64,000 bases of DNA, taken from positions 992,001-1,056,000 of the forward strand of contig NZ_CP035493.1 of NCBI RefSeq assembly GCF_004135385.1, read 5' to 3'. A program made the position numbers and the translations under genes. This stretch comes from Xylanimonas protaetiae (lineage in GTDB: Bacteria > Actinomycetota > Actinomycetes > Actinomycetales > Cellulomonadaceae). The notes under the pieces were generated by a model. That model searched no databases. It saw nothing but the letters and a program-made list of their open reading frames with translations, and was not told the origin of the DNA. Below are positions 1 to 64,000 of this stretch, one piece after another; positions within the stretch are counted from its first letter, which is position 1; every line of letters starts with the position of its first letter.

Positions 1-359
1 GCCGCGAGGAACGTCAGCCGCGCCTCGTCGACGCCCGCGAGCACCTCGATGGGCACCCCCGCCCGCTCCTCGAGCATGGCCAGCACCTCGGGCCCGTTGG
101 TCGCCTCCCGCAGGGCGGACGTCGCGATGGCGAGCGTCTGCTCCGCGTCCTGCGCACGCCCGATCGCGGCGGCCCGCGTCACGGCGGCGTCGAGCGCGGC
201 GACGCCCTCGTCGTTGATGGAGCCGTCCGGCTCGAGGAAGCGCATGAGCCGCACCTCCATCGACTCCGACGCCGCGGGCACGGGCCGCACGCCGGGGGCC
301 GCGTCGAGCACGGCGAGGTGGACGGTGTTGGACCCGATGTCGATGACTCCCAGACGCAC
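1..359 (-). CDS. Ppx/GppA family phosphatase, N-terminal part (runs off window)
   Basis: Exopolyphosphatase / guanosine pentaphosphate phosphatase of the actin-like ATPase fold, expected to hydrolyse polyphosphate or pppGpp. Only about the first 119 residues are present; the 3' end lies beyond position 1. The N-terminus reads RLGVIDIGSNTVHLAVLD, the family's phosphate-1 loop (DxGSNT), followed by an ATSALREATN segment typical of Ppx. The GTG at 359 is chosen because TAGCGT (372-367) sits 7 nt upstream, the leaderless pattern common in this window; a GTG at 368 is the alternative. It is divergent from the DUF805 gene. Whether it is Ppx1- or Ppx2-like cannot be told from the fragment. Confidence 0.85.
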   Translation of the reverse strand, partial: MRLGVIDIGSNTVHLAVLDAAPGVRPVPAASESMEVRLMRFLEPDGSINDEGVAALDAAVTRAAAIGRAQDAEQTLAIATSALREATNGPEVLAMLEERAGVPIEVLAGVDEARLTFLA

Positions 360-496
360 GAGGGCCACGCTAGACCCGCGCGTATACCGGGCGCAGGACG
401 TCGCGCACAAGGTCTGTTCTGAGAGTTCGCTGTGCCCTAGGTTCTGGCGCCGGGGCGGCACAGCGCCGTCCGCCCGTCGTCAACCACGAGGTCCTC

Positions 497-964
497 ATGT
501 CCTTTCCTGCCGCTGTCGTCTCCGTGCTGAAGAAGTACGCCAAGTTCTCGGGCCGCGCCCGTCGCTCCGAGCTGTGGTGGTACCTGCTCGCCTACGCCGC
601 CCTCCAGGCCGTCGTGAACGTCGCCTTCGTCGCTTCCGCGACGGTGGAGTACGTCGACACGATGTCGACGCTCTCCCCCGACGACACCGACGGCGCCGTC
701 TCGGCCCTCACCACGTACACGAGCGCGTTCGTCCCGGTGTGGGTGCTGACCCTCGCGCTCCTCCTGCCGACGCTCGCCGTCTACGTGCGCCGCCTGCACG
801 ACGTCGACAAGTCGGGCGGGTGGATCTTCTTCGCCCTCGTCCCGGTGGTCGGCCCGATCATGCTCATCGTCTGGTTCGCCACCGCGGGCACGGTCGGCGC
901 GAACCGCTTCGGCCCCGACCCGAAGGCCGTCTCGGCCGCGGCGAAGGTGCCCGCCGCCGTCTGA
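497..964 (+). CDS. DUF805 family membrane protein
   Basis: Small integral membrane protein of 155 residues. It shows the DUF805 signature: an N-terminal FSGRARRSELWWYLL block just before the first membrane segment, a VRRLHDVDKSGGW block near residue 100, and a C-terminal NRFGPDP motif. Three to four hydrophobic helices (about 27-50, 75-98, 108-130) place it in the cytoplasmic membrane. The function of the family is not established. ATG at 497 has a weak GAGG Shine-Dalgarno 7 nt upstream. It stands alone, divergent from the Ppx gene and convergent with the sugar importer operon, from which it is separated by a strong hairpin. Confidence 0.85.
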   Translation: MSFPAAVVSVLKKYAKFSGRARRSELWWYLLAYAALQAVVNVAFVASATVEYVDTMSTLSPDDTDGAVSALTTYTSAFVPVWVLTLALLLPTLAVYVRRLHDVDKSGGWIFFALVPVVGPIMLIVWFATAGTVGANRFGPDPKAVSAAAKVPAAV

Positions 965-973
965 TCACCCACC

Positions 974-1016
974 ACGACGGCGGCGGTCCCGGGCGAACCA
1001 GGACCGCCGCCGTCGT
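974..1016. terminator. Bidirectional hairpin between convergent genes
   Basis: Perfect 16-bp stem (974-989 pairing with 1001-1016) with an 11-nt loop, 9 bp after the DUF805 stop and 17 bp before the end of the permease gene on the other strand. There is no U-tract, as is usual in high-GC actinobacteria. Confidence 0.75.
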
Positions 1017-1033
1017 CGTCGCTGCCGCGGACC

Positions 1034-1966
1034 TCAGCCCTTGACGGACCCCGCCAGGAGCCCTCGGACGAAGTAGCGCTGGAGGCTGAGGAACACCACG
1101 AGCGGCACGATCATCGAGATGAACGCGCCCGCCGACAGCAGGTGCCAGGCGCCGCCGCGGGTTCCCGAGAGCTCGGCGACGCGCACCGTCAGGGGCGCGA
1201 CGCTGGGCTGCCCGCCCACGAACACGAGGGCGACGAGCAGGTCGTTCCACACCCACAGGAACTGGAAGATCCCGAACGCGGCGATCGCCGGGACCATGAG
1301 GGGGAACACGACCCGGAAGAAGATCTTCACGTGCCCCGCGCCGTCGACGGTCGCCGCCTCGACGAGCGACCGCGGGATCTCCTTCATGAAGTTGTGCAGC
1401 AGGAAGATCGCGAGCGGCAGCGCGAAGATCGAGTGCGACAGCCACACCGTCCAGAACGACCCGGCGAGGCCCCAGTTCACGTACTGGCGCAGCAGCGGGA
1501 TCATCGTGACCTGGATGGGCACCACCTGGAGCGCGAAGACGACGACGAAGAGCCAGTCGCGGCCGGGGAACTCGATCCACGCGAACGCGTACGCGGCGAG
1601 CAGCGCCACGCTGATCGGGATGATCACGCTGGGCAGCGTGATGACGATCGAGTTGACGAAGAACTGCGACAGGTTGGTCGAGCTGCCGTTGAGCGCGGCG
1701 TCGTAGTTGTCCAGCGTGAAGCTGGCGTCGCCGGTCAGGATGTTGCCGAAGATCGTCCACCAGCCGGTCCGGTTGATGTCCGCCTGCTCGCGGAACGAGC
1801 TGATGAACAGGCCCAGGGTGGGGAGCGTCCACAGGATCGCCAGGACGATGGCGATGCCGGACGCCCACGGGTTCGACAGGCGGCGGCGGACCTTGCCGGC
1901 CCGCTGCGTCAGCGTCGTGGTCCGCGGCGGGAGGGTGGCCACCGGGGTCGAGCCGTCGGCGCTCAT
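1034..1966 (-). CDS. Carbohydrate ABC transporter permease (MalG/AglG-like)
   Basis: Inner-membrane permease of a CUT1-type sugar importer, 310 residues. About six membrane helices follow a cytoplasmic N-terminus rich in Arg and Lys. The ABC-ATPase docking loop EAA motif is visible as VEAATVDGAGHVKIFFRVV followed by FPL. Its ATG overlaps the stop of the upstream permease by 4 bp (ATGA), so the two are translationally coupled. A long periplasmic segment (FREQADINRTGW to FDNYDAAL-like region) is typical of MalG/AglG members. No ATPase gene is adjacent, so a shared MsiK-type ATPase elsewhere is inferred. Confidence 0.9.
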   Translation of the reverse strand: MSADGSTPVATLPPRTTTLTQRAGKVRRRLSNPWASGIAIVLAILWTLPTLGLFISSFREQADINRTGWWTIFGNILTGDASFTLDNYDAALNGSSTNLSQFFVNSIVITLPSVIIPISVALLAAYAFAWIEFPGRDWLFVVVFALQVVPIQVTMIPLLRQYVNWGLAGSFWTVWLSHSIFALPLAIFLLHNFMKEIPRSLVEAATVDGAGHVKIFFRVVFPLMVPAIAAFGIFQFLWVWNDLLVALVFVGGQPSVAPLTVRVAELSGTRGGAWHLLSAGAFISMIVPLVVFLSLQRYFVRGLLAGSVKG

Positions 1967-2952
1967 CGGACCTCCTCGGCGAGGCGGAGCTGGCGGATGT
2001 TGTACCAGATGATCGGGATGACGAGCACGAAGAGCAGCACGGCGAGCGCGGCACCGAGCCCGGTGTTGAGCGACACGAACGACTGCCGGTAGAACTCGTT
2101 GGCGACGACGGACGTGCCGAACTGGCCACCCGTCGTCGTGCGCACGATGTCGAAGACCTTGAGCGTGGTGATGGCGATCGTCGTCAGCACGACGACGAGC
2201 GTCGGCCGGATACTGGGGATCGTGATGTACCGGAACATCCCCATGCCTGCGAGCCCGTCGAGGCGGGCGGCCTCGACGATGTCGTCCGGGATGGCCTTGA
2301 TCGCGGCCGACAGCAGCGTCATCGCGAACCCGGTCTGGATCCAGATCAGGATCACGATGAGGAAGAACGTGTTCCACGGCTGGTTGATGAGGAACTGCTG
2401 CGGCGGGATCCCGAGCCACACCAGCACCTGGTTGAGCAGGCCGACCTGCTGGATCTCGCCCTGGAGGGGCCGGAACTCGTAGACGAACCGCCAGATGATG
2501 CTGGCGCCCACCATGGAGATCGCCATCGGCAGGAAGATCAGCGCCTTCGCGAACCTCTCGAACCGGCTGCGGTCGACGACGACGGCGTACACGAGCCCGA
2601 CGAACGTCGCCACGACCGGCACGACCAGCACCCAGATGGCCGTGTTGCGCAGCACGAGCAGGAACTCGCTCGTGGTGAAGGCGGTGACGTAGTTGTCGAA
2701 CCCGACGAACCGCGTGCCGTCACGGTTCAGGAACGAGTTGCGGATCGTGTCGAGCGCCGGGTAGACGAGGCCGAACCCCAGGCCGAGGACCGGCAGCCCC
2801 AGGAACCCGAGCACCAGCACCCACTTCCTGGGGTTCTTCGGGCGGTCGACGAGGAAGAGGATCACGCCGACGACGACGACGAACAGGGCGATGGCGAACG
2901 CCATGAGCGTGAACTTCTGGGCCGGGCTGCCGGCCGCGGTGAGCCAGTCCAT
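1963..2952 (-). CDS. Carbohydrate ABC transporter permease (MalF/AglF-like)
   Basis: First permease of the importer, 329 residues, six or more membrane helices. Two N-terminal helices (about 12-33 and 44-66) precede the core, a layout seen in AglF/ThuF-type permeases. The EAA loop reads VEAARLDGLAGMGMFRYITI. It forms the translocation channel together with the MalG-like partner encoded immediately downstream (4-bp overlap), and lies 96 bp after the binding-protein gene in the same transcription unit. Substrate is probably an alpha- or beta-linked oligosaccharide; the exact sugar cannot be read from sequence. Confidence 0.9.
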   Translation of the reverse strand: MDWLTAAGSPAQKFTLMAFAIALFVVVVGVILFLVDRPKNPRKWVLVLGFLGLPVLGLGFGLVYPALDTIRNSFLNRDGTRFVGFDNYVTAFTTSEFLLVLRNTAIWVLVVPVVATFVGLVYAVVVDRSRFERFAKALIFLPMAISMVGASIIWRFVYEFRPLQGEIQQVGLLNQVLVWLGIPPQQFLINQPWNTFFLIVILIWIQTGFAMTLLSAAIKAIPDDIVEAARLDGLAGMGMFRYITIPSIRPTLVVVLTTIAITTLKVFDIVRTTTGGQFGTSVVANEFYRQSFVSLNTGLGAALAVLLFVLVIPIIWYNIRQLRLAEEVR

Positions 2953-3048
2953 GCCACTCCTTCCTTGGAGCGTGTGCGGGTGCGGCCGAGGGCCGCGCCG
3001 GGCGGGGTCGGTCCCGTCCGGCGTCGGCCCTCGGCCGGTGGCGGGCGG

Positions 3049-4443
3049 TCAGTCAGACGGCCACGTGCTCTCGATCTGGTCGACGACCTGCTGCGTGCTC
3101 TGGCCGGTGAGCCAGTTGACGATGCCGGTCCAGAACGAGCCGGAGCCGACCTCGGACGGCATCTGGTCGGAGGCGTCGTAGCCCGCGACCGTCGCGGGGT
3201 CGGTCAGGACCCCGTAGACGTACCGGTCGAAGTCGTTGTTGAGCAGCGACGGGTCCATGTGCTTGTTGGCGCTGACCCAGCCCGGCAGGCTGACCTTGGC
3301 CTTCTCGTTGGACCAGTCGGTGCTGGAGAGGTACGTCTGGAAGGCCTGCACCTCGGGCTTGTCGTTGAACGCCGCGACGAACGGGCCGCCCACTAGGGTC
3401 GGGCGCTCGTCCTCGGTCTTCGCCGGCAGGTAGAAGGCCCACACGTCGCCGTCCTCGGCCACGTTGGTGCCCTCGGGCCACTGCGCCGCGTAGAAGTTCG
3501 CCGCGCGGTGCATCCAGCACGTGCCGTCGAGGATGCCCAGGCCGGCCGTCGACCACGCCGTCGTCGCGATCGACCGGACGTCACCGAGACCGGCGTTGAC
3601 GTACTTGTCGTTCTTGAGGATCTTGCCGGCCTCGTCCCACGCCGCGACGATCTGCGGGTCGTTGAACGGGATGTCGTGCGTGACCCACTGGTTGTAGACG
3701 TCGAGGCCGGCGGTGCGCAGCACCATGTCCTCGATGAAGTCGGTGCCGGGCCAGCCGGTCGCGTCGCCGGACTCGACGCCGGCGCACCACGGCGGCAGGC
3801 CGGTGTCGTCCGCGATCTTGTCGGTCAGGGCGAGCAGGTCGTCCCACGTCTTGGGGATGTCGTAGCCGGCGTCGCTGAACGCCTTGGGCGAGTACCAGAC
3901 GAAGGACTTCACGTTGGCGTCCAGCGGGGCGGCGTACAGCGTCCCGTTCACGGTGCCGTAGTCGATCCAGGACTGCGCGAAGTTGTCCTGGGCCTCCGTC
4001 TTGACGACGTCCGGGACGGGGACGACGGCGTCGAAACGGTTCACCAGCGTCCGCAGCGCACCAGGCTGGTTGACGAACGCGATGTCCGGCGGGCTGCCGG
4101 CCTGGATGCGGACCGGGAGCTGGGCCTCGAACTCGCGGGAGGCCTCGTAGTTGATCTCGACGCCGGTGCAGTCGGTGAACGGCTTGTAGGAGTCGATCTG
4201 GGTCTGCCCCTCGGGGTCGACGATCGAGGTGTAGACGTGCACCGTCTTGCCCGAGATGTCGCCGAACTGGTCGTAGACCGAGCAGTCGATCGAGCCGGCG
4301 GCGGCACCGCCGCCGGTGGGCGTCGGCGAGGCGCCGTCGTCGCCGTTCCCCGAACAGGCGGCGAGGATCAAGGCCAGGGTCGCGGCGCTCGCGCCGGCGA
4401 CGAGCGGCCGCCGCCTGCGGGCGCTCCTGGGTGTGCGTGTCAT
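3049..4443 (-). CDS. Sugar ABC transporter substrate-binding lipoprotein
   Basis: Extracellular solute-binding protein (family 1), 464 residues. The N-terminus has a twin-Arg-rich region, a hydrophobic stretch and the lipobox LAAC at about residues 28-31, so the mature protein is anchored to the outer face of the membrane. The body resembles AglE-type alpha-glucoside binding proteins (for example the SWSTAGLGI-type and GGPFVAAFND regions). It is first gene of a three-gene operon with both permeases. ATG at 4443 was chosen because it directly precedes the charged n-region; upstream extension in the same frame is out-of-character Arg-rich sequence. Regulation is likely by a LacI-family repressor at the upstream palindrome. 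Confidence 0.9.
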   Translation of the reverse strand: MTRTPRSARRRRPLVAGASAATLALILAACSGNGDDGASPTPTGGGAAAGSIDCSVYDQFGDISGKTVHVYTSIVDPEGQTQIDSYKPFTDCTGVEINYEASREFEAQLPVRIQAGSPPDIAFVNQPGALRTLVNRFDAVVPVPDVVKTEAQDNFAQSWIDYGTVNGTLYAAPLDANVKSFVWYSPKAFSDAGYDIPKTWDDLLALTDKIADDTGLPPWCAGVESGDATGWPGTDFIEDMVLRTAGLDVYNQWVTHDIPFNDPQIVAAWDEAGKILKNDKYVNAGLGDVRSIATTAWSTAGLGILDGTCWMHRAANFYAAQWPEGTNVAEDGDVWAFYLPAKTEDERPTLVGGPFVAAFNDKPEVQAFQTYLSSTDWSNEKAKVSLPGWVSANKHMDPSLLNNDFDRYVYGVLTDPATVAGYDASDQMPSEVGSGSFWTGIVNWLTGQSTQQVVDQIESTWPSD

Positions 4444-4546
4444 CGTGTGTCCTTCCCGTGTCGTCGTGCCCCGTGTCGTCGTGCACTGAGGCCCCCACGG
4501 GCGGCGCGTGTGGCGCGCACCACCCTCCGAGTCCACCTGACCCCGC

Positions 4547-4560
4547 TGGAAGCGCTGCCG
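4547..4560. promoter_or_regulatory. Candidate LacI-family operator upstream of sugar importer
   Basis: TGGAAGCGCTGCCG is an imperfect palindrome around AGCGCT. The LacI/CelR-type operators of cellulose- and sugar-using actinobacteria centre on the same CG-cored AGCGCT (consensus near TGGGAGCGCTCCCA). It lies 104 bp upstream of the binding-protein start. The regulator gene is not in the window. Confidence 0.45.
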
Positions 4561-4710
4561 CAACCGCACACCGCCTGGTATGACCGCTTTATCGTGGTCT
4601 TGGCCGAACCGTGACCTTGCCCAGACCTCGCTCGGCCGCCACGTCGTCGCGAACCGTAGGATCAGGCGCGGCAGACTGGACCCGTGCGCTGGTGGAGGAA
4701 GAGGACCCCG

Positions 4711-5490
4711 ATGATCGAGCTGAGGACCCCGCAGGAGATCGAGCAGATGCGACCGGCGGGCCGGTTCGTCGCCGACGTCCTGGAGGCCTGCCGGGACGCC
4801 GCGAAGCCGGGGGTGAACCTGCTGGAGCTCGACGCGCTCGCGCACCGGATGATCAAGGACCGCGGCGCGGAGTCCTGCTACATCGACTACCACCCGTCCT
4901 TCGGCGCGATGCCGTTCGGCAAGGTGATCTGCACGTCGGTCAACGACGCGGTGCTGCATGGCCTGCCGCACGACTACGCGCTCCAGGACGGCGACCTGCT
5001 CTCGGTGGACTTCGCCGCGTCGGTGGACGGGTGGGTGGCCGACTCGGCGCTGTCCGTCGTCGTCGGGACGGCGCCGTCGGCCGAACGCCTGGCCGCGGAC
5101 CAGAAGCTCATCCGGACCACGGAGGAGGCCCTCGAGGCCGGCATCGCCGCCGCCACGGTGGGGCACAAGATCGGCGACATCTCGTTCGCGATCGCCGAGG
5201 TCGCGCGGGCCGCGGGCTACGAGATCAACACCGACTTCGGCGGCCACGGCGTCGGGCGCACCATGCACGGCGACCCCCACGTGCCCAACGACGGCCGCCC
5301 GGGCCGCGGGTTCCCGCTCAAGCCCGGCCTGGTCATCGCCGTCGAGCCGTGGTTCCTCGAGACGACGGACGAGATCTACACCGACCCGGACGGCTGGACC
5401 CTCCGCTCGACGGACGGCTCGCGCGGCGCGCACTCGGAGCACACGATCGCGATCACGCAGGACGGGCCGATCATCCTGACGGCCCGCTGA
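4711..5490 (+). CDS. map: Methionine aminopeptidase, type I
   Basis: Removes the initiator Met from nascent proteins in the cytoplasm. With the ATG at 4711 the protein has 259 residues, normal for type I. All five metal ligands are visible: D100, D111, H179, E212 and E243, plus the substrate histidine H83. The start is supported by GGAGGAAGAGG about 8-18 nt upstream; an in-frame GTG at 4684 would add nine residues (RWWRKRTP-type) and is less likely. A TAGGAT hexamer at 4657-4662 may be the -10. Divergent from the sugar importer; directly followed by the first of two operators of the next gene pair. Confidence 0.93.
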   Translation: MIELRTPQEIEQMRPAGRFVADVLEACRDAAKPGVNLLELDALAHRMIKDRGAESCYIDYHPSFGAMPFGKVICTSVNDAVLHGLPHDYALQDGDLLSVDFAASVDGWVADSALSVVVGTAPSAERLAADQKLIRTTEEALEAGIAAATVGHKIGDISFAIAEVARAAGYEINTDFGGHGVGRTMHGDPHVPNDGRPGRGFPLKPGLVIAVEPWFLETTDEIYTDPDGWTLRSTDGSRGAHSEHTIAITQDGPIILTAR

Positions 5491-5506
5491 GCCCTCGAGC
5501 CCGGGT

Positions 5507-5524
5507 TGTCAAGTGACCTTGACA
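5507..5524. promoter_or_regulatory. Palindromic operator 1 (TGTCAAG-N4-CTTGACA)
   Basis: Perfect 7-bp arms with a 4-nt spacer, starting 17 bp after the map stop codon. The right arm contains the -35 hexamer TTGACA (5519-5524), so a bound protein would block RNA polymerase. The same palindrome recurs 44 bp downstream. Confidence 0.7.
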
Positions 5525-5548
5525 TTCGCAGGGGATCGAGTCCATCGT
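5519..5548 (+). promoter_or_regulatory. Promoter of membrane protein / XRE regulator pair
   Basis: Consensus -35 TTGACA (5519-5524), 18-bp spacer and -10-like CATCGT (5543-5548). The predicted transcription start (about 5555) falls inside operator 2. The -10 is weak apart from the conserved A and final T. Confidence 0.5.
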
Positions 5549-5572
5549 GGTGTCAAGCGAACTTGACACCAC
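5547..5572. promoter_or_regulatory. Palindromic operator 2 (11-bp arms around TGTCAAG-N4-CTTGACA)
   Basis: Arms GTGGTGTCAAG and CTTGACACCAC pair perfectly around CGAA. It covers the predicted start of transcription and ends 3 bp before the GGAGG ribosome binding site. Centre-to-centre distance to operator 1 is 44 bp, about four helical turns. Confidence 0.7.
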
Positions 5573-5586
5573 ACCGGAGGCATCCG

Positions 5587-6369
5587 ATGAGCGCCACCAC
5601 ACCGCAGTCCGTCTTCGCGCCGCCGCCCGACGACGTCCCCGATCCGCGCACGCCCTGGCGGCGGTGGGTAGCTGCCGTCGTCCTCGGGGTGATGGCCGCG
5701 AGCGTGTACGGCGCCGTCGTCATGCTCGTCGGGCGCGAGCTCTTCCTCGATCCCTCGCAGGCGGCAGCGCTGCGCGAGCGGGTCGAGGAGGTCTCGCCGG
5801 CGACGCTGCTGTGGCTCGTCGCGTCCGCGAGCGCGACACCCGGGATGGTGCTCGCGCTGCGTGAGGTGCTCGACGCCCGCGCCGCCCGGCGCCACCCCGT
5901 CCTCGGCGTCGAGCAGCGCTGGAGGGCGTCGCGTGCGTGGGCGTGGCCCGTGATTCTCTCCGGCTCCCCCGTCGCCGCGATCGTGCTCGGCGCGGGAGTC
6001 GCCGCCCTGCTTCGCTTCTTCTCGGGCGACGACGGAGGCCGGACGGCAGTCACGTTCGCTTCGCTCGCCGGGATGTGGCTGCTGCTGCTCGTCGGGACCG
6101 GCTGGGTGTTCCTGGTCCTGGCGCACGAGGCCAACGACGACGACCGCGCCTCGGCGTCGCTCGACGGCGTCGAGCACACCTGGTTCCAGCAGGCCGCGTC
6201 GCGCGCGTTCTGGGACGTGTTCGCCCTGGTCGGAGTGGCGGCGCTCGTCGTGTCCGTCACCGGCGACCAGGTCCGCCCGTCGCTCGTCCTCATCGCCGTC
6301 GCCCTCCTCGCACAGGGTGACTTCGCGGTGCGCCTGTGGCTGCTGCGCCGTCGTGAGGAGCGCGCGTAG
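5587..6369 (+). CDS. Multi-pass membrane protein paired with XRE regulator
   Basis: 260 residues with about six hydrophobic helices (roughly 28-50, 75-95, 120-145, 163-185, 205-225, 232-250) separated by short charged loops; no signal peptide and no enzymatic motif that I recognise. ATG at 5587 has GGAGG 6 nt upstream. Its stop overlaps the start of the small HTH gene by one base (TAGTG). Membrane protein plus YozG-like HTH pairs are common in Gram-positive bacteria, but the job of the membrane partner is unknown. The twin operators immediately upstream suggest autoregulation by the HTH protein. Confidence 0.8.
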   Translation: MSATTPQSVFAPPPDDVPDPRTPWRRWVAAVVLGVMAASVYGAVVMLVGRELFLDPSQAAALRERVEEVSPATLLWLVASASATPGMVLALREVLDARAARRHPVLGVEQRWRASRAWAWPVILSGSPVAAIVLGAGVAALLRFFSGDDGGRTAVTFASLAGMWLLLLVGTGWVFLVLAHEANDDDRASASLDGVEHTWFQQAASRAFWDVFALVGVAALVVSVTGDQVRPSLVLIAVALLAQGDFAVRLWLLRRREERA

Positions 6370-6572
6370 TGGACAACGACGTCGCCGCGCGACGCCTCGC
6401 CCTCGGGTGGTCCCAAGCGGAGCTGGCGACGCGTCTTGGGGTGTCCCGGCAGACGGTGATCTCGATCGAGCGCGGCCGGTTCGACCCGTCGCTGCCGCTC
6501 GCGTTCCGCATCGCCGCGATGTTCGGTGCCAGCATCGAGGAGATGTTCAGACCGGACGACGCGCAGGCCTGA
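6369..6572 (+). CDS. Small XRE/Cro-type helix-turn-helix regulator
   Basis: 67 residues, essentially one HTH_3 domain: ALGWSQAELATRLGVSRQTV covers helices 2-3, followed by SIERGRFDPSLPLAFRIAAM and an IEEMFRPDD tail. This is the YozG-like class of minimal repressors. GTG start at 6369 shares a base with the stop of the membrane protein, so translation is coupled. By position it is the best candidate to bind the two TGTCAAG-N4-CTTGACA palindromes upstream of the operon (inference). A long perfect palindrome follows 8 bp after the stop. Confidence 0.88.
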   Translation: MDNDVAARRLALGWSQAELATRLGVSRQTVISIERGRFDPSLPLAFRIAAMFGASIEEMFRPDDAQA

Positions 6573-6580
6573 CCGACCGC

Positions 6581-6640
6581 GTCGGCGGTTCCGTTCCGGA
6601 TCGGTGGATGCATCGACCGATCCGGAACGGAACCGCCGAC
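6581..6640. repeat. 60-bp near-perfect palindrome between convergent genes
   Basis: 25-bp arms (6581-6605 and 6616-6640) are perfect complements; the central 10 bases contain GATGCATC, so only the pair 6606/6615 breaks symmetry across all 60 bp. It starts 8 bp after the XRE stop and ends 13 bp before the HAD gene's end, and can act as a bidirectional terminator. Arm sequence (GTTCCG...GATCGG) is reminiscent of the palindromes at 23491 and 56285. Confidence 0.8.
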
Positions 6641-6653
6641 CCGAGGCCGGCCG

Positions 6654-7463
6654 CTAAAGCAGCGTGCGGAGCGTGAGCGCCGCGCCGTCCTCCGTGATCG
6701 TCGCCGTCGACTCCGAGGCAGCCGCACGGACGAGGTCGTCGGCGTCGCCCATGGCGACGCCGCGGGCCGCCCAGCGGAGCATCTCGACGTCGTTGTGGCC
6801 GTCGCCGATCGCGAGCGTGCGCTCGGGCGGGACGCCCAGGGCGGCCCGGACCTTCTCCAGCGCGGCGGCCTTCGTCACGCCGAGCGGCGCGATGTCCATC
6901 CACGCCGACCAGCCCACCGCGTACGTGACGTCCGCCAGGCCCAGCTCGGCGACGGAGGCGTGGAACTCCTCGTTGGTGGCCTCGGGCGCGCGCACGACGA
7001 CGCGGGTCACGTCGCCGCTCCACAGGTCCTCCAGCCCGACGACGGTGTGGTCGCCGTCGAGCTCGCCCTCGGGGAACAGCTCGGTGAGACGGAAGCCGAC
7101 GCCCACGTCCTCGACGGCGAACCGCGCGCGCGGCATGCGCTCGGCCAGCCGGCGCAGGGCCGGCTCCGGGTCGAACGTGACCATCGCCTCGATCGTCCAG
7201 CCCGTCGGCGCGTCATCGTCGTGCCGGACCGTGACCGCCCCGTTGGAGCAGACCATCCAGCCGTCGGCGATCCCCAGGCGCGCGGCCACCGGGATCATCG
7301 AGACGAGCGAGCGGCCCGACGCGAGCACCACGTGGTGGCCCGCCGCGACGACGTCGGCCACCGCAAACCGCACCGCGTCCGACAGGGTGTCGTCGAAGTG
7401 CAGCAGCGTGCCGTCGATGTCGAGGGCGACGAGCCAGGGGGTGGGGACGGAGGGGTCGGTCAT
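6654..7463 (-). CDS. HAD-superfamily (Cof-type) phosphatase
   Basis: Cytoplasmic phosphohydrolase of 269 residues. Motif I is DIDGTLL near residue 16, motif II LASGRS, motif III the Lys in [11 protein letters not shown], motif [12 protein letters not shown]. The cap between motifs II and III is of type C2 (Cof), so small sugar phosphates, flavin or pyridoxal phosphates are plausible substrates; none can be assigned. ATG at 7463 overlaps the serS stop by 4 bp (ATGA), so it is the second gene of a serS operon, an arrangement frequent in actinobacteria. Confidence 0.9.
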
Positions 7464-8731
7464 GCGACCGGCTCCAGGACCTCCAGGCCGCCGAGGTAGG
7501 GCCGCAGGCCCTCCGGGACGCGGACCGAGCCGTCGGCCTGCTGGTGGTTCTCGAGGATCGCGACGATCCAGCGCGTCGTGCCGAGCGTGCCGTTGAGGGT
7601 GGCGACGTTGCGCGTCGTGCCGTCCTCGGTGCGCTCGCGCACGCCCAGGCGGCGGGCCTGGAACGTGGTGCAGTTCGACGTCGAGGTGAGCTCGAGCCAG
7701 CGGTTCTGCGTGGGCAGCCAGGCCTCGCAGTCGAACTTGCGCGCGGCGCTCGAGCCGAGGTCGCCCGCCGCCGTGTCGATGACGCGGTAGGGCAGCTCGA
7801 CCTTGGCGAGCATGGCCTCCTCCCAGGCGAGCAGCCGCTGGTGCTCCTCGGCGGCGTCCTCGGGGCGGCAGTAGCTGAACATCTCGACCTTGTGGAACTG
7901 GTGCACGCGGATGATGCCGCGCGTGTCCCGGCCCGCCGAGCCCGCCTCGCGGCGGTAGCAGGCGCTCCACCCGGCGTACCGGGCGGGGCCGTCCGACAGG
8001 TCGATGATCTCGTCGGCGTGGTAGCCCGCGAGCGCCACCTCCGAGGTGCCGACCAGGTAGAGGTCGTCCTTCTCGAGGCGGTAGATCTCGTCGGCGTGCG
8101 CGCCGAGGAACCCGGTGCCGCGCATGGTGTCGGGCTTGACCAGGGTGGGCGTGATGACGGGGGTGAACCCGGCCTGGACGGCCTGGTCCATGGCGGCGTT
8201 GAGGATGGCGAGCTCGAGGCGCGCGCCGATGCCGGTGAGGAAGTAGAAGCGGGCGCCCGAGACCTTGGCGCCGCGCTGCGTGTCGATGGCGCGCAGGCCC
8301 TCGCCGAGCGCGAGGTGGTCCTGCGGCTCGAAGCCCTCCGCGGCGAAGTCGCGCGGCGTGCCGACGTGCTGGAGCACCAGGTAGTCGTCCTCGCCGCCGG
8401 CGGGCGCGCCCTCGACGACGTTCGCGATCTTGTAGAGCACCTCGTCGAGCGTGGCGGCCGCGGCGTCGGCGTCGGCCGAGCGGGCCTTGACCTCCTCGGC
8501 GACCTGCTTGGTGCGGACGAGCAGCGCCTGCTTCTCGGCGCCCTGCGCCTGGGCGACCTTCTTGCCCATGGCCTTCTGCTCGGCGCGCAGCTCCTCGAAC
8601 GCCACCAGCGAGGAGCGGCGGCGGGCGTCGGCGTCGAGCGCGACGTCCACGAGGTCGGGGTCGTCGCCGCGAGCCACCTGGCTCGCGCGGACGACGTCGG
8701 GGTTGTCGCGCAGCAGACGAAGGTCGATCAC
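7460..8731 (-). CDS. serS: Seryl-tRNA synthetase
   Basis: Class II aminoacyl-tRNA synthetase charging tRNA-Ser, 423 residues, usual length. The N-terminal coiled-coil tRNA-binding arm spans about residues 25-105 (Ala/Glu/Lys-rich). Motif 2 is seen in [13 protein letters not shown], motif 3 in [15 protein letters not shown]. Starts [12 protein letters not shown], the canonical N-terminus. GTG at 8731 is preceded by TAGGCT (8744-8739) with a 7-nt gap, so the transcript is probably leaderless. First gene of an operon with the HAD phosphatase. Confidence 0.97.
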
Positions 8732-8838
8732 GGACGGAAGCCTAACGGGGCGCCCTGACGGATGACGAAGGGTTACGCCAGGTGACGGCTCGCGCCGCAT
8801 CCGGGGCCGTCGGCGTGCCGGGCGTCTACGGTGCCCTC

Positions 8839-9945
8839 ATGGGCTGGGAGCTGTGGCTGACGATCGCCTCCGTGGCGATCGCGTGCGCCGCGCTCGCCGT
8901 CGCGGTGACGGTGTGGCGCCGCACCCACCCGCGCCGCGTGGTCGAGCCGCAGGCCGCCGACGCCGAGGAGCCGGGGAAGGGCCAGCAGGTCGCCGTCGTC
9001 GTCAACCCCTCCAAGGAGGGCGCCGCGGAGCTCGTCGCGACCGTGACGCGCGTGTGCGCGGACGCCGCGCTGCCGGAGCCGCTGTTCTTCGAGACGACGG
9101 TCGACGAGCCGGGCGGGCCGCAGGCGCGGCGCGCGGTGGCCGCGGGCGCGGACGTCGTCGTCGCGGCGGGCGGCGACGGCACCGTGCGCGCCGTCGCGGG
9201 CGCGCTGACCGGTGGCGACGTGCCGATGGCGATCATCCCCGTCGGCACGGGCAACCTGCTGGCCCGCAACCTGGACCTGCCCCTCTCGTCGGTCGAGGAC
9301 GGGATGGCCGTCGTGCTCGGCGGCCGGGACCGGCACATCGACGTCGGCTGGGCGCGCGTCGCCGAGACCGACGTCGGCCTGGACGGCGAGCCGCGCCCCG
9401 ACGCGGCCGTCCCGGGCGACACGCAGCTCTTCCTCGTCATCGCGGGCCTGGGCTTCGACGCCGCGATGGTCGCCGACGCCGACGACACGCTCAAGCGCCG
9501 CGTCGGCTGGATCGCCTACTTCGTCGCCGGGGTGCGCCACCTGCACGGCCGCCGCATGCGCGCCGAGGTGAGCATCGACGGCGGCGAGCCCGTCCCGACG
9601 CGGCTGCGCAGCATCATGGTGGGCAACTGCGGCCGCCTGCCCGGCGGCGTCACCCTGCTGCCCGACGCCGAGATCGACGACGGCGTGCTCGACGTCGCCG
9701 CGATCGACACGCGCGGCGGGCTGGCCGGCTGGGCCCAGCTGCTGGGCGAGGTGGTCATGCAGGGCGCCGGGCTGCACAACGACCTGCCGGGCAAGATCGG
9801 CCGCATCGACCACGCCCGCGCCCGCCGCACGCGCATCCGCGTGGAGGGCGGCGAGCACGCCCAGGTGGACGGCGACCCGATGGGCCGGGTGATCGAGCTG
9901 GAGGCGTGGGTCGATCCTGGCGCGCTGCTCGTCCGGACCGTGTGA
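8839..9945 (+). CDS. Diacylglycerol kinase catalytic-domain lipid kinase
   Basis: Phosphorylates a lipid hydroxyl using ATP (DAGK/LCB5 family), 368 residues. An N-terminal membrane helix (about 5-25) precedes the catalytic domain: VVVNPSKEG phosphate-binding start, AAGGDGTVRAVAGAL nucleotide motif, PVGTGNLLARNL, and a C-terminal EGGEHAQVDGDP motif. ATG at 8839 is favoured over the upstream in-frame start at 8782 because TACGGT (8827-8832) lies 6 nt before it. Probable role in phosphatidic acid or glycolipid turnover. Divergent from serS, and co-directional with the duplicated membrane protein after a 24-bp gap. Confidence 0.9.
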   Translation: MGWELWLTIASVAIACAALAVAVTVWRRTHPRRVVEPQAADAEEPGKGQQVAVVVNPSKEGAAELVATVTRVCADAALPEPLFFETTVDEPGGPQARRAVAAGADVVVAAGGDGTVRAVAGALTGGDVPMAIIPVGTGNLLARNLDLPLSSVEDGMAVVLGGRDRHIDVGWARVAETDVGLDGEPRPDAAVPGDTQLFLVIAGLGFDAAMVADADDTLKRRVGWIAYFVAGVRHLHGRRMRAEVSIDGGEPVPTRLRSIMVGNCGRLPGGVTLLPDAEIDDGVLDVAAIDTRGGLAGWAQLLGEVVMQGAGLHNDLPGKIGRIDHARARRTRIRVEGGEHAQVDGDPMGRVIELEAWVDPGALLVRTV

Positions 9946-9969
9946 GCGGCTCCGCCTAGGCTGTGGCGC

Positions 9970-12900
9970 GTGATCCTCCGCGCCCGGACCGCCCTCTCGA
10001 CGCTGGTCGGCGTCCTCCTCGTGGCCCTGGCGCTGCTCGGCGTGACGCCGCCCGCCGCGGCGTCCACCGCGCTGGCCACCGCCCCGGACCGCACCCCCGT
10101 GGTGTTCGTCGGCGTGGCCGGCCTCCAGTGGTCCGACGTCGACGCCGACCGAACCCCCACGCTGTGGCGGCTCGTGGGCGGCGGCTCCGTCGGCTCGATG
10201 GCGGTGCGCACGCTGACCCCGACGTGCCCGCGCGACGCGTGGCTGACCGTCTCCGCCGAGAGCCGGTTCGTGTCCCCGCCCCGCCCGACGGAGGACACCG
10301 AGACCGACACCTGCCGCGAGGTGCCCCTGCCGGTGCCGTCCGGCGACGCGCCCGGCCCCGCCGTCGTCGAGGACTGGGCGACGCTGCAGGTCTCCGACCA
10401 GCGCGGCTCGCTCGGCACGCCCGGCACCCTCGGCGAGCGGCTCGCCGGCGCCGGGGTGTGCACGACGGCGGTCGGCCCCGGCGCCGCGCTCGCGCTCGCG
10501 GACGGCCGCGGGCACGTCGCCCGGTACGCCCCCACGCTCGCCGACCTCACGCCCGACGAGCTGTCGGCCTGCCCCGTGACGGTCGTCGACGGCGGCGTGC
10601 TGCCCGACCGCGCGACGGCGCGCTCGGACGCGCTGCGCGACCTCGACGCCACGCTGCGCACCGTCGAGCGCGCCGCCGCGCCGGGCACGCGCGTGATCGT
10701 GTCCGGCGTCGCGGACACCCCGCTCGGGGCGCCCACCCTCCAGGTGGTCGTCGACTGGACCGCGCCCGGCGGCGAGGCCACCTGGATCGACTCGCGCTCC
10801 TCGCGCTGGCAGGGCATCGCCGTGCTCGACGACGTCGCCGCGACGCTCGCCGGTGCCGGCTCCGGGACGGGCGACGGCAGCGAGCTCGCGCAGGGCGAGG
10901 CCCGCCGCATGACGACGTCGCGCACCGTGGACCAGCGCAAGTACCTCACGGTGCTCACCGACACCGTCGCCCAGCTCACGCCCGTGCTGGTGGCGTCGAT
11001 CGGGGCGGCGGCCGGGCTCGCGCTCCTCGTCGTCGGGCTGCGGCGGCGTCGCACCGACACCGGCCGGCCCCGCCTGGCCGCCCTCGTGCTGCACACGGCG
11101 GCCGCGGCACCGGCGGGGGCGACGCTCGCCACGCTCTCGCGCTGGTGGGTGTGGCCCTCCCCGACCAGCGCGCTCGTCGTGGCCGTCACGCTCGGCACGG
11201 TCGCCGTCGCCCTGGCCGCCTGGTACGGGCGGCGGCTCGCGGCGCGCACCCCGCTGCCGCTCGCGGTCGCCGTCGCGGCCGTGACCTGGCTGGTGCTCAC
11301 GGTCGACGGCCTGACGGGGACCACGCTCCAGCAGGGGTCGCTGCTCGGGCCGTCGCCCGCGCTCGGGGCGCGGTTCTTCGGGTTCGGCAACACCGTGTTC
11401 GCGGTCTACGCGACCGCGGCGCTCGTGCTCACGTGGGGCGTCGTCGCGGCGCTCGCGCGGGCGGGGCTGTCCCGCGCTGCCCTCGCCGCGCTGGTCGGGC
11501 TCGGCACCGTCACGACGCTCGTCACAGCCCTGCCCACGTTCGGCGCCGACGCCGGCGGGCTCGTCACGCTCATCCCCGCGTTCGGGGTGCTCGCGTACCG
11601 GTTCTTCGGGCGGCGGGTCTCGCCCGTGCGGGCCGTGCTGCTGGTCGGCGCGGTGACCGTGGTGGTCGTCGCCACCATCGCGCTGCTCGCGTGGCTCGCG
11701 CCCGGCGACGGGTCGCACCTCGGGTCGTTCGTCCAGCGCATCGTCGACGGCGGTGCGCTGGCCCTCGTGCGCTCCAAGGCGGCCGGGGCGTGGGCCACCG
11801 TCGCGTCCGCGCCCGGGGCGGTCGCGGTCGTGTTCTGCCTGGTCAGCGGGTGGGCGACGTGGCGGCCCGAGCGGTTCCGGTGGACGGCGCTCGCGCGGGC
11901 GTACCGGGAGGTGCCGTGGCTGCCCGGCCTCGTGGCGGCCCTGTGGACGGTGGCCGTGCTGGGGTCGGTCGTCAACGACTCCGGCATCGTCGTCGCGCTC
12001 GTGGTGCACCTGGCCGCCGTGCCGACGCTCGGGGCGGCGCTGCTGGTGCGACGGGTCGCGGCGGGGTCCGGGTCCCTCGACTCCGCGCAGGACGACGGCG
12101 AGGTCGCGGCCGGTGACGGCGTCGCCGTGAGGGCCCGCTTCGGCGGGCTGACGCTCGTCGCCGTCGCCGCCGGGATGATCGGCGTGCTCCTCGTCGGGGC
12201 CGTCGTCGCGCCCGCCACCGGGTCCGTGACCCGGGCCGGCGCCGTCACGCGCACCGGCACCGAGGTGCTCGCCGCGCCCGGCCCCATCGTCGTCGTCGGC
12301 ACCGAGGGCGTGCGGTGGTCGGACGTCACGCCCGACGCGACCCCCACCCTGTGGTCGCTGCTGCGCGACGGCGCGGACGCCGGCGGCGTGACGCCCGCCG
12401 TCGTGGACGGGCAGCGGCAGTGCGCCGGGGCCGGCTGGCTCGGCCTGTCCGCGGGCCGCACCGTCATCACGAGCACGCCGCGCCCGGGCGGCGTCGACTG
12501 CCTGCCCTGGTCCGTCGTCGCGGCCGGCGACGACGCTGCCGGCGTCACCGGCTGGGACGACCTCACCGCCGCGCAGTCCCGCTCGCCCTTCAACCCGCGT
12601 CCCGGGACGCTCGGCTCCGCGCTCGCTGACGCCGGCGTGTGCGCCACGGCCGTCGGGCCGGGCGCCGGGCTCGCGCTCGCGCAGCGCGACGGCACCGTGC
12701 CGCGCTGGCTGCCGCTCGAGGACCTCACGGCCGACGCCTTCTCCTGCCCGCTGACGATGGTCGACGCCGGGTCCGCCCCGGCCGGCGCGCCCGACCGCCC
12801 CGCCGCGCTCACCGCCGTGGACACGACCGTGCGCCGCGTGCTCGCGGCCGCCCCCGAGGCGGCCACCGTGCTCGTGATGGACGTCGGCAACCCCACCACC

Positions 12901-14262
12901 GCGCCGCAGGCGCTCGGCGTCGGCCTGCTCCAGGGCTCCGGCCCCACCGCGGCGCGCTACCTGTCGAGCGCCGCGACCCGCTGGGAGGGCGTCGTGCGGG
13001 CCCTCGACCTGCCCCTGTCGCTGACCGCGGCGCTCGGGGTGCCGCAGCCGGCCGACTTCAGCGGGAGCCCGATCGTGTCCGCAGGGACGCGTCCCCCGGG
13101 CGGCCAGGCCGCCGACGAGCTCGAGCTGCTCACCACGCGCGACCGCGCGCTGCGCCGCGTCACCGGCACGACGACGGCGATCCCCCTGTGGATCGGGCTC
13201 GCCGCGCTCGGGGCGCTCGTGCTCGTCCCCCGCGTGCGGGGCTCCCGCCGCGGGCGCGGCGCGCTCGACGCGCTGTTCCTCGTGCTCGCGTCCATCCCCG
13301 CCGGGCAGTTCCTCATGACGGCCTGGGCCTGGTGGCTGCCGTCGACGAGCCCCGGCCGCATGTGGGCCGCGCTCGTCGTGAGCACGCTGCTGGTCGCGGG
13401 CGTCGCCGCGCTCGCGCCACGGCGTCCGGCCTGGGCGGCGCCGACCGTCCTCGCGACCATCACGTTCGGGCTGCTCACGCTCGACGCCGTGCTCGGCACT
13501 CCCCTGCACCGCGGCAGCCCGCTCGGGCCGGCCGTCACGCTGGGCGGCCGGTTCTTCGGCTTCGGCAACCCCACGTACTCGGTGTACGTCGCCGCGGGGC
13601 TCGTCGCGGCCGCGGGGCTCGGCACGCTCGTGGCCCAGCGGTTCGGCCGGACGTGGGCGGGTGTCGTCGTCGCCGTCCTGGGGCTCGTCGCGATGGTGAT
13701 CAGCCTGTGGCCCGACTTCGGCGCCGACGTCGGCGGCGGCCTCGTGGTGCTGCCGACGTTCGCGGTGCTCGCCCTCGTGGTCTCGGGCCTGCGGGTCACG
13801 TGGACGCGGCTGACGGCCGTGGCTGTCGCGGGCGTCGTGCTGGTGGCCGGGATCGGCATCCTGGACTGGCGTCGCCCGCCCGCCGACCGCACCCACCTGG
13901 GCACGTTCGTGCAGTCCGTCATCGACGGGACGGCGCTCGACACCGTGTGGCGCAAGGCCGGGTTCGCGCTGCGCACCGTCACGCGCGGCGCGGAGGCCTG
14001 GATCACGCTGGCCGTCCTCGTCGCCGTCATCCTCGTGCTGCTCGGCGTCGTGCGGGCGCGCTGGCTCGACCGTGCCCGCGCCGACTGGCCCGTGGTGGTC
14101 CCGCTGCTCGCCGCGATGGTCGTGGGCGGCCTCGGCGGCGCGTTCGCCAACGACTACGGCGTGCGCATCGTGACGATCATGCTGTTCACCGCGGTGCCGC
14201 TGATCGGGCTCCTGGTGACGCGGGGACCCGACGCGCCACGCGGATCCGACGCGCCACGCTGA
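9970..14262 (+). CDS. Large membrane protein with two tandem copies of an ectodomain-plus-membrane module
   Basis: 1430 residues, function unknown. A signal/anchor helix (about 8-30) leads to an extracytoplasmic domain (43-330), then about ten membrane helices (335-700). The whole arrangement repeats from about residue 771: VVVGTEGVRWSDV mirrors VFVGVAGLQWSDV, GVCATAVGPGAGLALA mirrors GVCTTAVGPGAALALA, and GGRFFGFGNPTYSVY mirrors GARFFGFGNTVFAVY. The ectodomain loosely resembles degenerate alkaline-phosphatase-superfamily folds, but I see no metal-ligand set. GTG at 9970 is leaderless-type (TAGGCT at 9957-9962, 7-nt gap). The linker (about residue 700) contains a dispersed repeat, encoding SLDSAQDDGE. 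Convergent with the glycosyltransferase gene. Confidence 0.8.
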   Translation: MILRARTALSTLVGVLLVALALLGVTPPAAASTALATAPDRTPVVFVGVAGLQWSDVDADRTPTLWRLVGGGSVGSMAVRTLTPTCPRDAWLTVSAESRFVSPPRPTEDTETDTCREVPLPVPSGDAPGPAVVEDWATLQVSDQRGSLGTPGTLGERLAGAGVCTTAVGPGAALALADGRGHVARYAPTLADLTPDELSACPVTVVDGGVLPDRATARSDALRDLDATLRTVERAAAPGTRVIVSGVADTPLGAPTLQVVVDWTAPGGEATWIDSRSSRWQGIAVLDDVAATLAGAGSGTGDGSELAQGEARRMTTSRTVDQRKYLTVLTDTVAQLTPVLVASIGAAAGLALLVVGLRRRRTDTGRPRLAALVLHTAAAAPAGATLATLSRWWVWPSPTSALVVAVTLGTVAVALAAWYGRRLAARTPLPLAVAVAAVTWLVLTVDGLTGTTLQQGSLLGPSPALGARFFGFGNTVFAVYATAALVLTWGVVAALARAGLSRAALAALVGLGTVTTLVTALPTFGADAGGLVTLIPAFGVLAYRFFGRRVSPVRAVLLVGAVTVVVVATIALLAWLAPGDGSHLGSFVQRIVDGGALALVRSKAAGAWATVASAPGAVAVVFCLVSGWATWRPERFRWTALARAYREVPWLPGLVAALWTVAVLGSVVNDSGIVVALVVHLAAVPTLGAALLVRRVAAGSGSLDSAQDDGEVAAGDGVAVRARFGGLTLVAVAAGMIGVLLVGAVVAPATGSVTRAGAVTRTGTEVLAAPGPIVVVGTEGVRWSDVTPDATPTLWSLLRDGADAGGVTPAVVDGQRQCAGAGWLGLSAGRTVITSTPRPGGVDCLPWSVVAAGDDAAGVTGWDDLTAAQSRSPFNPRPGTLGSALADAGVCATAVGPGAGLALAQRDGTVPRWLPLEDLTADAFSCPLTMVDAGSAPAGAPDRPAALTAVDTTVRRVLAAAPEAATVLVMDVGNPTTAPQALGVGLLQGSGPTAARYLSSAATRWEGVVRALDLPLSLTAALGVPQPADFSGSPIVSAGTRPPGGQAADELELLTTRDRALRRVTGTTTAIPLWIGLAALGALVLVPRVRGSRRGRGALDALFLVLASIPAGQFLMTAWAWWLPSTSPGRMWAALVVSTLLVAGVAALAPRRPAWAAPTVLATITFGLLTLDAVLGTPLHRGSPLGPAVTLGGRFFGFGNPTYSVYVAAGLVAAAGLGTLVAQRFGRTWAGVVVAVLGLVAMVISLWPDFGADVGGGLVVLPTFAVLALVVSGLRVTWTRLTAVAVAGVVLVAGIGILDWRRPPADRTHLGTFVQSVIDGTALDTVWRKAGFALRTVTRGAEAWITLAVLVAVILVLLGVVRARWLDRARADWPVVVPLLAAMVVGGLGGAFANDYGVRIVTIMLFTAVPLIGLLVTRGPDAPRGSDAPR
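12070..12098 (+). repeat. 29-bp dispersed repeat, coding copy
   Basis: Copy 1 of a repeat that also occurs at 17762-17790 and, inverted, at 27721-27749. It matches the latter at 25 of 29 positions. It lies in frame in the variable linker between the two modules of the 1430-residue protein. Confidence 0.6.
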
Positions 14263-14327
14263 GACGTCCTGCCCCGCGGGGCCGACGTCGTCCCGTGCAG
14301 GGGGCCGACGTCCCACGCGGGGCCGGC

Positions 14328-15209
14328 TCAGCGGCGGACCGAGTCGGCCTTCACGCCGCGGACCGCGTCGAACGCGCCGCGCACGCGGCGGGCGTTCACC
14401 GCGACCAGCACGTCGCGGTACTGCGCCGCCCGGTGCAGGTTGCCCTTGAGGTCGTTCGACGACGGCCGGTGCTTGAGGTCGCACGGCACCTCGACCGCGA
14501 CGTACCCCTGGCGGAGCAGGTCGATCGTCATGCCCGTCTCGACGCCCCAGCCGCGCGCCAGCGGCGTCGCCGCCTCGAACGCCTCGCGCGTGAGGCAGCG
14601 CATGCCGCTCAGCGGCTGCGTCGGCGTCCAGCCCGTCAGCGCGTGGATCGCGCGGCGCGCGGCGCCGACGACGATGCCGCGCCCGCCCGCGCCCGGCTGC
14701 GGCGGCAGGAGGGCGATCGCCAGGTCGGCCACGCCCTCGCGCACCGGCGTGACCAGCGGCGCGGTGTTCACGGCCGTGTCGCCCAGGTCGCCGTCGACGA
14801 AGAGCAGCAGCCGCTCCGGGCGGCCCGGCGCGTCGCGCATCGCGACGACGGCGGCGCCCGTCTCCATCGCCGCCGCCTTGCCGCGGTTGTGCGAGTGCCG
14901 CACGACGACGGCGCCGGCCTCGCGGGCGGCGTGCTGCGTGTCGTCCTCCGACCCGTCGTCCACGACGAGCACGAGGTCGACGTGCGGGATCGCGCGCGCC
15001 GACCGCACAGTGGCGGCGATGCGGTCCTGCTCGTCCTTCGCGGGGATCACCACGGCGACGCGCTGCACGTCACGCATGCCGCGCGAGCCCTCCGGCCGCG
15101 GCGTCTTCGCGACGGGCAGCTCCGCTCCCGAGCGGCCGTCCACCGGGTCGTCGGCCGGGCTCGTCACCAGATCGGGTTGGGTGCGTCCCCGTACGTGGTC
15201 CGCGTTCAC
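14328..15209 (-). CDS. Family 2 glycosyltransferase
   Basis: GT-A fold glycosyltransferase, 293 residues, using a nucleotide- or polyprenyl-linked sugar. After a 45-residue low-complexity N-terminus the domain begins VAVVIPAKDEQDRIAATV; the nucleotide-binding VVDDGSEDDT and the DxD-equivalent FVDGDLGDT are clear, then GWGVETGMTIDLLRQGY in the acceptor half. No membrane helix is seen, so it is probably cytoplasmic or peripheral. GTG at 15209 is the first in-frame start; the Met at about residue 45 is an alternative that removes the low-complexity leader. Likely cell-envelope glycan synthesis; product unknown. Confidence 0.85.
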   Translation of the reverse strand: MNADHVRGRTQPDLVTSPADDPVDGRSGAELPVAKTPRPEGSRGMRDVQRVAVVIPAKDEQDRIAATVRSARAIPHVDLVLVVDDGSEDDTQHAAREAGAVVVRHSHNRGKAAAMETGAAVVAMRDAPGRPERLLLFVDGDLGDTAVNTAPLVTPVREGVADLAIALLPPQPGAGGRGIVVGAARRAIHALTGWTPTQPLSGMRCLTREAFEAATPLARGWGVETGMTIDLLRQGYVAVEVPCDLKHRPSSNDLKGNLHRAAQYRDVLVAVNARRVRGAFDAVRGVKADSVRR

Positions 15210-15340
15210 ACGTCCTGCCTGCGTCGAAGGAAAAGGGATGGGTAGGGCAAAGGATTACCCGCAGAATGCTACTCCCCCGGTAGGGGAACTCCCTGCCACG
15301 TGGCGTCGGCTCGCCGTGACCCGCGCCGCCCCGCCAGGGC

Positions 15341-16177
15341 TCAGCGCAGGGTGACCTGGCGGGACACGATGCCCGCCTTCGCGCGGCGCTCGTTCGCGTC
15401 GAGCGGCTCGGTCACCGTGAGGGCGGCGTCGAGGCGCTTGCCCAGCTCGGCGGCCGGCTTCTCGACGTCGGCGGCCTCGGTGCCCGCCGGCAGCTCCCAC
15501 ACCGGGACCACGAGGCCCGCGGCACGGAACATGCCCAGGAACCGGGCCTCGCCGCCGTCGGCGAGCTGGAGCGCCGACTCGCGCCGGGCGTGCAGGCGGG
15601 CGAGCGCGGCGACGACGTCGTCCTCGTCCTCGGTGCGTGCCCAGCGCAGGAACTGCTTGCCCATGTCGCACCAGTACGCGTGCTCGACGGACGCGAGGCG
15701 GACGGTCGGGATGGTCGACTCGGCGGCCTCGGCCAGCGACGCGTCGATCTCGGCGGTGCGCTCGGCGGTCGCGTCGACCCAGAACTCGTAGTCGTCGTGC
15801 ACCGTGACGTCGAACGCGACCTTGGCGTCCAGCACCTCCTGGAGGCGCGGGCCGTCGGGCGCGGGCTTGGCGACGATCGCGGTGCCCGGCTCGGCGTCGA
15901 TCGCCTCGAGCAGCGCGCCGGCCAGGTCGCGCGACGGGTCCGTGGACGACAGCGCGCCCTGCAGCGCGAGCAGGATCGTGCCGTCCGGGCGGTGCATCGC
16001 GGCGTAGCCGCCGGGCAGCATCGTGACGACGACGACGTCCTTGGCGCCGAACTTCTTCGTGGTGCGCGCGGTGCCGGTGGCGGCGGGCACGATCTCTCGG
16101 AAGGCGACCCAGTCGGGCTCCCCAGGGAGGCCCTCGAAGGGACGCAGCACGAAGTCGTTGGCGGTGCTCTTGGACAT
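15341..16177 (-). CDS. DUF5926 family protein
   Basis: 278-residue soluble protein, a family found in actinobacteria and of unknown function. It starts SKSTANDFVLRPFEGLPGE, typical of the family, with no signal peptide or membrane helix. Repeated acidic and Ala-rich helices occur in the second half. ATG at 16177 is preceded by TAGGAT (16190-16185) and a 7-nt gap, so a leaderless mRNA is expected. It is divergent from the CoA-transferase gene and lies 131 bp upstream of the glycosyltransferase on the same strand, a gap containing candidate promoter hexamers. Confidence 0.8.
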   Translation of the reverse strand: MSKSTANDFVLRPFEGLPGEPDWVAFREIVPAATGTARTTKKFGAKDVVVVTMLPGGYAAMHRPDGTILLALQGALSSTDPSRDLAGALLEAIDAEPGTAIVAKPAPDGPRLQEVLDAKVAFDVTVHDDYEFWVDATAERTAEIDASLAEAAESTIPTVRLASVEHAYWCDMGKQFLRWARTEDEDDVVAALARLHARRESALQLADGGEARFLGMFRAAGLVVPVWELPAGTEAADVEKPAAELGKRLDAALTVTEPLDANERRAKAGIVSRQVTLR

Positions 16178-16276
16178 GCGACCGATCCTATCGGCACCGC
16201 GCCGCATCAGCTCAGACCCGCGCGGCCGGGACGCGGACCGCTGGTGCGCGCGCCCGCTCGTGCTTACCGTCGACAG

Positions 16277-17725
16277 ATGGACTCTCCCCGCGTCGGCGCG
16301 TCGCTCGTCGCCGACTACGAGGCGGGTGCCGAGGTCGGGCCGCCCCCGGCGGCCGCCGACTGGACCGGCGCCGCGCCCGACGACGGACCGCCCTGGCTCG
16401 CGGCGACGCTGCCCGTGCTCGACCTGGCCGCCGGGTCCGTCCAGGCGCTGCGGCGCGCCGCGCAGCGCGCCGGGGCCTCCGGACCCGTCGTCGACGGCCC
16501 GCTGGACCTCGGGCGGGTCGCCGCGTCGTTCTCCTCCGAGCGGCTCTTCCGGCTCGACGGGCACGAGGTCGAGGGCTTCGCCCCGATGTCGGGCTTCTTC
16601 CGCAGCGCCGACGGCTGGGTGCGCACGCACGCCAACTACCCCCACCACGCGCACCGCCTGCTCGCGATCCTCGGGCTGCACGGCCTCGGCGAGTCCGGGC
16701 TGCACGGCCTCGCCGGGCCTGGGCAGACCGGCACCGTGCTGCCCGGGTCCGGGCCGGAGGTGCTCGCGCGGGCCGTGGCCGGGTACCGCTCGCAGAACCT
16801 CGAGGACGCCGCGGCGTCGGGCGGCGCCGTGGTCGTCCGCGTGCGCACGGAGGACGAGTGGCGGGCCTCGGCCCAGGGCGAGGCCGCGGCGTCGGGGCCG
16901 GTCGTCCAGGTGACGCGGCGCGACGACATCGGGCCCGCGCGGCCGCTCGGCGGCGGCGCCGCGCCGCTCGCCGGGATGCGCGTCCTGGACCTCACGCGCG
17001 TCATCGCCGGGCCCGTCGCGACGCGCTCGCTCGCGCTGCTCGGCGCCGACGTGCTGCGCGTCGACCCGCCCGTGCCCGCCGAGATCCGCTGGATGCACCT
17101 CGACACCGGCCAGGGCAAGCGCACCGCGCTCCTCGACCTGCACGACGACGGCGACCTCGCCCGCGCCCAGGCGCTGCTCGACGACGCCGACGCGCTCGTG
17201 ACCGGCTACCGCCCCGGCGCGCACGAGCTCGCGCGGCTGCGCGTGCCGCCGGGGATCGTGCACGCGCGCGTCTCCGCATGGGGCGAGACGGGTCCGTGGG
17301 CGCAGCGGCGCGGGTTCGACTCGATCGTGCAGGCCGCGACGGGCATCTCGATCATCGAGTCCCTGGGCGGCGACGCGAGAGAGAAGACCGGTCCCGGCGT
17401 GCTGCCCGCGCAGGCGCTCGACCACGCCACCGGGTACCTGCTCGCCGCGGGCGTCGTGGACGCGCTGCGGGCACGCTCCGCCGACGGCCGCGGCCGGGAC
17501 GTCGTCGTCTCGCTGGCCCGGACGGCGGCCTGGCTGCTCGACGCGCCGGGGCGCGACCCGCAGCACCCGGCGCCGGCGCCGCTACCGCGCGACGCGACGG
17601 TGAGCCACGGGCACGGCCCCCAGGTGACGACGTCCCGCCCGGCGCTGCCGGGCTTCGACGACTACGCGTCGCCCGCGCACCCGTGGGGCACCGACCACGC
17701 GGCGTGGGCGACGACGACGGTGTGA
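16277..17725 (+). CDS. CoA-transferase family III (CaiB/BaiF-like)
   Basis: 482-residue protein. The canonical domain start, LAGMRVLDLTRVIAGPVATR and then LGADVLRVDPP, lies in the middle (about residue 235 onward), while the first 230 residues look like the second-domain half of this fold, a permuted-looking layout that I have seen annotated in actinobacteria simply as CoA transferase. A candidate catalytic Asp is in QALDHATGYL. It would move CoA between carboxylic acids. ATG at 16277 follows TACCGT (16265-16270) by 6 nt, so leaderless. Substrate unknown. Confidence 0.82.
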   Translation: MDSPRVGASLVADYEAGAEVGPPPAAADWTGAAPDDGPPWLAATLPVLDLAAGSVQALRRAAQRAGASGPVVDGPLDLGRVAASFSSERLFRLDGHEVEGFAPMSGFFRSADGWVRTHANYPHHAHRLLAILGLHGLGESGLHGLAGPGQTGTVLPGSGPEVLARAVAGYRSQNLEDAAASGGAVVVRVRTEDEWRASAQGEAAASGPVVQVTRRDDIGPARPLGGGAAPLAGMRVLDLTRVIAGPVATRSLALLGADVLRVDPPVPAEIRWMHLDTGQGKRTALLDLHDDGDLARAQALLDDADALVTGYRPGAHELARLRVPPGIVHARVSAWGETGPWAQRRGFDSIVQAATGISIIESLGGDAREKTGPGVLPAQALDHATGYLLAAGVVDALRARSADGRGRDVVVSLARTAAWLLDAPGRDPQHPAPAPLPRDATVSHGHGPQVTTSRPALPGFDDYASPAHPWGTDHAAWATTTV

Positions 17726-17761
17726 CCGCGGGGTCGTTGGCTGGTGGCAGTGCCGGGGCCC

Positions 17762-17790
17762 GGGTCCTGCGACGGCGCGCAGGACGACGA
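17762..17790 (+). repeat. 29-bp dispersed repeat, intergenic copy
   Basis: Copy 2 of the repeat, matching the inverted copy at 27721-27749 at 27 of 29 positions. It contains an 8-bp stem (GTCCTGCG / CGCAGGAC, loop of six). It is in the 175-bp gap between the convergent CoA-transferase and hemA genes, where it could also act as a weak terminator. Confidence 0.65.
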
Positions 17791-17900
17791 GGAGCGGCCC
17801 GGCTCGCATCACGCGGAGACGCTCAGCACGGAGCGCCTTCCGCACCTGCGCGGCGCCGCGGAGCGCATGGTCCCTCGGGGCCGTGGCGCAGTGCCGCCGG

Positions 17901-19391
17901 TCAGCGGCGCGGGGTGCTCGGCTCCGCGGTGGCCGCCTCGGCCTCCGTCACGACGTCGCGTTCCGCCGCCCGGGCGCGGGCCAGGGCCTCGGCGCGCGCG
18001 GCGACGATCTTCGTGTGGAGCGCGGTGTGGACGCGCTTGCGGACGTCGCGGGAGATCTTGTCGACGTCGTCCTCGTCGGGCTCCGACGGGTCGCCGTGGG
18101 CGGCGAGCTCCGCGCGGAGGCGGTCGACGGCGGCGGCGATCTCGGCCTCGGCCTGCCGCTCGGCCTCGTCCAGCAGGGCGACGACGGCGGCGTCGGCCGC
18201 GCGGCCCACCTGGTGGTCGGCGAACTCGCGCGCCGCGGCGTCGACGAGCTCGCGGGCATGCCGGACGACCGAGGTGGCGGTCGCCGGCGCGTGCGCCTTG
18301 AGGGCCTGGAGGTCGTAGAGGAGCACGCCCTCGACGTCGGCGACCTCGGGGTCGACGTCGCGGTGCAGCGCAAGGTCGAGCACGACGAGCGGGCGGGGCG
18401 TGCCCCGGTCGGCGGAGCCGGCGCGGGCGGCGGCGCGCTCGGTCGCCCGGACGCGGGCCCGCGCGACGGCCGCGGCGTCGAGCACGAACTCGATCGAGGC
18501 CTCGGGGCCGCGCCGGTCGGCGTCGGGCTCCGCGCCGGGCTCCACGTCGGGCTCCACGTGGGAGCGCGACGGCGCGGGCGCCGGGTCGGTCGGCGTCGCG
18601 AGCGTCGGCCCGCGGCCGCGGGCGCCCGAGACCGAGACGACCAGGTCGGCCTCGGCGAGCGCCTCGACGAGCGACTCCTCGTCCGGGCCGAGGGCCTCGA
18701 CGTCGTGCGACTGGGCGAACAGCTCGGCGCGGCCGGACTGGGAGAAGACGCGGACGTCGTCGGCGCCGCGCGCGGCGAGCGCCGCGACGGTCGCTCCGGC
18801 GTACGAGCCGGTGCCGATGAGGACCGTGCGGACGTTGCGCCACGCGGGCAGGGCGCGGGCGGCGAGGTCGAGCGCGAGCTTGACGACGGAGCGGCCGGTG
18901 GCGCCGAGCTCGGTCGACGTGCCCACGCGCTTGGACGTGCGCGACGCCGTCTGGAAGAGCAGCTCGAGCGTCTTGGACGTGGTGTGCTCCTCGCGGGCGA
19001 TGGCGAGCGCCCGCTTGACCTGCCCGGCGATCTCGCGCTCGCCGATGACCATGGAGTCGAGCCCGGCCGCGACGGCGAACAGGTGCTCGGGCACCTCGGA
19101 CGCGGTGCGCACCGTGAAGGAGCCCGTCGCGGTCGTCGCCGGGACGCCGGACGCCGCGGCGACCAGCTCGGCCACGTGCGTCGTCGCGTGCTCCAGCGTG
19201 TGCCCGTTCATCGGCGCCTCGACGTCGAGGTACAGCTCGAACCGGTTGCACGTGGAGATGACGACGGCACCCTGCACGGGCTGGCACGAGCCCACGATCG
19301 TGCGTGCCACCGACGCGGACCCCGACGACAGCCGCTCGAGCGCGTCGAGGTCCAGCTCCCGGTGGGAAGCGGTCAGGGAGAGCAGCACCAC
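17901..19391 (-). CDS. hemA: Glutamyl-tRNA reductase
   Basis: Reduces glutamyl-tRNA to glutamate-1-semialdehyde with NADPH, the first step of C5-pathway tetrapyrrole synthesis. 496 residues, longer than the usual 420-450. The catalytic Cys is C48 in STCNRFELY; the NADP-binding GTGSYAGATVAAL is present. Extra length comes from an acidic Pro-rich insertion around residues 255-295 (EPDVEPGAEPDAD-type) and an Ala/Glu-rich C-terminal dimerisation tail. GTG at 19391 is preceded by TACAGT (19405-19400) with an 8-nt gap. Divergent from hemE with only 48 bp between start codons, so the promoters nearly touch and may be co-regulated. Confidence 0.95.
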   Translation of the reverse strand: MVLLSLTASHRELDLDALERLSSGSASVARTIVGSCQPVQGAVVISTCNRFELYLDVEAPMNGHTLEHATTHVAELVAAASGVPATTATGSFTVRTASEVPEHLFAVAAGLDSMVIGEREIAGQVKRALAIAREEHTTSKTLELLFQTASRTSKRVGTSTELGATGRSVVKLALDLAARALPAWRNVRTVLIGTGSYAGATVAALAARGADDVRVFSQSGRAELFAQSHDVEALGPDEESLVEALAEADLVVSVSGARGRGPTLATPTDPAPAPSRSHVEPDVEPGAEPDADRRGPEASIEFVLDAAAVARARVRATERAAARAGSADRGTPRPLVVLDLALHRDVDPEVADVEGVLLYDLQALKAHAPATATSVVRHARELVDAAAREFADHQVGRAADAAVVALLDEAERQAEAEIAAAVDRLRAELAAHGDPSEPDEDDVDKISRDVRKRVHTALHTKIVAARAEALARARAAERDVVTEAEAATAEPSTPRR

Positions 19392-19439
19392 AGCTCTGGA
19401 CTGTAGTTGCCCGCCCGCGCCGGGGCAGAATCCTTGCTC

Positions 19440-20603
19440 GTGACCTCCCACACTCCGGCCCCCGAGCCGCTCGGTGCCACGCACGTCGCGACGACGACCC
19501 CGCTGCCGTCGGACCATCCGCTCGCCGACGGGCGCACCGCCGCGTCGCCGCTGGTCAGGGCTCTGCGGGGTGACCGCCCCGAACGGCTCCCCATCTGGTT
19601 CATGCGGCAGGCGGGCCGGTCGCTGCCGGAGTACCGGAAGGTCCGCGAGGGGCACGCGATGCTCGACTCGTGCCTGGACCCGGCCCTTGCGACAGAGATC
19701 ACACTGCAGCCCGTGCGCCGCCACGGGGTGGACGCGGCGATCTTCTTCTCCGACATCGTGGTGCCGCTCAAGCTCGCGGGCGTGGCCGTGGACATCGTGC
19801 CCGGCGTCGGGCCCGTCATGGACCAGCCGTACCGCACGCCCGCCGACGTCGACCGGCTCGTCTCCGCGACCCTGACGCCGGAGGCGCTCGCGCCCGTCCG
19901 CGAGGCCGTCGCGCTGACGGTCGCGGAGCTGGGCGGCACGCCGCTCATCGGGTTCGGCGGGGCACCCTTCACGCTGGCCGCCTACCTGGTCGAGGGGCGG
20001 CCGTCGCGCGACCACCTCGCCGCGCGCACCCTCATGCACGCCGACCCTCAGACGTGGGACCGCCTGGTCGCGTGGACGGCGTCGCTCACGGGCGACTTCC
20101 TGCGCGCCCAGGTGCTCGCGGGCGCCTCGGCCGTGCAGCTCTTCGACTCGTGGGCGGGGTCGCTGTCGCTGGGCGACTACACCGCGCGCGTGGCGCCGGC
20201 GTCGGCGCAGGCGCTGTCCGCCGTCGCCCACCTCGGCGTGCCCGGCATCCACTTCGGCACCGGCACCGGGCACCTGCTCCCGGCGATGCGGGACGTCCTG
20301 ACGTCGGCCGGGATCGCGGACCGCGTCGTCGGGGTCGACTACCGCACCCCGCTCGACGAGGCTCTGGCCATGATCGGCGAGGGCGTGACCATCCAGGGCA
20401 ACATCGACCCGGCGCTGCTCGCGGCGCCGTGGGACGTGCTCGAGGCGCACGTGCGCGACGTCGTCGCCCGCGGGGCCGGGGGTGCGGGACCGGCCGGCGG
20501 GCGTCGCGCGCCCGGGCACGTGGTGAACCTCGGGCACGGCGTGCCGCCCGAGACGGACCCGACCGTGCTGACGCGCGTCGTCGAGCTGGTGCACTCGCTG
20601 TGA
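19440..20603 (+). CDS. hemE: Uroporphyrinogen decarboxylase
   Basis: Decarboxylates uroporphyrinogen III to coproporphyrinogen III. 387 residues with a 30-residue variable N-terminus. Active-site motifs visible: PIWFMRQAGRSLPEYR, FSDIVVPLKLAG, GFGGAPFTLAAYLVEG, LFDSWAGSLS and a C-terminal NLGHGVPPETDP. GTG at 19440 has the -10-like CAGAAT (19426-19431) 8 nt upstream; an upstream in-frame ATG-type start at 19407 would overlap the hemA promoter and is unlikely. The stop overlaps the next start (GTGA), coupling it to hemY. Confidence 0.95.
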   Translation: MTSHTPAPEPLGATHVATTTPLPSDHPLADGRTAASPLVRALRGDRPERLPIWFMRQAGRSLPEYRKVREGHAMLDSCLDPALATEITLQPVRRHGVDAAIFFSDIVVPLKLAGVAVDIVPGVGPVMDQPYRTPADVDRLVSATLTPEALAPVREAVALTVAELGGTPLIGFGGAPFTLAAYLVEGRPSRDHLAARTLMHADPQTWDRLVAWTASLTGDFLRAQVLAGASAVQLFDSWAGSLSLGDYTARVAPASAQALSAVAHLGVPGIHFGTGTGHLLPAMRDVLTSAGIADRVVGVDYRTPLDEALAMIGEGVTIQGNIDPALLAAPWDVLEAHVRDVVARGAGGAGPAGGRRAPGHVVNLGHGVPPETDPTVLTRVVELVHSL

Positions 20604-22039
20604 CGGCGGAGGAGAAGGTCGACGCCGTCGTCGTCGGCGGCGGCATCGGCGGGCTCACGGCCGCGCGGACGCTGGCACGGCGCGGGCTGCGCGTCGTCGT
20701 GCTGGAGGCCGACGCCCTGCCCGGCGGGCCGGTGCGCGGCGGGCACTTCGCGTCGCTGCCGTCGGTGCCCGTGGACGTGGGCGTGGAGTCGTACGCCGCG
20801 CGCGGCGTCGCGGTGACCGAGCTCGCGGAGGAGCTCGGGCTGACGGGCGCCGTGCCGGCCGCCGCGCAGGCGTGGGGGTACTCGGCCGGGCGCACGTTCC
20901 CGCTGCCCGCGGCGGGCATGCTCGGCATCCCGTCGACGCCGTGGGCCGCCGACGTGCGCCGCGCGGTCGGGTGGCCCGGCGCGCTGCGGGCCTCGCTCGA
21001 CCGCGTGCTGCCGGCCCGGTTCGCCGACACGTCGTCCCTCGGGGCGCTCGTGCGCTCGCGCATGGGCCGCCGCGTCACCGACCGGCTCGTCACGCTCATC
21101 GCGGCCGGCGTGCACTCCGCGACGGTCGACGCGCTCGACGTGGGCGCCGTCGCCCCCGGGCTGCTCGACGCGTTCGCGCGCGAGGGCTCGCTGTCGAAGG
21201 CCGTCGGCTCGTTGCGCAAGGCCGCGCCGGCCGGGGCGATGGTCCGCGGCGTCGACGGCGGCATCCACGCGATCATCGAGGCGATGGTCGGCGAGCTCAA
21301 CGCCGACGCCGAGCAGTGGGACGCGCAGGGGTCGCCCGCCACGAGCGCCGGCGTGCGCTGCACCGAGAAGGTCGTGGGGATCGAGCGCGTCGCGGGCCTG
21401 GGCGGCTCCGCGGCCGCCGGCCGCTGGAAGGTCACCACCGCGACGGGCGCCGTCGTCGTCGCGCCGCGGCTCGTCGTCGCGACGCCCGCCGTGGCGCCCC
21501 TGCTGGCCCCCGTCGTGGGCGTGGACCCGCCGACGGCGACGCCGGGCGCACCCATCGCGCTCGTCGCACTGCTCCTCGACGCCCCCGAGCTCGACGCCGC
21601 CCCGCGCGGCACGGGCATGCTCATCGCCCCCGACTCGCGCGGCAGCACGGGCGTGGCCGCGAAGGCGTTCACGCACGCGACCGCCAAGTGGCCCTGGCTC
21701 GCGGCCCGCGTCCGCGCGGCCGCCGGCGAGGGCGTCCACGTCGTCCGCCTCAGCTACGGCCGCCTGGGCGACACGGTCGTGGAGCCCGACGTCGAGCGCG
21801 CCACGCACGACGCCGGCGTCCTGCTGGGCGTCGACCTGCGCGGCCGCGTCCGCGACCACCTGGTCCAGCGCTGGGACGGCTCTCTCCCGCCGCCCACCCC
21901 GGCCTACCGGGCGGCGCTGACAGGCTTCACGGACGCAGTGGCGGCCCAGGACGGCCTGACGGTCGTGGGCGGCTGGATCGCCGGCACGGGCCTGGCGTCG
22001 ATCGTGACGCACGCCCGCACGGCGGCGGCGGACCTGTAG
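20600..22039 (+). CDS. hemY: Coproporphyrinogen III / protoporphyrinogen oxidase, FAD-dependent (HemY type)
   Basis: 479-residue flavoprotein of the HemY/CgoX class. The FAD-binding dinucleotide fold is VVVGGGIGGLTAARTLARRG at residues 10-29, and the C-terminal FAD signature is GGWIAGTGLASIV. In actinobacteria this enzyme normally oxidises coproporphyrinogen III to coproporphyrin III in the coproporphyrin-dependent route (established for the group; inferred here). GTG at 20600 overlaps the hemE stop by 4 bp. Neither hemQ (chdC) nor hemH follows; instead a perfect palindrome and then hemC. Confidence 0.92.
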   Translation: MTAEEKVDAVVVGGGIGGLTAARTLARRGLRVVVLEADALPGGPVRGGHFASLPSVPVDVGVESYAARGVAVTELAEELGLTGAVPAAAQAWGYSAGRTFPLPAAGMLGIPSTPWAADVRRAVGWPGALRASLDRVLPARFADTSSLGALVRSRMGRRVTDRLVTLIAAGVHSATVDALDVGAVAPGLLDAFAREGSLSKAVGSLRKAAPAGAMVRGVDGGIHAIIEAMVGELNADAEQWDAQGSPATSAGVRCTEKVVGIERVAGLGGSAAAGRWKVTTATGAVVVAPRLVVATPAVAPLLAPVVGVDPPTATPGAPIALVALLLDAPELDAAPRGTGMLIAPDSRGSTGVAAKAFTHATAKWPWLAARVRAAAGEGVHVVRLSYGRLGDTVVEPDVERATHDAGVLLGVDLRGRVRDHLVQRWDGSLPPPTPAYRAALTGFTDAVAAQDGLTVVGGWIAGTGLASIVTHARTAAADL

Positions 22040-22064
22040 CAGCCGGCCTCGGCGACACGTCTGA

Positions 22065-22122
22065 CCGGCAGTTCGTCGTCAACCCGTGCCCCCGGGCGCA
22101 CGGGTTGACGACGAACTGCCGG
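22065..22122. repeat. 58-bp palindrome between hemY and hemC
   Basis: Perfect 25-bp arms (22065-22089 and 22098-22122) enclose 8 bases whose inner six (CCCGGG) are again palindromic; only 22090/22097 break symmetry. It begins 25 bp after the hemY stop and can form a very stable hairpin, presumably separating the hemEY and hemCDBL units. Architecture matches the palindrome at 6581 although the arm sequence differs. Confidence 0.8.
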
Positions 22123-22185
22123 GGTGTGACCAGCCACGCAGCGACCTGGTTTCGTTCAGCGCGGGCCGCGCGCGAGGATGGGGGC

Positions 22186-23210
22186 GTGACCGCACCCCTC
22201 CGTCTCGGCACCCGGGCCAGCCTGCTGGCCACCACGCAGTCGGGCCTCGTGGCGAAGCGCCTCGAGGAGCTGACCGGGCGGCCGGTCGAGCTCATCCACA
22301 TCCGCACCGACGGCGACGTGCTCACCGGGTCCCTGGCCTCGCTCGGGGGACGGGCGTGTTCGTGGCCGCGCTGCGCGAGGCGCTGCTCGACGGGCGCTGC
22401 GACGTCGCCGTCCACAGCCTCAAGGACCTGCCCACGGGTGCGGTCGAGGGGCTCACGTTCGTCACGCCCGAGCGCGAGGACCCGCGCGACGCCCTGTGCG
22501 CCCGCGACGGGCTCACGCTCGAGACCCTGCCCCGCGGCGCCCGCGTGGGCACGGGCTCGCCGCGCCGCGCCGCACAGCTGCGCGCCGCCCGCCCGGACCT
22601 CGACGTCGTCGACATCCGCGGCAACGTCGACACGCGCCTGAGGCGCGCGCTCGGCCCGGACGCCGACCTCGACGCCGTCGTGCTCGCCTGCTCGGGCCTG
22701 ACCCGGCTCGGCCGCCTCGACGCCGTGACCGACGCCCTCGACCCCGCGCTCGTGGCCCCGGCCCCCGGGCAGGGCGCGCTCGCCGTCGAGGCCCGCACCG
22801 CGGACGTCGCCGAGGGCGGCCCGCTCGCCGAGGCGTTCGCCGCCCTCGACCACCGCGCCACCCGCCTGTCCGTGATCGCCGAGCGGGCCGTGCTCGCCCG
22901 GCTCGAGGCCGGCTGCGCCGCGCCGGTCGGAGCGCTCGCCAGGGCGTCGGACGGGGAGCTGACGCTCGACGCCGTCGTCGCCCGCGTGGACGGCACCGAG
23001 ACGCTCGGGCACCGCGCGTCCGTCGCGCTCGGGCAGGACGTCGCGGACGACGACGCCGCCCGCGACCTGGGCGTGCGCGTCGCCGAGGCCCTGCTCGCCG
23101 ACGGCGCGGAGCGCCTCGCCCCGCTCGCCGCGACGGTCGCGCGGCCCGCCCCGGCGACGCCGGACCCCGCGCTCGCCGACCCCACCGAGGCGGGCGCTCC
23201 CGGATCGTGA
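22186..23210 (+). pseudogene. hemC: Hydroxymethylbilane synthase, apparently frameshifted by one missing base
   Basis: Porphobilinogen deaminase, polymerising four porphobilinogens. Residues 1-54 (LRLGTRASLLATTQSGLVAK to SLASLGG) are in one frame; the rest (TGVFVAALREALL onward) is one frame over. Joining at the G run 22345-22349 needs one extra base and restores a colinear 341-residue protein with the dipyrromethane-binding Cys in LEAGCAAPVGA. As written the gene is broken, yet it is an essential single step between intact hemB and hemE neighbours, so a sequencing error in the G run is the likelier explanation. GTG at 22186 follows GAGGAT by 6 nt. Its stop overlaps hemD (GTGA). Confidence 0.9.
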
Positions 23211-24232
23211 CCGACCTGGACCTCCCGCTCGCCGGCCGCACGGTGCTCGTCACGCGCGCCCCGGAGCGCTCGCGCGCGCTCGCCGAGCGGCTGCGCGCGC
23301 TGGGCGCCGACGTCCTCGTCGCACCGGTGACGGCGACGGCCCCGCCCGCGTCCGTCACTGCGCTGGACACGGCGGTCCGAGCCCTCGACGCGTACGCGTG
23401 GGTGGCGGTGACGAGCGTGAACGCCGTCGACGCCGTCGTCGCGGCGGCGGCCCGGACGGGCGTCACGCTCGCGGGCCTTCCGCCGCGCGCATCGGAACGT
23501 GCGGACGGGATCGGAACGTGGGTTGCGGCGCACGTTCCGATCCCGAATGCACGTTCCGATCGGCACGGGGCCGGGGCGACGCGCTGGGCCGCGGTCGGGC
23601 CGGCTACCGCCCGGGCGCTGCGCGGGGCCGGCGTGGCGGTCGCGCTGGAGGCGCACGGGACCGCGGGCGAGCTCGTCGCCGCGTTTCCCGCCGCGCCCGC
23701 ACGCGGTGCGGCGGCCGAGACGGGTGCCGCACCGATGACCAGCAGCGCGCCCGCACCCCAGATCGATGCCGCGCCCGGTCTCGCGGCCGGCGCGACGCCC
23801 GGCTCGGCGGCCGCTTCCGCTACCGCGGCGACGCCGGACGGCACAGGGCCGGGCCGCCGCGTGCTCCTCCCCCTCGGGGACCTCGCGCGCACCGTGCTCG
23901 CCGACGGGCTGCGCGCCGCCGGGTGGGACGTCGACGTCGTCGTCGCCTACCGCACCGTGCCCGTCGCGCTGCCCGACGACGTCGCCGGCCTCGCCCGCGC
24001 CGGGCGGGTCGACGTCGCCGTCGTCGCCGCCGGGTCCGCCGCGCGCGAGCTCGCGCGGCAGCTCGGGGACGCCGCTCCCCCCGTCGTCGCCATCGGACAG
24101 CCTTCCGCCGACGCCGCCCGGGCCGCCGGGCTGACCGTCGTCGGCGTCGCCGACCACCCCACCGACCACGCTCTCGCCGACGCGCTGTGCGCGGCGGCCC
24201 ACCCAGCACCGACCACGAGGAGTGACGCGTGA
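23207..24232 (+). CDS. hemD: Uroporphyrinogen-III synthase with palindromic-element insertion
   Basis: Cyclises hydroxymethylbilane with ring-D inversion. 341 residues against a usual 250-270. The fold is recognised from [21 protein letters not shown] at the start, [10 protein letters not shown] (68-77), [17 protein letters not shown] (126-142) and [16 protein letters not shown] near the end. Two features explain the extra length: residues about 95-119 are encoded by a 70-bp palindrome, and residues about 160-215 are an Ala/Pro/Thr-rich linker between the two lobes. Both are in frame and in loops, so the enzyme could still fold. GTG at 23207 overlaps the hemC stop; its own stop overlaps hemB, both by 4 bp. 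Confidence 0.9.
23491..23560. repeat. 70-bp palindromic element inside hemD
   Basis: Outer arms ATCGGAACGTGC (23491-23502) and GCACGTTCCGAT (23549-23560), inner arms 23507-23520 and 23531-23544, a 10-nt loop and two mismatched base pairs in 23503-23506 / 23545-23548. Both arm halves use the same 11-mer ATCGGAACGTG, so the element is also an internal direct repeat. The same 11-mer builds the intergenic palindrome at 56285-56360. Confidence 0.8.
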
Positions 24233-25230
24233 GCTCAGGAATCGTCTACCGCCCGCGGCGGCTGCGGGCCACGCCGCGCATGCGGCGGCTCGTCGCCGAG
24301 AACCGGCTGCACGCGGCCGAGCTGGTGCTGCCGCTGTTCGTCAAGGAAGGGCTCACCAAGCCCGCCCCGATCACCTCCATGCCCGGGCAGGTGCAGCACA
24401 CGCTCGGCACGCTGCGCGACACCGTCGCGGCCGCGGCGCGGGCAGGGCTGGGCGGCGTGATGCTGTTCGGCATCCCCGCGGTGCGCGACGCCGTCGGGTC
24501 GCAGGGCGAGGCGCCGGACGGGATCCTGCAGCGCGGCATCGCCGTCGCGCGGGCCGCGGTGGCCGAGGTCGAGGCGGAGACCGGCCGGCCCGGCCCCGTC
24601 GTCATGGCCGACACGTGCCTCGACGAGTTCACCGACCACGGGCACTGCGGCGTCCTGACCGCCGACGGCGAGGTCGACAACGACGCCACGCTCGACCGCT
24701 ACGCGGCCATGGCCGTCGCGCAGGCCCGCGCGGGCGCCGAGGTGGTGGCCCCGAGCGGCATGATGGACGGCCAGGTGGCCGTGATCCGGGACGCGCTCGA
24801 CGACGCCGGGTTCACCGGGGTGTCGATCCTGGCCTACTCCGCGAAGTACGCGAGCCCCTTCTACGGGCCGTTCCGCGAGGCTGTGGACAGCGCCCTCCAG
24901 GGCGACCGCCGCACGTACCAGATGGACGCCGCGAACCTGCGCGAAGGGCTGCGCGAGGCGGACCTCGACCTCGCCGAGGGCGCCGACATCGTCATGGTCA
25001 AGCCCGCGGGCTCGTACCTCGACGTGCTGCACGCCGTCGCGGAGCGGTCCGACGTGCCCGTCGCGGCGTACCAGGTCAGCGGCGAGTACGCGATGATCGA
25101 GGCCGCCGCGGCCCACGGCTGGATCGACCGGAAGGCGTCGGTCCTGGAGTCCGTCACGAGCATCAAGCGCGCGGGCGCCGACATCGTCCTGACCTACTGG
25201 GCCCTCGAGATCGCGGAGTGGATCAAGTGA
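24229..25230 (+). CDS. hemB: Delta-aminolevulinic acid dehydratase (porphobilinogen synthase)
   Basis: Condenses two aminolevulinate molecules to porphobilinogen. 333 residues, usual length. Active-site lysines are seen in [14 protein letters not shown] and [26 protein letters not shown] is the metal-site loop, with Asp/Cys arrangement suggesting a Mg or K-activated rather than full three-Cys zinc enzyme (inference). GTG at 24229 overlaps the hemD stop by 4 bp and its stop overlaps hemL the same way, part of a tightly coupled hemCDBL operon. Confidence 0.96.
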
Positions 25231-26552
25231 CCGTCACCAACCACGAGGCGTTCGTCCGCGCCCAGGCCGCGATCCCCGGCGGCGTCAACTCCCCCGTGCG
25301 CGCGTACCGCTCGGTGGGCGGCGACCCGCGGTTCCTCGCGCGCGCCCAGGGCGCGTACGTGTACGACGTCGCGGGCCGCGAGTACGTGGACCTCGTGTGC
25401 TCGTGGGGCCCGGCGCTGTTGGGCCACGCGCACCCGTCGGTCGTGGAGGCCGTCCAGGAGGCGGCCGCGCGCGGTCTGTCCTTCGGCGCGCCCACGGTCG
25501 GCGAGGTCGAGCTCGCCGAGGCGATCCGCCGCCGCGTCCCCGCCGCCGAGCGCGTGCGCCTGGTGTCCACGGGCACCGAGGCGACGATGACGGCGATCCG
25601 CCTCGCGCGCGGCGTCACCGGCCGCCCGCTCGTCGTGAAGTTCGCGGGCAACTACCACGGGCACGTCGACGCGCTGCTGGCCGAGGCAGGCTCCGGCGTC
25701 GCGACCCTCGCGATGCCCGGCACCGCGGGCGTCACCGCGGCGTCGGCGGCCGAGACGCTCGTGCTGCCGTACAACGACCTCGCGGCCGTCGAGGCGGCCT
25801 TCGCGGCGCGCGGCGACCAGATCGCGGCCGTCATCGTCGAGGCCGCCCCCGCCAACATGGGCGTCGTCCCGCCGGCGCCGGGGTTCAACGCGGGGCTCCG
25901 GGCCGTCACCGCGGCGCACGGTGCCCTGCTGGTCCTCGACGAGGTGCTCACCGGGTTCCGGGTCGGGCCGTCGGGCCACTGGGGGCTCGAGACGGCGGCC
26001 GGGGAGGACTACACGCCCGACCTGTTCACGTTCGGCAAGGTCGTCGGCGGCGGCATGCCCGTCGCCGCGCTGGGCGGCCCGGCCGCGATCATGTCCCAGC
26101 TCGCGCCCGAGGGCCCCGTCTACCAGGCGGGCACGCTGTCCGGGAACCCGGTCGCCGTCGCCGCGGGCCTGGCCACGCTGCGCCTCGCCGACGACGCCGT
26201 CTACACGCACGTCGACCGCGCGGCCGCCACGCTGTCCGCCGAGGTGGGCCGCGCCCTGGATGCTGCGGGCGTCCCGCACCGCGTCCAGCACGCCGGGAAC
26301 CTGTTCAGCGTCTTCTTCGGCGCGGACGCCGCGTCGTCGGGCGTGCGGGACTACGCGGACGCCCAGAAGCAGGACGTGTTCCGCTACAACGCCTTCTTCC
26401 ACAGCATGCTGGACTCGGGCATCAACCTGCCCCCGTCGGTGTTCGAGGCCTGGTTCCTCTCGTCCGCGCACGACGACGCGGCGCTGTCGCGGATCGTCGA
26501 GGCGCTCCCCGCGGCGGCCCGTGCGGCCGCGGAGGCGACCCCCACCTCCTGA
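25227..26552 (+). CDS. hemL: Glutamate-1-semialdehyde 2,1-aminomutase
   Basis: PLP enzyme converting glutamate-1-semialdehyde to 5-aminolevulinate, second step of the C5 pathway. 441 residues. The substrate-gating N-terminus [19 protein letters not shown], the [16 protein letters not shown] cofactor-phosphate region, [12 protein letters not shown] and the Schiff-base lysine K271 in [12 protein letters not shown] are all visible. Last gene of hemCDBL; GTG start overlaps the hemB stop. Convergent with the AMIN-like lipoprotein gene with 20 bp between stops and no obvious hairpin. Confidence 0.96.
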
Positions 26553-26572
26553 GACGAGGACCCGAGGCGTCG

Positions 26573-27196
26573 TCAGACCACCGGGCGCGCGACGTCGACG
26601 ACGAGCGCGAGCGGGTCCTCCTGGAGCGTCACCGTCACGGACGGCTCGGCGTCGCCCACGAGGCCCAGGAAGACGTTCAGGTTCCCCTCGTGCCAGAACC
26701 GGACCGCGACCTGGGAGACGGACTCGCCGCCGACGTCGAGCACGAACGGGTCGACGTGCGCGGGGTCGGCGTCGGGCGGGAACGCCATCCCGGCCAGGCG
26801 GAGCAGCACGAACTGGTCGCCGGTCACGTCGACCGGGTACCCGGAGCCCTCGTCGGTCGCCGTCTCGACCAGCTCGGTGCCCCAGCCGGGCACGCCCTGC
26901 CCGGCCAGGTCGACGACGATGCGGTCGAACCCGTCGTGGAGGCCGGCGCGCACGCCCGTCACGACCGCCGAGGCGTCGTGGCTGGGCGGTGCGTCGAGCC
27001 ACCACCAGATGTCGTCGGGCGCGGCGTCGTCGTGGACCACGGCGGTGTCGGCCTCGCCGGCCGCGGCCTCCGCCCGGACGTCGTCGGCCACCGCGACGCC
27101 CGCCTCCGGGTGCTCGGCGCGGGACGCGCCGCACGCGCCCAGCAGGAGCGCGAGCGCGAGCGACGCTGCGGCGGTGATACGGAGTCTGGTGCGCAT
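26573..27196 (-). CDS. AMIN-like-domain lipoprotein
   Basis: 207 residues. Signal peptide with lipobox LLGAC (Cys about residue 22), so a membrane-anchored extracellular protein. The C-terminal 140 residues match the AMIN-like pattern: GFDRIVVDLAGQGVPGW, a LRLAGMAFPPD loop and VFLGLVGDAEPSVTVTLQEDP near the end. The domain is thought to bind envelope polymers; no specific role is known. ATG at 27196 has a GGGAGA ribosome binding site. It is divergent from csoR (177 bp), whose promoter lies in that gap; no copper-binding motif is seen here. Confidence 0.65.
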   Translation of the reverse strand: MRTRLRITAAASLALALLLGACGASRAEHPEAGVAVADDVRAEAAAGEADTAVVHDDAAPDDIWWWLDAPPSHDASAVVTGVRAGLHDGFDRIVVDLAGQGVPGWGTELVETATDEGSGYPVDVTGDQFVLLRLAGMAFPPDADPAHVDPFVLDVGGESVSQVAVRFWHEGNLNVFLGLVGDAEPSVTVTLQEDPLALVVDVARPVV

Positions 27197-27336
27197 GGCG
27201 TCTCCCGGTGGCGGCGGTGGGCTACCAGGAGTTTTACCGAGTCTTGGTGGAATCTCGACCGGCCGGGCGCGAGCGGGTCGCGTCGAGTGGCGCCGGGTCG
27301 TCCACGCCACGGGGCGGCGCACGCCGCGCCGCCTAT

Positions 27337-27364
27337 TTGACCCCCTACCCCCTAGGGGTATAAA
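27337..27364 (+). promoter_or_regulatory. csoR-copZ-copA promoter with CsoR operator in the spacer
   Basis: -35 TTGACC (27337-27342), 16-bp spacer, -10 TATAAA (27359-27364). The spacer and -10 hold TACCCCCTAGGGGTA (27346-27360), the GC-rich near-palindrome expected for copper-sensing CsoR. The start of transcription would fall within a base or two of the csoR ATG. Confidence 0.75.
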
Positions 27365-27372
27365 CCAGAGCC

Positions 27373-27690
27373 ATGACCGAGCACACGCACCACGCCAGCC
27401 ACGACGGCGCGCACGGCTACGCCTCCGACAAGGAGGCGTACCTCAAGCGCATGCGCCGCATCGAGGGCCAGGTGCGCGGCATCGCCCGCATGATCGACGA
27501 GGACGTGTACTGCATCGACATCCTCACCCAGGTGTCGGCGGTCAAGAGCGCGCTCCAGGCCGTCAGCCTCGCGCTCGTCGAGGACCACCTCGGCCACTGC
27601 GTCGTCGACGCCGCCCGGCAGTCCGACGACGCCGGAGCCGAGAAGGTGCGCGAGGCCGCCGAGGCCATCGGCCGCCTCGTCCGCTCCTGA
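27373..27690 (+). CDS. csoR: Copper-sensing transcriptional repressor CsoR
   Basis: All-helical DUF156 repressor, 105 residues, released from DNA by Cu(I). The copper ligands Cys-His-Cys are C47 (VYCIDIL), H72 and C76 (DHLGHCVV). The DNA-contacting YLKRMRRIEGQVRGIARM block is canonical. A His-rich N-terminus (HTHHASHDGAHG) is extra. ATG at 27373 is nearly at the predicted transcription start. First gene of csoR-copZ-copA, with its operator overlapping its own promoter, so autoregulation and copper induction of the whole cassette are expected. Confidence 0.95.
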   Translation: MTEHTHHASHDGAHGYASDKEAYLKRMRRIEGQVRGIARMIDEDVYCIDILTQVSAVKSALQAVSLALVEDHLGHCVVDAARQSDDAGAEKVREAAEAIGRLVRS

Positions 27691-27720
27691 ACCGCCCGTC
27701 GCCCGCACGCCCGCTCCACC

Positions 27721-27749
27721 CCGTCGTCCTGCGCGACGTCGCAGGACCC
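27721..27749 (-). repeat. 29-bp dispersed repeat, inverted copy between csoR and copZ
   Basis: Copy 3 of the repeat. Hairpin stem 27726-27733 / 27740-27747 with a 6-nt loop. It sits within the copper operon 31 bp after the csoR stop and 20 bp before the copZ start, where it could stabilise or attenuate the transcript. Confidence 0.65.
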
Positions 27750-27768
27750 ACCCCGTGAGGACACCCCG

Positions 27769-28263
27769 ATGACGACTCTCACCACCCTCTCCGTCGACGG
27801 CATGACCTGTGAGCACTGTGTCTCCGCGGTCACGCGCGAGCTCAACGCCGTCGAGGGCGTCAAGCGCGTCGCCGTCGAGCTGCGCAACGGCGCCACGTCG
27901 TCCGTCTCCGTGCACTCGGCCGCGCCGCTCGCGGAGGCCGCGCTGCGCGAGGCGATCGACGAGGCCGGCTACGACGTCGTCGGCGTCGAGGTGCTCGAGA
28001 ACGCCCTCGCCGCGCAGATGACCGAGCGCGCCGACCAGTACCGCGCGACGGGCGTGCGCCCGGCGGGCGAGCACGGGCACGCACACGGCGAGCACGGCCA
28101 CGCGCACGGGGCGGGCGGCTGCGGCTGCGGCGGCCACGGCGAGGCTGCGGTCGAGGCCGCCGCCGACGCGCCCGCCCAGGCGCACGGCGGCTGCGCGTGC
28201 GGCTGCGGCGGCCAGGGCCGCCAGGGCCTGGGCATCGGCCTGCCGATCGTCCCGCTGAACTGA
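27769..28263 (+). CDS. copZ: Copper chaperone CopZ-like protein with Cys/His-rich tail
   Basis: 164 residues; an ordinary CopZ is about 70. Residues 1-72 are a heavy-metal-associated domain with the Cu(I) site GMTCEHC (C14, C17). Residues about 93-155 are an unusual tail: two GEHGHAH repeats, then GAGGCGCGGHG, an Ala-rich spacer and GGCACGCGGQG. Counting both ends, the tail has many His and at least seven Cys able to bind metal, like a small metallothionein. ATG at 27769 follows GTGAGGACACC. It presumably carries copper to the CopA ATPase encoded next; the tail may buffer excess metal. Confidence 0.85.
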   Translation: MTTLTTLSVDGMTCEHCVSAVTRELNAVEGVKRVAVELRNGATSSVSVHSAAPLAEAALREAIDEAGYDVVGVEVLENALAAQMTERADQYRATGVRPAGEHGHAHGEHGHAHGAGGCGCGGHGEAAVEAAADAPAQAHGGCACGCGGQGRQGLGIGLPIVPLN

Positions 28264-28353
28264 CCCACCCCGCGGCACCCGTCGCCAGGAACCCGGCGAC
28301 GGGTGCGCCGACGCGCCTTGGCGCGCCCCCGAGACCCGCTGACCGAGGCGAAG

Positions 28354-30732
<2,379 letters not shown>

Positions 30733-30798
30733 GGGGCGCGGGCTGAGGGGCGCGCTGCCCCGCGTGCCCGCGGGCGCCGGATGGGGCACGGTGGAGTC

Positions 30799-31224
30799 AT
30801 GCGGTACGACACGACCGTCGACATCGCCGCCTCGCCCGACGCCGTCTGGGGCGTGCTCGAGGACGTCGAGGCGTGGCCGCGGTGGACGCGGTCGATGACC
30901 TCGGTGCGCCGCACGGCGGCCGGGCACCTGCTGCCCGGCGAGCACGTCAAGGTCCGCCAGCCGGGGCTCCCCGCGGCGGACTGGACCGTCACGGCCGTGG
31001 ATCCCGGCGCGTCCTTCACGTGGGTGTCGAAGAGCCCGGGGGTGACGACGTCGGGCACGCACGTGGTGGCCCCGACGGCCTCCGGCAGCCGGGTGACCCT
31101 GACGATCGAGCAGCACGGCCCGCTCGCGCCGCTCGTGGGCGTGATGCTGGGCGGCAAGACCCGACGGTTCGTGGAGATCGAGGCGGCGGGCCTGCGGGAC
31201 CGTCTGGAGCACGAGACGGCCTGA
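30799..31224 (+). CDS. SRPBCC (polyketide cyclase/START-like) family protein
   Basis: 141-residue soluble protein with the helix-grip fold: starts RYDTTVDIAASPDAVWGVLEDVEAWPRW, the family's first strand and helix, and ends with the long C-terminal helix RFVEIEAAGLRDRLEHE. It binds a hydrophobic ligand in a cavity; ligand unknown. ATG at 30799 is preferred to the one at 30781 because CACGGT lies 6 nt before it. It stands between copA and a membrane protease gene without obvious functional link. Confidence 0.82.
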   Translation: MRYDTTVDIAASPDAVWGVLEDVEAWPRWTRSMTSVRRTAAGHLLPGEHVKVRQPGLPAADWTVTAVDPGASFTWVSKSPGVTTSGTHVVAPTASGSRVTLTIEQHGPLAPLVGVMLGGKTRRFVEIEAAGLRDRLEHETA

Positions 31225-31266
31225 TCCGGCCAGCGTCCGCCCAGGCCCGCGGCCTAGCCTGGGGCC

Positions 31267-32091
31267 GTGAGTGCTGCCGCCGCCGTCGACGTCGCCGAAC
31301 GGCGTCGCGTCCTCTGGGAGATCTGGCTCCTGCTCGCGCTGAGCCTGGGGCGCTCGGGCGTGTACGCGGTCGTGGACATCGCGGCGCGCCTCACCTCGGG
31401 CGTCGCGTTGGCCGACCAGACCGCCACCCTCAACCCGTCCCGCTCCCCGCGGCCGTACCTGGACCTCACCTACCAGGTGCTCCAGGTCGCGTTCGCTGTG
31501 GTGCCCGTTCTGCTCGCGGTGTACCTGCTCGCGATCCGGCGCGGGTCGCCGCCCGTCACGGACGCGATCGGCCTCGACTGGCACCGGCGCGGCGCCCGCC
31601 GCGGTCGCGACGTCGGCTGGGGCGTCGCGCTCGCCGCCGCGATCGGCATCCCCGGGCTGGCGTTCTACGCCCTGGGCCGCCTGCTGGGCATCACGGTGTC
31701 GGTGCAGGCCAGCGCGCTGGCCGAGCACTGGTGGACCGTGCCCGTGCTCGTGCTCGCGGCGTTCCAGAACGGGGCGCTCGAGGAGGTCATCGTCGTGGCC
31801 TACCTGTTCGAGCGCACGCGCGACCTCGGCTGGTCGCCCACCGCGCGCGTGGACTGGCGGTTCCTCGTGTCCAGCGCGCTGCTGCGCGGCAGCTACCACC
31901 TCTACCAGGGCATCGGGCCGTTCCTCGGCAACGCCGCGATGGGCGTCCTGTTCGCGTGGTGGTACCGGTCGCGCTGGGGCAGGAACCGCGTGATCCCGCT
32001 GGTCGTCGCGCACACGCTGCTCGACGTCGTCGCCTTCGTGGGGTACGCGCTGATCCCCGCGAGCTGGCGCACGGCGCTCGGGATCACCTGA
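31267..32091 (+). CDS. CPBP-family intramembrane metalloprotease
   Basis: 274 residues, about seven membrane helices. The CAAX-protease/bacteriocin-processing (Abi) motifs are present: EEVIVVAYLFERTRDLG (motif 1, EExxxR-like with the Arg one turn later), RGSYHLYQGIGPF (motif 2, with His) and the C-terminal AHTLLDVVAF (motif 3, His/Asp). Members cleave membrane proteins or confer immunity to peptides; the substrate here is unknown. GTG at 31267 follows TAGCCT (31255-31260) by 6 nt, a leaderless-type start. Confidence 0.85.
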   Translation: MSAAAAVDVAERRRVLWEIWLLLALSLGRSGVYAVVDIAARLTSGVALADQTATLNPSRSPRPYLDLTYQVLQVAFAVVPVLLAVYLLAIRRGSPPVTDAIGLDWHRRGARRGRDVGWGVALAAAIGIPGLAFYALGRLLGITVSVQASALAEHWWTVPVLVLAAFQNGALEEVIVVAYLFERTRDLGWSPTARVDWRFLVSSALLRGSYHLYQGIGPFLGNAAMGVLFAWWYRSRWGRNRVIPLVVAHTLLDVVAFVGYALIPASWRTALGIT

Positions 32092-32163
32092 GAGACCCCG
32101 ACCGTGGACCCTGGAGACGCCAACCTCCGGCCGCCGCCGGGCGCCCTGCATAGACTGCGAGTC

Positions 32164-34746
32164 ATGCCCGAGACGGTTCCTCCTGCCGCGGCTGCGACCC
32201 CCTCGGGCCCGCAGACCGCTGCCCTGCGGGCCGTGCTCTTCGACGAGGCGGCCGCCCCCGACGCCGACCTGGTCCGCGTCGTCGACACCCCGGAGCGCCG
32301 CGTCCGGCACCCTTCCGACGTCCTGGGGATGATCGCCTCCGCGCTGGGCATCGGCCTGGTGCTGCTGCTGTCGGTGGTCGCGCACCGCACCACCGAGGGC
32401 GTGACGGCGGACGTCCAGCAGGGCTTCGCGGACCTCCTGGGCCAGATCCTCCACATCCCGATCAACGTCATCGACGGCCTGGTCACGATCATCCTGCCGG
32501 TGGCCGTGGTCATCGAGCTGGGCGTGCGGCGGCTGGGCCGGCAGGTGGTCGAGTCGATCGCCGCGGCGGCGCTCGGCCTGCTGCTCGGCGTCGCGACGCT
32601 GCTGCTCGTGCGGCACCTGGGCACCGACGACTTCATCCGCGGGCTCTCGGTCACCGACGTCAACAACGTGACCAGCCTGAAGATCCCGGCCTACGTCTCG
32701 GCCATCGCCGCGATGCTCACGGTCGCAGGCCCGCGCACGCGCCGTCGCACGGTGCGCATCGGCTGGAACGTGCTCATCGTCGCCCTGCTCATCGTGCTCA
32801 TCACGAACCAGGTCACGCTGCCGGGCGCGCTCCTCACGCTCCTGCTGGGCCGCCTCGCCGGCCAGGCGGTGCAGTACCTCTCGGGCGTCCGCTCGGAGCG
32901 CGCGTACGGGCCCGCGCTGGTCCAGGCCGTGCGCCGCGCCGGGTTCCGCCCCACCGCGCTCGTGCGCGTGCGCGACCTCGGCGCCGCCTCCGGCGTCGAC
33001 GACCTCGCCCGGTTCGAGGACGTCGTCGCCGTCACGCGCTCCTCCGACCCGGCGGCCGTCGCGCTCACGCGCGCCGGCGACAACCGCGTCTACGCGATGC
33101 TCACCGACGACGGCGTCCGTCGCGACGTCGTGGTGCTCGACGGCGACCGGCAGGTGGTCGGCGTCGTGACCCGGCTGTGGCGGGCGCTGCGCATGCGCGG
33201 GCTGGAAGGCCGCGCGGCCATGTCGCTCAAGTCGGTGGCCGAGCGCACGGCCCTCCTGTCGTACGCGGCCGCAGGCGCGGGCGTCCGCACGCCGCGCCTG
33301 CTGGGCATCGGCATGGCCGACGACTCCGTCGCGCTCGTCCAGGAGCACGCGCGCGGCGCGGTCTCGCTGCGCGACCTGCCCGACGAGGAGCTCGCGGGCG
33401 AACGCGGCGACGCCGTGCTCGCCGAGGCGTGGGAGCAGCTCAAGCGTGCCCACGCCGCCGGCCTGACGCACCACCAGCTCACCGCCGACGTGCTGCTCGT
33501 CCACCGGGACGACGACGACGGTCCGCACGTGTGGATCACGGGGTGGGAGCAGGGCGAGATCGCGTCCTCGACGCTCGCGCGCCGCCTCGACCTCACCCAG
33601 CTGCTCTCGCTCCTCGCGCTGCGCGTGGGGGCGCGCCGGGCCGTCGCGTCGGCGGTGCGGTCGCTGCCCGACGCCGACATCAGCGCCATCGGGCCGCTGC
33701 TCCAGACCATCGCCCTGCCGTCGGACACTCGCGTCGAGATGCGGCGCGCCAAGGGGCTCATCGACGAGCTGCGCACCGCGATCGTCGAGCGGCTGCCCGA
33801 GACGAGCGTGCAGCCCACCCGCCTGGCGCGGTTCGGCGCGCGCACGGTCATCACGCTGGCCCTGACCATCATCGCGGTCGCCATCGTCGTCACGACCATC
33901 AACTTCGAGGAGATCCGCGCCGCCGTCGCCGAGGCCAACCCGTGGTGGGTGGCTGCGTCGTTCGCGTTCTCGGGCATCACGTGGTTCGGGGCGGCCCTCA
34001 CGCTCGTCGCGTTCACGCCCGGCCGCATCTCGCTGCTGCGGTCCACGCTCGCGCAGATGGCCGGGTCGTTCGTCGCCCTCGCGACACCCGCCGGCATCGG
34101 GCCCGCCGCCCTCAACATGCGCTTCCTGTCCCGCCGCGGCGTCTCCGTGCCGATGGCGGTCGCGACCGTCGCGCTCGTGCAGATCTCGCAGATCGTCGTC
34201 ACCGTCGTGCTGCTCATCGTCATCTCGCTGGCGACCGGGTCCGGCGCGCTCGTCCAGGTGCCGTCCAACGCGATCCTCATCGGCATCGGCGTCACGGGCG
34301 CGGTCGTCGTCGCGCTGCTGCTCGTGCCGGGCATCCGGCGCTGGGCGTGGGAGAAGTCCCGCCCGACGCTCGAGCAGGTGTGGCCGCGCCTGTCGCAGAT
34401 GCTCGGGCAGCCCGCGCGGCTCGCCGCGGGCCTCGGCGGCAACGTCATCATGACCATGGGCTACGTGCTCGCGTTCCACGCCGCCCTCCAGGGCTTCGGG
34501 CGGTCGCTGCCCATCGTCGACGTCGCCGTCATCTACCTCGTGGGCAACACCCTCGGCGCGCTCGTCCCCACGCCCGGCGGCGTCGGCGGTGTCGAGTTCG
34601 CCCTCGTCGGCGGCCTCACCGCCGCCGGGATCCCGTCGGCCATCGCGCTCTCCGTGACGCTGCTGTTCCGCTTCGTGTCGTACTGGGCGCGCGTGCCCAT
34701 CGGCTGGGTCGCCATGCGCTACCTGGAGTCGAAGGACGACCTGTAG
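32164..34746 (+). CDS. Membrane flippase (LPG synthase TM / UPF0104) with degenerate kinase-like domain
   Basis: 860 residues in three parts: five or so N-terminal helices (about 55-250), a cytoplasmic kinase-like domain (about 270-540) and a C-terminal seven- to eight-helix domain (about 560-850) of the MprF-flippase/AglD2 type (PAGIGPAALNMRFLSRRG, then TPGGVGGVEFALVGG). In the kinase-like part the catalytic loop reads LTHHQLTADVLLV and the expected DFG is ITGW, so it is probably inactive. Role in translocating lipid-linked glycans or phospholipids is likely. ATG at 32164 is leaderless-type (TAGACT, 7-nt gap). A strong terminator follows. Confidence 0.85.
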   Translation: MPETVPPAAAATPSGPQTAALRAVLFDEAAAPDADLVRVVDTPERRVRHPSDVLGMIASALGIGLVLLLSVVAHRTTEGVTADVQQGFADLLGQILHIPINVIDGLVTIILPVAVVIELGVRRLGRQVVESIAAAALGLLLGVATLLLVRHLGTDDFIRGLSVTDVNNVTSLKIPAYVSAIAAMLTVAGPRTRRRTVRIGWNVLIVALLIVLITNQVTLPGALLTLLLGRLAGQAVQYLSGVRSERAYGPALVQAVRRAGFRPTALVRVRDLGAASGVDDLARFEDVVAVTRSSDPAAVALTRAGDNRVYAMLTDDGVRRDVVVLDGDRQVVGVVTRLWRALRMRGLEGRAAMSLKSVAERTALLSYAAAGAGVRTPRLLGIGMADDSVALVQEHARGAVSLRDLPDEELAGERGDAVLAEAWEQLKRAHAAGLTHHQLTADVLLVHRDDDDGPHVWITGWEQGEIASSTLARRLDLTQLLSLLALRVGARRAVASAVRSLPDADISAIGPLLQTIALPSDTRVEMRRAKGLIDELRTAIVERLPETSVQPTRLARFGARTVITLALTIIAVAIVVTTINFEEIRAAVAEANPWWVAASFAFSGITWFGAALTLVAFTPGRISLLRSTLAQMAGSFVALATPAGIGPAALNMRFLSRRGVSVPMAVATVALVQISQIVVTVVLLIVISLATGSGALVQVPSNAILIGIGVTGAVVVALLLVPGIRRWAWEKSRPTLEQVWPRLSQMLGQPARLAAGLGGNVIMTMGYVLAFHAALQGFGRSLPIVDVAVIYLVGNTLGALVPTPGGVGGVEFALVGGLTAAGIPSAIALSVTLLFRFVSYWARVPIGWVAMRYLESKDDL

Positions 34747-34751
34747 ACAGG

Positions 34752-34789
34752 CGTCGGCCCGCCCTCGCTGCTGCGAGGGCGGGCCGACG
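34752..34789. terminator. Bidirectional terminator between flippase and HU genes
   Basis: Perfect 16-bp stem (34752-34767 with 34774-34789) and hexaloop CTGCTG, 5 bp after the flippase stop and 27 bp before the HU stop on the opposite strand. Confidence 0.85.
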
Positions 34790-34815
34790 ACGTCCTGACC
34801 CGGGGGTCAGTCAGA

Positions 34816-35097
34816 TCACTCGGAGACGGCCTTCTTCAGGACCGAACCGGCGGAGACCTTCACGCCGAAGCCGGCGGGGATCTGGATCTCCTCGCCCGTG
34901 CGCGGGTTGCGACCCGTGCGGGCGGCACGCTCGACGCGCTCGACCGAGAGCAGGCCCGTGAGCTTCACGGCCTCGCCCTTCGCGAGCGACTCCACCAGCA
35001 CCTCCTGGAAGGCGTTGAGGGCGTCCTCGGCCTGAGCCTTGGTGAGCTCAGACTTGGCGGCGATCGCCGAGACGAGCTCGGACTTGTTGAGCGACAT
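34816..35097 (-). CDS. hup: HU-family DNA-binding protein
   Basis: Nucleoid-associated protein of 93 residues that bends DNA as a dimer. MSLNKSELVSAIAAKSELTKAQAE forms the helical dimer base; GRNPRTGEEIQIPA is the minor-groove-inserting arm with its Pro; VKVSAGSVLKKAV closes the fold. It lacks the long Lys/Ala-rich tail of mycobacterial HupB, so it is the short actinobacterial form. ATG at 35097 has GAAGGGAA upstream as ribosome binding site, unlike most leaderless neighbours, fitting a highly expressed gene. Confidence 0.95.
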   Translation of the reverse strand: MSLNKSELVSAIAAKSELTKAQAEDALNAFQEVLVESLAKGEAVKLTGLLSVERVERAARTGRNPRTGEEIQIPAGFGVKVSAGSVLKKAVSE

Positions 35098-35211
35098 GCG
35101 GTTCCCTTCGTTGTCACGTTCGAGCCTTCCACGGCTTTCCGCCGGGAGACTGACCCCCACCCTAGGGAACATCGGCGGAAATCCGCGACTTCTCGCGGCT
35201 GTGTCTGGCTG

Positions 35212-36332
35212 GTGGTGCCGCATCCGGTCGCGCCGATGTCGCCGTCTCGCCGCGCGAGACGGCGACGACGGGGTGAGCATGGGGCCAGGCCCACCTGGGA
35301 GGTCCCGCTGCACCGCTGTCGTTCGCGGTCCGTCAGCGCCGTCGTCGGCACGACGACGGCGCTGCTCGTCGTGGCGGCGAGCTGGACCGCTGGGGCGGCC
35401 CCGTCGCCACCCGGCGAGGTCGGGCGTGCGGCGACGGCGGCCGGGCTCGTGGCGCCTGCGGCAGGGCTCGTGGTGCCTGCGGCAGGGCTCGTCGTGCCCG
35501 ACCACGACGGCGACGCGGCCTCCCGGTCCGGGACGCGGCGGCCGGACGCCCCGACCGGCGAGCCCGGGTCGGCCGGCGAGCCCGGGTCGGCCGGCGAGCC
35601 CGGGTCGGCCGGCGAGCCCGGGTCGGCCGGCGAGCCCGGGTCGGCCGGCGAACCTGGGTTGACCAGGGCGGACGCCGCCTGGGCGCAGCGACTGACCGCG
35701 GCAGCGGAGGCGTGGTTCCGGGCGCACCCGCCGGTGCCCGTGGCGCCGGCACCCGCCGTGGTGCCCGCGCCCGAGCCGACGCCGACGCCGACGCCCCCAG
35801 CGCCGAGCCCCACCCCGCCGGCGCCCCCGGCCGCCGACCCGCCATCCTCCGACGCGCCCCGGCGGCACCACCGGCCGACCCGGCGCCGCCCGCTCCGACG
35901 CCGCCGCCCCCGGCCCCGCCGGAGGTCGACTACCGGGCGGAGGCCGAGGCCTTCCTCGACACGCTGCCCGGCGGCGCGTCCGCGCGCATCGAGTGGGGCG
36001 ACCCGGACGGTCACCTGGGCGGCGTGTGGATCCCGGGCTCGGAGACGATCATCCTCAACGCGACCCGGCTCGACGGGCGCCTCGCGCAGACCAAGGACGT
36101 GCTGCGGCACGAGATCGGGCACGTGCACCAGAACCGCACGATGGCGGCGACGGGCATGTCGCTGACCGACTACGAGGCACGGCTCGACGCGCTGTTCGGC
36201 GGGCAGGGTATCGAGAAGTCGGCCGATGCGGTCGCGCTGCTGCTCGGGGCGAAGTCGGTCCGGTACGCGAGCTCGTTCAGCGACGCGCAGTACGCCGCGG
36301 CGCGTGCGATCCTCGAGGACCGGGTCCCGTAG
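35212..36332 (+). CDS. Secreted putative metallopeptidase with collagen-like repeats, apparently frameshifted
   Basis: N-terminal part: Arg-rich leader then a signal-like helix (TTTALLVVAASWTAGAAP), a Pro/Val-rich stretch, five perfect GEPGSA repeats plus one degenerate, and a Pro/Thr-rich linker. The C-terminal part, in the frame one base earlier, has a compact domain EVDYRAEAEAFLDTLPGGAS with the zinc-protease motif HEIGH in LRHEIGHVHQNRT. The two frames join at the C run 35857-35860 if one base is missing, giving about 373 residues. GTG at 35212 and ATG at 35236 are both possible starts. The peptidase call rests on HExxH alone. Confidence 0.6.
35557..35664 (+). repeat. 18-bp tandem repeat encoding GEPGSA
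   Basis: Five identical 18-bp units from 35557 to 35646 and a sixth degenerate unit to 35664 (GEPGLT). G-x-x periodicity of the product resembles a short collagen-like stalk. Identity between units suggests recent expansion by slippage. Confidence 0.85.
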
Positions 36333-36382
36333 GGCCTCCGGTCCCGCGCCTCCGGTCCCGCAACGCCAAGGGCTCGAGCTGG

Positions 36383-37033
36383 CTAGGACTGCCCGGGCGG
36401 GCCGTAGACGCGCGAGCCGCGCTGGCGGCGCAGCATCAGCGCGGCCACCGTGCCCGCGACGGCCAGGGCGACGACCACCCCGACGAGCGGGCCGCGAGCG
36501 CCGGCGTCGCCAGGGGCGGGCGCCTCGGTCGGCGTCGGGGACGCCGCAGCGTCCCCGGCCGCGACGGCGGACGCGGCGTCCGTGGGCTGGTCCGCCGCCT
36601 CGGAGGCGACGGGCGTCGGCGTCGCGACGGGCGTCGGCGTTTCCGGGTCCGCGCCCGGGACGGCGAGCACGAACCGGAACGAGCCCTCGATGGGGTGGCC
36701 GTCGGCGGAGACGACGCGCCAGGCGACGTCGTAGTCGCCGTTCGCCAGGTCGGGCGGCAGCGGGACGGTCACGGTGGCGTCGTCGACCTGCGGCGCGGAT
36801 GCCCCGACGTCGGCGCCGCCCGAGGTGACCACCACCTGCGTGCCGGTGGGCAGCACGGCCTCGTTGAACTCGAGCGTGAGTGCGGCCGGGAGGACGACGA
36901 CGGTGGACCCGTCGGCGGGGTCGGTCGACACGAGCCTGTCGTGCGCGGCAGCCGGGCCGGCGAGCCCGACGAGCGCGAGGCCCGCACCGACGAGGCTCAG
37001 CAGGAGGACCCGGGCAGAACGCTGGAACGCCAT
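36383..37033 (-). CDS. CopC-domain copper-binding protein, membrane anchored
   Basis: 216 residues: signal peptide ending GPAAA, mature protein beginning HDRLVSTDPADGS, so its first residue is the His that in CopC ligates Cu(II). The second half of the site, DGHPIEGSF, supplies Asp and His. An Ala/Pro/Thr-rich linker leads to a C-terminal helix (about 183-203) followed by RRQRGS, a stop-transfer. It is an extracytoplasmic copper protein (YcnJ/CopC family). No CopD domain is fused or adjacent, and it is 6 kb from csoR-copZ-copA on the other strand. ATG at 37033; divergent from nadE. Confidence 0.85.
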   Translation of the reverse strand: MAFQRSARVLLLSLVGAGLALVGLAGPAAAHDRLVSTDPADGSTVVVLPAALTLEFNEAVLPTGTQVVVTSGGADVGASAPQVDDATVTVPLPPDLANGDYDVAWRVVSADGHPIEGSFRFVLAVPGADPETPTPVATPTPVASEAADQPTDAASAVAAGDAAASPTPTEAPAPGDAGARGPLVGVVVALAVAGTVAALMLRRQRGSRVYGPPGQS

Positions 37034-37163
37034 GCGGGGAACCCTAGGCCCGCCGCGGCCCGCCCTGGTCACCGCGCCCGTGTGAGATTCGCCCGGGCGG
37101 TCCGCACGACCGGCAGGCCGCGACGACGCGGCAGGTCGGGGCCCCGTCCGGCAGACTCGGGGC

Positions 37164-39215
37164 ATGGGTTCTGGTGGTTTCTGGTCCTCGTACTCCCACG
37201 GGTTCGCGCGGGTCGCGGCCGTGACCGTGCCGGTGCGGGTCGCCGACCCGGCGGCCAACGCGACTGCGGTGGTCGAGCAGGCGCGGGCGTGCCACGACGA
37301 GGGCGTCGCGGTCGCGGTGTTCCCCGAGCTGTGCCTCACGGGCTACGCGATCGACGACCTGCTCTTGCAGGACCCGCTGCTGGAGGCCGCGGCCGACGCG
37401 CTGGCCGACGTCGTCGCGGCCTCCGTCGACCTCATGACGGTGCTCGTGGTGGGCCTGCCTCTCGAGGCGGGCAACCGGGTGCTGAACTGCGCCGCCGTCG
37501 TGCACCGGGGGCAGGTGCTGGGCGTCGCGCCCAAGTCGTACCTGCCGAACTACCGCGAGTTCTACGAGCGGCGCTGGTTCGCGCCCGGCGACGACCGGCG
37601 CGGGGCGACCGTCCGCGTGCTGGGCGAGGACGTGCCGTTCGGCCCCGACCTGGTCTTCGAGGCGTCCGACGTCGCGGGCCTCAAGGTGCACGTCGAGGTG
37701 TGCGAGGACATGTGGGTGCCCGTCCCGCCGTCGGCGGAGGCGGCCCTGGCCGGGGCGACCGTGCTGCTCAACCTCTCGGCGTCGCCCATCACGGTGGCGC
37801 GGGCCGAGGACCGTCGGCTGCTCGTGCGCAGCGCGAGCGCCCGGTGCAGCGCCGCCTACGTGTACGCCGCGGCGTCGCAGGGCGAGTCGAGCACGGACCT
37901 CTCGTGGGACGGCCAGACGATGGTCTACGAGTGCGGCGACCTGCTCGGCGAGTCCGAGCGGTTCCCGGACGGGCCGCGCCGCACGGTCGTCGACGTCGAC
38001 CTGGACCGGCTGCGGCAGGAGCGCCTGCGCCAGGGCTCGTTCGACGACAACCGCCGGGCGCTCTCGGCCCGCGCCGACGGCTTCCGCACGGTCGGCTTCG
38101 AGCTCGCCCCGCCGTCGTCGGACATCGGGCTGCGGCGCAAGGTGGACCGCTTCCCGTTCGTGCCCGACGACGCCGAGCGCCTCGCGCTCGACTGCTACGA
38201 GGCCTACAACATCCAGGTCACCGCGCTGGAGCAGCGGCTCACCTCGATCGGGCAGCCGAAGATCGTCATCGGCGTCTCGGGCGGCCTCGACTCGACGCAC
38301 GCGCTCATCGTCGCGGCCAAGGCGATGGACCGCCTCGGCCGGCCCCGGTCGGACATCCTCGCCTACACGCTCCCCGGCTTCGCGACCGGGACGGCGACGA
38401 AGGACCGCGCGTGGCGGCTCGGGCGCTCGCTCGGGGTCGCCTTCGAGGAGATCGACATCCGGCCCGCGGCCACGCAGATGCTCACCGACATGGGCCACCC
38501 GTTCGGCCGGGGCGAGCCCGTGTACGACGTGACGTTCGAAAACGTACAAGCCGGCCTGCGCACCGACTACCTGTTCCGGCTCGCGAACCACCTCGGCGGC
38601 ATCGTGCTCGGCACGGGCGACCTGTCGGAGCTCGCGCTGGGGTGGGCGACGTACGGCGTCGGCGACCAGATGTCGCACTACGTCATCAACTCCGGGGTGC
38701 CGAAGACGCTCATCCAGCACCTGATCCGGTGGGTCATCTCGACGTCGCAGTTCGGCTCCGACACCGACGACGTCCTGGCCGAGATCCTCGACCAGGAGAT
38801 CTCCCCCGAGCTCGTGCCCGCGGGCGCGGACGGGGCGCTGCAGTCCACCGAGGCGAAGATCGGCCCGTACGCGCTCCAGGACTTCACGCTCTACTGGACG
38901 CTGCGCCACGGCCTGCGCCCGTCGAAGATCGCCTTCCTGCAGTGGCACGCGTGGCACGACGCCGCGGCAGGCGAGTGGCCGCCCGGGTTCCCGCACGACG
39001 ATCGGTCCGCGTACGACCTGGCGACCATCCGGTCGTGGATGGAGCTGTTCTTCCGGCGGTTCTTCGCCAACCAGTTCAAGCGCTCGGCGATCCCGAACGG
39101 CCCGAAGGTCTCGGCCGGTGGCACGCTCTCGCCGCGCGGCGACTGGCGCATGCCGTCGGACGCGTCCGCGGCGGCGTGGCTGGCGGACCTGGAGAACGTT
39201 CCCGCGACCCGTTGA
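37164..39215 (+). CDS. nadE: Glutamine-dependent NAD+ synthetase
   Basis: Last step of NAD synthesis, amidating deamido-NAD with ammonia from glutamine. 683 residues, the two-domain actinobacterial form (close in length to the Mycobacterium enzyme). The N-terminal nitrilase-type glutaminase has its Glu-Lys-Cys triad in FPELCLTGY, APKSYLPNY and VEVCEDMW; the synthetase domain has the ATP pyrophosphatase loop SGGLDSTHAL. ATG at 37164 follows CAGACT by 6 nt, leaderless type. The stop lies at the first base of the operator region of the next gene pair. Confidence 0.97.
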   Translation: MGSGGFWSSYSHGFARVAAVTVPVRVADPAANATAVVEQARACHDEGVAVAVFPELCLTGYAIDDLLLQDPLLEAAADALADVVAASVDLMTVLVVGLPLEAGNRVLNCAAVVHRGQVLGVAPKSYLPNYREFYERRWFAPGDDRRGATVRVLGEDVPFGPDLVFEASDVAGLKVHVEVCEDMWVPVPPSAEAALAGATVLLNLSASPITVARAEDRRLLVRSASARCSAAYVYAAASQGESSTDLSWDGQTMVYECGDLLGESERFPDGPRRTVVDVDLDRLRQERLRQGSFDDNRRALSARADGFRTVGFELAPPSSDIGLRRKVDRFPFVPDDAERLALDCYEAYNIQVTALEQRLTSIGQPKIVIGVSGGLDSTHALIVAAKAMDRLGRPRSDILAYTLPGFATGTATKDRAWRLGRSLGVAFEEIDIRPAATQMLTDMGHPFGRGEPVYDVTFENVQAGLRTDYLFRLANHLGGIVLGTGDLSELALGWATYGVGDQMSHYVINSGVPKTLIQHLIRWVISTSQFGSDTDDVLAEILDQEISPELVPAGADGALQSTEAKIGPYALQDFTLYWTLRHGLRPSKIAFLQWHAWHDAAAGEWPPGFPHDDRSAYDLATIRSWMELFFRRFFANQFKRSAIPNGPKVSAGGTLSPRGDWRMPSDASAAAWLADLENVPATR

Positions 39216-39233
39216 CTTTCCCGACGGGAAAGT
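39215..39233. promoter_or_regulatory. Palindromic operator A (ACTTTCCC-N3-GGGAAAGT) with overlapping -35
   Basis: Perfect 8-bp arms. A -35 hexamer TTGACT (39212-39217) overlaps its left end; a -10-like GACTCT (39235-39240) follows after 17 bp. The same half site CTTTCC recurs in operator B 4 bp downstream. Confidence 0.7.
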
Positions 39234-39236
39234 GGA

Positions 39237-39261
39237 CTCTCTTTCCATGGAGGAAAGAGAG
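39237..39261. promoter_or_regulatory. Palindromic operator B (CTCTCTTTCC-N5-GGAAAGAGAG)
   Basis: Perfect 10-bp arms around ATGGA. It covers the predicted -10 and transcription start and the upstream part of the ribosome binding region of the following gene. Confidence 0.7.
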
Positions 39262-39270
39262 GGGACCGCG

Positions 39271-39771
39271 ATGAACATCTCTCCGGACGACGCGCGCGCC
39301 GCGCTCGCCGCCGCCGACGCCGGCCACCACGCCGTCGCCGACGAGGTCGGGGTGCCCGGCTGGTACTGGTGGGGCCTCGCCGCCTGCTGGGTCGGGCTCG
39401 GCGCGGTCGCCGAGCTCGACGTCTGGTGGCTGACCACGGTGGCCACGCTGCTGTTCGGCACCGTGCACGCGTGGGTCTTCGGCCGCGTCGCGAGCGGGCG
39501 GCACCGCACCGGGCTGGTGAGCGTGCGCCGCACGGTCGCGGGGCGGCACACCCTGCTCACGGTGTGGCTCCTGCTGGTCGCGCTCGTCGTCGTCACGGTG
39601 GTGTTCGCGCTGCTCCTCGACGCCGACGGCGCGGCGCACGCCACGCTCGCGGCATCCGTGCTGCCCGCGGCGGTCGTCGTCGCAGGCGGGCCGTCGCTGG
39701 TGCGCTGGTCGGCACGACGGGCTGCACAGCGGTCGGCCCAGCGGTCGGCCCGACGGGCGGCACGGCGGTGA
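39271..39771 (+). CDS. Membrane protein partner of winged-helix regulator
   Basis: 166 residues with four membrane helices in two hairpins (about 33-52, 55-75, 98-120, 128-145) and a tail of AQRSAQRSARR repeats that is strongly basic. No catalytic motif recognised. ATG at 39271 is preferred over the ATG at 39247, which lies inside operator B; GAGAGGGG is the likely ribosome binding site. Its stop overlaps the regulator's GTG by 4 bp, so both are made together. Twin operators upstream suggest the regulator controls the pair. Confidence 0.75.
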   Translation: MNISPDDARAALAAADAGHHAVADEVGVPGWYWWGLAACWVGLGAVAELDVWWLTTVATLLFGTVHAWVFGRVASGRHRTGLVSVRRTVAGRHTLLTVWLLLVALVVVTVVFALLLDADGAAHATLAASVLPAAVVVAGGPSLVRWSARRAAQRSAQRSARRAARR

Positions 39772-40100
39772 GCGCGCACGCCCCGCGGCCCGACGCCGAC
39801 GCCGACGCCGCCGTCGTCCCCCGGTTCGACGAGCTGATCCACCCGGCCACGCGGCTCCAGCTCGCCGCGGCGCTCGCCGCGGCGGACTGGGCGGAGTTCG
39901 CCTTCCTGCGCGAGAAGCTCCGGCTGTCCGACTCGGCGCTGTCCAAGCAGCTCAGCGCCCTGGAGGACGCGGGCTACGTGACGACGGAGCGGGTGCTGGA
40001 CGGCGGCCGCCACCGGCTGCGCGCCCGGCTCACGCCTGCGGGGCGGGCGGCGCTGAGGGGCCACCTGGCGGCGCTGCAACAGCTCGTCGCAGACGCCTGA
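39768..40100 (+). CDS. Winged-helix transcriptional regulator (ArsR/MarR-like, single domain)
   Basis: 110 residues. The wHTH is clear: HPATRLQLAAALAAADWAEF, then the recognition region LRLSDSALSKQLSALEDAGY, then the wing VTTERVLDGGRHRLRARLTP. No metal- or ligand-binding domain remains, so it is of the minimal PF13601-like class often paired with a membrane protein. GTG start overlaps the membrane gene stop. Inference: it represses its own operon by binding the CTTTCC / GGAAAG palindromes at 39215-39261. Convergent with the penicillin-binding protein gene across a hairpin. Confidence 0.85.
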   Translation: MSAHAPRPDADADAAVVPRFDELIHPATRLQLAAALAAADWAEFAFLREKLRLSDSALSKQLSALEDAGYVTTERVLDGGRHRLRARLTPAGRAALRGHLAALQQLVADA

Positions 40101-40114
40101 CCCCCCGTTTCAAC

Positions 40115-40161
40115 GTCGTACCTCCTTGCGTTCTGGGCCCCATAACGCAAGGAGGTACGAC
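40115..40161. terminator. Long hairpin between convergent genes
   Basis: Perfect 18-bp stem (40115-40132 with 40144-40161) and an 11-nt loop containing GGGCCC. Flanking TTTC (40108-40111) and GAAA (40165-40168) extend the symmetry with two mismatched pairs between. It starts 15 bp after the regulator's stop. Confidence 0.8.
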
Positions 40162-40223
40162 ATCGAAAGGGAGGGGTGGCACCCGGGGACGACGGGCGAC
40201 GCGCCAGAACGCGGGACGGGCGG

Positions 40224-42263
40224 TCAGCTGCCCGTGAGGAACGCGTGCATGAGCGGCCCCGACGTCGTCGACCCCCGGTCGCCCACCTCGACGAACACGG
40301 CCACCGCGAGGTCACCGGCGATGGCGATCATCCACGTGTGCTGCTGCGTGCCGTCGCCGAACTGGGCCGTGCCGGTCTTGGCGCCGACGATGCCGGGGAC
40401 GTCCTGGAGGACCGACGCGGAGCCGTTCTCCACGACCCCGCCCATGAGCTGGCGCAGCGTGTCGGCCTCGGCCGCCGTGAGCGCCGACGTCGGGACGTCC
40501 TTCGCCGTGGCGGGCGTCGCGGGCTTCACGAGCACCGGGTCGACGCGCTTGCCGGCCGCGACGGACGCCGCGATCCGGGCCATCGTGAACGGCGACGCCT
40601 CGATGCGGTCCTGCCCGATGAGGGTGGCCGCGTGCTGCGCGGGCGTCGCGTCGCTCGGCACGTTGCCGTAGAACACCGGGGCACCGACGGGCGTCTCGAC
40701 GCCCAGGCCGAGGTCCTGCGCGGCGGTCACGAGGTCCTGCTGCGCGACGACGTCGTGCTGGCTGATCATCGCCGTGTTGCACGAGTGCGCGATGGCGGTG
40801 CGCAGCGGGATGTCGCCGAGCGCGCTCGACGGGTACTCCGGCACGTTCTGGAACTCGCGCCCGTTGACCGTGATGGTCGGCGTGCAGGGGATGGTGGTGT
40901 CGGGCGTGATGCCCTTGCGGCCGAACGCGAGCGCGTCCACGACCTTGAACGTCGAGCCGGGGGCGTACTTGCCGAGCAGCGCGGTGTCGAGGCCCTTGCT
41001 GCCCGGGCCCGACGCCGCCGCGAGCACGTCACCGGTGGACGGCCGGATCGCGACGATCGCCGCGGCCGACGTCGTGCTCGCGAGCACGGACTCCGCCCGC
41101 TCCTGGAGGCCGACGTCGAACGTCGTCTGCAGCGACGTACCGTTCACCGCTTCCTTCTTGTACAGCTCGCGGGGCTCGGTCGCGTCGTCCTGCGGGTCGA
41201 CGGCGGTGACGAGGATCCCGGGCGAGCCGGTGAGCTGCACGTCGTACTGCTTCTGCAGGCCCGAGAGGCCGGTGACGTCGCCCTGCTTCACGCGGCCGTC
41301 CGACCCGGTGATGATCTCCTCGGTCGCCTCGCCCGACCGGCCGAGGATGGCGCGGGCGAACGTCGACGTCGGAGCGAGCGCCGCCTGGCCCTCGATGACG
41401 CCGACGCCCTTGGTCAGCCGCGCGGCGCCGACGTCGATCTGCGGCGACTCCTTGCGCACCGTCACGAGGTCGACGAACGCCTTGGCGCCGGCCTTGGCGA
41501 CCTTCGCCGCGTAGGCGTCGGCGTCGACCGTGATGCCGCCGTCGTTGGCGAGCTGGGCGAGCGCGCGCGCGGCCCCGTCCCACTCGGCCGCCGAGGCGTG
41601 CGTCTTGTCGATGCCGATCCGCAGCACGTCGCGCGTCGTGACCAGGGGCTCGCCCGCGCCGTCGAGGATGTCGCCGCGCACGGGCGCGACCCGGTCCACC
41701 TTGAGGCGCTCGCCCGGCTGGAGGCCGGGCACGAGGACGTCGGGCTGCCACAGCGTGGACCAGTACCCCGGCTGGTCGGAGTCCTTCTCCGGCTCGACGT
41801 AGGTGAGCTCGGCGTCGGTCAGGTACGTCCAGGTGGCGTCGCCGCCCAGCGGCCACGTCCACTGCAGCTCGGCGGTGGCCTTGCGCCCCTTGTCGTCGCC
41901 CGTCTCGACCGTGGTCACCTTGTGGACGACGACGTCGGGCTTCTCGGCGCCCGCCGCGGTCAGCAGCGGCTCGAGGATCTCGCTGCGCTGGGTCTGCGGG
42001 TCGGCCGAGGTGTCCTGGTGGAGGTCGACACCGTCGAACGAGCCGCTCTGCAGGGCGCCCACGAACGCGTCGGCGGCCTTGTCGACGGACGGGATGTCGG
42101 ACCCGGTGCAGGCCGCGAGCGGCAGCGCGAGCACGGGACCCAGCACCAGCGCGACGATGCGCGGGCGACGGCGCCGCGCCACGGCGCCCGGGCGCAGGGC
42201 GCGGTCTCGCTCAGGACGGGGACGCTGGATCCGGGCGATACCGGACGAGGTGGTCGCACGCAC
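40224..42263 (-). CDS. Penicillin-binding protein, MecA-N / class B-type transpeptidase
   Basis: Peptidoglycan DD-transpeptidase, 679 residues. N-terminal hydrophobic segment (about 35-50) ends LPLAACTGS, a possible lipobox or anchor. Then an NTF2-like MecA N-terminal domain (about 55-170), a dimerisation domain, and the transpeptidase with SxxK S437-T-F-K440, SCN 494-496 and KTG 629-631. The layout matches actinobacterial PbpA-like proteins with NTF2 domains that resist beta-lactams poorly or well depending on species. GTG at 42263 follows TAGCCT (42275-42270) by 6 nt. Confidence 0.9.
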   Translation of the reverse strand: MRATTSSGIARIQRPRPERDRALRPGAVARRRRPRIVALVLGPVLALPLAACTGSDIPSVDKAADAFVGALQSGSFDGVDLHQDTSADPQTQRSEILEPLLTAAGAEKPDVVVHKVTTVETGDDKGRKATAELQWTWPLGGDATWTYLTDAELTYVEPEKDSDQPGYWSTLWQPDVLVPGLQPGERLKVDRVAPVRGDILDGAGEPLVTTRDVLRIGIDKTHASAAEWDGAARALAQLANDGGITVDADAYAAKVAKAGAKAFVDLVTVRKESPQIDVGAARLTKGVGVIEGQAALAPTSTFARAILGRSGEATEEIITGSDGRVKQGDVTGLSGLQKQYDVQLTGSPGILVTAVDPQDDATEPRELYKKEAVNGTSLQTTFDVGLQERAESVLASTTSAAAIVAIRPSTGDVLAAASGPGSKGLDTALLGKYAPGSTFKVVDALAFGRKGITPDTTIPCTPTITVNGREFQNVPEYPSSALGDIPLRTAIAHSCNTAMISQHDVVAQQDLVTAAQDLGLGVETPVGAPVFYGNVPSDATPAQHAATLIGQDRIEASPFTMARIAASVAAGKRVDPVLVKPATPATAKDVPTSALTAAEADTLRQLMGGVVENGSASVLQDVPGIVGAKTGTAQFGDGTQQHTWMIAIAGDLAVAVFVEVGDRGSTTSGPLMHAFLTGS

Positions 42264-42306
42264 GTCGGCAGGCTAGCGGAACCCCCCGACATCGGACAGG
42301 GAGACC

Positions 42307-42996
42307 TCAGACCGCTGGCGCTGGCCTGACGACCGGCTCCCACGCCTCGCGCACGAGCGGCGCGGTGTCCTCGTCGACACGCCCGGCCCAGCCGCGCACC
42401 TCGGCGACCGTCGCCGCGAGCAGCTCGCGCAGCCGCCCGTCGGCGTCGGGCACGAACGCCTCGCTGATGCCCTGGACGGCCGTCGACACGACCGACGGGG
42501 CGGCGTCGCGGACGAACCGGCGCGGCTTGACGTGCGTGTCCGCGAGGAACCGGCGCGCCCACTCCGCCGTGCGCGGCACGCTGGCGAGCGCCGCGACGCT
42601 CGCGGGCTCGAGCGTCCCGGAGGGGCGCCCCTCGAGCTCGTCGAGCATGCGCTCGCAGCCGTAGATCGCCACGGCGAGGGTCTGCTGCCGGTCGGCGGGG
42701 CTGATGGCGATGGCCGTGCGCGCGGCGCGCAGCGCGATCCGCACGTCCCACGCCGGGTCCTCGCTCGTCAGGCCGATGACGCTCGGGATGAGCGGCGCGA
42801 GCTGCGGGCGCGACTCGTCGGACGTGAGGTCGTTGACCGCGCGGGCGAGCATCGCGAGCAGCGGGTGCGTGCACACGGGGTGGTCGCTCCATCGTTCCCC
42901 GGCGAGGAACGACGCGAGCTCCATGAAGCACGCGCCCTTCTTCGGGTTCCGGTGCTTGCCGCGGCCGAGCATGGGCAGCGCGTCGAAGGTCTGCAT
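42307..42996 (-). CDS. Conserved actinobacterial protein of unknown function
   Basis: 229 residues, soluble, mostly helical. It opens MQTFDALPMLGRGKHRNP then KKGACFMELASFLAGERWSDHP, a highly conserved N-terminal block I recognise from actinobacterial hypothetical proteins. The central part is a helical repeat-like array rich in Ala and Arg, possibly HEAT-like. No catalytic motif is evident. ATG at 42996. It lies 43 bp upstream of the penicillin-binding protein on the same strand, but that gene has its own leaderless promoter in the gap. Confidence 0.75.
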   Translation of the reverse strand: MQTFDALPMLGRGKHRNPKKGACFMELASFLAGERWSDHPVCTHPLLAMLARAVNDLTSDESRPQLAPLIPSVIGLTSEDPAWDVRIALRAARTAIAISPADRQQTLAVAIYGCERMLDELEGRPSGTLEPASVAALASVPRTAEWARRFLADTHVKPRRFVRDAAPSVVSTAVQGISEAFVPDADGRLRELLAATVAEVRGWAGRVDEDTAPLVREAWEPVVRPAPAV

Positions 42997-43149
42997 TTCC
43001 CACCACCACCTGCGTCCTGGAGTCCTGCGGGCTGACCTCCAGTGTGCGCGCGGTGTGACGCAGATCGCAATCGGACGTCCGCCCCGCGGTGACCAGCTGC
43101 TGAGATTCGGCCTTCGGCCGTGTCGGGGGGCGGTGGCACGATCAGGGAC

Positions 43150-46089
43150 GTGCGCCGTTCCACGAGTGTGCCGCTGGTGGCCCGCGAGGCCGAGGTCGCG
43201 ACGTTCCGCCGCGCCCTGGCGCGCGCGGGCGAGGGCCGGCCGGGCGTGCTGCTCGTGGGCGCCGACGCCGGGGTGGGCAAGACGCGCCTCGTCACGCACC
43301 TGGCCGGGCTCGCCGAGCAGGCGGGCGCGCGCGTCGTCGTCGCGCACTGCGTGGACCTCGGCGAGGTGGGCATCCCGTTCCTGCCGTTCTCGGAGGCGCT
43401 CGCGCTGCTGCGCGACGACGGCGGCGCCGTCGAGGCGGCGATCCGCGAGCGCCCCGCGCTCGGCCGGCTCCTCGACCCCGGGGTCGCGCCCGCCGCGCAG
43501 GTGGACGACGTCGCGGAGCGGCTCCAGCTGCTCGACGGCATCCGCTGCTGCCTGGGCGAGGCGGGCCGGGCCGGGGCACCGCTCGTGCTGGTGCTCGAGG
43601 ACCTGCACTGGGCGGAGCCGTCGACGCGCGACGTGCTGCGCTTCCTCGTGGCGCGGCTGCGGGCCGAGCACCTGCTCATCGTGGGCACGTTCCGCACGGA
43701 CGACCTGGACCGGCGCCACCCGCTGCGGCCGGTGCTCGCGGAGCTGTACCGCCAGCCGGCGGTCGAGCGCGTCGACCTGGAGCCGTTCACGGCCGACGAG
43801 CTGCGCCGGTTCACCACCGCGCTCGCGGAGGCGCCGCTGCCCGACGCCGAGTTCGAGCAGGTGCGGAGCCGGTCGGAGGGGAACGCGTTCTTCGCAGAGG
43901 AGCTGCTCGGCGCGGACGGCCCGTCGGAGGGCCTGCCGTGGTCGCTCAGCGACGTGCTGCACGCGCGCCTCCAGCGCCTCGACCCGACGGTGCACGAGCT
44001 GGCCCGCGTCGCGTCGGTGGCGGGCCGCCTCGTCAAGGAGGACCTGCTGCGCGCGACGGCGGCCCGGACGCGCACGTTCGAGGACCCCGCGGTGCTCGAC
44101 GCGGCGCTGCGCGACGCCGTCGCGCACCAGGTCTTCGAGGTCGAGGGCAGCAAGCTGGCGTTCCGGCACGCGCTGCTCGCCGAGGCGCTCTACCTGGACC
44201 TGCTGCCGGGAGAACAGTCGCGGCTGCACCGCGCCTACCTGGCCACGCTGACCGACGACCCGTCGCTGGGCGGCCCCGCGCAGCGCGCGCACCACGCCCT
44301 CCGGGGCCACGACCTGCCGACGGCGCTCGCCGCGTCCCACGAGGCCGCCGCCCGGGCGGCGCGCGTGCTCGCCCCCGACGAGGAGCTCCGCCACCTCGAG
44401 CAGGTGCTCTCGCTGTGGGACGCCGTGCCCGACGCGGAGGCGCTCACGGGCGCCGACAAGGCCGACGTCGCGCTCGCCGCGTCCGAGGCGGCCAGCCGCG
44501 CCGGCCTGTTCTCGCGCGCGGACCAGCTCGCGCGCCGCGCCGTCGAGCATCTCGACGAGGACAAGCACCGGCAGGCCGTGGCACGCGACCTGCTCGCGCG
44601 GCACCTGCTCGACGAGGACCGCATCGACGACGCGTACGAGCAGGCGGAGCTCGCCGTCGCGCAGCTCGAGGCGGAGGACCCGTCGCCGGCCCTCGCGTGG
44701 GCCACCGCGCGGCGCGCCCGCGTGCTGCTCAACCTGGAGCGCGACGACGAGGCCGCCGCCGCCGCGACGCAGGCCGTGGAGGTCGCGTTCGCGGTGGGCG
44801 CGCCCGGCGCGGAGGCCGACGCCCTGACGACGCTCGCGATCCTCGAGGCCGACGACCCGGACGCCGCGGCCACGCTCCTGGCCACGGCCCGCGCCCGCGC
44901 GGCCGACGCCGGCGAGCTGCTCGCCGAGCTGCGCACGACGCAGAACCTGTCGACCACGCACTTCTACGGCGGCGACCTCGACCGCGCGGACGCCGTGGTC
45001 TCCGAGGGGGTCGAGCGCGCGGACTCGACCGGCCTGTCGTGGAGCTCGGCGGGGCAGCAGCTCCACGTGCTCGACGAGCTGTTCCGCTACGTGCGCGGCG
45101 ACCTCGCCGCGCGGCCGCTCCCCGCGGGCCTGCCCGCCCCGGCCGTCCCGTTCCTCGCGTCCGTGCAGCTCTACGCGGCCGTCGCGCGCGGCGACGCCGA
45201 CGCCATCGCCCGCTGCGAGGCGCTGCGCCCCGCGTGGGAGCGCGACGGCCAGATCGCCCTGTACGCGGGCGGCACGCTCGTGGACGCGCTCACCTGGGCG
45301 GGCCGGCACGACGACGCCGTCGCGACCGCCGTCGAGGTCGCGGAGTTCCTCGGCACGGTGTGGTCCGAGTTCTTCCTGGGCCGCATCTGGATCAGCGCGC
45401 TCGCGCTCGCCGCCCTGGCCGACGCCGCCGAGCTCGTCCCGGCGGGCTCGGGCGCGCGGGAGCGCGACGCGGCCCGGGCGCGGCTGCTCGAGGTGGGCGG
45501 CACGCTGGGCGAGGTCGCGCACACCACCGCCGTCCGCGGTCGCCCGCGCGGCGGGCAGCTCGGGCCCGAGGGCCGCGCGTGGCTGCTGCGCGCCGACGCC
45601 GAGCTGGCCCGGCTGCGCGCCGCGGCGTCGGGCGCCCCCGCGGACCCGGCGCTGTGGGAGGCCACGGTGCGCGAGTTCGGCTACGGCTACCGGTACGAGG
45701 AGGCCCGCTCGCGGTTCCGCTGGGCGCAGGCGCTGCACGCCGTCGCCGACGGCGCGGCCGCCGCGCGAGAGGCCGCCGTCGCGCTCGCGGAGGCCGACGC
45801 CATGGGTGCCGCGCCGCTGGCCGGGGCCGTGCGCGAGTGGGCGCGCCGGGCCCGCGTCGTCGTGCCCGGGACGCCGCGCCGGGCGCACGAGGCCGTGCTC
45901 ACGGACCGCGAGGAGGAGGTGCTCTCCCTGGTGGCCGAGGGGCTGTCCAACCGGCAGATCGGCGAGCGGCTCTTCATCAGCACCAAGACGGTGAGCGTCC
46001 ACGTGTCCAACCTGCTGGCGAAGCTCGGCGTCTCGGGGCGGGCCGAGGCCGTCGACGTCGCCCACCGGCGCGGGCTGCTGAGCGTGTGA
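43150..46089 (+). CDS. LuxR-family ATP-binding regulator (LAL/MalT-like)
   Basis: 979 residues. N-terminal AAA/STAND ATPase with Walker A GADAGVGKT (37-45) and Walker B LVLVLEDLHWAE (about 145-156), a long TPR-like helical region (about 330-850), and a C-terminal LuxR HTH: LTDREEEVLSLVAEGLSNRQ then IGERLFISTKTVSVHVSNLL. Such regulators switch on target genes when a ligand binds the helical sensor. GTG at 43150 follows CACGAT (43137-43142) by 7 nt, leaderless type. It precedes the SpoIIE phosphatase and ECF sigma genes on the same strand, each with its own promoter hexamer. Confidence 0.9.
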   Translation: MRRSTSVPLVAREAEVATFRRALARAGEGRPGVLLVGADAGVGKTRLVTHLAGLAEQAGARVVVAHCVDLGEVGIPFLPFSEALALLRDDGGAVEAAIRERPALGRLLDPGVAPAAQVDDVAERLQLLDGIRCCLGEAGRAGAPLVLVLEDLHWAEPSTRDVLRFLVARLRAEHLLIVGTFRTDDLDRRHPLRPVLAELYRQPAVERVDLEPFTADELRRFTTALAEAPLPDAEFEQVRSRSEGNAFFAEELLGADGPSEGLPWSLSDVLHARLQRLDPTVHELARVASVAGRLVKEDLLRATAARTRTFEDPAVLDAALRDAVAHQVFEVEGSKLAFRHALLAEALYLDLLPGEQSRLHRAYLATLTDDPSLGGPAQRAHHALRGHDLPTALAASHEAAARAARVLAPDEELRHLEQVLSLWDAVPDAEALTGADKADVALAASEAASRAGLFSRADQLARRAVEHLDEDKHRQAVARDLLARHLLDEDRIDDAYEQAELAVAQLEAEDPSPALAWATARRARVLLNLERDDEAAAAATQAVEVAFAVGAPGAEADALTTLAILEADDPDAAATLLATARARAADAGELLAELRTTQNLSTTHFYGGDLDRADAVVSEGVERADSTGLSWSSAGQQLHVLDELFRYVRGDLAARPLPAGLPAPAVPFLASVQLYAAVARGDADAIARCEALRPAWERDGQIALYAGGTLVDALTWAGRHDDAVATAVEVAEFLGTVWSEFFLGRIWISALALAALADAAELVPAGSGARERDAARARLLEVGGTLGEVAHTTAVRGRPRGGQLGPEGRAWLLRADAELARLRAAASGAPADPALWEATVREFGYGYRYEEARSRFRWAQALHAVADGAAAAREAAVALAEADAMGAAPLAGAVREWARRARVVVPGTPRRAHEAVLTDREEEVLSLVAEGLSNRQIGERLFISTKTVSVHVSNLLAKLGVSGRAEAVDVAHRRGLLSV

Positions 46090-46163
46090 CAGGGCCGGTC
46101 CGCAGGGGCGCACGTTCCGCGCCGTCGGTGGAGCGAACCCGCGATCTGCACCATCCTGGGGCG

Positions 46164-48512
46164 ATGGCCACGAACGCGCAGGCTGCCTCGCAGCCCCGCC
46201 TGGGCCTCACGCACGCCGACGACGCGTTCGACCGCATCGCACGGCTCGTGCGCCGCCAGCTCGACGTCTCCATGGCGACCGTCGCGCTCGTCGCCCCCGA
46301 CGGCCTCGTGCTCCCCGGCGCCCTGGGCATGCCCGAGCCGTACCAGACCACGCGCCGCCTCGACCACGCGGCCACGCTCACGCAGCGCGTCGTCGAGACC
46401 GGCAGCCCGATCGTGCTCCGGGACGTCACGACGAACCCCGAGGCGGCCGCGGTGTGCCGGCTCTTCGGGGCGGGCAACGGCGCCGTCGTCGTGCTGCCGG
46501 TGCACGCGGCCGACGACGTCCCCGTCGGCGCGCTCGTCGCCATGGACACCTCGCCGCGCGAGTGGACGGGGGCCGACCTCGCCACGCTCGCCGACCTCGC
46601 GGCGTCGTGCTCCGGCGAGATCCGGCTGCGCACGGAGCGCGAGCGCGCGCGGCAGGCGGAGCGCGCGGCCCGCCGGGAGCAGCGGCGCTCGCAGCTGCTG
46701 CTGAGCCTGTCGGAGGCGTTCGCGGGCGCGACGACGGCCGTGCAGGTCGAGCGGGCGCTGCGCGGCGTCGTCGCGCGCGGGACGGGCGCGTCCGCGAGCT
46801 ACCTCGCGCTCGTCGAGCCCGACGGGCGCGGGGTGACGTTCGTCTCGGGCGTGCCGGACATCGCGCCCCAGGCGGCGGGCGGCGGCGGGTCGATCAACCC
46901 GCTGCGGGCGCGGACCGACTCGAACCTGCCGGTCTGCGAGGTGGCCCGCACGGGCGTCCCCCTGTTCTTCGCAGGGGCCGGAGAGCTGCTCGCGCGCTAC
47001 CCCGGCCTGGCGGGGCTGCTGCGCAACGACGGCGCGTGCTCGGTCCTGCCCGTGCACGCCGACGGCCGCGTCGTCGCGGTCGTCTGCACGCGGTGGGACA
47101 TGCCGCGCGCGCACGACGCCGACACCTCGTCGCTCGAGGCGACGCTGACGCCGTACGTCGCGCACGCCCTGGACCGCGTCGCGCTGCTGGAGGCGCGCCG
47201 GCAGGTGGCCACGACGCTGCAGGACGCGCTGCTCACCGACCCGCCGGCGGTCGCGCACCTCGACATCGCGACGACGTACGAGCCCGCGACGCGCACCGAC
47301 CAGGTGGGCGGCGACTGGTACGACGTCGTCGCCGTCGACGACGACACGACGCTGCTGATGATCGGCGACGTCGCCGGGCACGACATGCAGGCCGCCGCGC
47401 ACATGGGCCAGCTGCGCTCCATGCTGCGCGCGCTCGCGTGGAGCCACGACGAGACGCCGTCGGTGCTGCTGACCCTGCTCGACCGGGTGAACCACCAGCT
47501 CGGGCCGCGGGCGGGCGCGACGGCCGTCGTCGTCCGGCTGGAACGGCTGCCCGTCGTCGGCGAGCACCCGCACACGCCGGGGACGTACGCCGTGACCTGG
47601 TCGAACGCCGGGCACCCGCCGCCGCTCGTGCTGCGCGCGGACGGCACCGTGGAGGTGCTGCGCCCGAAGTCGGACCTGCTGCTGGGGGTGGTGCCGGCCG
47701 TCGAGCGCACCGACCACGCCACGATGCTGCGGCCCGGCGAGACGCTGCTGCTGTACACGGACGGGCTCGTCGAGGCGCGCGGGACGATGCTCATCGACCG
47801 GATCGACCTGCTCGCCCGGACGCTGCGCGCGTCGGCGTCCGTCGCGACCGCCGCGCTGCCGGGCACGCTCGTGCGCGCGCTCGTGCCCGCGCTCGCGCCG
47901 CAGCGCGACGACGTCGCGGTGCTCGCCGTGCGGGCGCGCGTCGCGGCCGTCCCCGACTTCGCGTCCTCGGAGGCGGCGGCGTCGCTGGCCGTCCTCTCGG
48001 AGGAGTCGGCGGCGTCCGCGGCGTCGGCGTCGACTCCACCGTCGCCCGACGACGCGGCGCCGTCCGTCGGCTCGGTGGTGCGGGCCGAGCGGCGGGTCGC
48101 GGAGTCGCTGGCGGAGCTGGGGCCCGCGCGGCGCTGGATCGACGACATCCTCGAGACGTCCGGGGTGGCGCAGCGCGAGCGGCGCACCGCCATGCTGCTC
48201 TCGAGCGAGCTGCTCACCAACGCCCTCGAGCACGGGGGCGGACCCGTGACGGCGATGGTCGAGGTGGACGCCGTGACCGCGCTCGTGCGCGTGGGCGTGC
48301 GCGACGCCTCCCGCGTGCGCCCGCAGCTGCGCCACCCCGAGCCGCACGAGCTGTCGGGACGCGGCGTGGAGTTCCTCGAGCGGCTCGCGGCGCGGTGGGG
48401 CGTCATCGACCACGCGGGCACCGAGACCGTGGGACGGCACGGTCAGGACCTCACCGGCAAGACGGTGTGGTTCGAGCTGCGACCCGGGCAGCGTGTCAGA
48501 CCCCGGGCGTAG
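46164..48512 (+). CDS. GAF-GAF-SpoIIE phosphatase with C-terminal anti-sigma-like HATPase
   Basis: 782-residue cytoplasmic signalling protein. GAF 1 about residues 20-155; coiled-coil linker RERARQAERAARREQRR (about 158-180); GAF 2 about 190-345; PP2C-type SpoIIE phosphatase about 360-590 with GGDWYDVVAVDD and GDVAGHDMQAA metal-binding motifs and LLLYTDGLVEARG; Ala/Ser-rich linker; and a C-terminal HATPase_c (RsbW-like) with LLSSELLTNALEHGGGP. Phosphatase and kinase on one chain suggest control of an anti-sigma-factor antagonist in stress response; no partner gene of that kind is adjacent. ATG at 46164 is leaderless type (CATCCT, 6-nt gap). Confidence 0.9.
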   Translation: MATNAQAASQPRLGLTHADDAFDRIARLVRRQLDVSMATVALVAPDGLVLPGALGMPEPYQTTRRLDHAATLTQRVVETGSPIVLRDVTTNPEAAAVCRLFGAGNGAVVVLPVHAADDVPVGALVAMDTSPREWTGADLATLADLAASCSGEIRLRTERERARQAERAARREQRRSQLLLSLSEAFAGATTAVQVERALRGVVARGTGASASYLALVEPDGRGVTFVSGVPDIAPQAAGGGGSINPLRARTDSNLPVCEVARTGVPLFFAGAGELLARYPGLAGLLRNDGACSVLPVHADGRVVAVVCTRWDMPRAHDADTSSLEATLTPYVAHALDRVALLEARRQVATTLQDALLTDPPAVAHLDIATTYEPATRTDQVGGDWYDVVAVDDDTTLLMIGDVAGHDMQAAAHMGQLRSMLRALAWSHDETPSVLLTLLDRVNHQLGPRAGATAVVVRLERLPVVGEHPHTPGTYAVTWSNAGHPPPLVLRADGTVEVLRPKSDLLLGVVPAVERTDHATMLRPGETLLLYTDGLVEARGTMLIDRIDLLARTLRASASVATAALPGTLVRALVPALAPQRDDVAVLAVRARVAAVPDFASSEAAASLAVLSEESAASAASASTPPSPDDAAPSVGSVVRAERRVAESLAELGPARRWIDDILETSGVAQRERRTAMLLSSELLTNALEHGGGPVTAMVEVDAVTALVRVGVRDASRVRPQLRHPEPHELSGRGVEFLERLAARWGVIDHAGTETVGRHGQDLTGKTVWFELRPGQRVRPRA

Positions 48513-48522
48513 CGTGTGACCC

Positions 48523-49524
48523 ATGACACAGACGCTCGCGGACGAAGACCTCGCGTCGACGCTCGACGCGTACCGGTCGGAGCTGACCGGGTACTGCTAC
48601 CGCCTGCTCGGCGGCGCCTCGGACGCCGACGACGCGGTCCAGGAGACGATGCTGCGCGCCTGGCGCGCCTACGACCGGTTCGAGGGGCGCTCGTCGCTGC
48701 GCTCCTGGCTGTACCGGATCGCGACCAACGTGTGCTTCGACCAGCTCGGCTCCGCCGCGCACCGGCGCGAGCGGCCCATGGGGCTGGGCGCCGCGCAGCC
48801 CCCAGAGCTCGAGCGGTTCGGCGACGTGCTGCCCGAGGAGCGCTGGGTCGAGCCCGTGCCCGACGACGCCGTGCTGCCCCGGTCGGGCGACCCCGCGCAG
48901 ATGGCCGTCGGCCACGAGTCGATCCGGCTCGCGTTCGTCGCCGCGCTCCAGCACCTGCCCCCGCGCCAGCGGGCGGTGCTCGTGCTGCGCGAGGTGCTGC
49001 GCTGGTCGGCCGCGGAGGTCTCGGACCTGCTCGACATGAGCGTGGCGGCCGTGAACTCCGCGCTGCAGCGGGCCCGCGCGACGCTGGGCGAGAAGGCGCC
49101 CACGCCCGAGACGACCGCACCCCTGCCGGGCGAGGCGTGGCGCGACGCGCTGCTGGAGCGCTATCTCGACGCGTTCGAGCGCTACGACATGGACGAGCTG
49201 GTCAAGCTGCTGCGCGAGGACGCGCTGCTCAACATGCCGCCGTACTCGATGTGGGTCCAGGGCCGCAGCAACGTCGTCACGTGGATGCTCGGCCCGGGCG
49301 CGGAGTGCCGCGGCTCGCGGTGCATCCCCGTGCGGGCCAACGGCTCGCCGGCGTTCGGGCAGTACCGCCCGGACCTCGCCCACGGCGGGTACTACGCGTG
49401 GGGCCTGACGGTCCTCGAGGTGGACGCCGAGGGCCTGGTCCGCGGCATCACGGCCTTCCTGGACACGGAGGCGTGGTTTCCGCGCTTCGGCCTGCCGCTG
49501 CGCCTCGACGACGACGCGGCGTGA
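48523..49524 (+). CDS. ECF sigma factor with SnoaL-like C-terminal domain (SigG/SigX5 type)
   Basis: 333 residues. Sigma region 2: YCYRLLGGASDADDAVQETM and RAWRAYDRFEG; region 4: LPPRQRAVLVLREVLRWSAAEV with an HTH ending NSALQRARATL. The last 130 residues form an NTF2/SnoaL-like domain (EAWRDALLERYLDAFERYDM onward) that in this group tunes activity and replaces a separate anti-sigma factor. ATG at 48523; TAGCGT (48510-48515) 7 nt upstream overlaps the stop codon of the SpoIIE gene. Convergent with the fluoride channel genes. Confidence 0.9.
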   Translation: MTQTLADEDLASTLDAYRSELTGYCYRLLGGASDADDAVQETMLRAWRAYDRFEGRSSLRSWLYRIATNVCFDQLGSAAHRRERPMGLGAAQPPELERFGDVLPEERWVEPVPDDAVLPRSGDPAQMAVGHESIRLAFVAALQHLPPRQRAVLVLREVLRWSAAEVSDLLDMSVAAVNSALQRARATLGEKAPTPETTAPLPGEAWRDALLERYLDAFERYDMDELVKLLREDALLNMPPYSMWVQGRSNVVTWMLGPGAECRGSRCIPVRANGSPAFGQYRPDLAHGGYYAWGLTVLEVDAEGLVRGITAFLDTEAWFPRFGLPLRLDDDAA

Positions 49525-49536
49525 CCGCGGAGGCCC

Positions 49537-49932
49537 CTAGCCTCCCGCCACCGCCAGCACGACGCCGATCCCGGCGGCCACCGCCGCCACCGTGAGCACC
49601 AGCGTTCCCAGGGTGTTGAGCAGCGCCCGCCACGGACGACCGCCGCGGGCGAGCGTCACGCTCTCGACCGTCGCCGTGGAGAACGTGGTGAACCCGCCGC
49701 AGATGCCGGTCGCGAGGAACAGGCGCCACGGCTCGAACTGCTCCGCCCCGACGGTCAGCACCAGCCCGGTGATCACACCGATGAGGAGCGACCCCAGGAC
49801 GTTGACGACGATGGTGCCGCGCGGCATGACGGAACGGCGCCGGGTGCGGATGGTGTCCGCGAGCCAGAACCGCGCGGCGGCACCCAGCCCGCCGCCGACG
49901 GCGACGACGAGGAACGCGAGCGGCGCGCTCAT
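49537..49932 (-). CDS. crcB: Fluoride ion channel FluC/CrcB, second subunit
   Basis: 131-residue, four-helix membrane protein exporting fluoride as part of a dual-topology or heterodimeric channel. The GGFTTFSTATVE motif in helix 3 (Phe box and Thr/Ser track) and an N-terminal GGGLGAAARFWLAD are diagnostic. ATG at 49932 overlaps the stop of the first subunit by 4 bp, so both are translated from one message. Two adjacent, different crcB genes usually mean an obligate heterodimer of opposite topology. Confidence 0.93.
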   Translation of the reverse strand: MSAPLAFLVVAVGGGLGAAARFWLADTIRTRRRSVMPRGTIVVNVLGSLLIGVITGLVLTVGAEQFEPWRLFLATGICGGFTTFSTATVESVTLARGGRPWRALLNTLGTLVLTVAAVAAGIGVVLAVAGG

Positions 49933-50486
49933 GCCCCGGCCCCCGCCTGCCGCGGCGCCGTGACGCCGTCGTGCCCCGACGCGGCAGCGTCGCCCTGCCC
50001 CGGCGCGGCAGCGTCGTCCCGCCCCGGCGAGCCCGCCTCGCGCAGCAGCCGGCCCGTCGACGACGGCGGGACGCGCTGCGCCAGCAGCACGCCGACGACG
50101 GCGGCCAGCGTCCCGGCGACGAGCGTCGCGGCCATGTACCCCACCGCGACGAGCACCGCGCCGTCGTGCAGCAGGCGCTCGGTCTCGAGCGCGAACGAGG
50201 ACCACGTGGTGAACCCGCCCAGCACGCCCGTGCCGAGCGTGAGGCGGAGGCGCTGCAGGCGCCGGGACTCCGGCCCGCGCCGCGCGAGCGCCTCCAGCAG
50301 GAACCCGAGCAGCAGCGCGCCGACGACGTTGACGACGAGCGTCCCGAGCGGCCACCCGGACCCGGTGGGCGGCAGCGCGAGCGCGACGGCGTACCGGGCC
50401 ACCGACCCGGCGGCCCCGCCGAGCGCCACGAGCCCGAGGAGCCGCGGGTCGCGGTGCGGTGGCGGGGGCGGGACGGGGCTGGTCAC
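49929..50486 (-). CDS. crcB: Fluoride ion channel FluC/CrcB, first subunit
   Basis: 185 residues: a short Pro-rich N-terminus, four membrane helices with GGAAGSVARYAVAL and GGFTTWSSFALE motifs, and a 40-residue polar tail with repeated GRDDAAAPGQ / GHDGVTAPRQ-like segments. GTG at 50486 is chosen because CACAAT (50499-50494) sits 7 nt upstream; the ATG at 50495 would overlap that hexamer. Because the transcript appears leaderless there is no room for a fluoride riboswitch. Partner of the downstream subunit. Confidence 0.92.
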   Translation of the reverse strand: MTSPVPPPPPHRDPRLLGLVALGGAAGSVARYAVALALPPTGSGWPLGTLVVNVVGALLLGFLLEALARRGPESRRLQRLRLTLGTGVLGGFTTWSSFALETERLLHDGAVLVAVGYMAATLVAGTLAAVVGVLLAQRVPPSSTGRLLREAGSPGRDDAAAPGQGDAAASGHDGVTAPRQAGAGA

Positions 50487-50577
50487 GCGCCCCATTGTGC
50501 CGCTCGGCGGCGCCGGCACCGGCGCGCGTGGCGTGGAACCCCGGCGGGGCGTCGGGCCCGCGTGGGACCCTGCTGCC

Positions 50578-51510
50578 GTGAGCCTCCTGCTGCTGGACAC
50601 CGCGTCGCTCTACTTCCGCGCGTTCTACGGCGTGCCCGACACGCTGCGCTCGCCCCGCGGCGAGCCCGTCAACGCGATCCGCGGGCTGCTCGACACCATC
50701 GCGTTCCTGGTCACCGAGCACCGTCCGGACCGCGTGGTCGCGTGCTGGGACGACGACTGGCGACCGGCGTGGCGCGTCGAGCTCATCCCGTCGTACAAGG
50801 CGCACCGCGTCGCCGTGCCCGGCGCCGGGGCAGGCGGCACCGACGTCGAGGAGGTGCCCGACCTGCTGTCCCCGCAGGTTCCCGTCATCGCGTCGGTGCT
50901 CGAGGCCCTCGGCATCGCCCGCGTCGGCGCACCCGGCTACGAGGCTGACGACGTCATCGGCACGCTCGTGGCCCGCGAGGTCGCGGCCGGGCGCGCGCCG
51001 ACGTCGATCATGACGGGCGATCGCGACCTGTTCCAGCTCGTCGACGACGCCGCCGGCGTGCGCGTCCTGTACCCGGCGCGCGGCGTGCGGGACCCCGACG
51101 TCGTCGACCAGGCGCGGCTCGCCGAGAAGTACGGGGTGCCGTCGGGCGCCGCGTACGCCGACCTGGCCGTGCTGCGCGGCGACCCGTCCGACGGGCTGCC
51201 CGGCGTCGTCGGGATCGGGGAGAAGACGGCGGCCGGGCTGCTCGCGCGGTTCGGCACGCTCGGCGGGATCCTCGCCGCGCGCGACGCCGGGTTCGGGCTC
51301 ACCCCCGCCCAGCAGCGGCGGCTGACCGAGGGCGCGGAGTACCTCGCGGTGGCCCCGAAGGTCGTGCAGGTCGCCCGCGACGCCCCGCTCCCCGAGGTCG
51401 ACGGCACGCTGCCGCGCGCGGCCGCGTTCCCGGAGGCGCTCGGGCTGCTCACCGACCGCTGGGGCCTGCGCTCGAGCGTCGCCCGCGTGCTCGCGGCCCT
51501 CGCCGGCTGA
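50578..51510 (+). CDS. 5'-3' exonuclease (PolA N-terminal-type flap nuclease)
   Basis: Stand-alone FEN/XNI-type nuclease, 310 residues, removing RNA or DNA flaps in replication and repair. Metal-binding acids lie in LLLDTASLYFRAFYG, GYEADDVIGTLVA and TGDRDLFQLVDD; the helix-3-turn-helix DNA-binding region is GDPSDGLPGVVGIGEKTAAG. It has no polymerase domain. GTG at 50578 follows GACCCT by 6 nt. Divergent from the fluoride channel operon. Confidence 0.92.
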   Translation: MSLLLLDTASLYFRAFYGVPDTLRSPRGEPVNAIRGLLDTIAFLVTEHRPDRVVACWDDDWRPAWRVELIPSYKAHRVAVPGAGAGGTDVEEVPDLLSPQVPVIASVLEALGIARVGAPGYEADDVIGTLVAREVAAGRAPTSIMTGDRDLFQLVDDAAGVRVLYPARGVRDPDVVDQARLAEKYGVPSGAAYADLAVLRGDPSDGLPGVVGIGEKTAAGLLARFGTLGGILAARDAGFGLTPAQQRRLTEGAEYLAVAPKVVQVARDAPLPEVDGTLPRAAAFPEALGLLTDRWGLRSSVARVLAALAG

Positions 51511-51521
51511 GCCGCCGCCCG

Positions 51522-51557
51522 GTTGCGGGCGGTCCGCCGCTCAGTTGCGGGCGGTCC
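51522..51557 (+). repeat. 14-bp direct repeat upstream of the VOC gene
   Basis: GTTGCGGGCGGTCC occurs at 51522-51535 and 51544-51557, exactly 22 bp (about two helical turns) apart, 45-80 bp before the VOC start. This spacing suits a dimeric or tandem activator or repressor, but chance duplication is possible. Confidence 0.45.
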
Positions 51558-51601
51558 CGTCGTCTGGGGTACTGACGGAAGAGCCATCACCTGGAGGAGA
51601 C

Positions 51602-52369
51602 ATGCCCGCACGCGGTCCGGTGCCCGACGGCGCCCCCGTCTGGTTCGACCTCGCGACGCCGGACCTCGACCGGTCCGTCGCGTTCTACACCGCCCTGTTC
51701 GGGTGGGAGCACACGTCCTACGGCGCGGAGTTCGGCGACTACGGCCAGCTCACCAAGGACGGTCAGGTCATCGCGGGCGTCGGGCCGCTCATGTACCCCG
51801 AGCAGGCGGCCGTCTGGGGCGTCTACCTGCGCACGTCCGACGCCGACGCGACGGCCGAGAAGGTCCGGGCCGCCGGGGGCCAGGTGTCCTTCGGACCCGA
51901 GGACATCCCCGGGCAGGGCCGGTTCCTCAACGCCGTCGACCCGGCCGGCGCCGAGATCGGGTTCTGGCAGCCGGGCGGCCAGGACGGTTTCGCCCTCGTG
52001 GGCGAGCACGGCGCCCCGGCCTGGTTCGAGACGTGGACGAACGACTACGACAAGGCCGTCGCGTTCTACGCCGACGCGGCCGGCTGGCCCGTCGCCACCT
52101 TGTCCGACACCCCGGAACTCCGCTACACCACGTACGGCGAGGGCCGCGACGCCGTCGCCGGCATCTACGACGCGACGGCCGAGCTCGCCGCCAACGGCGG
52201 CTCGTCCGGCTGGGCCGTCTACCTGGGCGCGGACGACGTCGACGCGACCGCGGCGCGGGCGCGCGAGCTCGGCGGGACGGCGCCGGGCGAGCCCGTCGAC
52301 ACCCCGTACGGCCGCCGCATCGCCGTGGCGGACCCGCACGGGACGTGGTTCCAGCTCATCTCGGTGTGA
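51602..52369 (+). CDS. VOC (glyoxalase/bleomycin-resistance) protein with two domains
   Basis: 255 residues made of two VOC modules in tandem (about 10-120 and 135-253), each beginning WFDLATPDLDRSVAFYTALF or WFETWTNDYDKAVAFYADAA. The usual metal-ligand His/Glu positions are partly replaced (Glu in the last strand is absent in module 2, which ends TWFQLISV), so binding rather than glyoxalase activity is plausible. ATG at 51602 has GGAGGA 5 nt upstream. A strong hairpin follows 5 bp after the stop. Confidence 0.88.
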   Translation: MPARGPVPDGAPVWFDLATPDLDRSVAFYTALFGWEHTSYGAEFGDYGQLTKDGQVIAGVGPLMYPEQAAVWGVYLRTSDADATAEKVRAAGGQVSFGPEDIPGQGRFLNAVDPAGAEIGFWQPGGQDGFALVGEHGAPAWFETWTNDYDKAVAFYADAAGWPVATLSDTPELRYTTYGEGRDAVAGIYDATAELAANGGSSGWAVYLGADDVDATAARARELGGTAPGEPVDTPYGRRIAVADPHGTWFQLISV

Positions 52370-52374
52370 GACGC

Positions 52375-52410
52375 GCGATGCCCTCGCGTGAGACCACGCG
52401 AGGGCATCGC
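52375..52410. terminator. Bidirectional terminator between VOC and ppc genes
   Basis: Perfect 16-bp stem (52375-52390 with 52395-52410) with the tetraloop AGAC, between convergent stop codons at 52369 and 52430. Confidence 0.88.
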
Positions 52411-52429
52411 ACACGTCGTGCGGCGGGCG

Positions 52430-55132
52430 TCAGCCCGTGTTCTGCAGGCCCGCGGAGACGCCGTTGACGGTCAGCAGCAGCAGGTGCTGCCAGCGCTCGC
52501 GGCGCGCGGCGGCGTCCTGCGACGACTCCGAGGCGCCGTCGGTGCGCAGCGCGCGCAGGGCGCGCACCTGGAGCAGCGAGAGCGCGTCGACGTAGGGCGA
52601 GCGCAGCTGCACGGCGCGGCCGAGCACGCGGCGCCCCTCGAGCGGCCAGTGGTTGCCCGTCACCTTGAGCACCCACTCGCGCGTCAGGCGCAGCTCGTCG
52701 AGCACCTGCTGGGCGAGGTCGTCGCGGTCGCCGAGCCGCAGGTACATCTGGGCGATGCGCTCGTCCGTCTTCGCGATCGACATCTCGACGTTGTCGAGCA
52801 GCGTGTTGAACAGCGGCCACTCGCGGAACGCCGCCCGGAGCTCCTCGAGCCCGTCGGGACGCGACGCGGCGTACGAGCTCAGCGCGGTGCCCAGGCCGTA
52901 CCAGCCGGCCAGGTTGATGCGCGCCTGCGACCACGAGAACACCCACGGGATCGCGCGCAGGTCGTCGAGCGAGTTGACGGACAGGCCGCGCTTGGCGGGG
53001 CGCGAGCCGATCGCCAGCATGCCGACCTCCTCGAGCGGGGTCACCTGGGCGAACCACTGCGGGAAGCCCTCGGAGCGCACCAGGTGGTGGAACCGCTCGC
53101 GCGAGGCGACGTCGAGCGCGGCGGCCAGCTCGGCGAACCGGGCGGTCGACTCGGCGTTGTGCTTCTCGACCGACGGCGCGGACGCGAGGAGGGTCGCCGC
53201 GGCGACCTGCTCGATGTGGCGCATCGCGATGGCCGGGTCGCCGTAGCGGGCCAGGATGACCTCGCCCTGCTCGGTGAGCTTGAAGCGTCCGGCCACCGAG
53301 TGCGGCGGCTGGGCCAGCACCGCGCGGTTGGCGGGGCCGCCGCCGCGGCCGAGCGAGCCGCCGCGGCCGTGGAACAGGGTCAGCTCGATGTCGTGCCGGT
53401 CTGCCCACTCCGCGATGCGCGACTGCGCGGTGTGCAGCGCGAGCGTCGCGGCCACGGGGCCGACGTCCTTCGAGGAGTCGGAGTAGCCGAGCATGACCTC
53501 GACCTTGCGGCCGTTGGCGGCGAGGCGCTCCTGCACCTGCGGCAGCTCGAGCATCGCCTCGAGGATCTCGACGGACCCCTCGAGGTCGGCGAAGGTCTCG
53601 AAGAGCGGGATCGCGTCGATGACGGGGCGCTCGTCCGGGTCCGGGAACGCGAGCTCGGCGAGCTGGTAGACGGCGGCCATGTGCTCGGGCGCCTGCGTGA
53701 ACGACACGATGTAGCGGCGGGCGGCGCGCTCGCCGTACCGGTTCTGCACGTAGCCGAGGGCGCGGAACGTGTCGAGCACCTCGCGCGTGCGGTCGCTCAG
53801 GTCAGGGCTGTTGACGCCCTTCTCGGCGATCTCGGCGAGCGACTCCTCGTGCACCTGCGAGTGCTGGCGCACCTCGAGCTCGGCCAGGTGGAACCCGAAG
53901 GTCTGCACCTGCCAGATGAGCTTCTGCAGGCTGCCGTAGGCCAGGCGCGGGGCGCCCGCGGCCACGAGCGAGTCCTGCACGGTGCGCAGCTCCGCCTCGA
54001 GCCTCTCGGCCGTCGCGTAGGCGAGGTCGGCGTCGCGACGCCGCGTGGCGGCGATGCGCTCGGCGATGACGAGCAGCGCGGCGCGGTGCGGCTCGTTCGG
54101 CGACTCCTCCTGCGCACGCGCGGCGGCGTCGGCGGAGAGCTGGCGCAGCCGGTTCCAGAGCCCCACGAGGGCGTCCGACGGCGGGGTGTCGCCGGCGGCC
54201 ACCGTGAGCTTGCGGGCGGTGGCGAACGCCTCGCCCTCGAGCGCCGCGAGGGCGTGGTCGGACGCCAGCGCGGCCGCCTCCCGGGTGACGGACGACGTGA
54301 CGTTCGGGTTGCCGTCGCGGTCGCCGCCGATCCACGTGCCGAGGCGTACGAACGGGCGCACCACGGGCGTGTGGCGGCCCGCCTCGTCGCCCAGCAGCCA
54401 GTCGTCCAGGCGGCGGTACACCTCGGGGAACGTCTGGAAGAGCGTCTGGTCGAACACGCCGACGGCCGACTTGACCTCGTCGATGACGGTCGGCTTGGCC
54501 GGGCGCAGCGGCTGGGTGCGCCACAGGACGTCGATCTCCGCGAGGAGGTGGCGGTCGAGCTCGGCCAGGGCGGTGCCGGCGGGGTGCAGCGTGTCGCGCT
54601 CGGCGAGCAGGTCGCCGATGCGGCGGATCGCGCGGGACACCGCACGACGGCGGGCCTCCGTCGGGTGCGCCGTCAGGACCGGGCGGAACTCGAGCTCCTG
54701 GAGCCGCCGGAGCGCCTCGTCCCGGCCCACCTCGGACGCGAGCTGGTTGAACGCGCGCGGGATGGTCTCCTCGATCACGGAGGCCTCGAGCTCGTGGTCG
54801 CGGGCACGCAGCACGCGGACGCGGTGGTACTCCTCGGCGAGGTTCGCCAGGTGGAAGTAGCACGTGAACGCGCGGGCGACGTGGTCGGCCCGGTCCAGGC
54901 TGAGGGACTCGACGTGCGCGGCCGCGGCCGCCAGCGCGTCGGCGTCGTCCCCGAACGCGCGGATGGTCAGCTCGCGCAGGTGCTCGACGTCGTCGAGCAG
55001 GTCCTGGCCGCCGGCCTCCTTGAGGATCGTGCCGAGCAGGCCGCCCAGCAGGCGGATGTCGTCCCGCAGCGGGTCGGGCATCTCGTAGCGCGCGACGACA
55101 CGCTCGGTGGCTTGCGGATAGATCTCGCTCAC
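52430..55132 (-). CDS. ppc: Phosphoenolpyruvate carboxylase
   Basis: Anaplerotic enzyme fixing bicarbonate onto PEP to give oxaloacetate. 900 residues, normal length. Catalytic His in LTAHPTEARRR; GGDRDGNPNV PEP-binding region; LGYSDSSKDVG; the glycine loop FHGRGGSLGRGGGPANRAVL; and the conserved C-terminal QNTG. GTG at 55132 is used because TAGTCT (55145-55140) lies 7 nt upstream; a TTG two codons earlier is the alternative. Single-gene unit bounded by a terminator on its 3' side. Confidence 0.97.
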   Translation of the reverse strand: MSEIYPQATERVVARYEMPDPLRDDIRLLGGLLGTILKEAGGQDLLDDVEHLRELTIRAFGDDADALAAAAAHVESLSLDRADHVARAFTCYFHLANLAEEYHRVRVLRARDHELEASVIEETIPRAFNQLASEVGRDEALRRLQELEFRPVLTAHPTEARRRAVSRAIRRIGDLLAERDTLHPAGTALAELDRHLLAEIDVLWRTQPLRPAKPTVIDEVKSAVGVFDQTLFQTFPEVYRRLDDWLLGDEAGRHTPVVRPFVRLGTWIGGDRDGNPNVTSSVTREAAALASDHALAALEGEAFATARKLTVAAGDTPPSDALVGLWNRLRQLSADAAARAQEESPNEPHRAALLVIAERIAATRRRDADLAYATAERLEAELRTVQDSLVAAGAPRLAYGSLQKLIWQVQTFGFHLAELEVRQHSQVHEESLAEIAEKGVNSPDLSDRTREVLDTFRALGYVQNRYGERAARRYIVSFTQAPEHMAAVYQLAELAFPDPDERPVIDAIPLFETFADLEGSVEILEAMLELPQVQERLAANGRKVEVMLGYSDSSKDVGPVAATLALHTAQSRIAEWADRHDIELTLFHGRGGSLGRGGGPANRAVLAQPPHSVAGRFKLTEQGEVILARYGDPAIAMRHIEQVAAATLLASAPSVEKHNAESTARFAELAAALDVASRERFHHLVRSEGFPQWFAQVTPLEEVGMLAIGSRPAKRGLSVNSLDDLRAIPWVFSWSQARINLAGWYGLGTALSSYAASRPDGLEELRAAFREWPLFNTLLDNVEMSIAKTDERIAQMYLRLGDRDDLAQQVLDELRLTREWVLKVTGNHWPLEGRRVLGRAVQLRSPYVDALSLLQVRALRALRTDGASESSQDAAARRERWQHLLLLTVNGVSAGLQNTG

Positions 55133-55279
55133 GGCCAAGAGACTATGCCGAGGAGGTCAAATCGCGGACATCGCGTCCGCTCCATGGTCGCTGGGGAGTC
55201 TGCCCGGCGACGTCGGACGACGTCCGGGCGGTGTCCGGCAGCCTGCCGCCGGTGGTCACGACGGTGTAGACACGTGCCC

Positions 55280-56173
55280 ATGACTCACCCCCATCACGCC
55301 ACGTCGGGCCGCGTCGTCGTCACCGGGTCGAGCGGGCGCCTCGGGCCCGCCGTCGTCCGGCATCTCGCGGAGCACGGCTGGGACGTCGTCGCCGTCGACG
55401 TCGCACCGCCGCGCGAGCCGCAGCCCGCGAAGTTCGTGCGCGCGGACCTCACCGACCTCGGCCAGGTGGTCGAGATCCTGACCGGGTTCGACGAGTCGGC
55501 GCCGGTCACCGCCGTCGTGCACCTGGCCGCGATCCCGGCGCCCGGCCTGGCGCCCGACGCCGCGACGTTCGCCAACAACGTGCCGGCCACCTACAACGTG
55601 TTCCGGGCCGCGCGCGTCGCGGGCGTCAAGAACGTGGTGTGGGCGTCGAGCGAGACCGTGCTGGGCCTGCCGTTCGACGTGCCGCCGCCCTACGTGCCCG
55701 TCGACGAGGAGTACACCGTGCGCCCCGAGACGACGTACTCGCTCGGCAAGGCGGTCGAGGAGGAGATGGCGCGGCACCTGACGCGCTGGGACCCGGCGCT
55801 CAAGCTCGTCGGCCTGCGGTTCAGCAACGTCATGCTCCCCGAGGACTACGACCGGTTCCCCGGCTGGCAGGACGACCCGCGCAAGCGCGCCTGGAACCTC
55901 TGGGGCTACATCGACGCGCGCGACGGCGCCCAGGCCGTGCGCCTCGCGCTGGAGGCCGACCTCACGGGCTGGGAGGCGTTCATCGTCGCCAACGCGGACA
56001 CCGTCATGGAGCGCGACTCGGCCGACCTGCTCGCCGAGCACTTCCCCGACGTCCCCCTCAAGCGCCCGGTCGAGGGCCGCGAGACGCTGCTGAGCATCGA
56101 CAAGGCGCGCCGCGTGCTCGGGTACGAGCCGCGCTTCGCGTGGCAGGACCAGGTCGACGTGCTGGAGGACTGA
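55280..56173 (+). CDS. NAD-dependent epimerase/dehydratase (extended SDR)
   Basis: 297 residues with a Rossmann fold: VVVTGSSGRLGPAVVRHLAE at about 12-31, DVAPP as the acidic residue after beta-2, and the catalytic YxxxK in TTYSLGKAVEEE. Most like sugar-nucleotide epimerases or uronate dehydrogenase-type SDRs; the substrate is not evident. ATG at 55280 has no clear ribosome binding site; TAGACA is close upstream but lacks the final T of the leaderless pattern. Divergent from ppc. Followed by a tandem-repeat and palindrome region rather than a gene. Confidence 0.87.
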   Translation: MTHPHHATSGRVVVTGSSGRLGPAVVRHLAEHGWDVVAVDVAPPREPQPAKFVRADLTDLGQVVEILTGFDESAPVTAVVHLAAIPAPGLAPDAATFANNVPATYNVFRAARVAGVKNVVWASSETVLGLPFDVPPPYVPVDEEYTVRPETTYSLGKAVEEEMARHLTRWDPALKLVGLRFSNVMLPEDYDRFPGWQDDPRKRAWNLWGYIDARDGAQAVRLALEADLTGWEAFIVANADTVMERDSADLLAEHFPDVPLKRPVEGRETLLSIDKARRVLGYEPRFAWQDQVDVLED

Positions 56174-56186
56174 CGAGCGCGCTGGC

Positions 56187-56286
56187 GATCGGCGGGCGAC
56201 GGCAGCGAGCGGCGGGCGACGGCAGCGATCGGCGGGCGACGGCAGCGATCGGCGGGCGACGGCAGCGATCGGCGGGCGACGGCAGC
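56187..56286 (+). repeat. Five tandem copies of a 20-bp unit
   Basis: Unit GATCGGCGGGCGACGGCAGC; copy 2 starts GAGC, the other four are identical. It begins 13 bp after the epimerase stop and its last two bases are the first two of the palindrome at 56285. No gene lies in 56174-56367; it is filled by this array and the palindrome. Confidence 0.9.
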
Positions 56287-56360
56287 GATCGGAACGTGGG
56301 ACTCGGATCGGAACGTGCCTTGGAATGCACGTTCCGATCCGAGTCCCACGTTCCGATCGC
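56285..56360. repeat. 76-bp perfect palindromic element
   Basis: Perfect 34-bp arms (56285-56318 and 56327-56360) with an 8-nt loop. Each arm contains ATCGGAACGTG twice, the same 11-mer and the same double-arm plan as the element inside hemD (23491-23560). It ends 7 bp before the stop of the anti-sigma gene on the other strand. Confidence 0.88.
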
Positions 56361-56367
56361 CGCGTCC

Positions 56368-57491
56368 CTACAGCGTCGCCGACGCCAGCGGCTCCGGGCG
56401 GCCCGCGACCGCGATCTCGATCCGGTCCACCGAGGCGAGCGGCACCGCCGACGACGCCCCCAGGCCCGTGACCTCGCCGCCCGCCGTCGTCCACGTCGCC
56501 GTGACGACGCGCGTGCCCGCCTGGTCGACGAGCACGAGCTCGTACGTGACGGGCTCCGGCGCGGCGGGACCGCCGTCCGGGCCGTACCCGGCGTCCGGCG
56601 GCGGGGTGCCCGATGGGCCGTCGTACCGGCAGCTCCACGCCAGGCGCGTGCCCCAGGCCATGGGCGTCGCCGTCAGGGTCGCACGCAGGCCCGTGCCGCC
56701 CACGGGCTGCAGCTCCACGTCGCGTGCGACCGCGGCGGCGGGCGGCGCCGTCGTGCCCGACGACGGCGGAGTCTCGTCGGACCACCAGCCCCCGCCCGCG
56801 AGGCCTCCGGCCACCCCGGCGACGACGGCGATGCCGGCGGCCGCGGCGACGAGCCCCCCGCGCCGCCGCGAGCGCCGCCGCCGGGCCGCGGCGGCGAGCG
56901 CGCTGATCGGGACGACGTCGGCGGGGGCGGCGGCGAGCGCGGTGCCGGGGAAGTCGCTACCTGGAACGCCCGTGGAGGCACCGGCAGCGAGCGCGGTGCG
57001 GACGCGGATGGCCGCGGCCGCGTCCACGCCGGAGACAGCCGCGCCAGAGACACCCGACACGTCGTCGTCGGGGACGCCAGAGGGGCCACCGAGGCCGGGG
57101 ACCGGGCCGTGGGCTCGGGCCCCCGGGCCCGAGCACCCGCACGGCCCGGCGCGGGCGCCCCGGCCCCGGTGGCGGACGTGGCCGGCTGCGAGCCCGACGA
57201 CGCGGACCCCGACGGCTGCGAGCCCGACGACGATGAGCCCGCCGACGGCGAGCCGTACGGGAGCGAGCCCGACGACGGCGAGCCGTACGGGAGCGAGCCC
57301 GACGACGGCGGGCCGTACGGGAGCGAGTCGAGCGGCACCGACGCGAGCAGCCCGGGCAGCGCCGCGAGCTCCGCGACGGCCGTGCGGCACGCCTCGCAGG
57401 TCCCCAGGTGGGCCGCGTACTCGCGGCGCTCGGCGGGGGCGAGGGCGCCCAGCACGTAGGCGGCGTCCCACTCCGCGTACCTGTCGGTCAT
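56368..57491 (-). pseudogene. Anti-sigma factor (RskA-like), apparently frameshifted by one missing base
   Basis: Membrane-spanning anti-sigma factor. Frame 1 gives the N-terminal zinc-binding anti-sigma domain with HLGTCEAC (H-x3-C-x2-C) and then three LPYGSPSSGS repeats (30-bp units at 57241-57330). Frame 2 gives a basic segment, a membrane helix (about residue 190) and the extracytoplasmic RskA domain ending ASVDRIEIAVAGRPEPLASA. Frames join at the C/G run 57120-57124 if one base is absent, giving about 374 residues. ATG at 57491 overlaps the sigma gene stop by 4 bp. It should hold the sigma factor inactive at the membrane. Confidence 0.8.
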
Positions 57492-58012
57492 GGCGTGACC
57501 CCCCTCTCCTGGAGCGACAGCCGCAGCGCGCGCAGCGCGTAGTGCATGCGGGACTTGACGGTGCCGGGCGGGATCTCGAGCTCGTCGGCGAGCTCCGCGA
57601 CCGACCGGCCCCCGTAGTACGCGCCGACGACGACCGCGCGGTGCTCCGCACTGAGGCCCGCGAGGGCGTCGGCGACGAGCCACTGGTCGAGCACCTCCTG
57701 CGTCCGGTCCGGCTCGGCCCGCTCGGGCACGACGCCGGTGGAGCGCTCGTGGGCGTGCCGGGCGCTGCGGTACTGGTCGACCACCAGGTGCCGGGCCACG
57801 GTGAACAGCCAGGCGCGGACGCTGTCCTCGGAGCGCTCGAGCACCTCCGGGTGCCGCCACGCGCGCAGCAGGGTCTCCTGCACGACGTCCTGCGCCTGCT
57901 CCTCGTCGCTCGTCAGGTGGCGCACGTAGCGCTGCAGCGCCGCGGCGTGCGTGCCGTGGACGGCGGCGAGCAGCGCGTCCCCCGTGGGCGGGCGGTGCCC
58001 CCGGCCGGGCAT
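57488..58012 (-). CDS. ECF sigma factor (SigK/SigL-like)
   Basis: 174 residues, only regions 2 and 4. Region 2 has [20 protein letters not shown] and [20 protein letters not shown]; region 4 has [20 protein letters not shown] with the [23 protein letters not shown]. It starts 1 bp after the yceI-family gene and overlaps its cognate anti-sigma gene by 4 bp. The operon promoter at 58729-58754 has the TGAACC-N16-CGTC form recognised by this sigma class, so it very likely activates its own operon and the facing COG4315 gene. Confidence 0.92.
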
Positions 58013-58013
58013 G

Positions 58014-58691
58014 TCAGCCTGCCGGCGCCAGGAGCAGGGAGAACTCGACCGACCCGGTGTGCTCCACCTCGACGAAGCCGAGGGACGGGGCCGCGACGTC
58101 GTAGTCCGCGAACGTGAGCGGGACGCTGCCGACCACCTGGACGGCGTCGTCGCCCTGCTGCCCGATCTCCGCCTCGACCGTGACCGGGCGGGTGACGCCG
58201 TGGATCGCGAGGTCGCCGGTGAGGTCGACGACGGTGGCGCCCGCGTCGAGCGTGGCGGGCTGGGTGAGGGTGAACGTGGCGGTCGGGAACTGGTCGGTGG
58301 CCAGCGCGGACGTGCGGAAGTAGAGGTCGCGGGGCGGCTGGTCGGTGTGGACCGACGTCATGTCGACCGTCACCGTGGCCTCGGTGAGCGCGCCGCCGTC
58401 GAGCGTCACGGACGCCTCGACCTGCTCGGTGCGGCCCGTGACGGTGGCGTGGTTGCCGCGCAGCACCTCGTCGACGCGGTACCCGGCGAACGATCCCGGC
58501 TGTGCCGTCCAGGTCCCGTCGAGCGAGGTCGGCTCGGCCAGGGCGTCCCCGGAGGCGTCGAGCACGGGCGCGGCCTCCGCGTTGCGGTTCTGCCAGTCGG
58601 CGTACAGGCCCGGCCCCCACACCACGCCCGCGACCACCACCGCCGCCAGCACCCCGCCGGCCCAGACCGCCACCTTGCCTCGCGTGCGCAC
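58014..58691 (-). CDS. YceI-family periplasmic/extracytoplasmic protein
   Basis: 225 residues. An N-terminal helix (about 7-26) anchors or exports it; the YceI lipocalin-like barrel follows: [20 protein letters not shown], then [26 protein letters not shown] and [13 protein letters not shown]. Family members bind long isoprenoids or amides. GTG at 58691 is the first start after the ECF promoter; 37 bp separate them. First gene of the yceI-sigma-anti-sigma operon, so the barrel protein is a product of the sigma response. Confidence 0.9.
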
Positions 58692-58728
58692 CGTCGTCCC
58701 CCTCCACGTCGTGCCCTCTCAGCACGAC

Positions 58729-58754
58729 GACGTCGGAACATGCTTCCTGGTTCA
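58729..58754 (-). promoter_or_regulatory. ECF-type promoter of the yceI-sigma-anti-sigma operon
   Basis: On the minus strand: -35 TGAACC (58754-58749), 16-bp spacer, -10 CGTC (58732-58729). It has no match to housekeeping elements and is identical in form and spacing to the promoter on the plus strand at 58804-58829. Confidence 0.78.
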
Positions 58755-58803
58755 GCTGTGCATCTTCAACTGTGCACCGATGTGCCCGGGACGGCGCCGC
58801 AGG

Positions 58804-58829
58804 TGAACCGCGCGGCCGCCGGCGCCGTC
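58804..58829 (+). promoter_or_regulatory. ECF-type promoter of the COG4315 lipoprotein gene
   Basis: -35 TGAACC (58804-58809), 16-bp spacer, -10 CGTC (58826-58829), 35 bp before the start codon at 58864. It faces the matching promoter of the sigma operon 50 bp away. Confidence 0.78.
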
Positions 58830-58863
58830 GTCGTAGGGGACGACAACGGAAGGGGACGAGAGC

Positions 58864-59370
58864 ATGCGCAAGGTGACCTACGCGCTCGCGGCGGCAGCCG
58901 TCGTGGCCGGGCTGGCGGGCTGCGCGAGCGGCAGCAGCGGCGACAGCGGCGACTCGGGCGCCACGGAGGCGCCGAGCGTCGCGGCGGGCACGGTGCTGAC
59001 CACGGCCGACAGCGACCTGGGGCGGATCGTCGTCGACAAGGACGGCATGGCCGTCTACGTCTTCGGCAAGGACACGCCCGGCTCGGGCGCGAGCGCCTGC
59101 ACGGGCGACTGCCTGGCGGCGTGGCCGCCCGTCCACGCGGACGGCGACACCCCGAAGGCGGAGGGCGTCACGGGCGACCTGGGCACCATCCAGGGCAACG
59201 ACGGCGAGCTCCAGGTCACGCTCGACGGGCGACCGCTCTACCTCTACGCGGGCGACGGCTCCCCCGGCGACGTCGCCGGCCAGGGGCTCAACGACCTCTG
59301 GTGGGTGCTGGCGCCGAGCGGCGAGGAGGTCACCCAGATGCCGACGACGAGCAGCATGCCGGGGTACTGA
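58864..59370 (+). CDS. Secreted-repeat (COG4315) lipoprotein
   Basis: 168 residues. Signal peptide with lipobox LAGC (Cys about residue 20), a Gly/Ser linker, then the two secreted-repeat motifs: [18 protein letters not shown] followed by [12 protein letters not shown], and [20 protein letters not shown] ending in [11 protein letters not shown]. The paired Cys in CTGDC and the aromatic LYLYAGD motif define the family; function is unknown, with proposed roles in redox or electron transfer at the envelope. ATG at 58864 has AAGGGGAC upstream. Likely member of the facing ECF regulon. Confidence 0.9.
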
Positions 59371-59429
59371 CCAGGCGCCTCCGGGCGGCGCCCGGGCCGG
59401 TGTCGGGCCCCGCCCCTAGGGTGGTCGGC

Positions 59430-60218
59430 ATGAGCATCCGCATCGGGGCGCACGTCGACGGCGCGGACGCCGTCGCGCAGGCGCAGGCGATCGGGGCCGA
59501 GGTGGCGCAGGTGTTCCTCGGCGACCCGCAGTCGTGGAAGGTGACCGGCTCGGGCTACGCGGGCGGCGAGGACCGGCTGCGCGAGGACGCCGCGGCGGCG
59601 GGCATCGACCTGTACGTCCACGCCCCGTACGGCATCAACGTCGCGTCCACCAACAACCGGATCCGCATCCCGTCGCGCAAGCTGCTCCAGGCCACGCTCG
59701 AGGGCGCGGCGGCCATCGGCGCGAAGGGCGTCGTCGTGCACGGCGGGCACGTGACCGCCAAGGACGCGCCCGACGTCGGGTTCGACAACTGGCGCAAGGC
59801 CGTCGACTCGCTCGACACCGACGTGCCCGTGCTCATCGAGAACACCGCGGGCGGCGACCTGGCGATGGCCCGCCACCTCGAGCGGATCGAGCAGCTGTGG
59901 GCGGCCGTCCAGGCGAGCCCCAACGCGAGCGTCGTCGGGTTCACGCTCGACACGTGCCACGCGTGGGCGGGCGGGCTCGACCTCGCCACCGCCGTCGCCG
60001 ACATCACGGCCATCACGGGCCGCATCGACCTGGTGCACGCCAACGACTCGCGCGACACCGCGGGCTCGGGCGCCGACCGGCACGCCCACTTCGGCGACGG
60101 GACCATCCCGGCAGAGCTGCTCACGGGCGTGATCACGGCCGCGGGGGCGCCCGTGGTGTGTGAGACGCACGGCGACATGGGGCCGGACATCGCCTGGCTG
60201 CGGGAGCGGGTCGGCTGA
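59430..60218 (+). CDS. nfo: Endonuclease IV (AP endonuclease)
   Basis: Cleaves 5' to abasic sites in base-excision repair. 262 residues, TIM barrel. Zinc ligands lie in [41 protein letters not shown] and CETHGD. The N-terminus [20 protein letters not shown] is canonical. ATG at 59430 follows TAGGGT (59417-59422) by 7 nt, leaderless type. Convergent with the beta-propeller gene with 10 bp between stops. Confidence 0.95.
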
Positions 60219-60228
60219 GGCGCGCGGC

Positions 60229-62034
60229 TCACGCCACGCGCACCACGCGGTCGTCGTCGAAGCAGAGCAGCCGCCCGACGACCGCCGCGCACACGGACTC
60301 CGGCGCGACGACCTCCTGGGCGGCCGCGGCGTCGAGGTGCCAGGCGACCGTGCCGGTGCGGACGTCGTACGCGGTCCACTCCGGCTGCGCGACCGGGCCG
60401 TAGAACCCGGGAGTGACGACGACGAGCCGGCGCCCGTCGGTCCACGCGCCCCGCAGGAACGACCACGCCCCGAACCCGAACCCGGCGACGGGCACCCGCC
60501 ACAGCGCCACCCCCACGCGCTCGTCGAGCGCGACGAGCTCGCCGCCGCCCTCGGCCGGCTTGCGCACGAGCACGACCACGCCGTCGGCGCTCGCGACCGC
60601 GCCCTGCGCCGGAGGCTGGTCGGGCACCTCCCACCGGACGGTCCCGGCTGCGGACACCGCCCACAGCCGGGCGCTGTCGTGGGCCACGAGGACGCCGCGC
60701 CCGCGGGCGTCGGGCTCGCCCGTCAGGTCGAGGACGCCGCGCCCGTCCGTGGCCCACGGGTCCAGGACGCCGCCGCGCAGCCCCACGACCTTGCGGCCCG
60801 CGAGGTCGTACACCGTGGTGGGCCGGGTCCCGGCGACGGTCCACCCCGACGGCGACCGGCCCGTGACGACGCCGAGCCCGCGTCCGGCGAGCGACTGCAC
60901 GATCGGCCCGGGCGACGCCGCCTTCCGCCCGGTCGGGACGGTGGCGACGACCCCGCCGCCAGCCGTGACGACCAGGTCGACGCCGCACAGGCGCAGGATC
61001 ATCCCGTCGTCGACGACCCGGCTCGACGTCGCCGCGACGTCGAGGCGCGGCGACCCGTCGGGGCCTGTCGAGGTGCAGCGGTCGGGGCCGGAGCCCTGCG
61101 AGACCCAGCCGCCGGGCACCGAGACGTGCCACAGCACCTCGCCCGTGACGGCGTCCTCGGCCGTGACGTGGTGCACCGGTGCCGTGAACCCGCCCGTGAG
61201 CTGCGACCCGGTGAAGAGCTGGCGCACCCCGACGCCGTCCGGCTCCGCGCCCACGTGGTCGACCCGCAGCAGCACCCCGCCGGGACCCGGCAGCACGCTC
61301 GTGCGCGCGTCCACGCCGTCGGGCGCCCGCGTGGTGGTGGTCCCGTCCGGCGCGACGACGACGACGCGCGAGCGCACGCCCCGGCCCGTGGTGCACACGA
61401 GCCGCGGCTGGGCGCGGGGCAGCGCCAGGCGCTCGTAGCTGAGGCTGACCGCCCCGACGCCGCAGTCGGCGTAGCCGCCGAGGGGCACCTCCCAGCGCTC
61501 GGCGCCCGAGTCGAGGTCGAGGGCGTGGAGCACGGTCTCCGGCCGGGCGCCCGTGGGCGGGACGGCCAGGACGACGACGGGGCCGCGCCCGGCGTCGAGC
61601 ACGCCGACGGGCGTCACCTGCGTCGCGCGCTGCCCGGGCGGCCGCGCAGCGGCGTCGAACGACCGGCTCCACAGCGCGCTGACCGGGACCGACAGGTCGG
61701 CGACCCCGCCCGCCGAGGCCTGCAGCCGGGCCTCCGCGGCCCGCTCGCGCAGCACCTGGGCGCCGGCGCCCGCCCCGGCGAAGAGCACGAGGGCGGCCAC
61801 CCCGGCGACGAGCTGGAAGGGTGTGCGCCGGCGCAGCCAGCCGCTCGCGCCGCGAGCCGCGCGCGTGAGCACGGCGGGCGCGACCTGGACGGGCAAGGCG
61901 GGAACGCCAGGGACGGGCACCGTAAGGACGGGCAACCCGGGCTCCGGCGCGAACGACGGCGCGCCGGGGACGAGGACGTCGTCGTCCGGCACGAGCTCGA
62001 AGACGAGCCCCTCCGTGAGGTCACGGCGTGCCAC
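60229..62034 (-). CDS. Membrane-anchored PQQ-like beta-propeller protein (copy 1)
   Basis: 601 residues. Cytoplasmic N-terminus of about 70 residues, one membrane helix (about 75-95, LVAGVAALVLFAGAGAGAQV), then a large extracytoplasmic domain of repeated blades with recurring GxxxW and VVVLAVPPTG-like strands, e.g. DSGAERWEVPLGG, TGEVLWHVSVPGG and TGTVAWHLDAAAA. No quinone-binding dehydrogenase residues seen, so a scaffold or assembly role is likelier. GTG at 62034 follows TACGCT by 6 nt. Paralogue of the gene just upstream. Confidence 0.85.
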   Translation of the reverse strand: MARRDLTEGLVFELVPDDDVLVPGAPSFAPEPGLPVLTVPVPGVPALPVQVAPAVLTRAARGASGWLRRRTPFQLVAGVAALVLFAGAGAGAQVLRERAAEARLQASAGGVADLSVPVSALWSRSFDAAARPPGQRATQVTPVGVLDAGRGPVVVLAVPPTGARPETVLHALDLDSGAERWEVPLGGYADCGVGAVSLSYERLALPRAQPRLVCTTGRGVRSRVVVVAPDGTTTTRAPDGVDARTSVLPGPGGVLLRVDHVGAEPDGVGVRQLFTGSQLTGGFTAPVHHVTAEDAVTGEVLWHVSVPGGWVSQGSGPDRCTSTGPDGSPRLDVAATSSRVVDDGMILRLCGVDLVVTAGGGVVATVPTGRKAASPGPIVQSLAGRGLGVVTGRSPSGWTVAGTRPTTVYDLAGRKVVGLRGGVLDPWATDGRGVLDLTGEPDARGRGVLVAHDSARLWAVSAAGTVRWEVPDQPPAQGAVASADGVVVLVRKPAEGGGELVALDERVGVALWRVPVAGFGFGAWSFLRGAWTDGRRLVVVTPGFYGPVAQPEWTAYDVRTGTVAWHLDAAAAQEVVAPESVCAAVVGRLLCFDDDRVVRVA

Positions 62035-62113
62035 GCCTCCAGCGTAGGCAGCCAGGCGGACGCGCGGCGGTCGAGCCGCGGGTCACCCCGCAGTCCCCAC
62101 GGTCACGCCGCCG

Positions 62114-63838
62114 TCATCGCGGGGCGCGGGGCGCGAGCAGGGTCAGCGTCCCCTCCCGCGCCCACGCCGTCTCCCCGCCGGGCAGCGTGCCTGCCACCAC
62201 CGTGTCCGTGGCGGTGTACGCGAGCAGGCGCCCGTCGACGGCGAGGAGCCGCAGCGGGTCGCCGGTCGCCGGGGGCGCGGCGGTCCAGGTCTCGCCCGTG
62301 CGCAGGTCCACGCCCACGACGTGCGTCACGGCACCCTGGCCCATCCCGGTGCCGACCGCGAGCACGGCGACACGGCCGTCCGTGACCACCTCCGGCTGCC
62401 CGACCGCCGTGAGGCCGCCCGGCAGGCGGACGTTCCAGGTCGCGGCGCCGTCGTCGGCGCGCTGGGCGACGAGCGTCCGGTTGTCGGCGCCGAGGCTCAG
62501 CACGACGCCGCCCGCCCGGGCCAGCACCGTGGTGACGCGCGGGCCGGTGCCGGACCGGCCTCCCGCCGGCCAGACGCGCGCCCCGTCCGCACCGAGCGCG
62601 ACGAGGTGCCCGGAGCCGTCGAGCACCAGCCGCTGCGGTGCCGGGCCGTCCGTGGCGACGGGGAGCGCCGCCACGGACGGCACCGTGAACCGGACGGCGC
62701 CGCGCGCGTCGAGGAACGCGGACGTGTCGCCCACGCGCGCGAACCCGCCGGACGGGTCGGGCACCAGGGCGTCCTGCACGGAGCCCGGCGGCGCGGTCAG
62801 GGGCGCCCCGTCGGGCAGGTAGTCCGCCGCGACGCCGCAGCCCTCGACGTCCACGACCGTCGCCGAGACCCGGACGGTGGCCTCCGTGTGCACGCGGAAC
62901 CCGGCATCCTGGTCCGGGGCCAGGCCGCACGTGCGGACGTCGGCGACGGGCCGGAACGGGATGTCCGCGACCCAGCGGGCGTCCCCGGTCACGGCGTCGG
63001 TCACGGTCAGCCGGACGCCCTGGCCCACGAGGAGCCCGTCGGGGTAGAAGGCGGTCAGGTCGCTCTCGTCGAGGATCGGGGCCGGGGGCGGCACCTCGCC
63101 CGTGCGCTGCACGTCGAGCAGCCCTCCGCCGGCCAGCGGGTGCAGGTCGTGGCCCGTCGCGTCGCCGAGGTCGCGCTGCCCGACGACGTCGCCGCGCGCG
63201 TCGATGACGGTGACGCGCCGGTCCGCGGCGGGCCCGGCGAGGCAGGTCAGCGTCGTGGGGGTTGCCGCGCGCTCGCCGGCGACGGCCGCCGGCCCGCAGT
63301 CGACCTGCCCGCCCAGCGCGTGCCGCCACGCCTCGCGACCGTCGGCGAGGCGCAGCCCGACGACGTCGCCGCCGTCGGCCGTCACGACCGTCCCGGGGAG
63401 CGCGCCGAGCACCTCGCCGGTGAGCGGCGTCGTCCAGGCGGCCGTGAGGCCGCCGTGGCCCAGGTCGCGCACCCCGCCCGGGGACGCGACGACGGCCGCG
63501 ACCCGCGCACGCTCGGCGGCGTCCGCCCGCGCGTGCCGGACCGCGACCGTCACGCCCGCGGTCCCGCCGACGACGACGGCCACCGCCGTGCCGAGAGCGA
63601 CCAGGCGGCGGCGCGGCTGCCGCGCGAGGAGCGCCCGGGCGCTCCGGGCGGCGGCCCGCACCGGGTCCGCGAGCGCCGGGACCCGGCCGCCGCGAGCGCC
63701 GCCCGGACCGGCGCCAGATCCGTCCTCGGGCCCGGCGCCCGGTCCGGTGCCAGTCACGGAGCCGGTCACGGCGGCGGCGTCCGGCCCGGCCTCGTCGGGC
63801 TCGAGGTCGAACAGGAGCATGGTGTCGCGGCGAACCAT
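62114..63838 (-). CDS. Membrane-anchored PQQ-like beta-propeller protein (copy 2)
   Basis: 574 residues with the same plan as its neighbour: acidic N-terminus (LLFDLEPDEAGPDA), Arg-rich stretch, a membrane helix (about 80-100, LVALGTAVAVVVGGTAGVTV), then blades such as DGREAWRHALGGQ, TGDARWVADIPF and DGAATWNVRLPGG. The two genes are adjacent, same strand, 79 bp apart, each with its own leaderless promoter (TAGCCT at 63850-63845 here), and are products of an old duplication. Function unknown. Confidence 0.85.
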   Translation of the reverse strand: MVRRDTMLLFDLEPDEAGPDAAAVTGSVTGTGPGAGPEDGSGAGPGGARGGRVPALADPVRAAARSARALLARQPRRRLVALGTAVAVVVGGTAGVTVAVRHARADAAERARVAAVVASPGGVRDLGHGGLTAAWTTPLTGEVLGALPGTVVTADGGDVVGLRLADGREAWRHALGGQVDCGPAAVAGERAATPTTLTCLAGPAADRRVTVIDARGDVVGQRDLGDATGHDLHPLAGGGLLDVQRTGEVPPPAPILDESDLTAFYPDGLLVGQGVRLTVTDAVTGDARWVADIPFRPVADVRTCGLAPDQDAGFRVHTEATVRVSATVVDVEGCGVAADYLPDGAPLTAPPGSVQDALVPDPSGGFARVGDTSAFLDARGAVRFTVPSVAALPVATDGPAPQRLVLDGSGHLVALGADGARVWPAGGRSGTGPRVTTVLARAGGVVLSLGADNRTLVAQRADDGAATWNVRLPGGLTAVGQPEVVTDGRVAVLAVGTGMGQGAVTHVVGVDLRTGETWTAAPPATGDPLRLLAVDGRLLAYTATDTVVAGTLPGGETAWAREGTLTLLAPRAPR

Positions 63839-63958
63839 CCGCGCAGGCTAGAGCCTCCGCCTGTGCGGGGGAAGGGCGGTGCCTGGTCGCTGCCCGAGCC
63901 CCTGGCCGCGGGGCCGGTCCCGGTGCAGGCTAGGAGCACCCGTCCGGAAGGAGTCCTC

Positions 63959-64000
63959 GTGAGCATCTCCCTGTGCGCCACCTGCGGCGTCGAGCACGCG
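63959..64000 (+). CDS. Start of a gene, probably MBL-fold metallo-hydrolase (runs off window)
   Basis: Only 14 codons are present: VSISLCATCGVEHA. The short CxxC N-terminus followed by VEHA matches the zinc-ribbon start of a group of actinobacterial MBL-fold hydrolases, but nothing of the catalytic domain is in the window. GTG at 63959 has AAGGAG 5 nt upstream. Confidence 0.5.
   Translation, partial: MSISLCATCGVEHA

Follow-up and report, generated by a model that had tools for sequence, protein, structure and literature searches.

A divergent pair of putative SigL-type promoters between a yceI-led sigma factor operon and a COG4315 lipoprotein gene in Xylanimonas protaetiae

Gene content of the locus and the promoter pair

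The window analyzed here is a 64,000-nt stretch of the Xylanimonas protaetiae genome. On its minus strand, a yceI gene, an extracytoplasmic function (ECF) sigma factor gene and an anti-sigma factor gene form a tight operon, and a COG4315-type lipoprotein gene lies on the plus strand beyond an intergenic gap (Table 1). Purine-rich ribosome-binding sites precede both yceI and the lipoprotein gene. The gap length presumes that the YceI-domain protein, which has a membrane or signal segment at its N-terminus, starts at GTG 58691, a codon with a good Shine-Dalgarno sequence.

Table 1. Features of the yceI-sigL locus (window coordinates)
Feature	Position	Strand	Details
Zinc-finger (zf-HC2) anti-sigma gene	56368..57491	-	ATG at 57491; ATGA overlap with the sigma stop
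SigL-type ECF sigma gene	57488..58012	-	174 aa; PF04542/PF04545
yceI, first gene of the sigma operon	58014..58691	-	225 aa, GTG start; PF04264 87 bits (cut-off 23.7)
Intergenic gap with divergent promoter pair	58692..58863		172 bp
Putative SigL-type promoter of the yceI-sigL-anti-sigma operon	58729..58754	-	-35 TGAACC 58754..58749, N16, CGTC 58732..58729
Putative SigL-type promoter of the COG4315 lipoprotein gene	58804..58829	+	-35 TGAACC 58804-58809, N16, CGTC 58826-58829
COG4315-type lipoprotein gene	58864..59370	+	168 aa; two PF03640 repeats; lipobox LAGC

The sigma factor scored 219.8 bits (cut-off 202) against NCBIfam model NF007227 (PRK09645), which we take to be SigL, and its best PDB match was Mycobacterium tuberculosis SigL (6dv9_F, E 4.3e-50, nearly full length). 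The match to SigK was far weaker (76.6 bits against a cut-off of 226; PDB 4nqw, E 1e-11). Judged from its sequence, the ECF sigma factor, a stress-type regulator, is of the SigL type.

The anti-sigma factor matched zf-HC2 with 27.4 bits (cut-off 22.2), and its HLGTCEAC segment fits H-x3-C-x2-C; the counterpart in a relative (L032) matched RslA (3hug_B, E 1e-7). In the window, the zinc-finger half is encoded in one frame and the membrane helix plus C-terminal domain in another. The reading frame seems to shift in the linker, somewhere from about 57300 to 57040 (-), either within or beyond a tandem repeat of 15/30 bp (57188-57327) and close to a hairpin, GCTCGGGCCC-CC-GGGCCCGAGC. In congeners the gene is a single open frame of 241-341 aa, and in other relatives it is likewise an intact single ORF. 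Either the sequence is in error here, or the shift is genuine and would separate the membrane sensor from the inhibitor; regulation in this strain may therefore be abnormal. A separate irregularity was seen in a congener (L168, genome G575), whose SigL gene contains an in-frame TGA and is possibly a pseudogene or affected by a sequence error.

Besides the lipoprotein (99.5 bits), the genome encodes no PF03640 protein. Among 27 homologues, both cysteines of an SxCxGxC motif and several aromatic/Asp positions are invariant. Its AlphaFold2 model has a confident core (pLDDT above 90 in residues 41-150), and a Foldseek comparison of this model with the PDB returned no match with E <= 0.001 or Z >= 2. 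No description of COG4315 together with sigma factors was found in a literature search.

Identical TGAACC-N16-CGTC elements with the same spacing had been noted on both strands of the gap by an earlier sequence-only reading, and both are present. That reading had called them facing, which has to be corrected: with the -35 elements innermost and the -10 elements flanking them, the two promoters diverge back to back. The -35 hexamers are separated by 49 bp. Counted from the T that opens each TGAACC, the start codon is reached after 63 nt on the left and 60 nt on the right. Over the 64 kb (both strands), 0.16 matches were expected and three were observed, the third being at 2704-2729 (-) within an ABC-permease gene. 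In first-order Markov simulations of 172-bp gaps with matching composition, the probability of any match was 0.001, and matches on both strands occurred in 0 of 200,000 simulations.

Conservation of the element and regulon size

In the 3.86-Mb genome, the exact string has 28 matches (3 for a reversed-pattern control), 25 of which lie inside coding sequence; 24 of these fall in genes predicted from codon usage after training on the window, and one (L006) was added because the motif begins inside the start codon ATGAACCCC. Since nearly all matches are coding, the exact string alone is near background, and the genome scan was discarded as a regulon finder. The sequence-only reading had proposed such a scan both to list the regulon and as a test against random frequency. 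The string is indeed near chance genome-wide, but a literal use of this result would mislead, as the pair itself is strongly conserved. The case for the promoter pair rests on position and conservation, not on the string count. These coding matches are what speaks for a chance resemblance in a GC-rich gap, an explanation that is very improbable given the two-strand simulations and already contradicted by conservation in many genera.

The three non-coding matches are the window pair and one further site (L001 1501-1526, genome 84277-84302), an exact intergenic motif 57 bp before the gene of a 297-aa secreted FN3-type protein, which is a possible additional SigL target. The exact motif was absent near the other two YceI genes of the genome. 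A scan of relatives for the motif pattern revealed no other convincing target that the window genome has in common with them. A GH3 gene (L154/L241) with the motif in two genomes is a possible candidate, but the motif spans a G/C palindrome there. The conserved regulon seems small, local and confined to the window locus.

A species-genome collection, scanned with a four-sequence sigma alignment, yielded 80 SigL-type loci; they come from Promicromonosporaceae, Cellulomonas, many Microbacteriaceae, Arthrobacter, Nocardiopsis, Kribbella, Rhodococcus, Amycolatopsis, Nocardioides and Mycobacterium. TGAAC[CGT]-N16/17-CGT occurs within 1 kb upstream at 75 of them, with an opposite-strand copy at 33/80. 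Spacing is sharply defined: TGAACC-Nx-CGT was found 85 times with x = 16 and about twice with each of 23 other spacings. An N19 reading of the promoter was rejected, being accounted for by a CGTCGT repeat in the window's family. Mycobacterial loci (L107, L108) carry TGAACT-N16-CGTGTC at the corresponding upstream site. A second set of 90 loci from the window's family has the operon motif at 81. With both sets pooled, 156 of 170 sampled SigL-type loci have an upstream TGAAC[N]-N16/17-CGT; the sets overlap slightly, with a few genomes in common, and close relatives among them are not independent.

An order-wide scan of 396 genomes recovered the exact pair in the window genome and four others (reversed pattern, 0). 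Three of these four, in another family, are flanked by a SigL-type gene on one side and a COG4315 lipoprotein gene on the other. The fourth (L030, also in another family) was judged a chance match because its neighbours are enoyl-CoA-hydratase-like and transporter-like genes.

The -35 hexamers are mutually inverted, and at twelve loci, mostly of Microbacterium, they form GGTTCA-N2-TGAACC, which would suit a repeated operator, such as inverted TGAACC sites bound by a repressor, rather than promoters. Against an operator, the two -35 elements may be anywhere from 1 to 120 bp apart (78 loci, 2 bp being commonest) while the 16-bp spacing to CGT is fixed within each element; many operons have one element only; and reading frames usually begin 30-130 bp downstream of the element. 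We consider an operator very improbable, though slightly less so than chance. Because the fixed part is each promoter and not the distance between them, two separate promoters are indicated. With only 2 bp between the -35 elements, steric hindrance would seem to keep both promoters from being used at once. Eight loci with this compact bidirectional arrangement (L092, L094, L103, L104, L106, L109, L110 and L112) lead mostly to a DUF2231-like membrane protein.

Association with the lipoprotein and other divergent genes

Among the 90 family loci, the divergent motif is present at 30/30 with a divergent lipoprotein gene and at 14/60 others (Fisher p 2e-13, shared ancestry not corrected). A SigL match at E <= 1e-30 exists in 113 of the 221 genomes of the family. 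The lipoprotein occurs in 66 genomes, 62 of them among the 113 with SigL and 4 among the 108 without. By comparison of coordinates, the two genes adjoin in 57 of the 62 genomes having both.

The best control is provided by genomes in which the two genes are no longer neighbours. The lipoprotein gene of G533, G535 and G144 lies about 200 kb from sigL or on another contig, and TGAACC-N16-CGTG is kept before each. No such motif stands before the lipoprotein genes of G456, G474 and G476; a search for a close SigL found none in these genomes, which have just a more diverged sigma gene nearby. The diverged, unlinked lipoprotein of G563 lacks the motif too.

These cases bear on the alternative that the elements serve a different ECF sigma factor, or are shared by several, with the SigL-type factor not being the main user. 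GAAC-like -35 elements are a feature of many ECF sigma factors. Such factors also often share a liking for CG ahead of the -10 element (PMC6372665). The motif nevertheless follows SigL-type genes across genera, unlinked lipoproteins included, and is missing at lipoproteins of genomes that lack a close SigL. Use mainly by another sigma factor is therefore unlikely, although it is the strongest of the alternatives.

The published -35 element of M. tuberculosis SigL is TGAACC. The M. tuberculosis factor transcribes its own promoter in vitro, with a -10 consensus of TGN(C/A)AG and a preference for CG just upstream of T-12; His54 reads T-12, and Asp60 reads G-11, where G is strongly preferred (PMC6372665). 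This last preference speaks against SigL use in the window, where the -10 element is CGTC: both promoters in the window genome and its genus have C at -11 and the sigma factor has Arg60, unlike the CGTG and Asp60 of M. tuberculosis. His54 is kept. Sigma factors with Asp60 have G at -11 in 25/28 promoters, and those with Arg60 mostly have C. Arg60 thus fits a shifted -11 preference, with no code proven; a strict Arg60/C code was rejected because A, T or G also occur with Arg60. We regard Arg60 with C at -11 as a clade variant, Asp60/G-11 being a specificity detail of M. tuberculosis and not family-defining.

In loci without a divergent lipoprotein, the second promoter leads to other genes. It precedes Rieske proteins in Cryobacterium and L054 (loci L038, L039, L046 and L054), FMN-binding-domain proteins or lipoproteins (L041 and L105, with L049 just below the cut-off) and DUF2231 membrane proteins (L104, with L058 below the cut-off). 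Sigma operons of Kribbella start with DoxX. What the divergent genes share is that their products are exported or sit in the membrane, and several are redox proteins. As the zinc site of RslA is redox-sensitive (PMC2877774), an extracytoplasmic redox response is suggested, which is the weakest step of our interpretation. Extended to the Actinomycetota, SigL might be dedicated to switching on a module for extracytoplasmic redox reactions or electron transfer, in which a divergent pair drives the sigma operon (with YceI or DoxX) and an exchangeable exported or membrane protein, namely the COG4315 lipoprotein, a Rieske protein, an FMN-binding protein or DUF2231. We offer this generalization tentatively and think it somewhat more likely to be wrong than right.

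Proposed circuit and relation to known systems

We propose that both elements are promoters for the adjoining SigL-type sigma factor, which would drive its own operon and the lipoprotein gene (probability about 0.88). The earlier prediction to this effect gains support from comparison, namely the fixed N16 spacing in many genera, the 30/30 association and the three unlinked lipoproteins; with conservation and co-occurrence of motif, lipoprotein and SigL, autoregulation and lipoprotein control are well supported. By analogy with M. tuberculosis SigL/RslA, the zinc-finger anti-sigma factor would hold the sigma factor inactive until an envelope or redox signal frees it. SigL holoenzyme would then transcribe leftward through yceI-sigL-anti-sigma, giving positive feedback and more inhibitor, and rightward into the lipoprotein gene; sigma binding, both start sites, the signal and the functions of the outputs are predicted. 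The further claim that YceI and secreted-repeat proteins are linked in one response holds only in part: the genome has a single PF03640 protein, its other two YceI genes lack the motif, and the regulon appears local. A shared envelope, perhaps redox, response is our working hypothesis.

In SigL-RslA, transcription is sigma-dependent and release is signal-driven, through zinc loss and Rip1 cleavage. The present locus resembles this system in a sigma factor homologous over nearly its full length, a zinc-binding anti-sigma factor downstream, and TGAAC(C/T)-N16-CGT before its own operon or gene (as at the mycobacterial loci for SigL). It differs in that the operon begins with yceI and that a second, divergent promoter leads to a COG4315 lipoprotein. 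The described targets of M. tuberculosis SigL are cell-wall, polyketide and secreted-protein genes (PMC2877774, PMC10449499). SigK-RskA (ECF19) likewise pairs a membrane-anchored anti-sigma factor with an actinobacterial ECF sigma factor, but its structure is a much poorer match than that of SigL (E 1e-11 vs 4e-50). The autoregulated circuit type is thus known from Mycobacterium, and what is new is the predicted, conserved lipoprotein target and the variant -10 element.

COG4315 ("secreted repeat of unknown function") and Gram-positive YceI hereby gain a firm regulatory context, and therefore a testable condition of expression. The findings also suggest that the sigma/-11 base contact, defined structurally in M. 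tuberculosis, has a natural variant, and they suggest a simple rule by which a SigL-type gene together with TGAACC-N16-CGT may find envelope targets in many actinobacteria. If the redox module exists, COG4315 would act as a redox partner in the envelope, and its two invariant cysteines would have a function.
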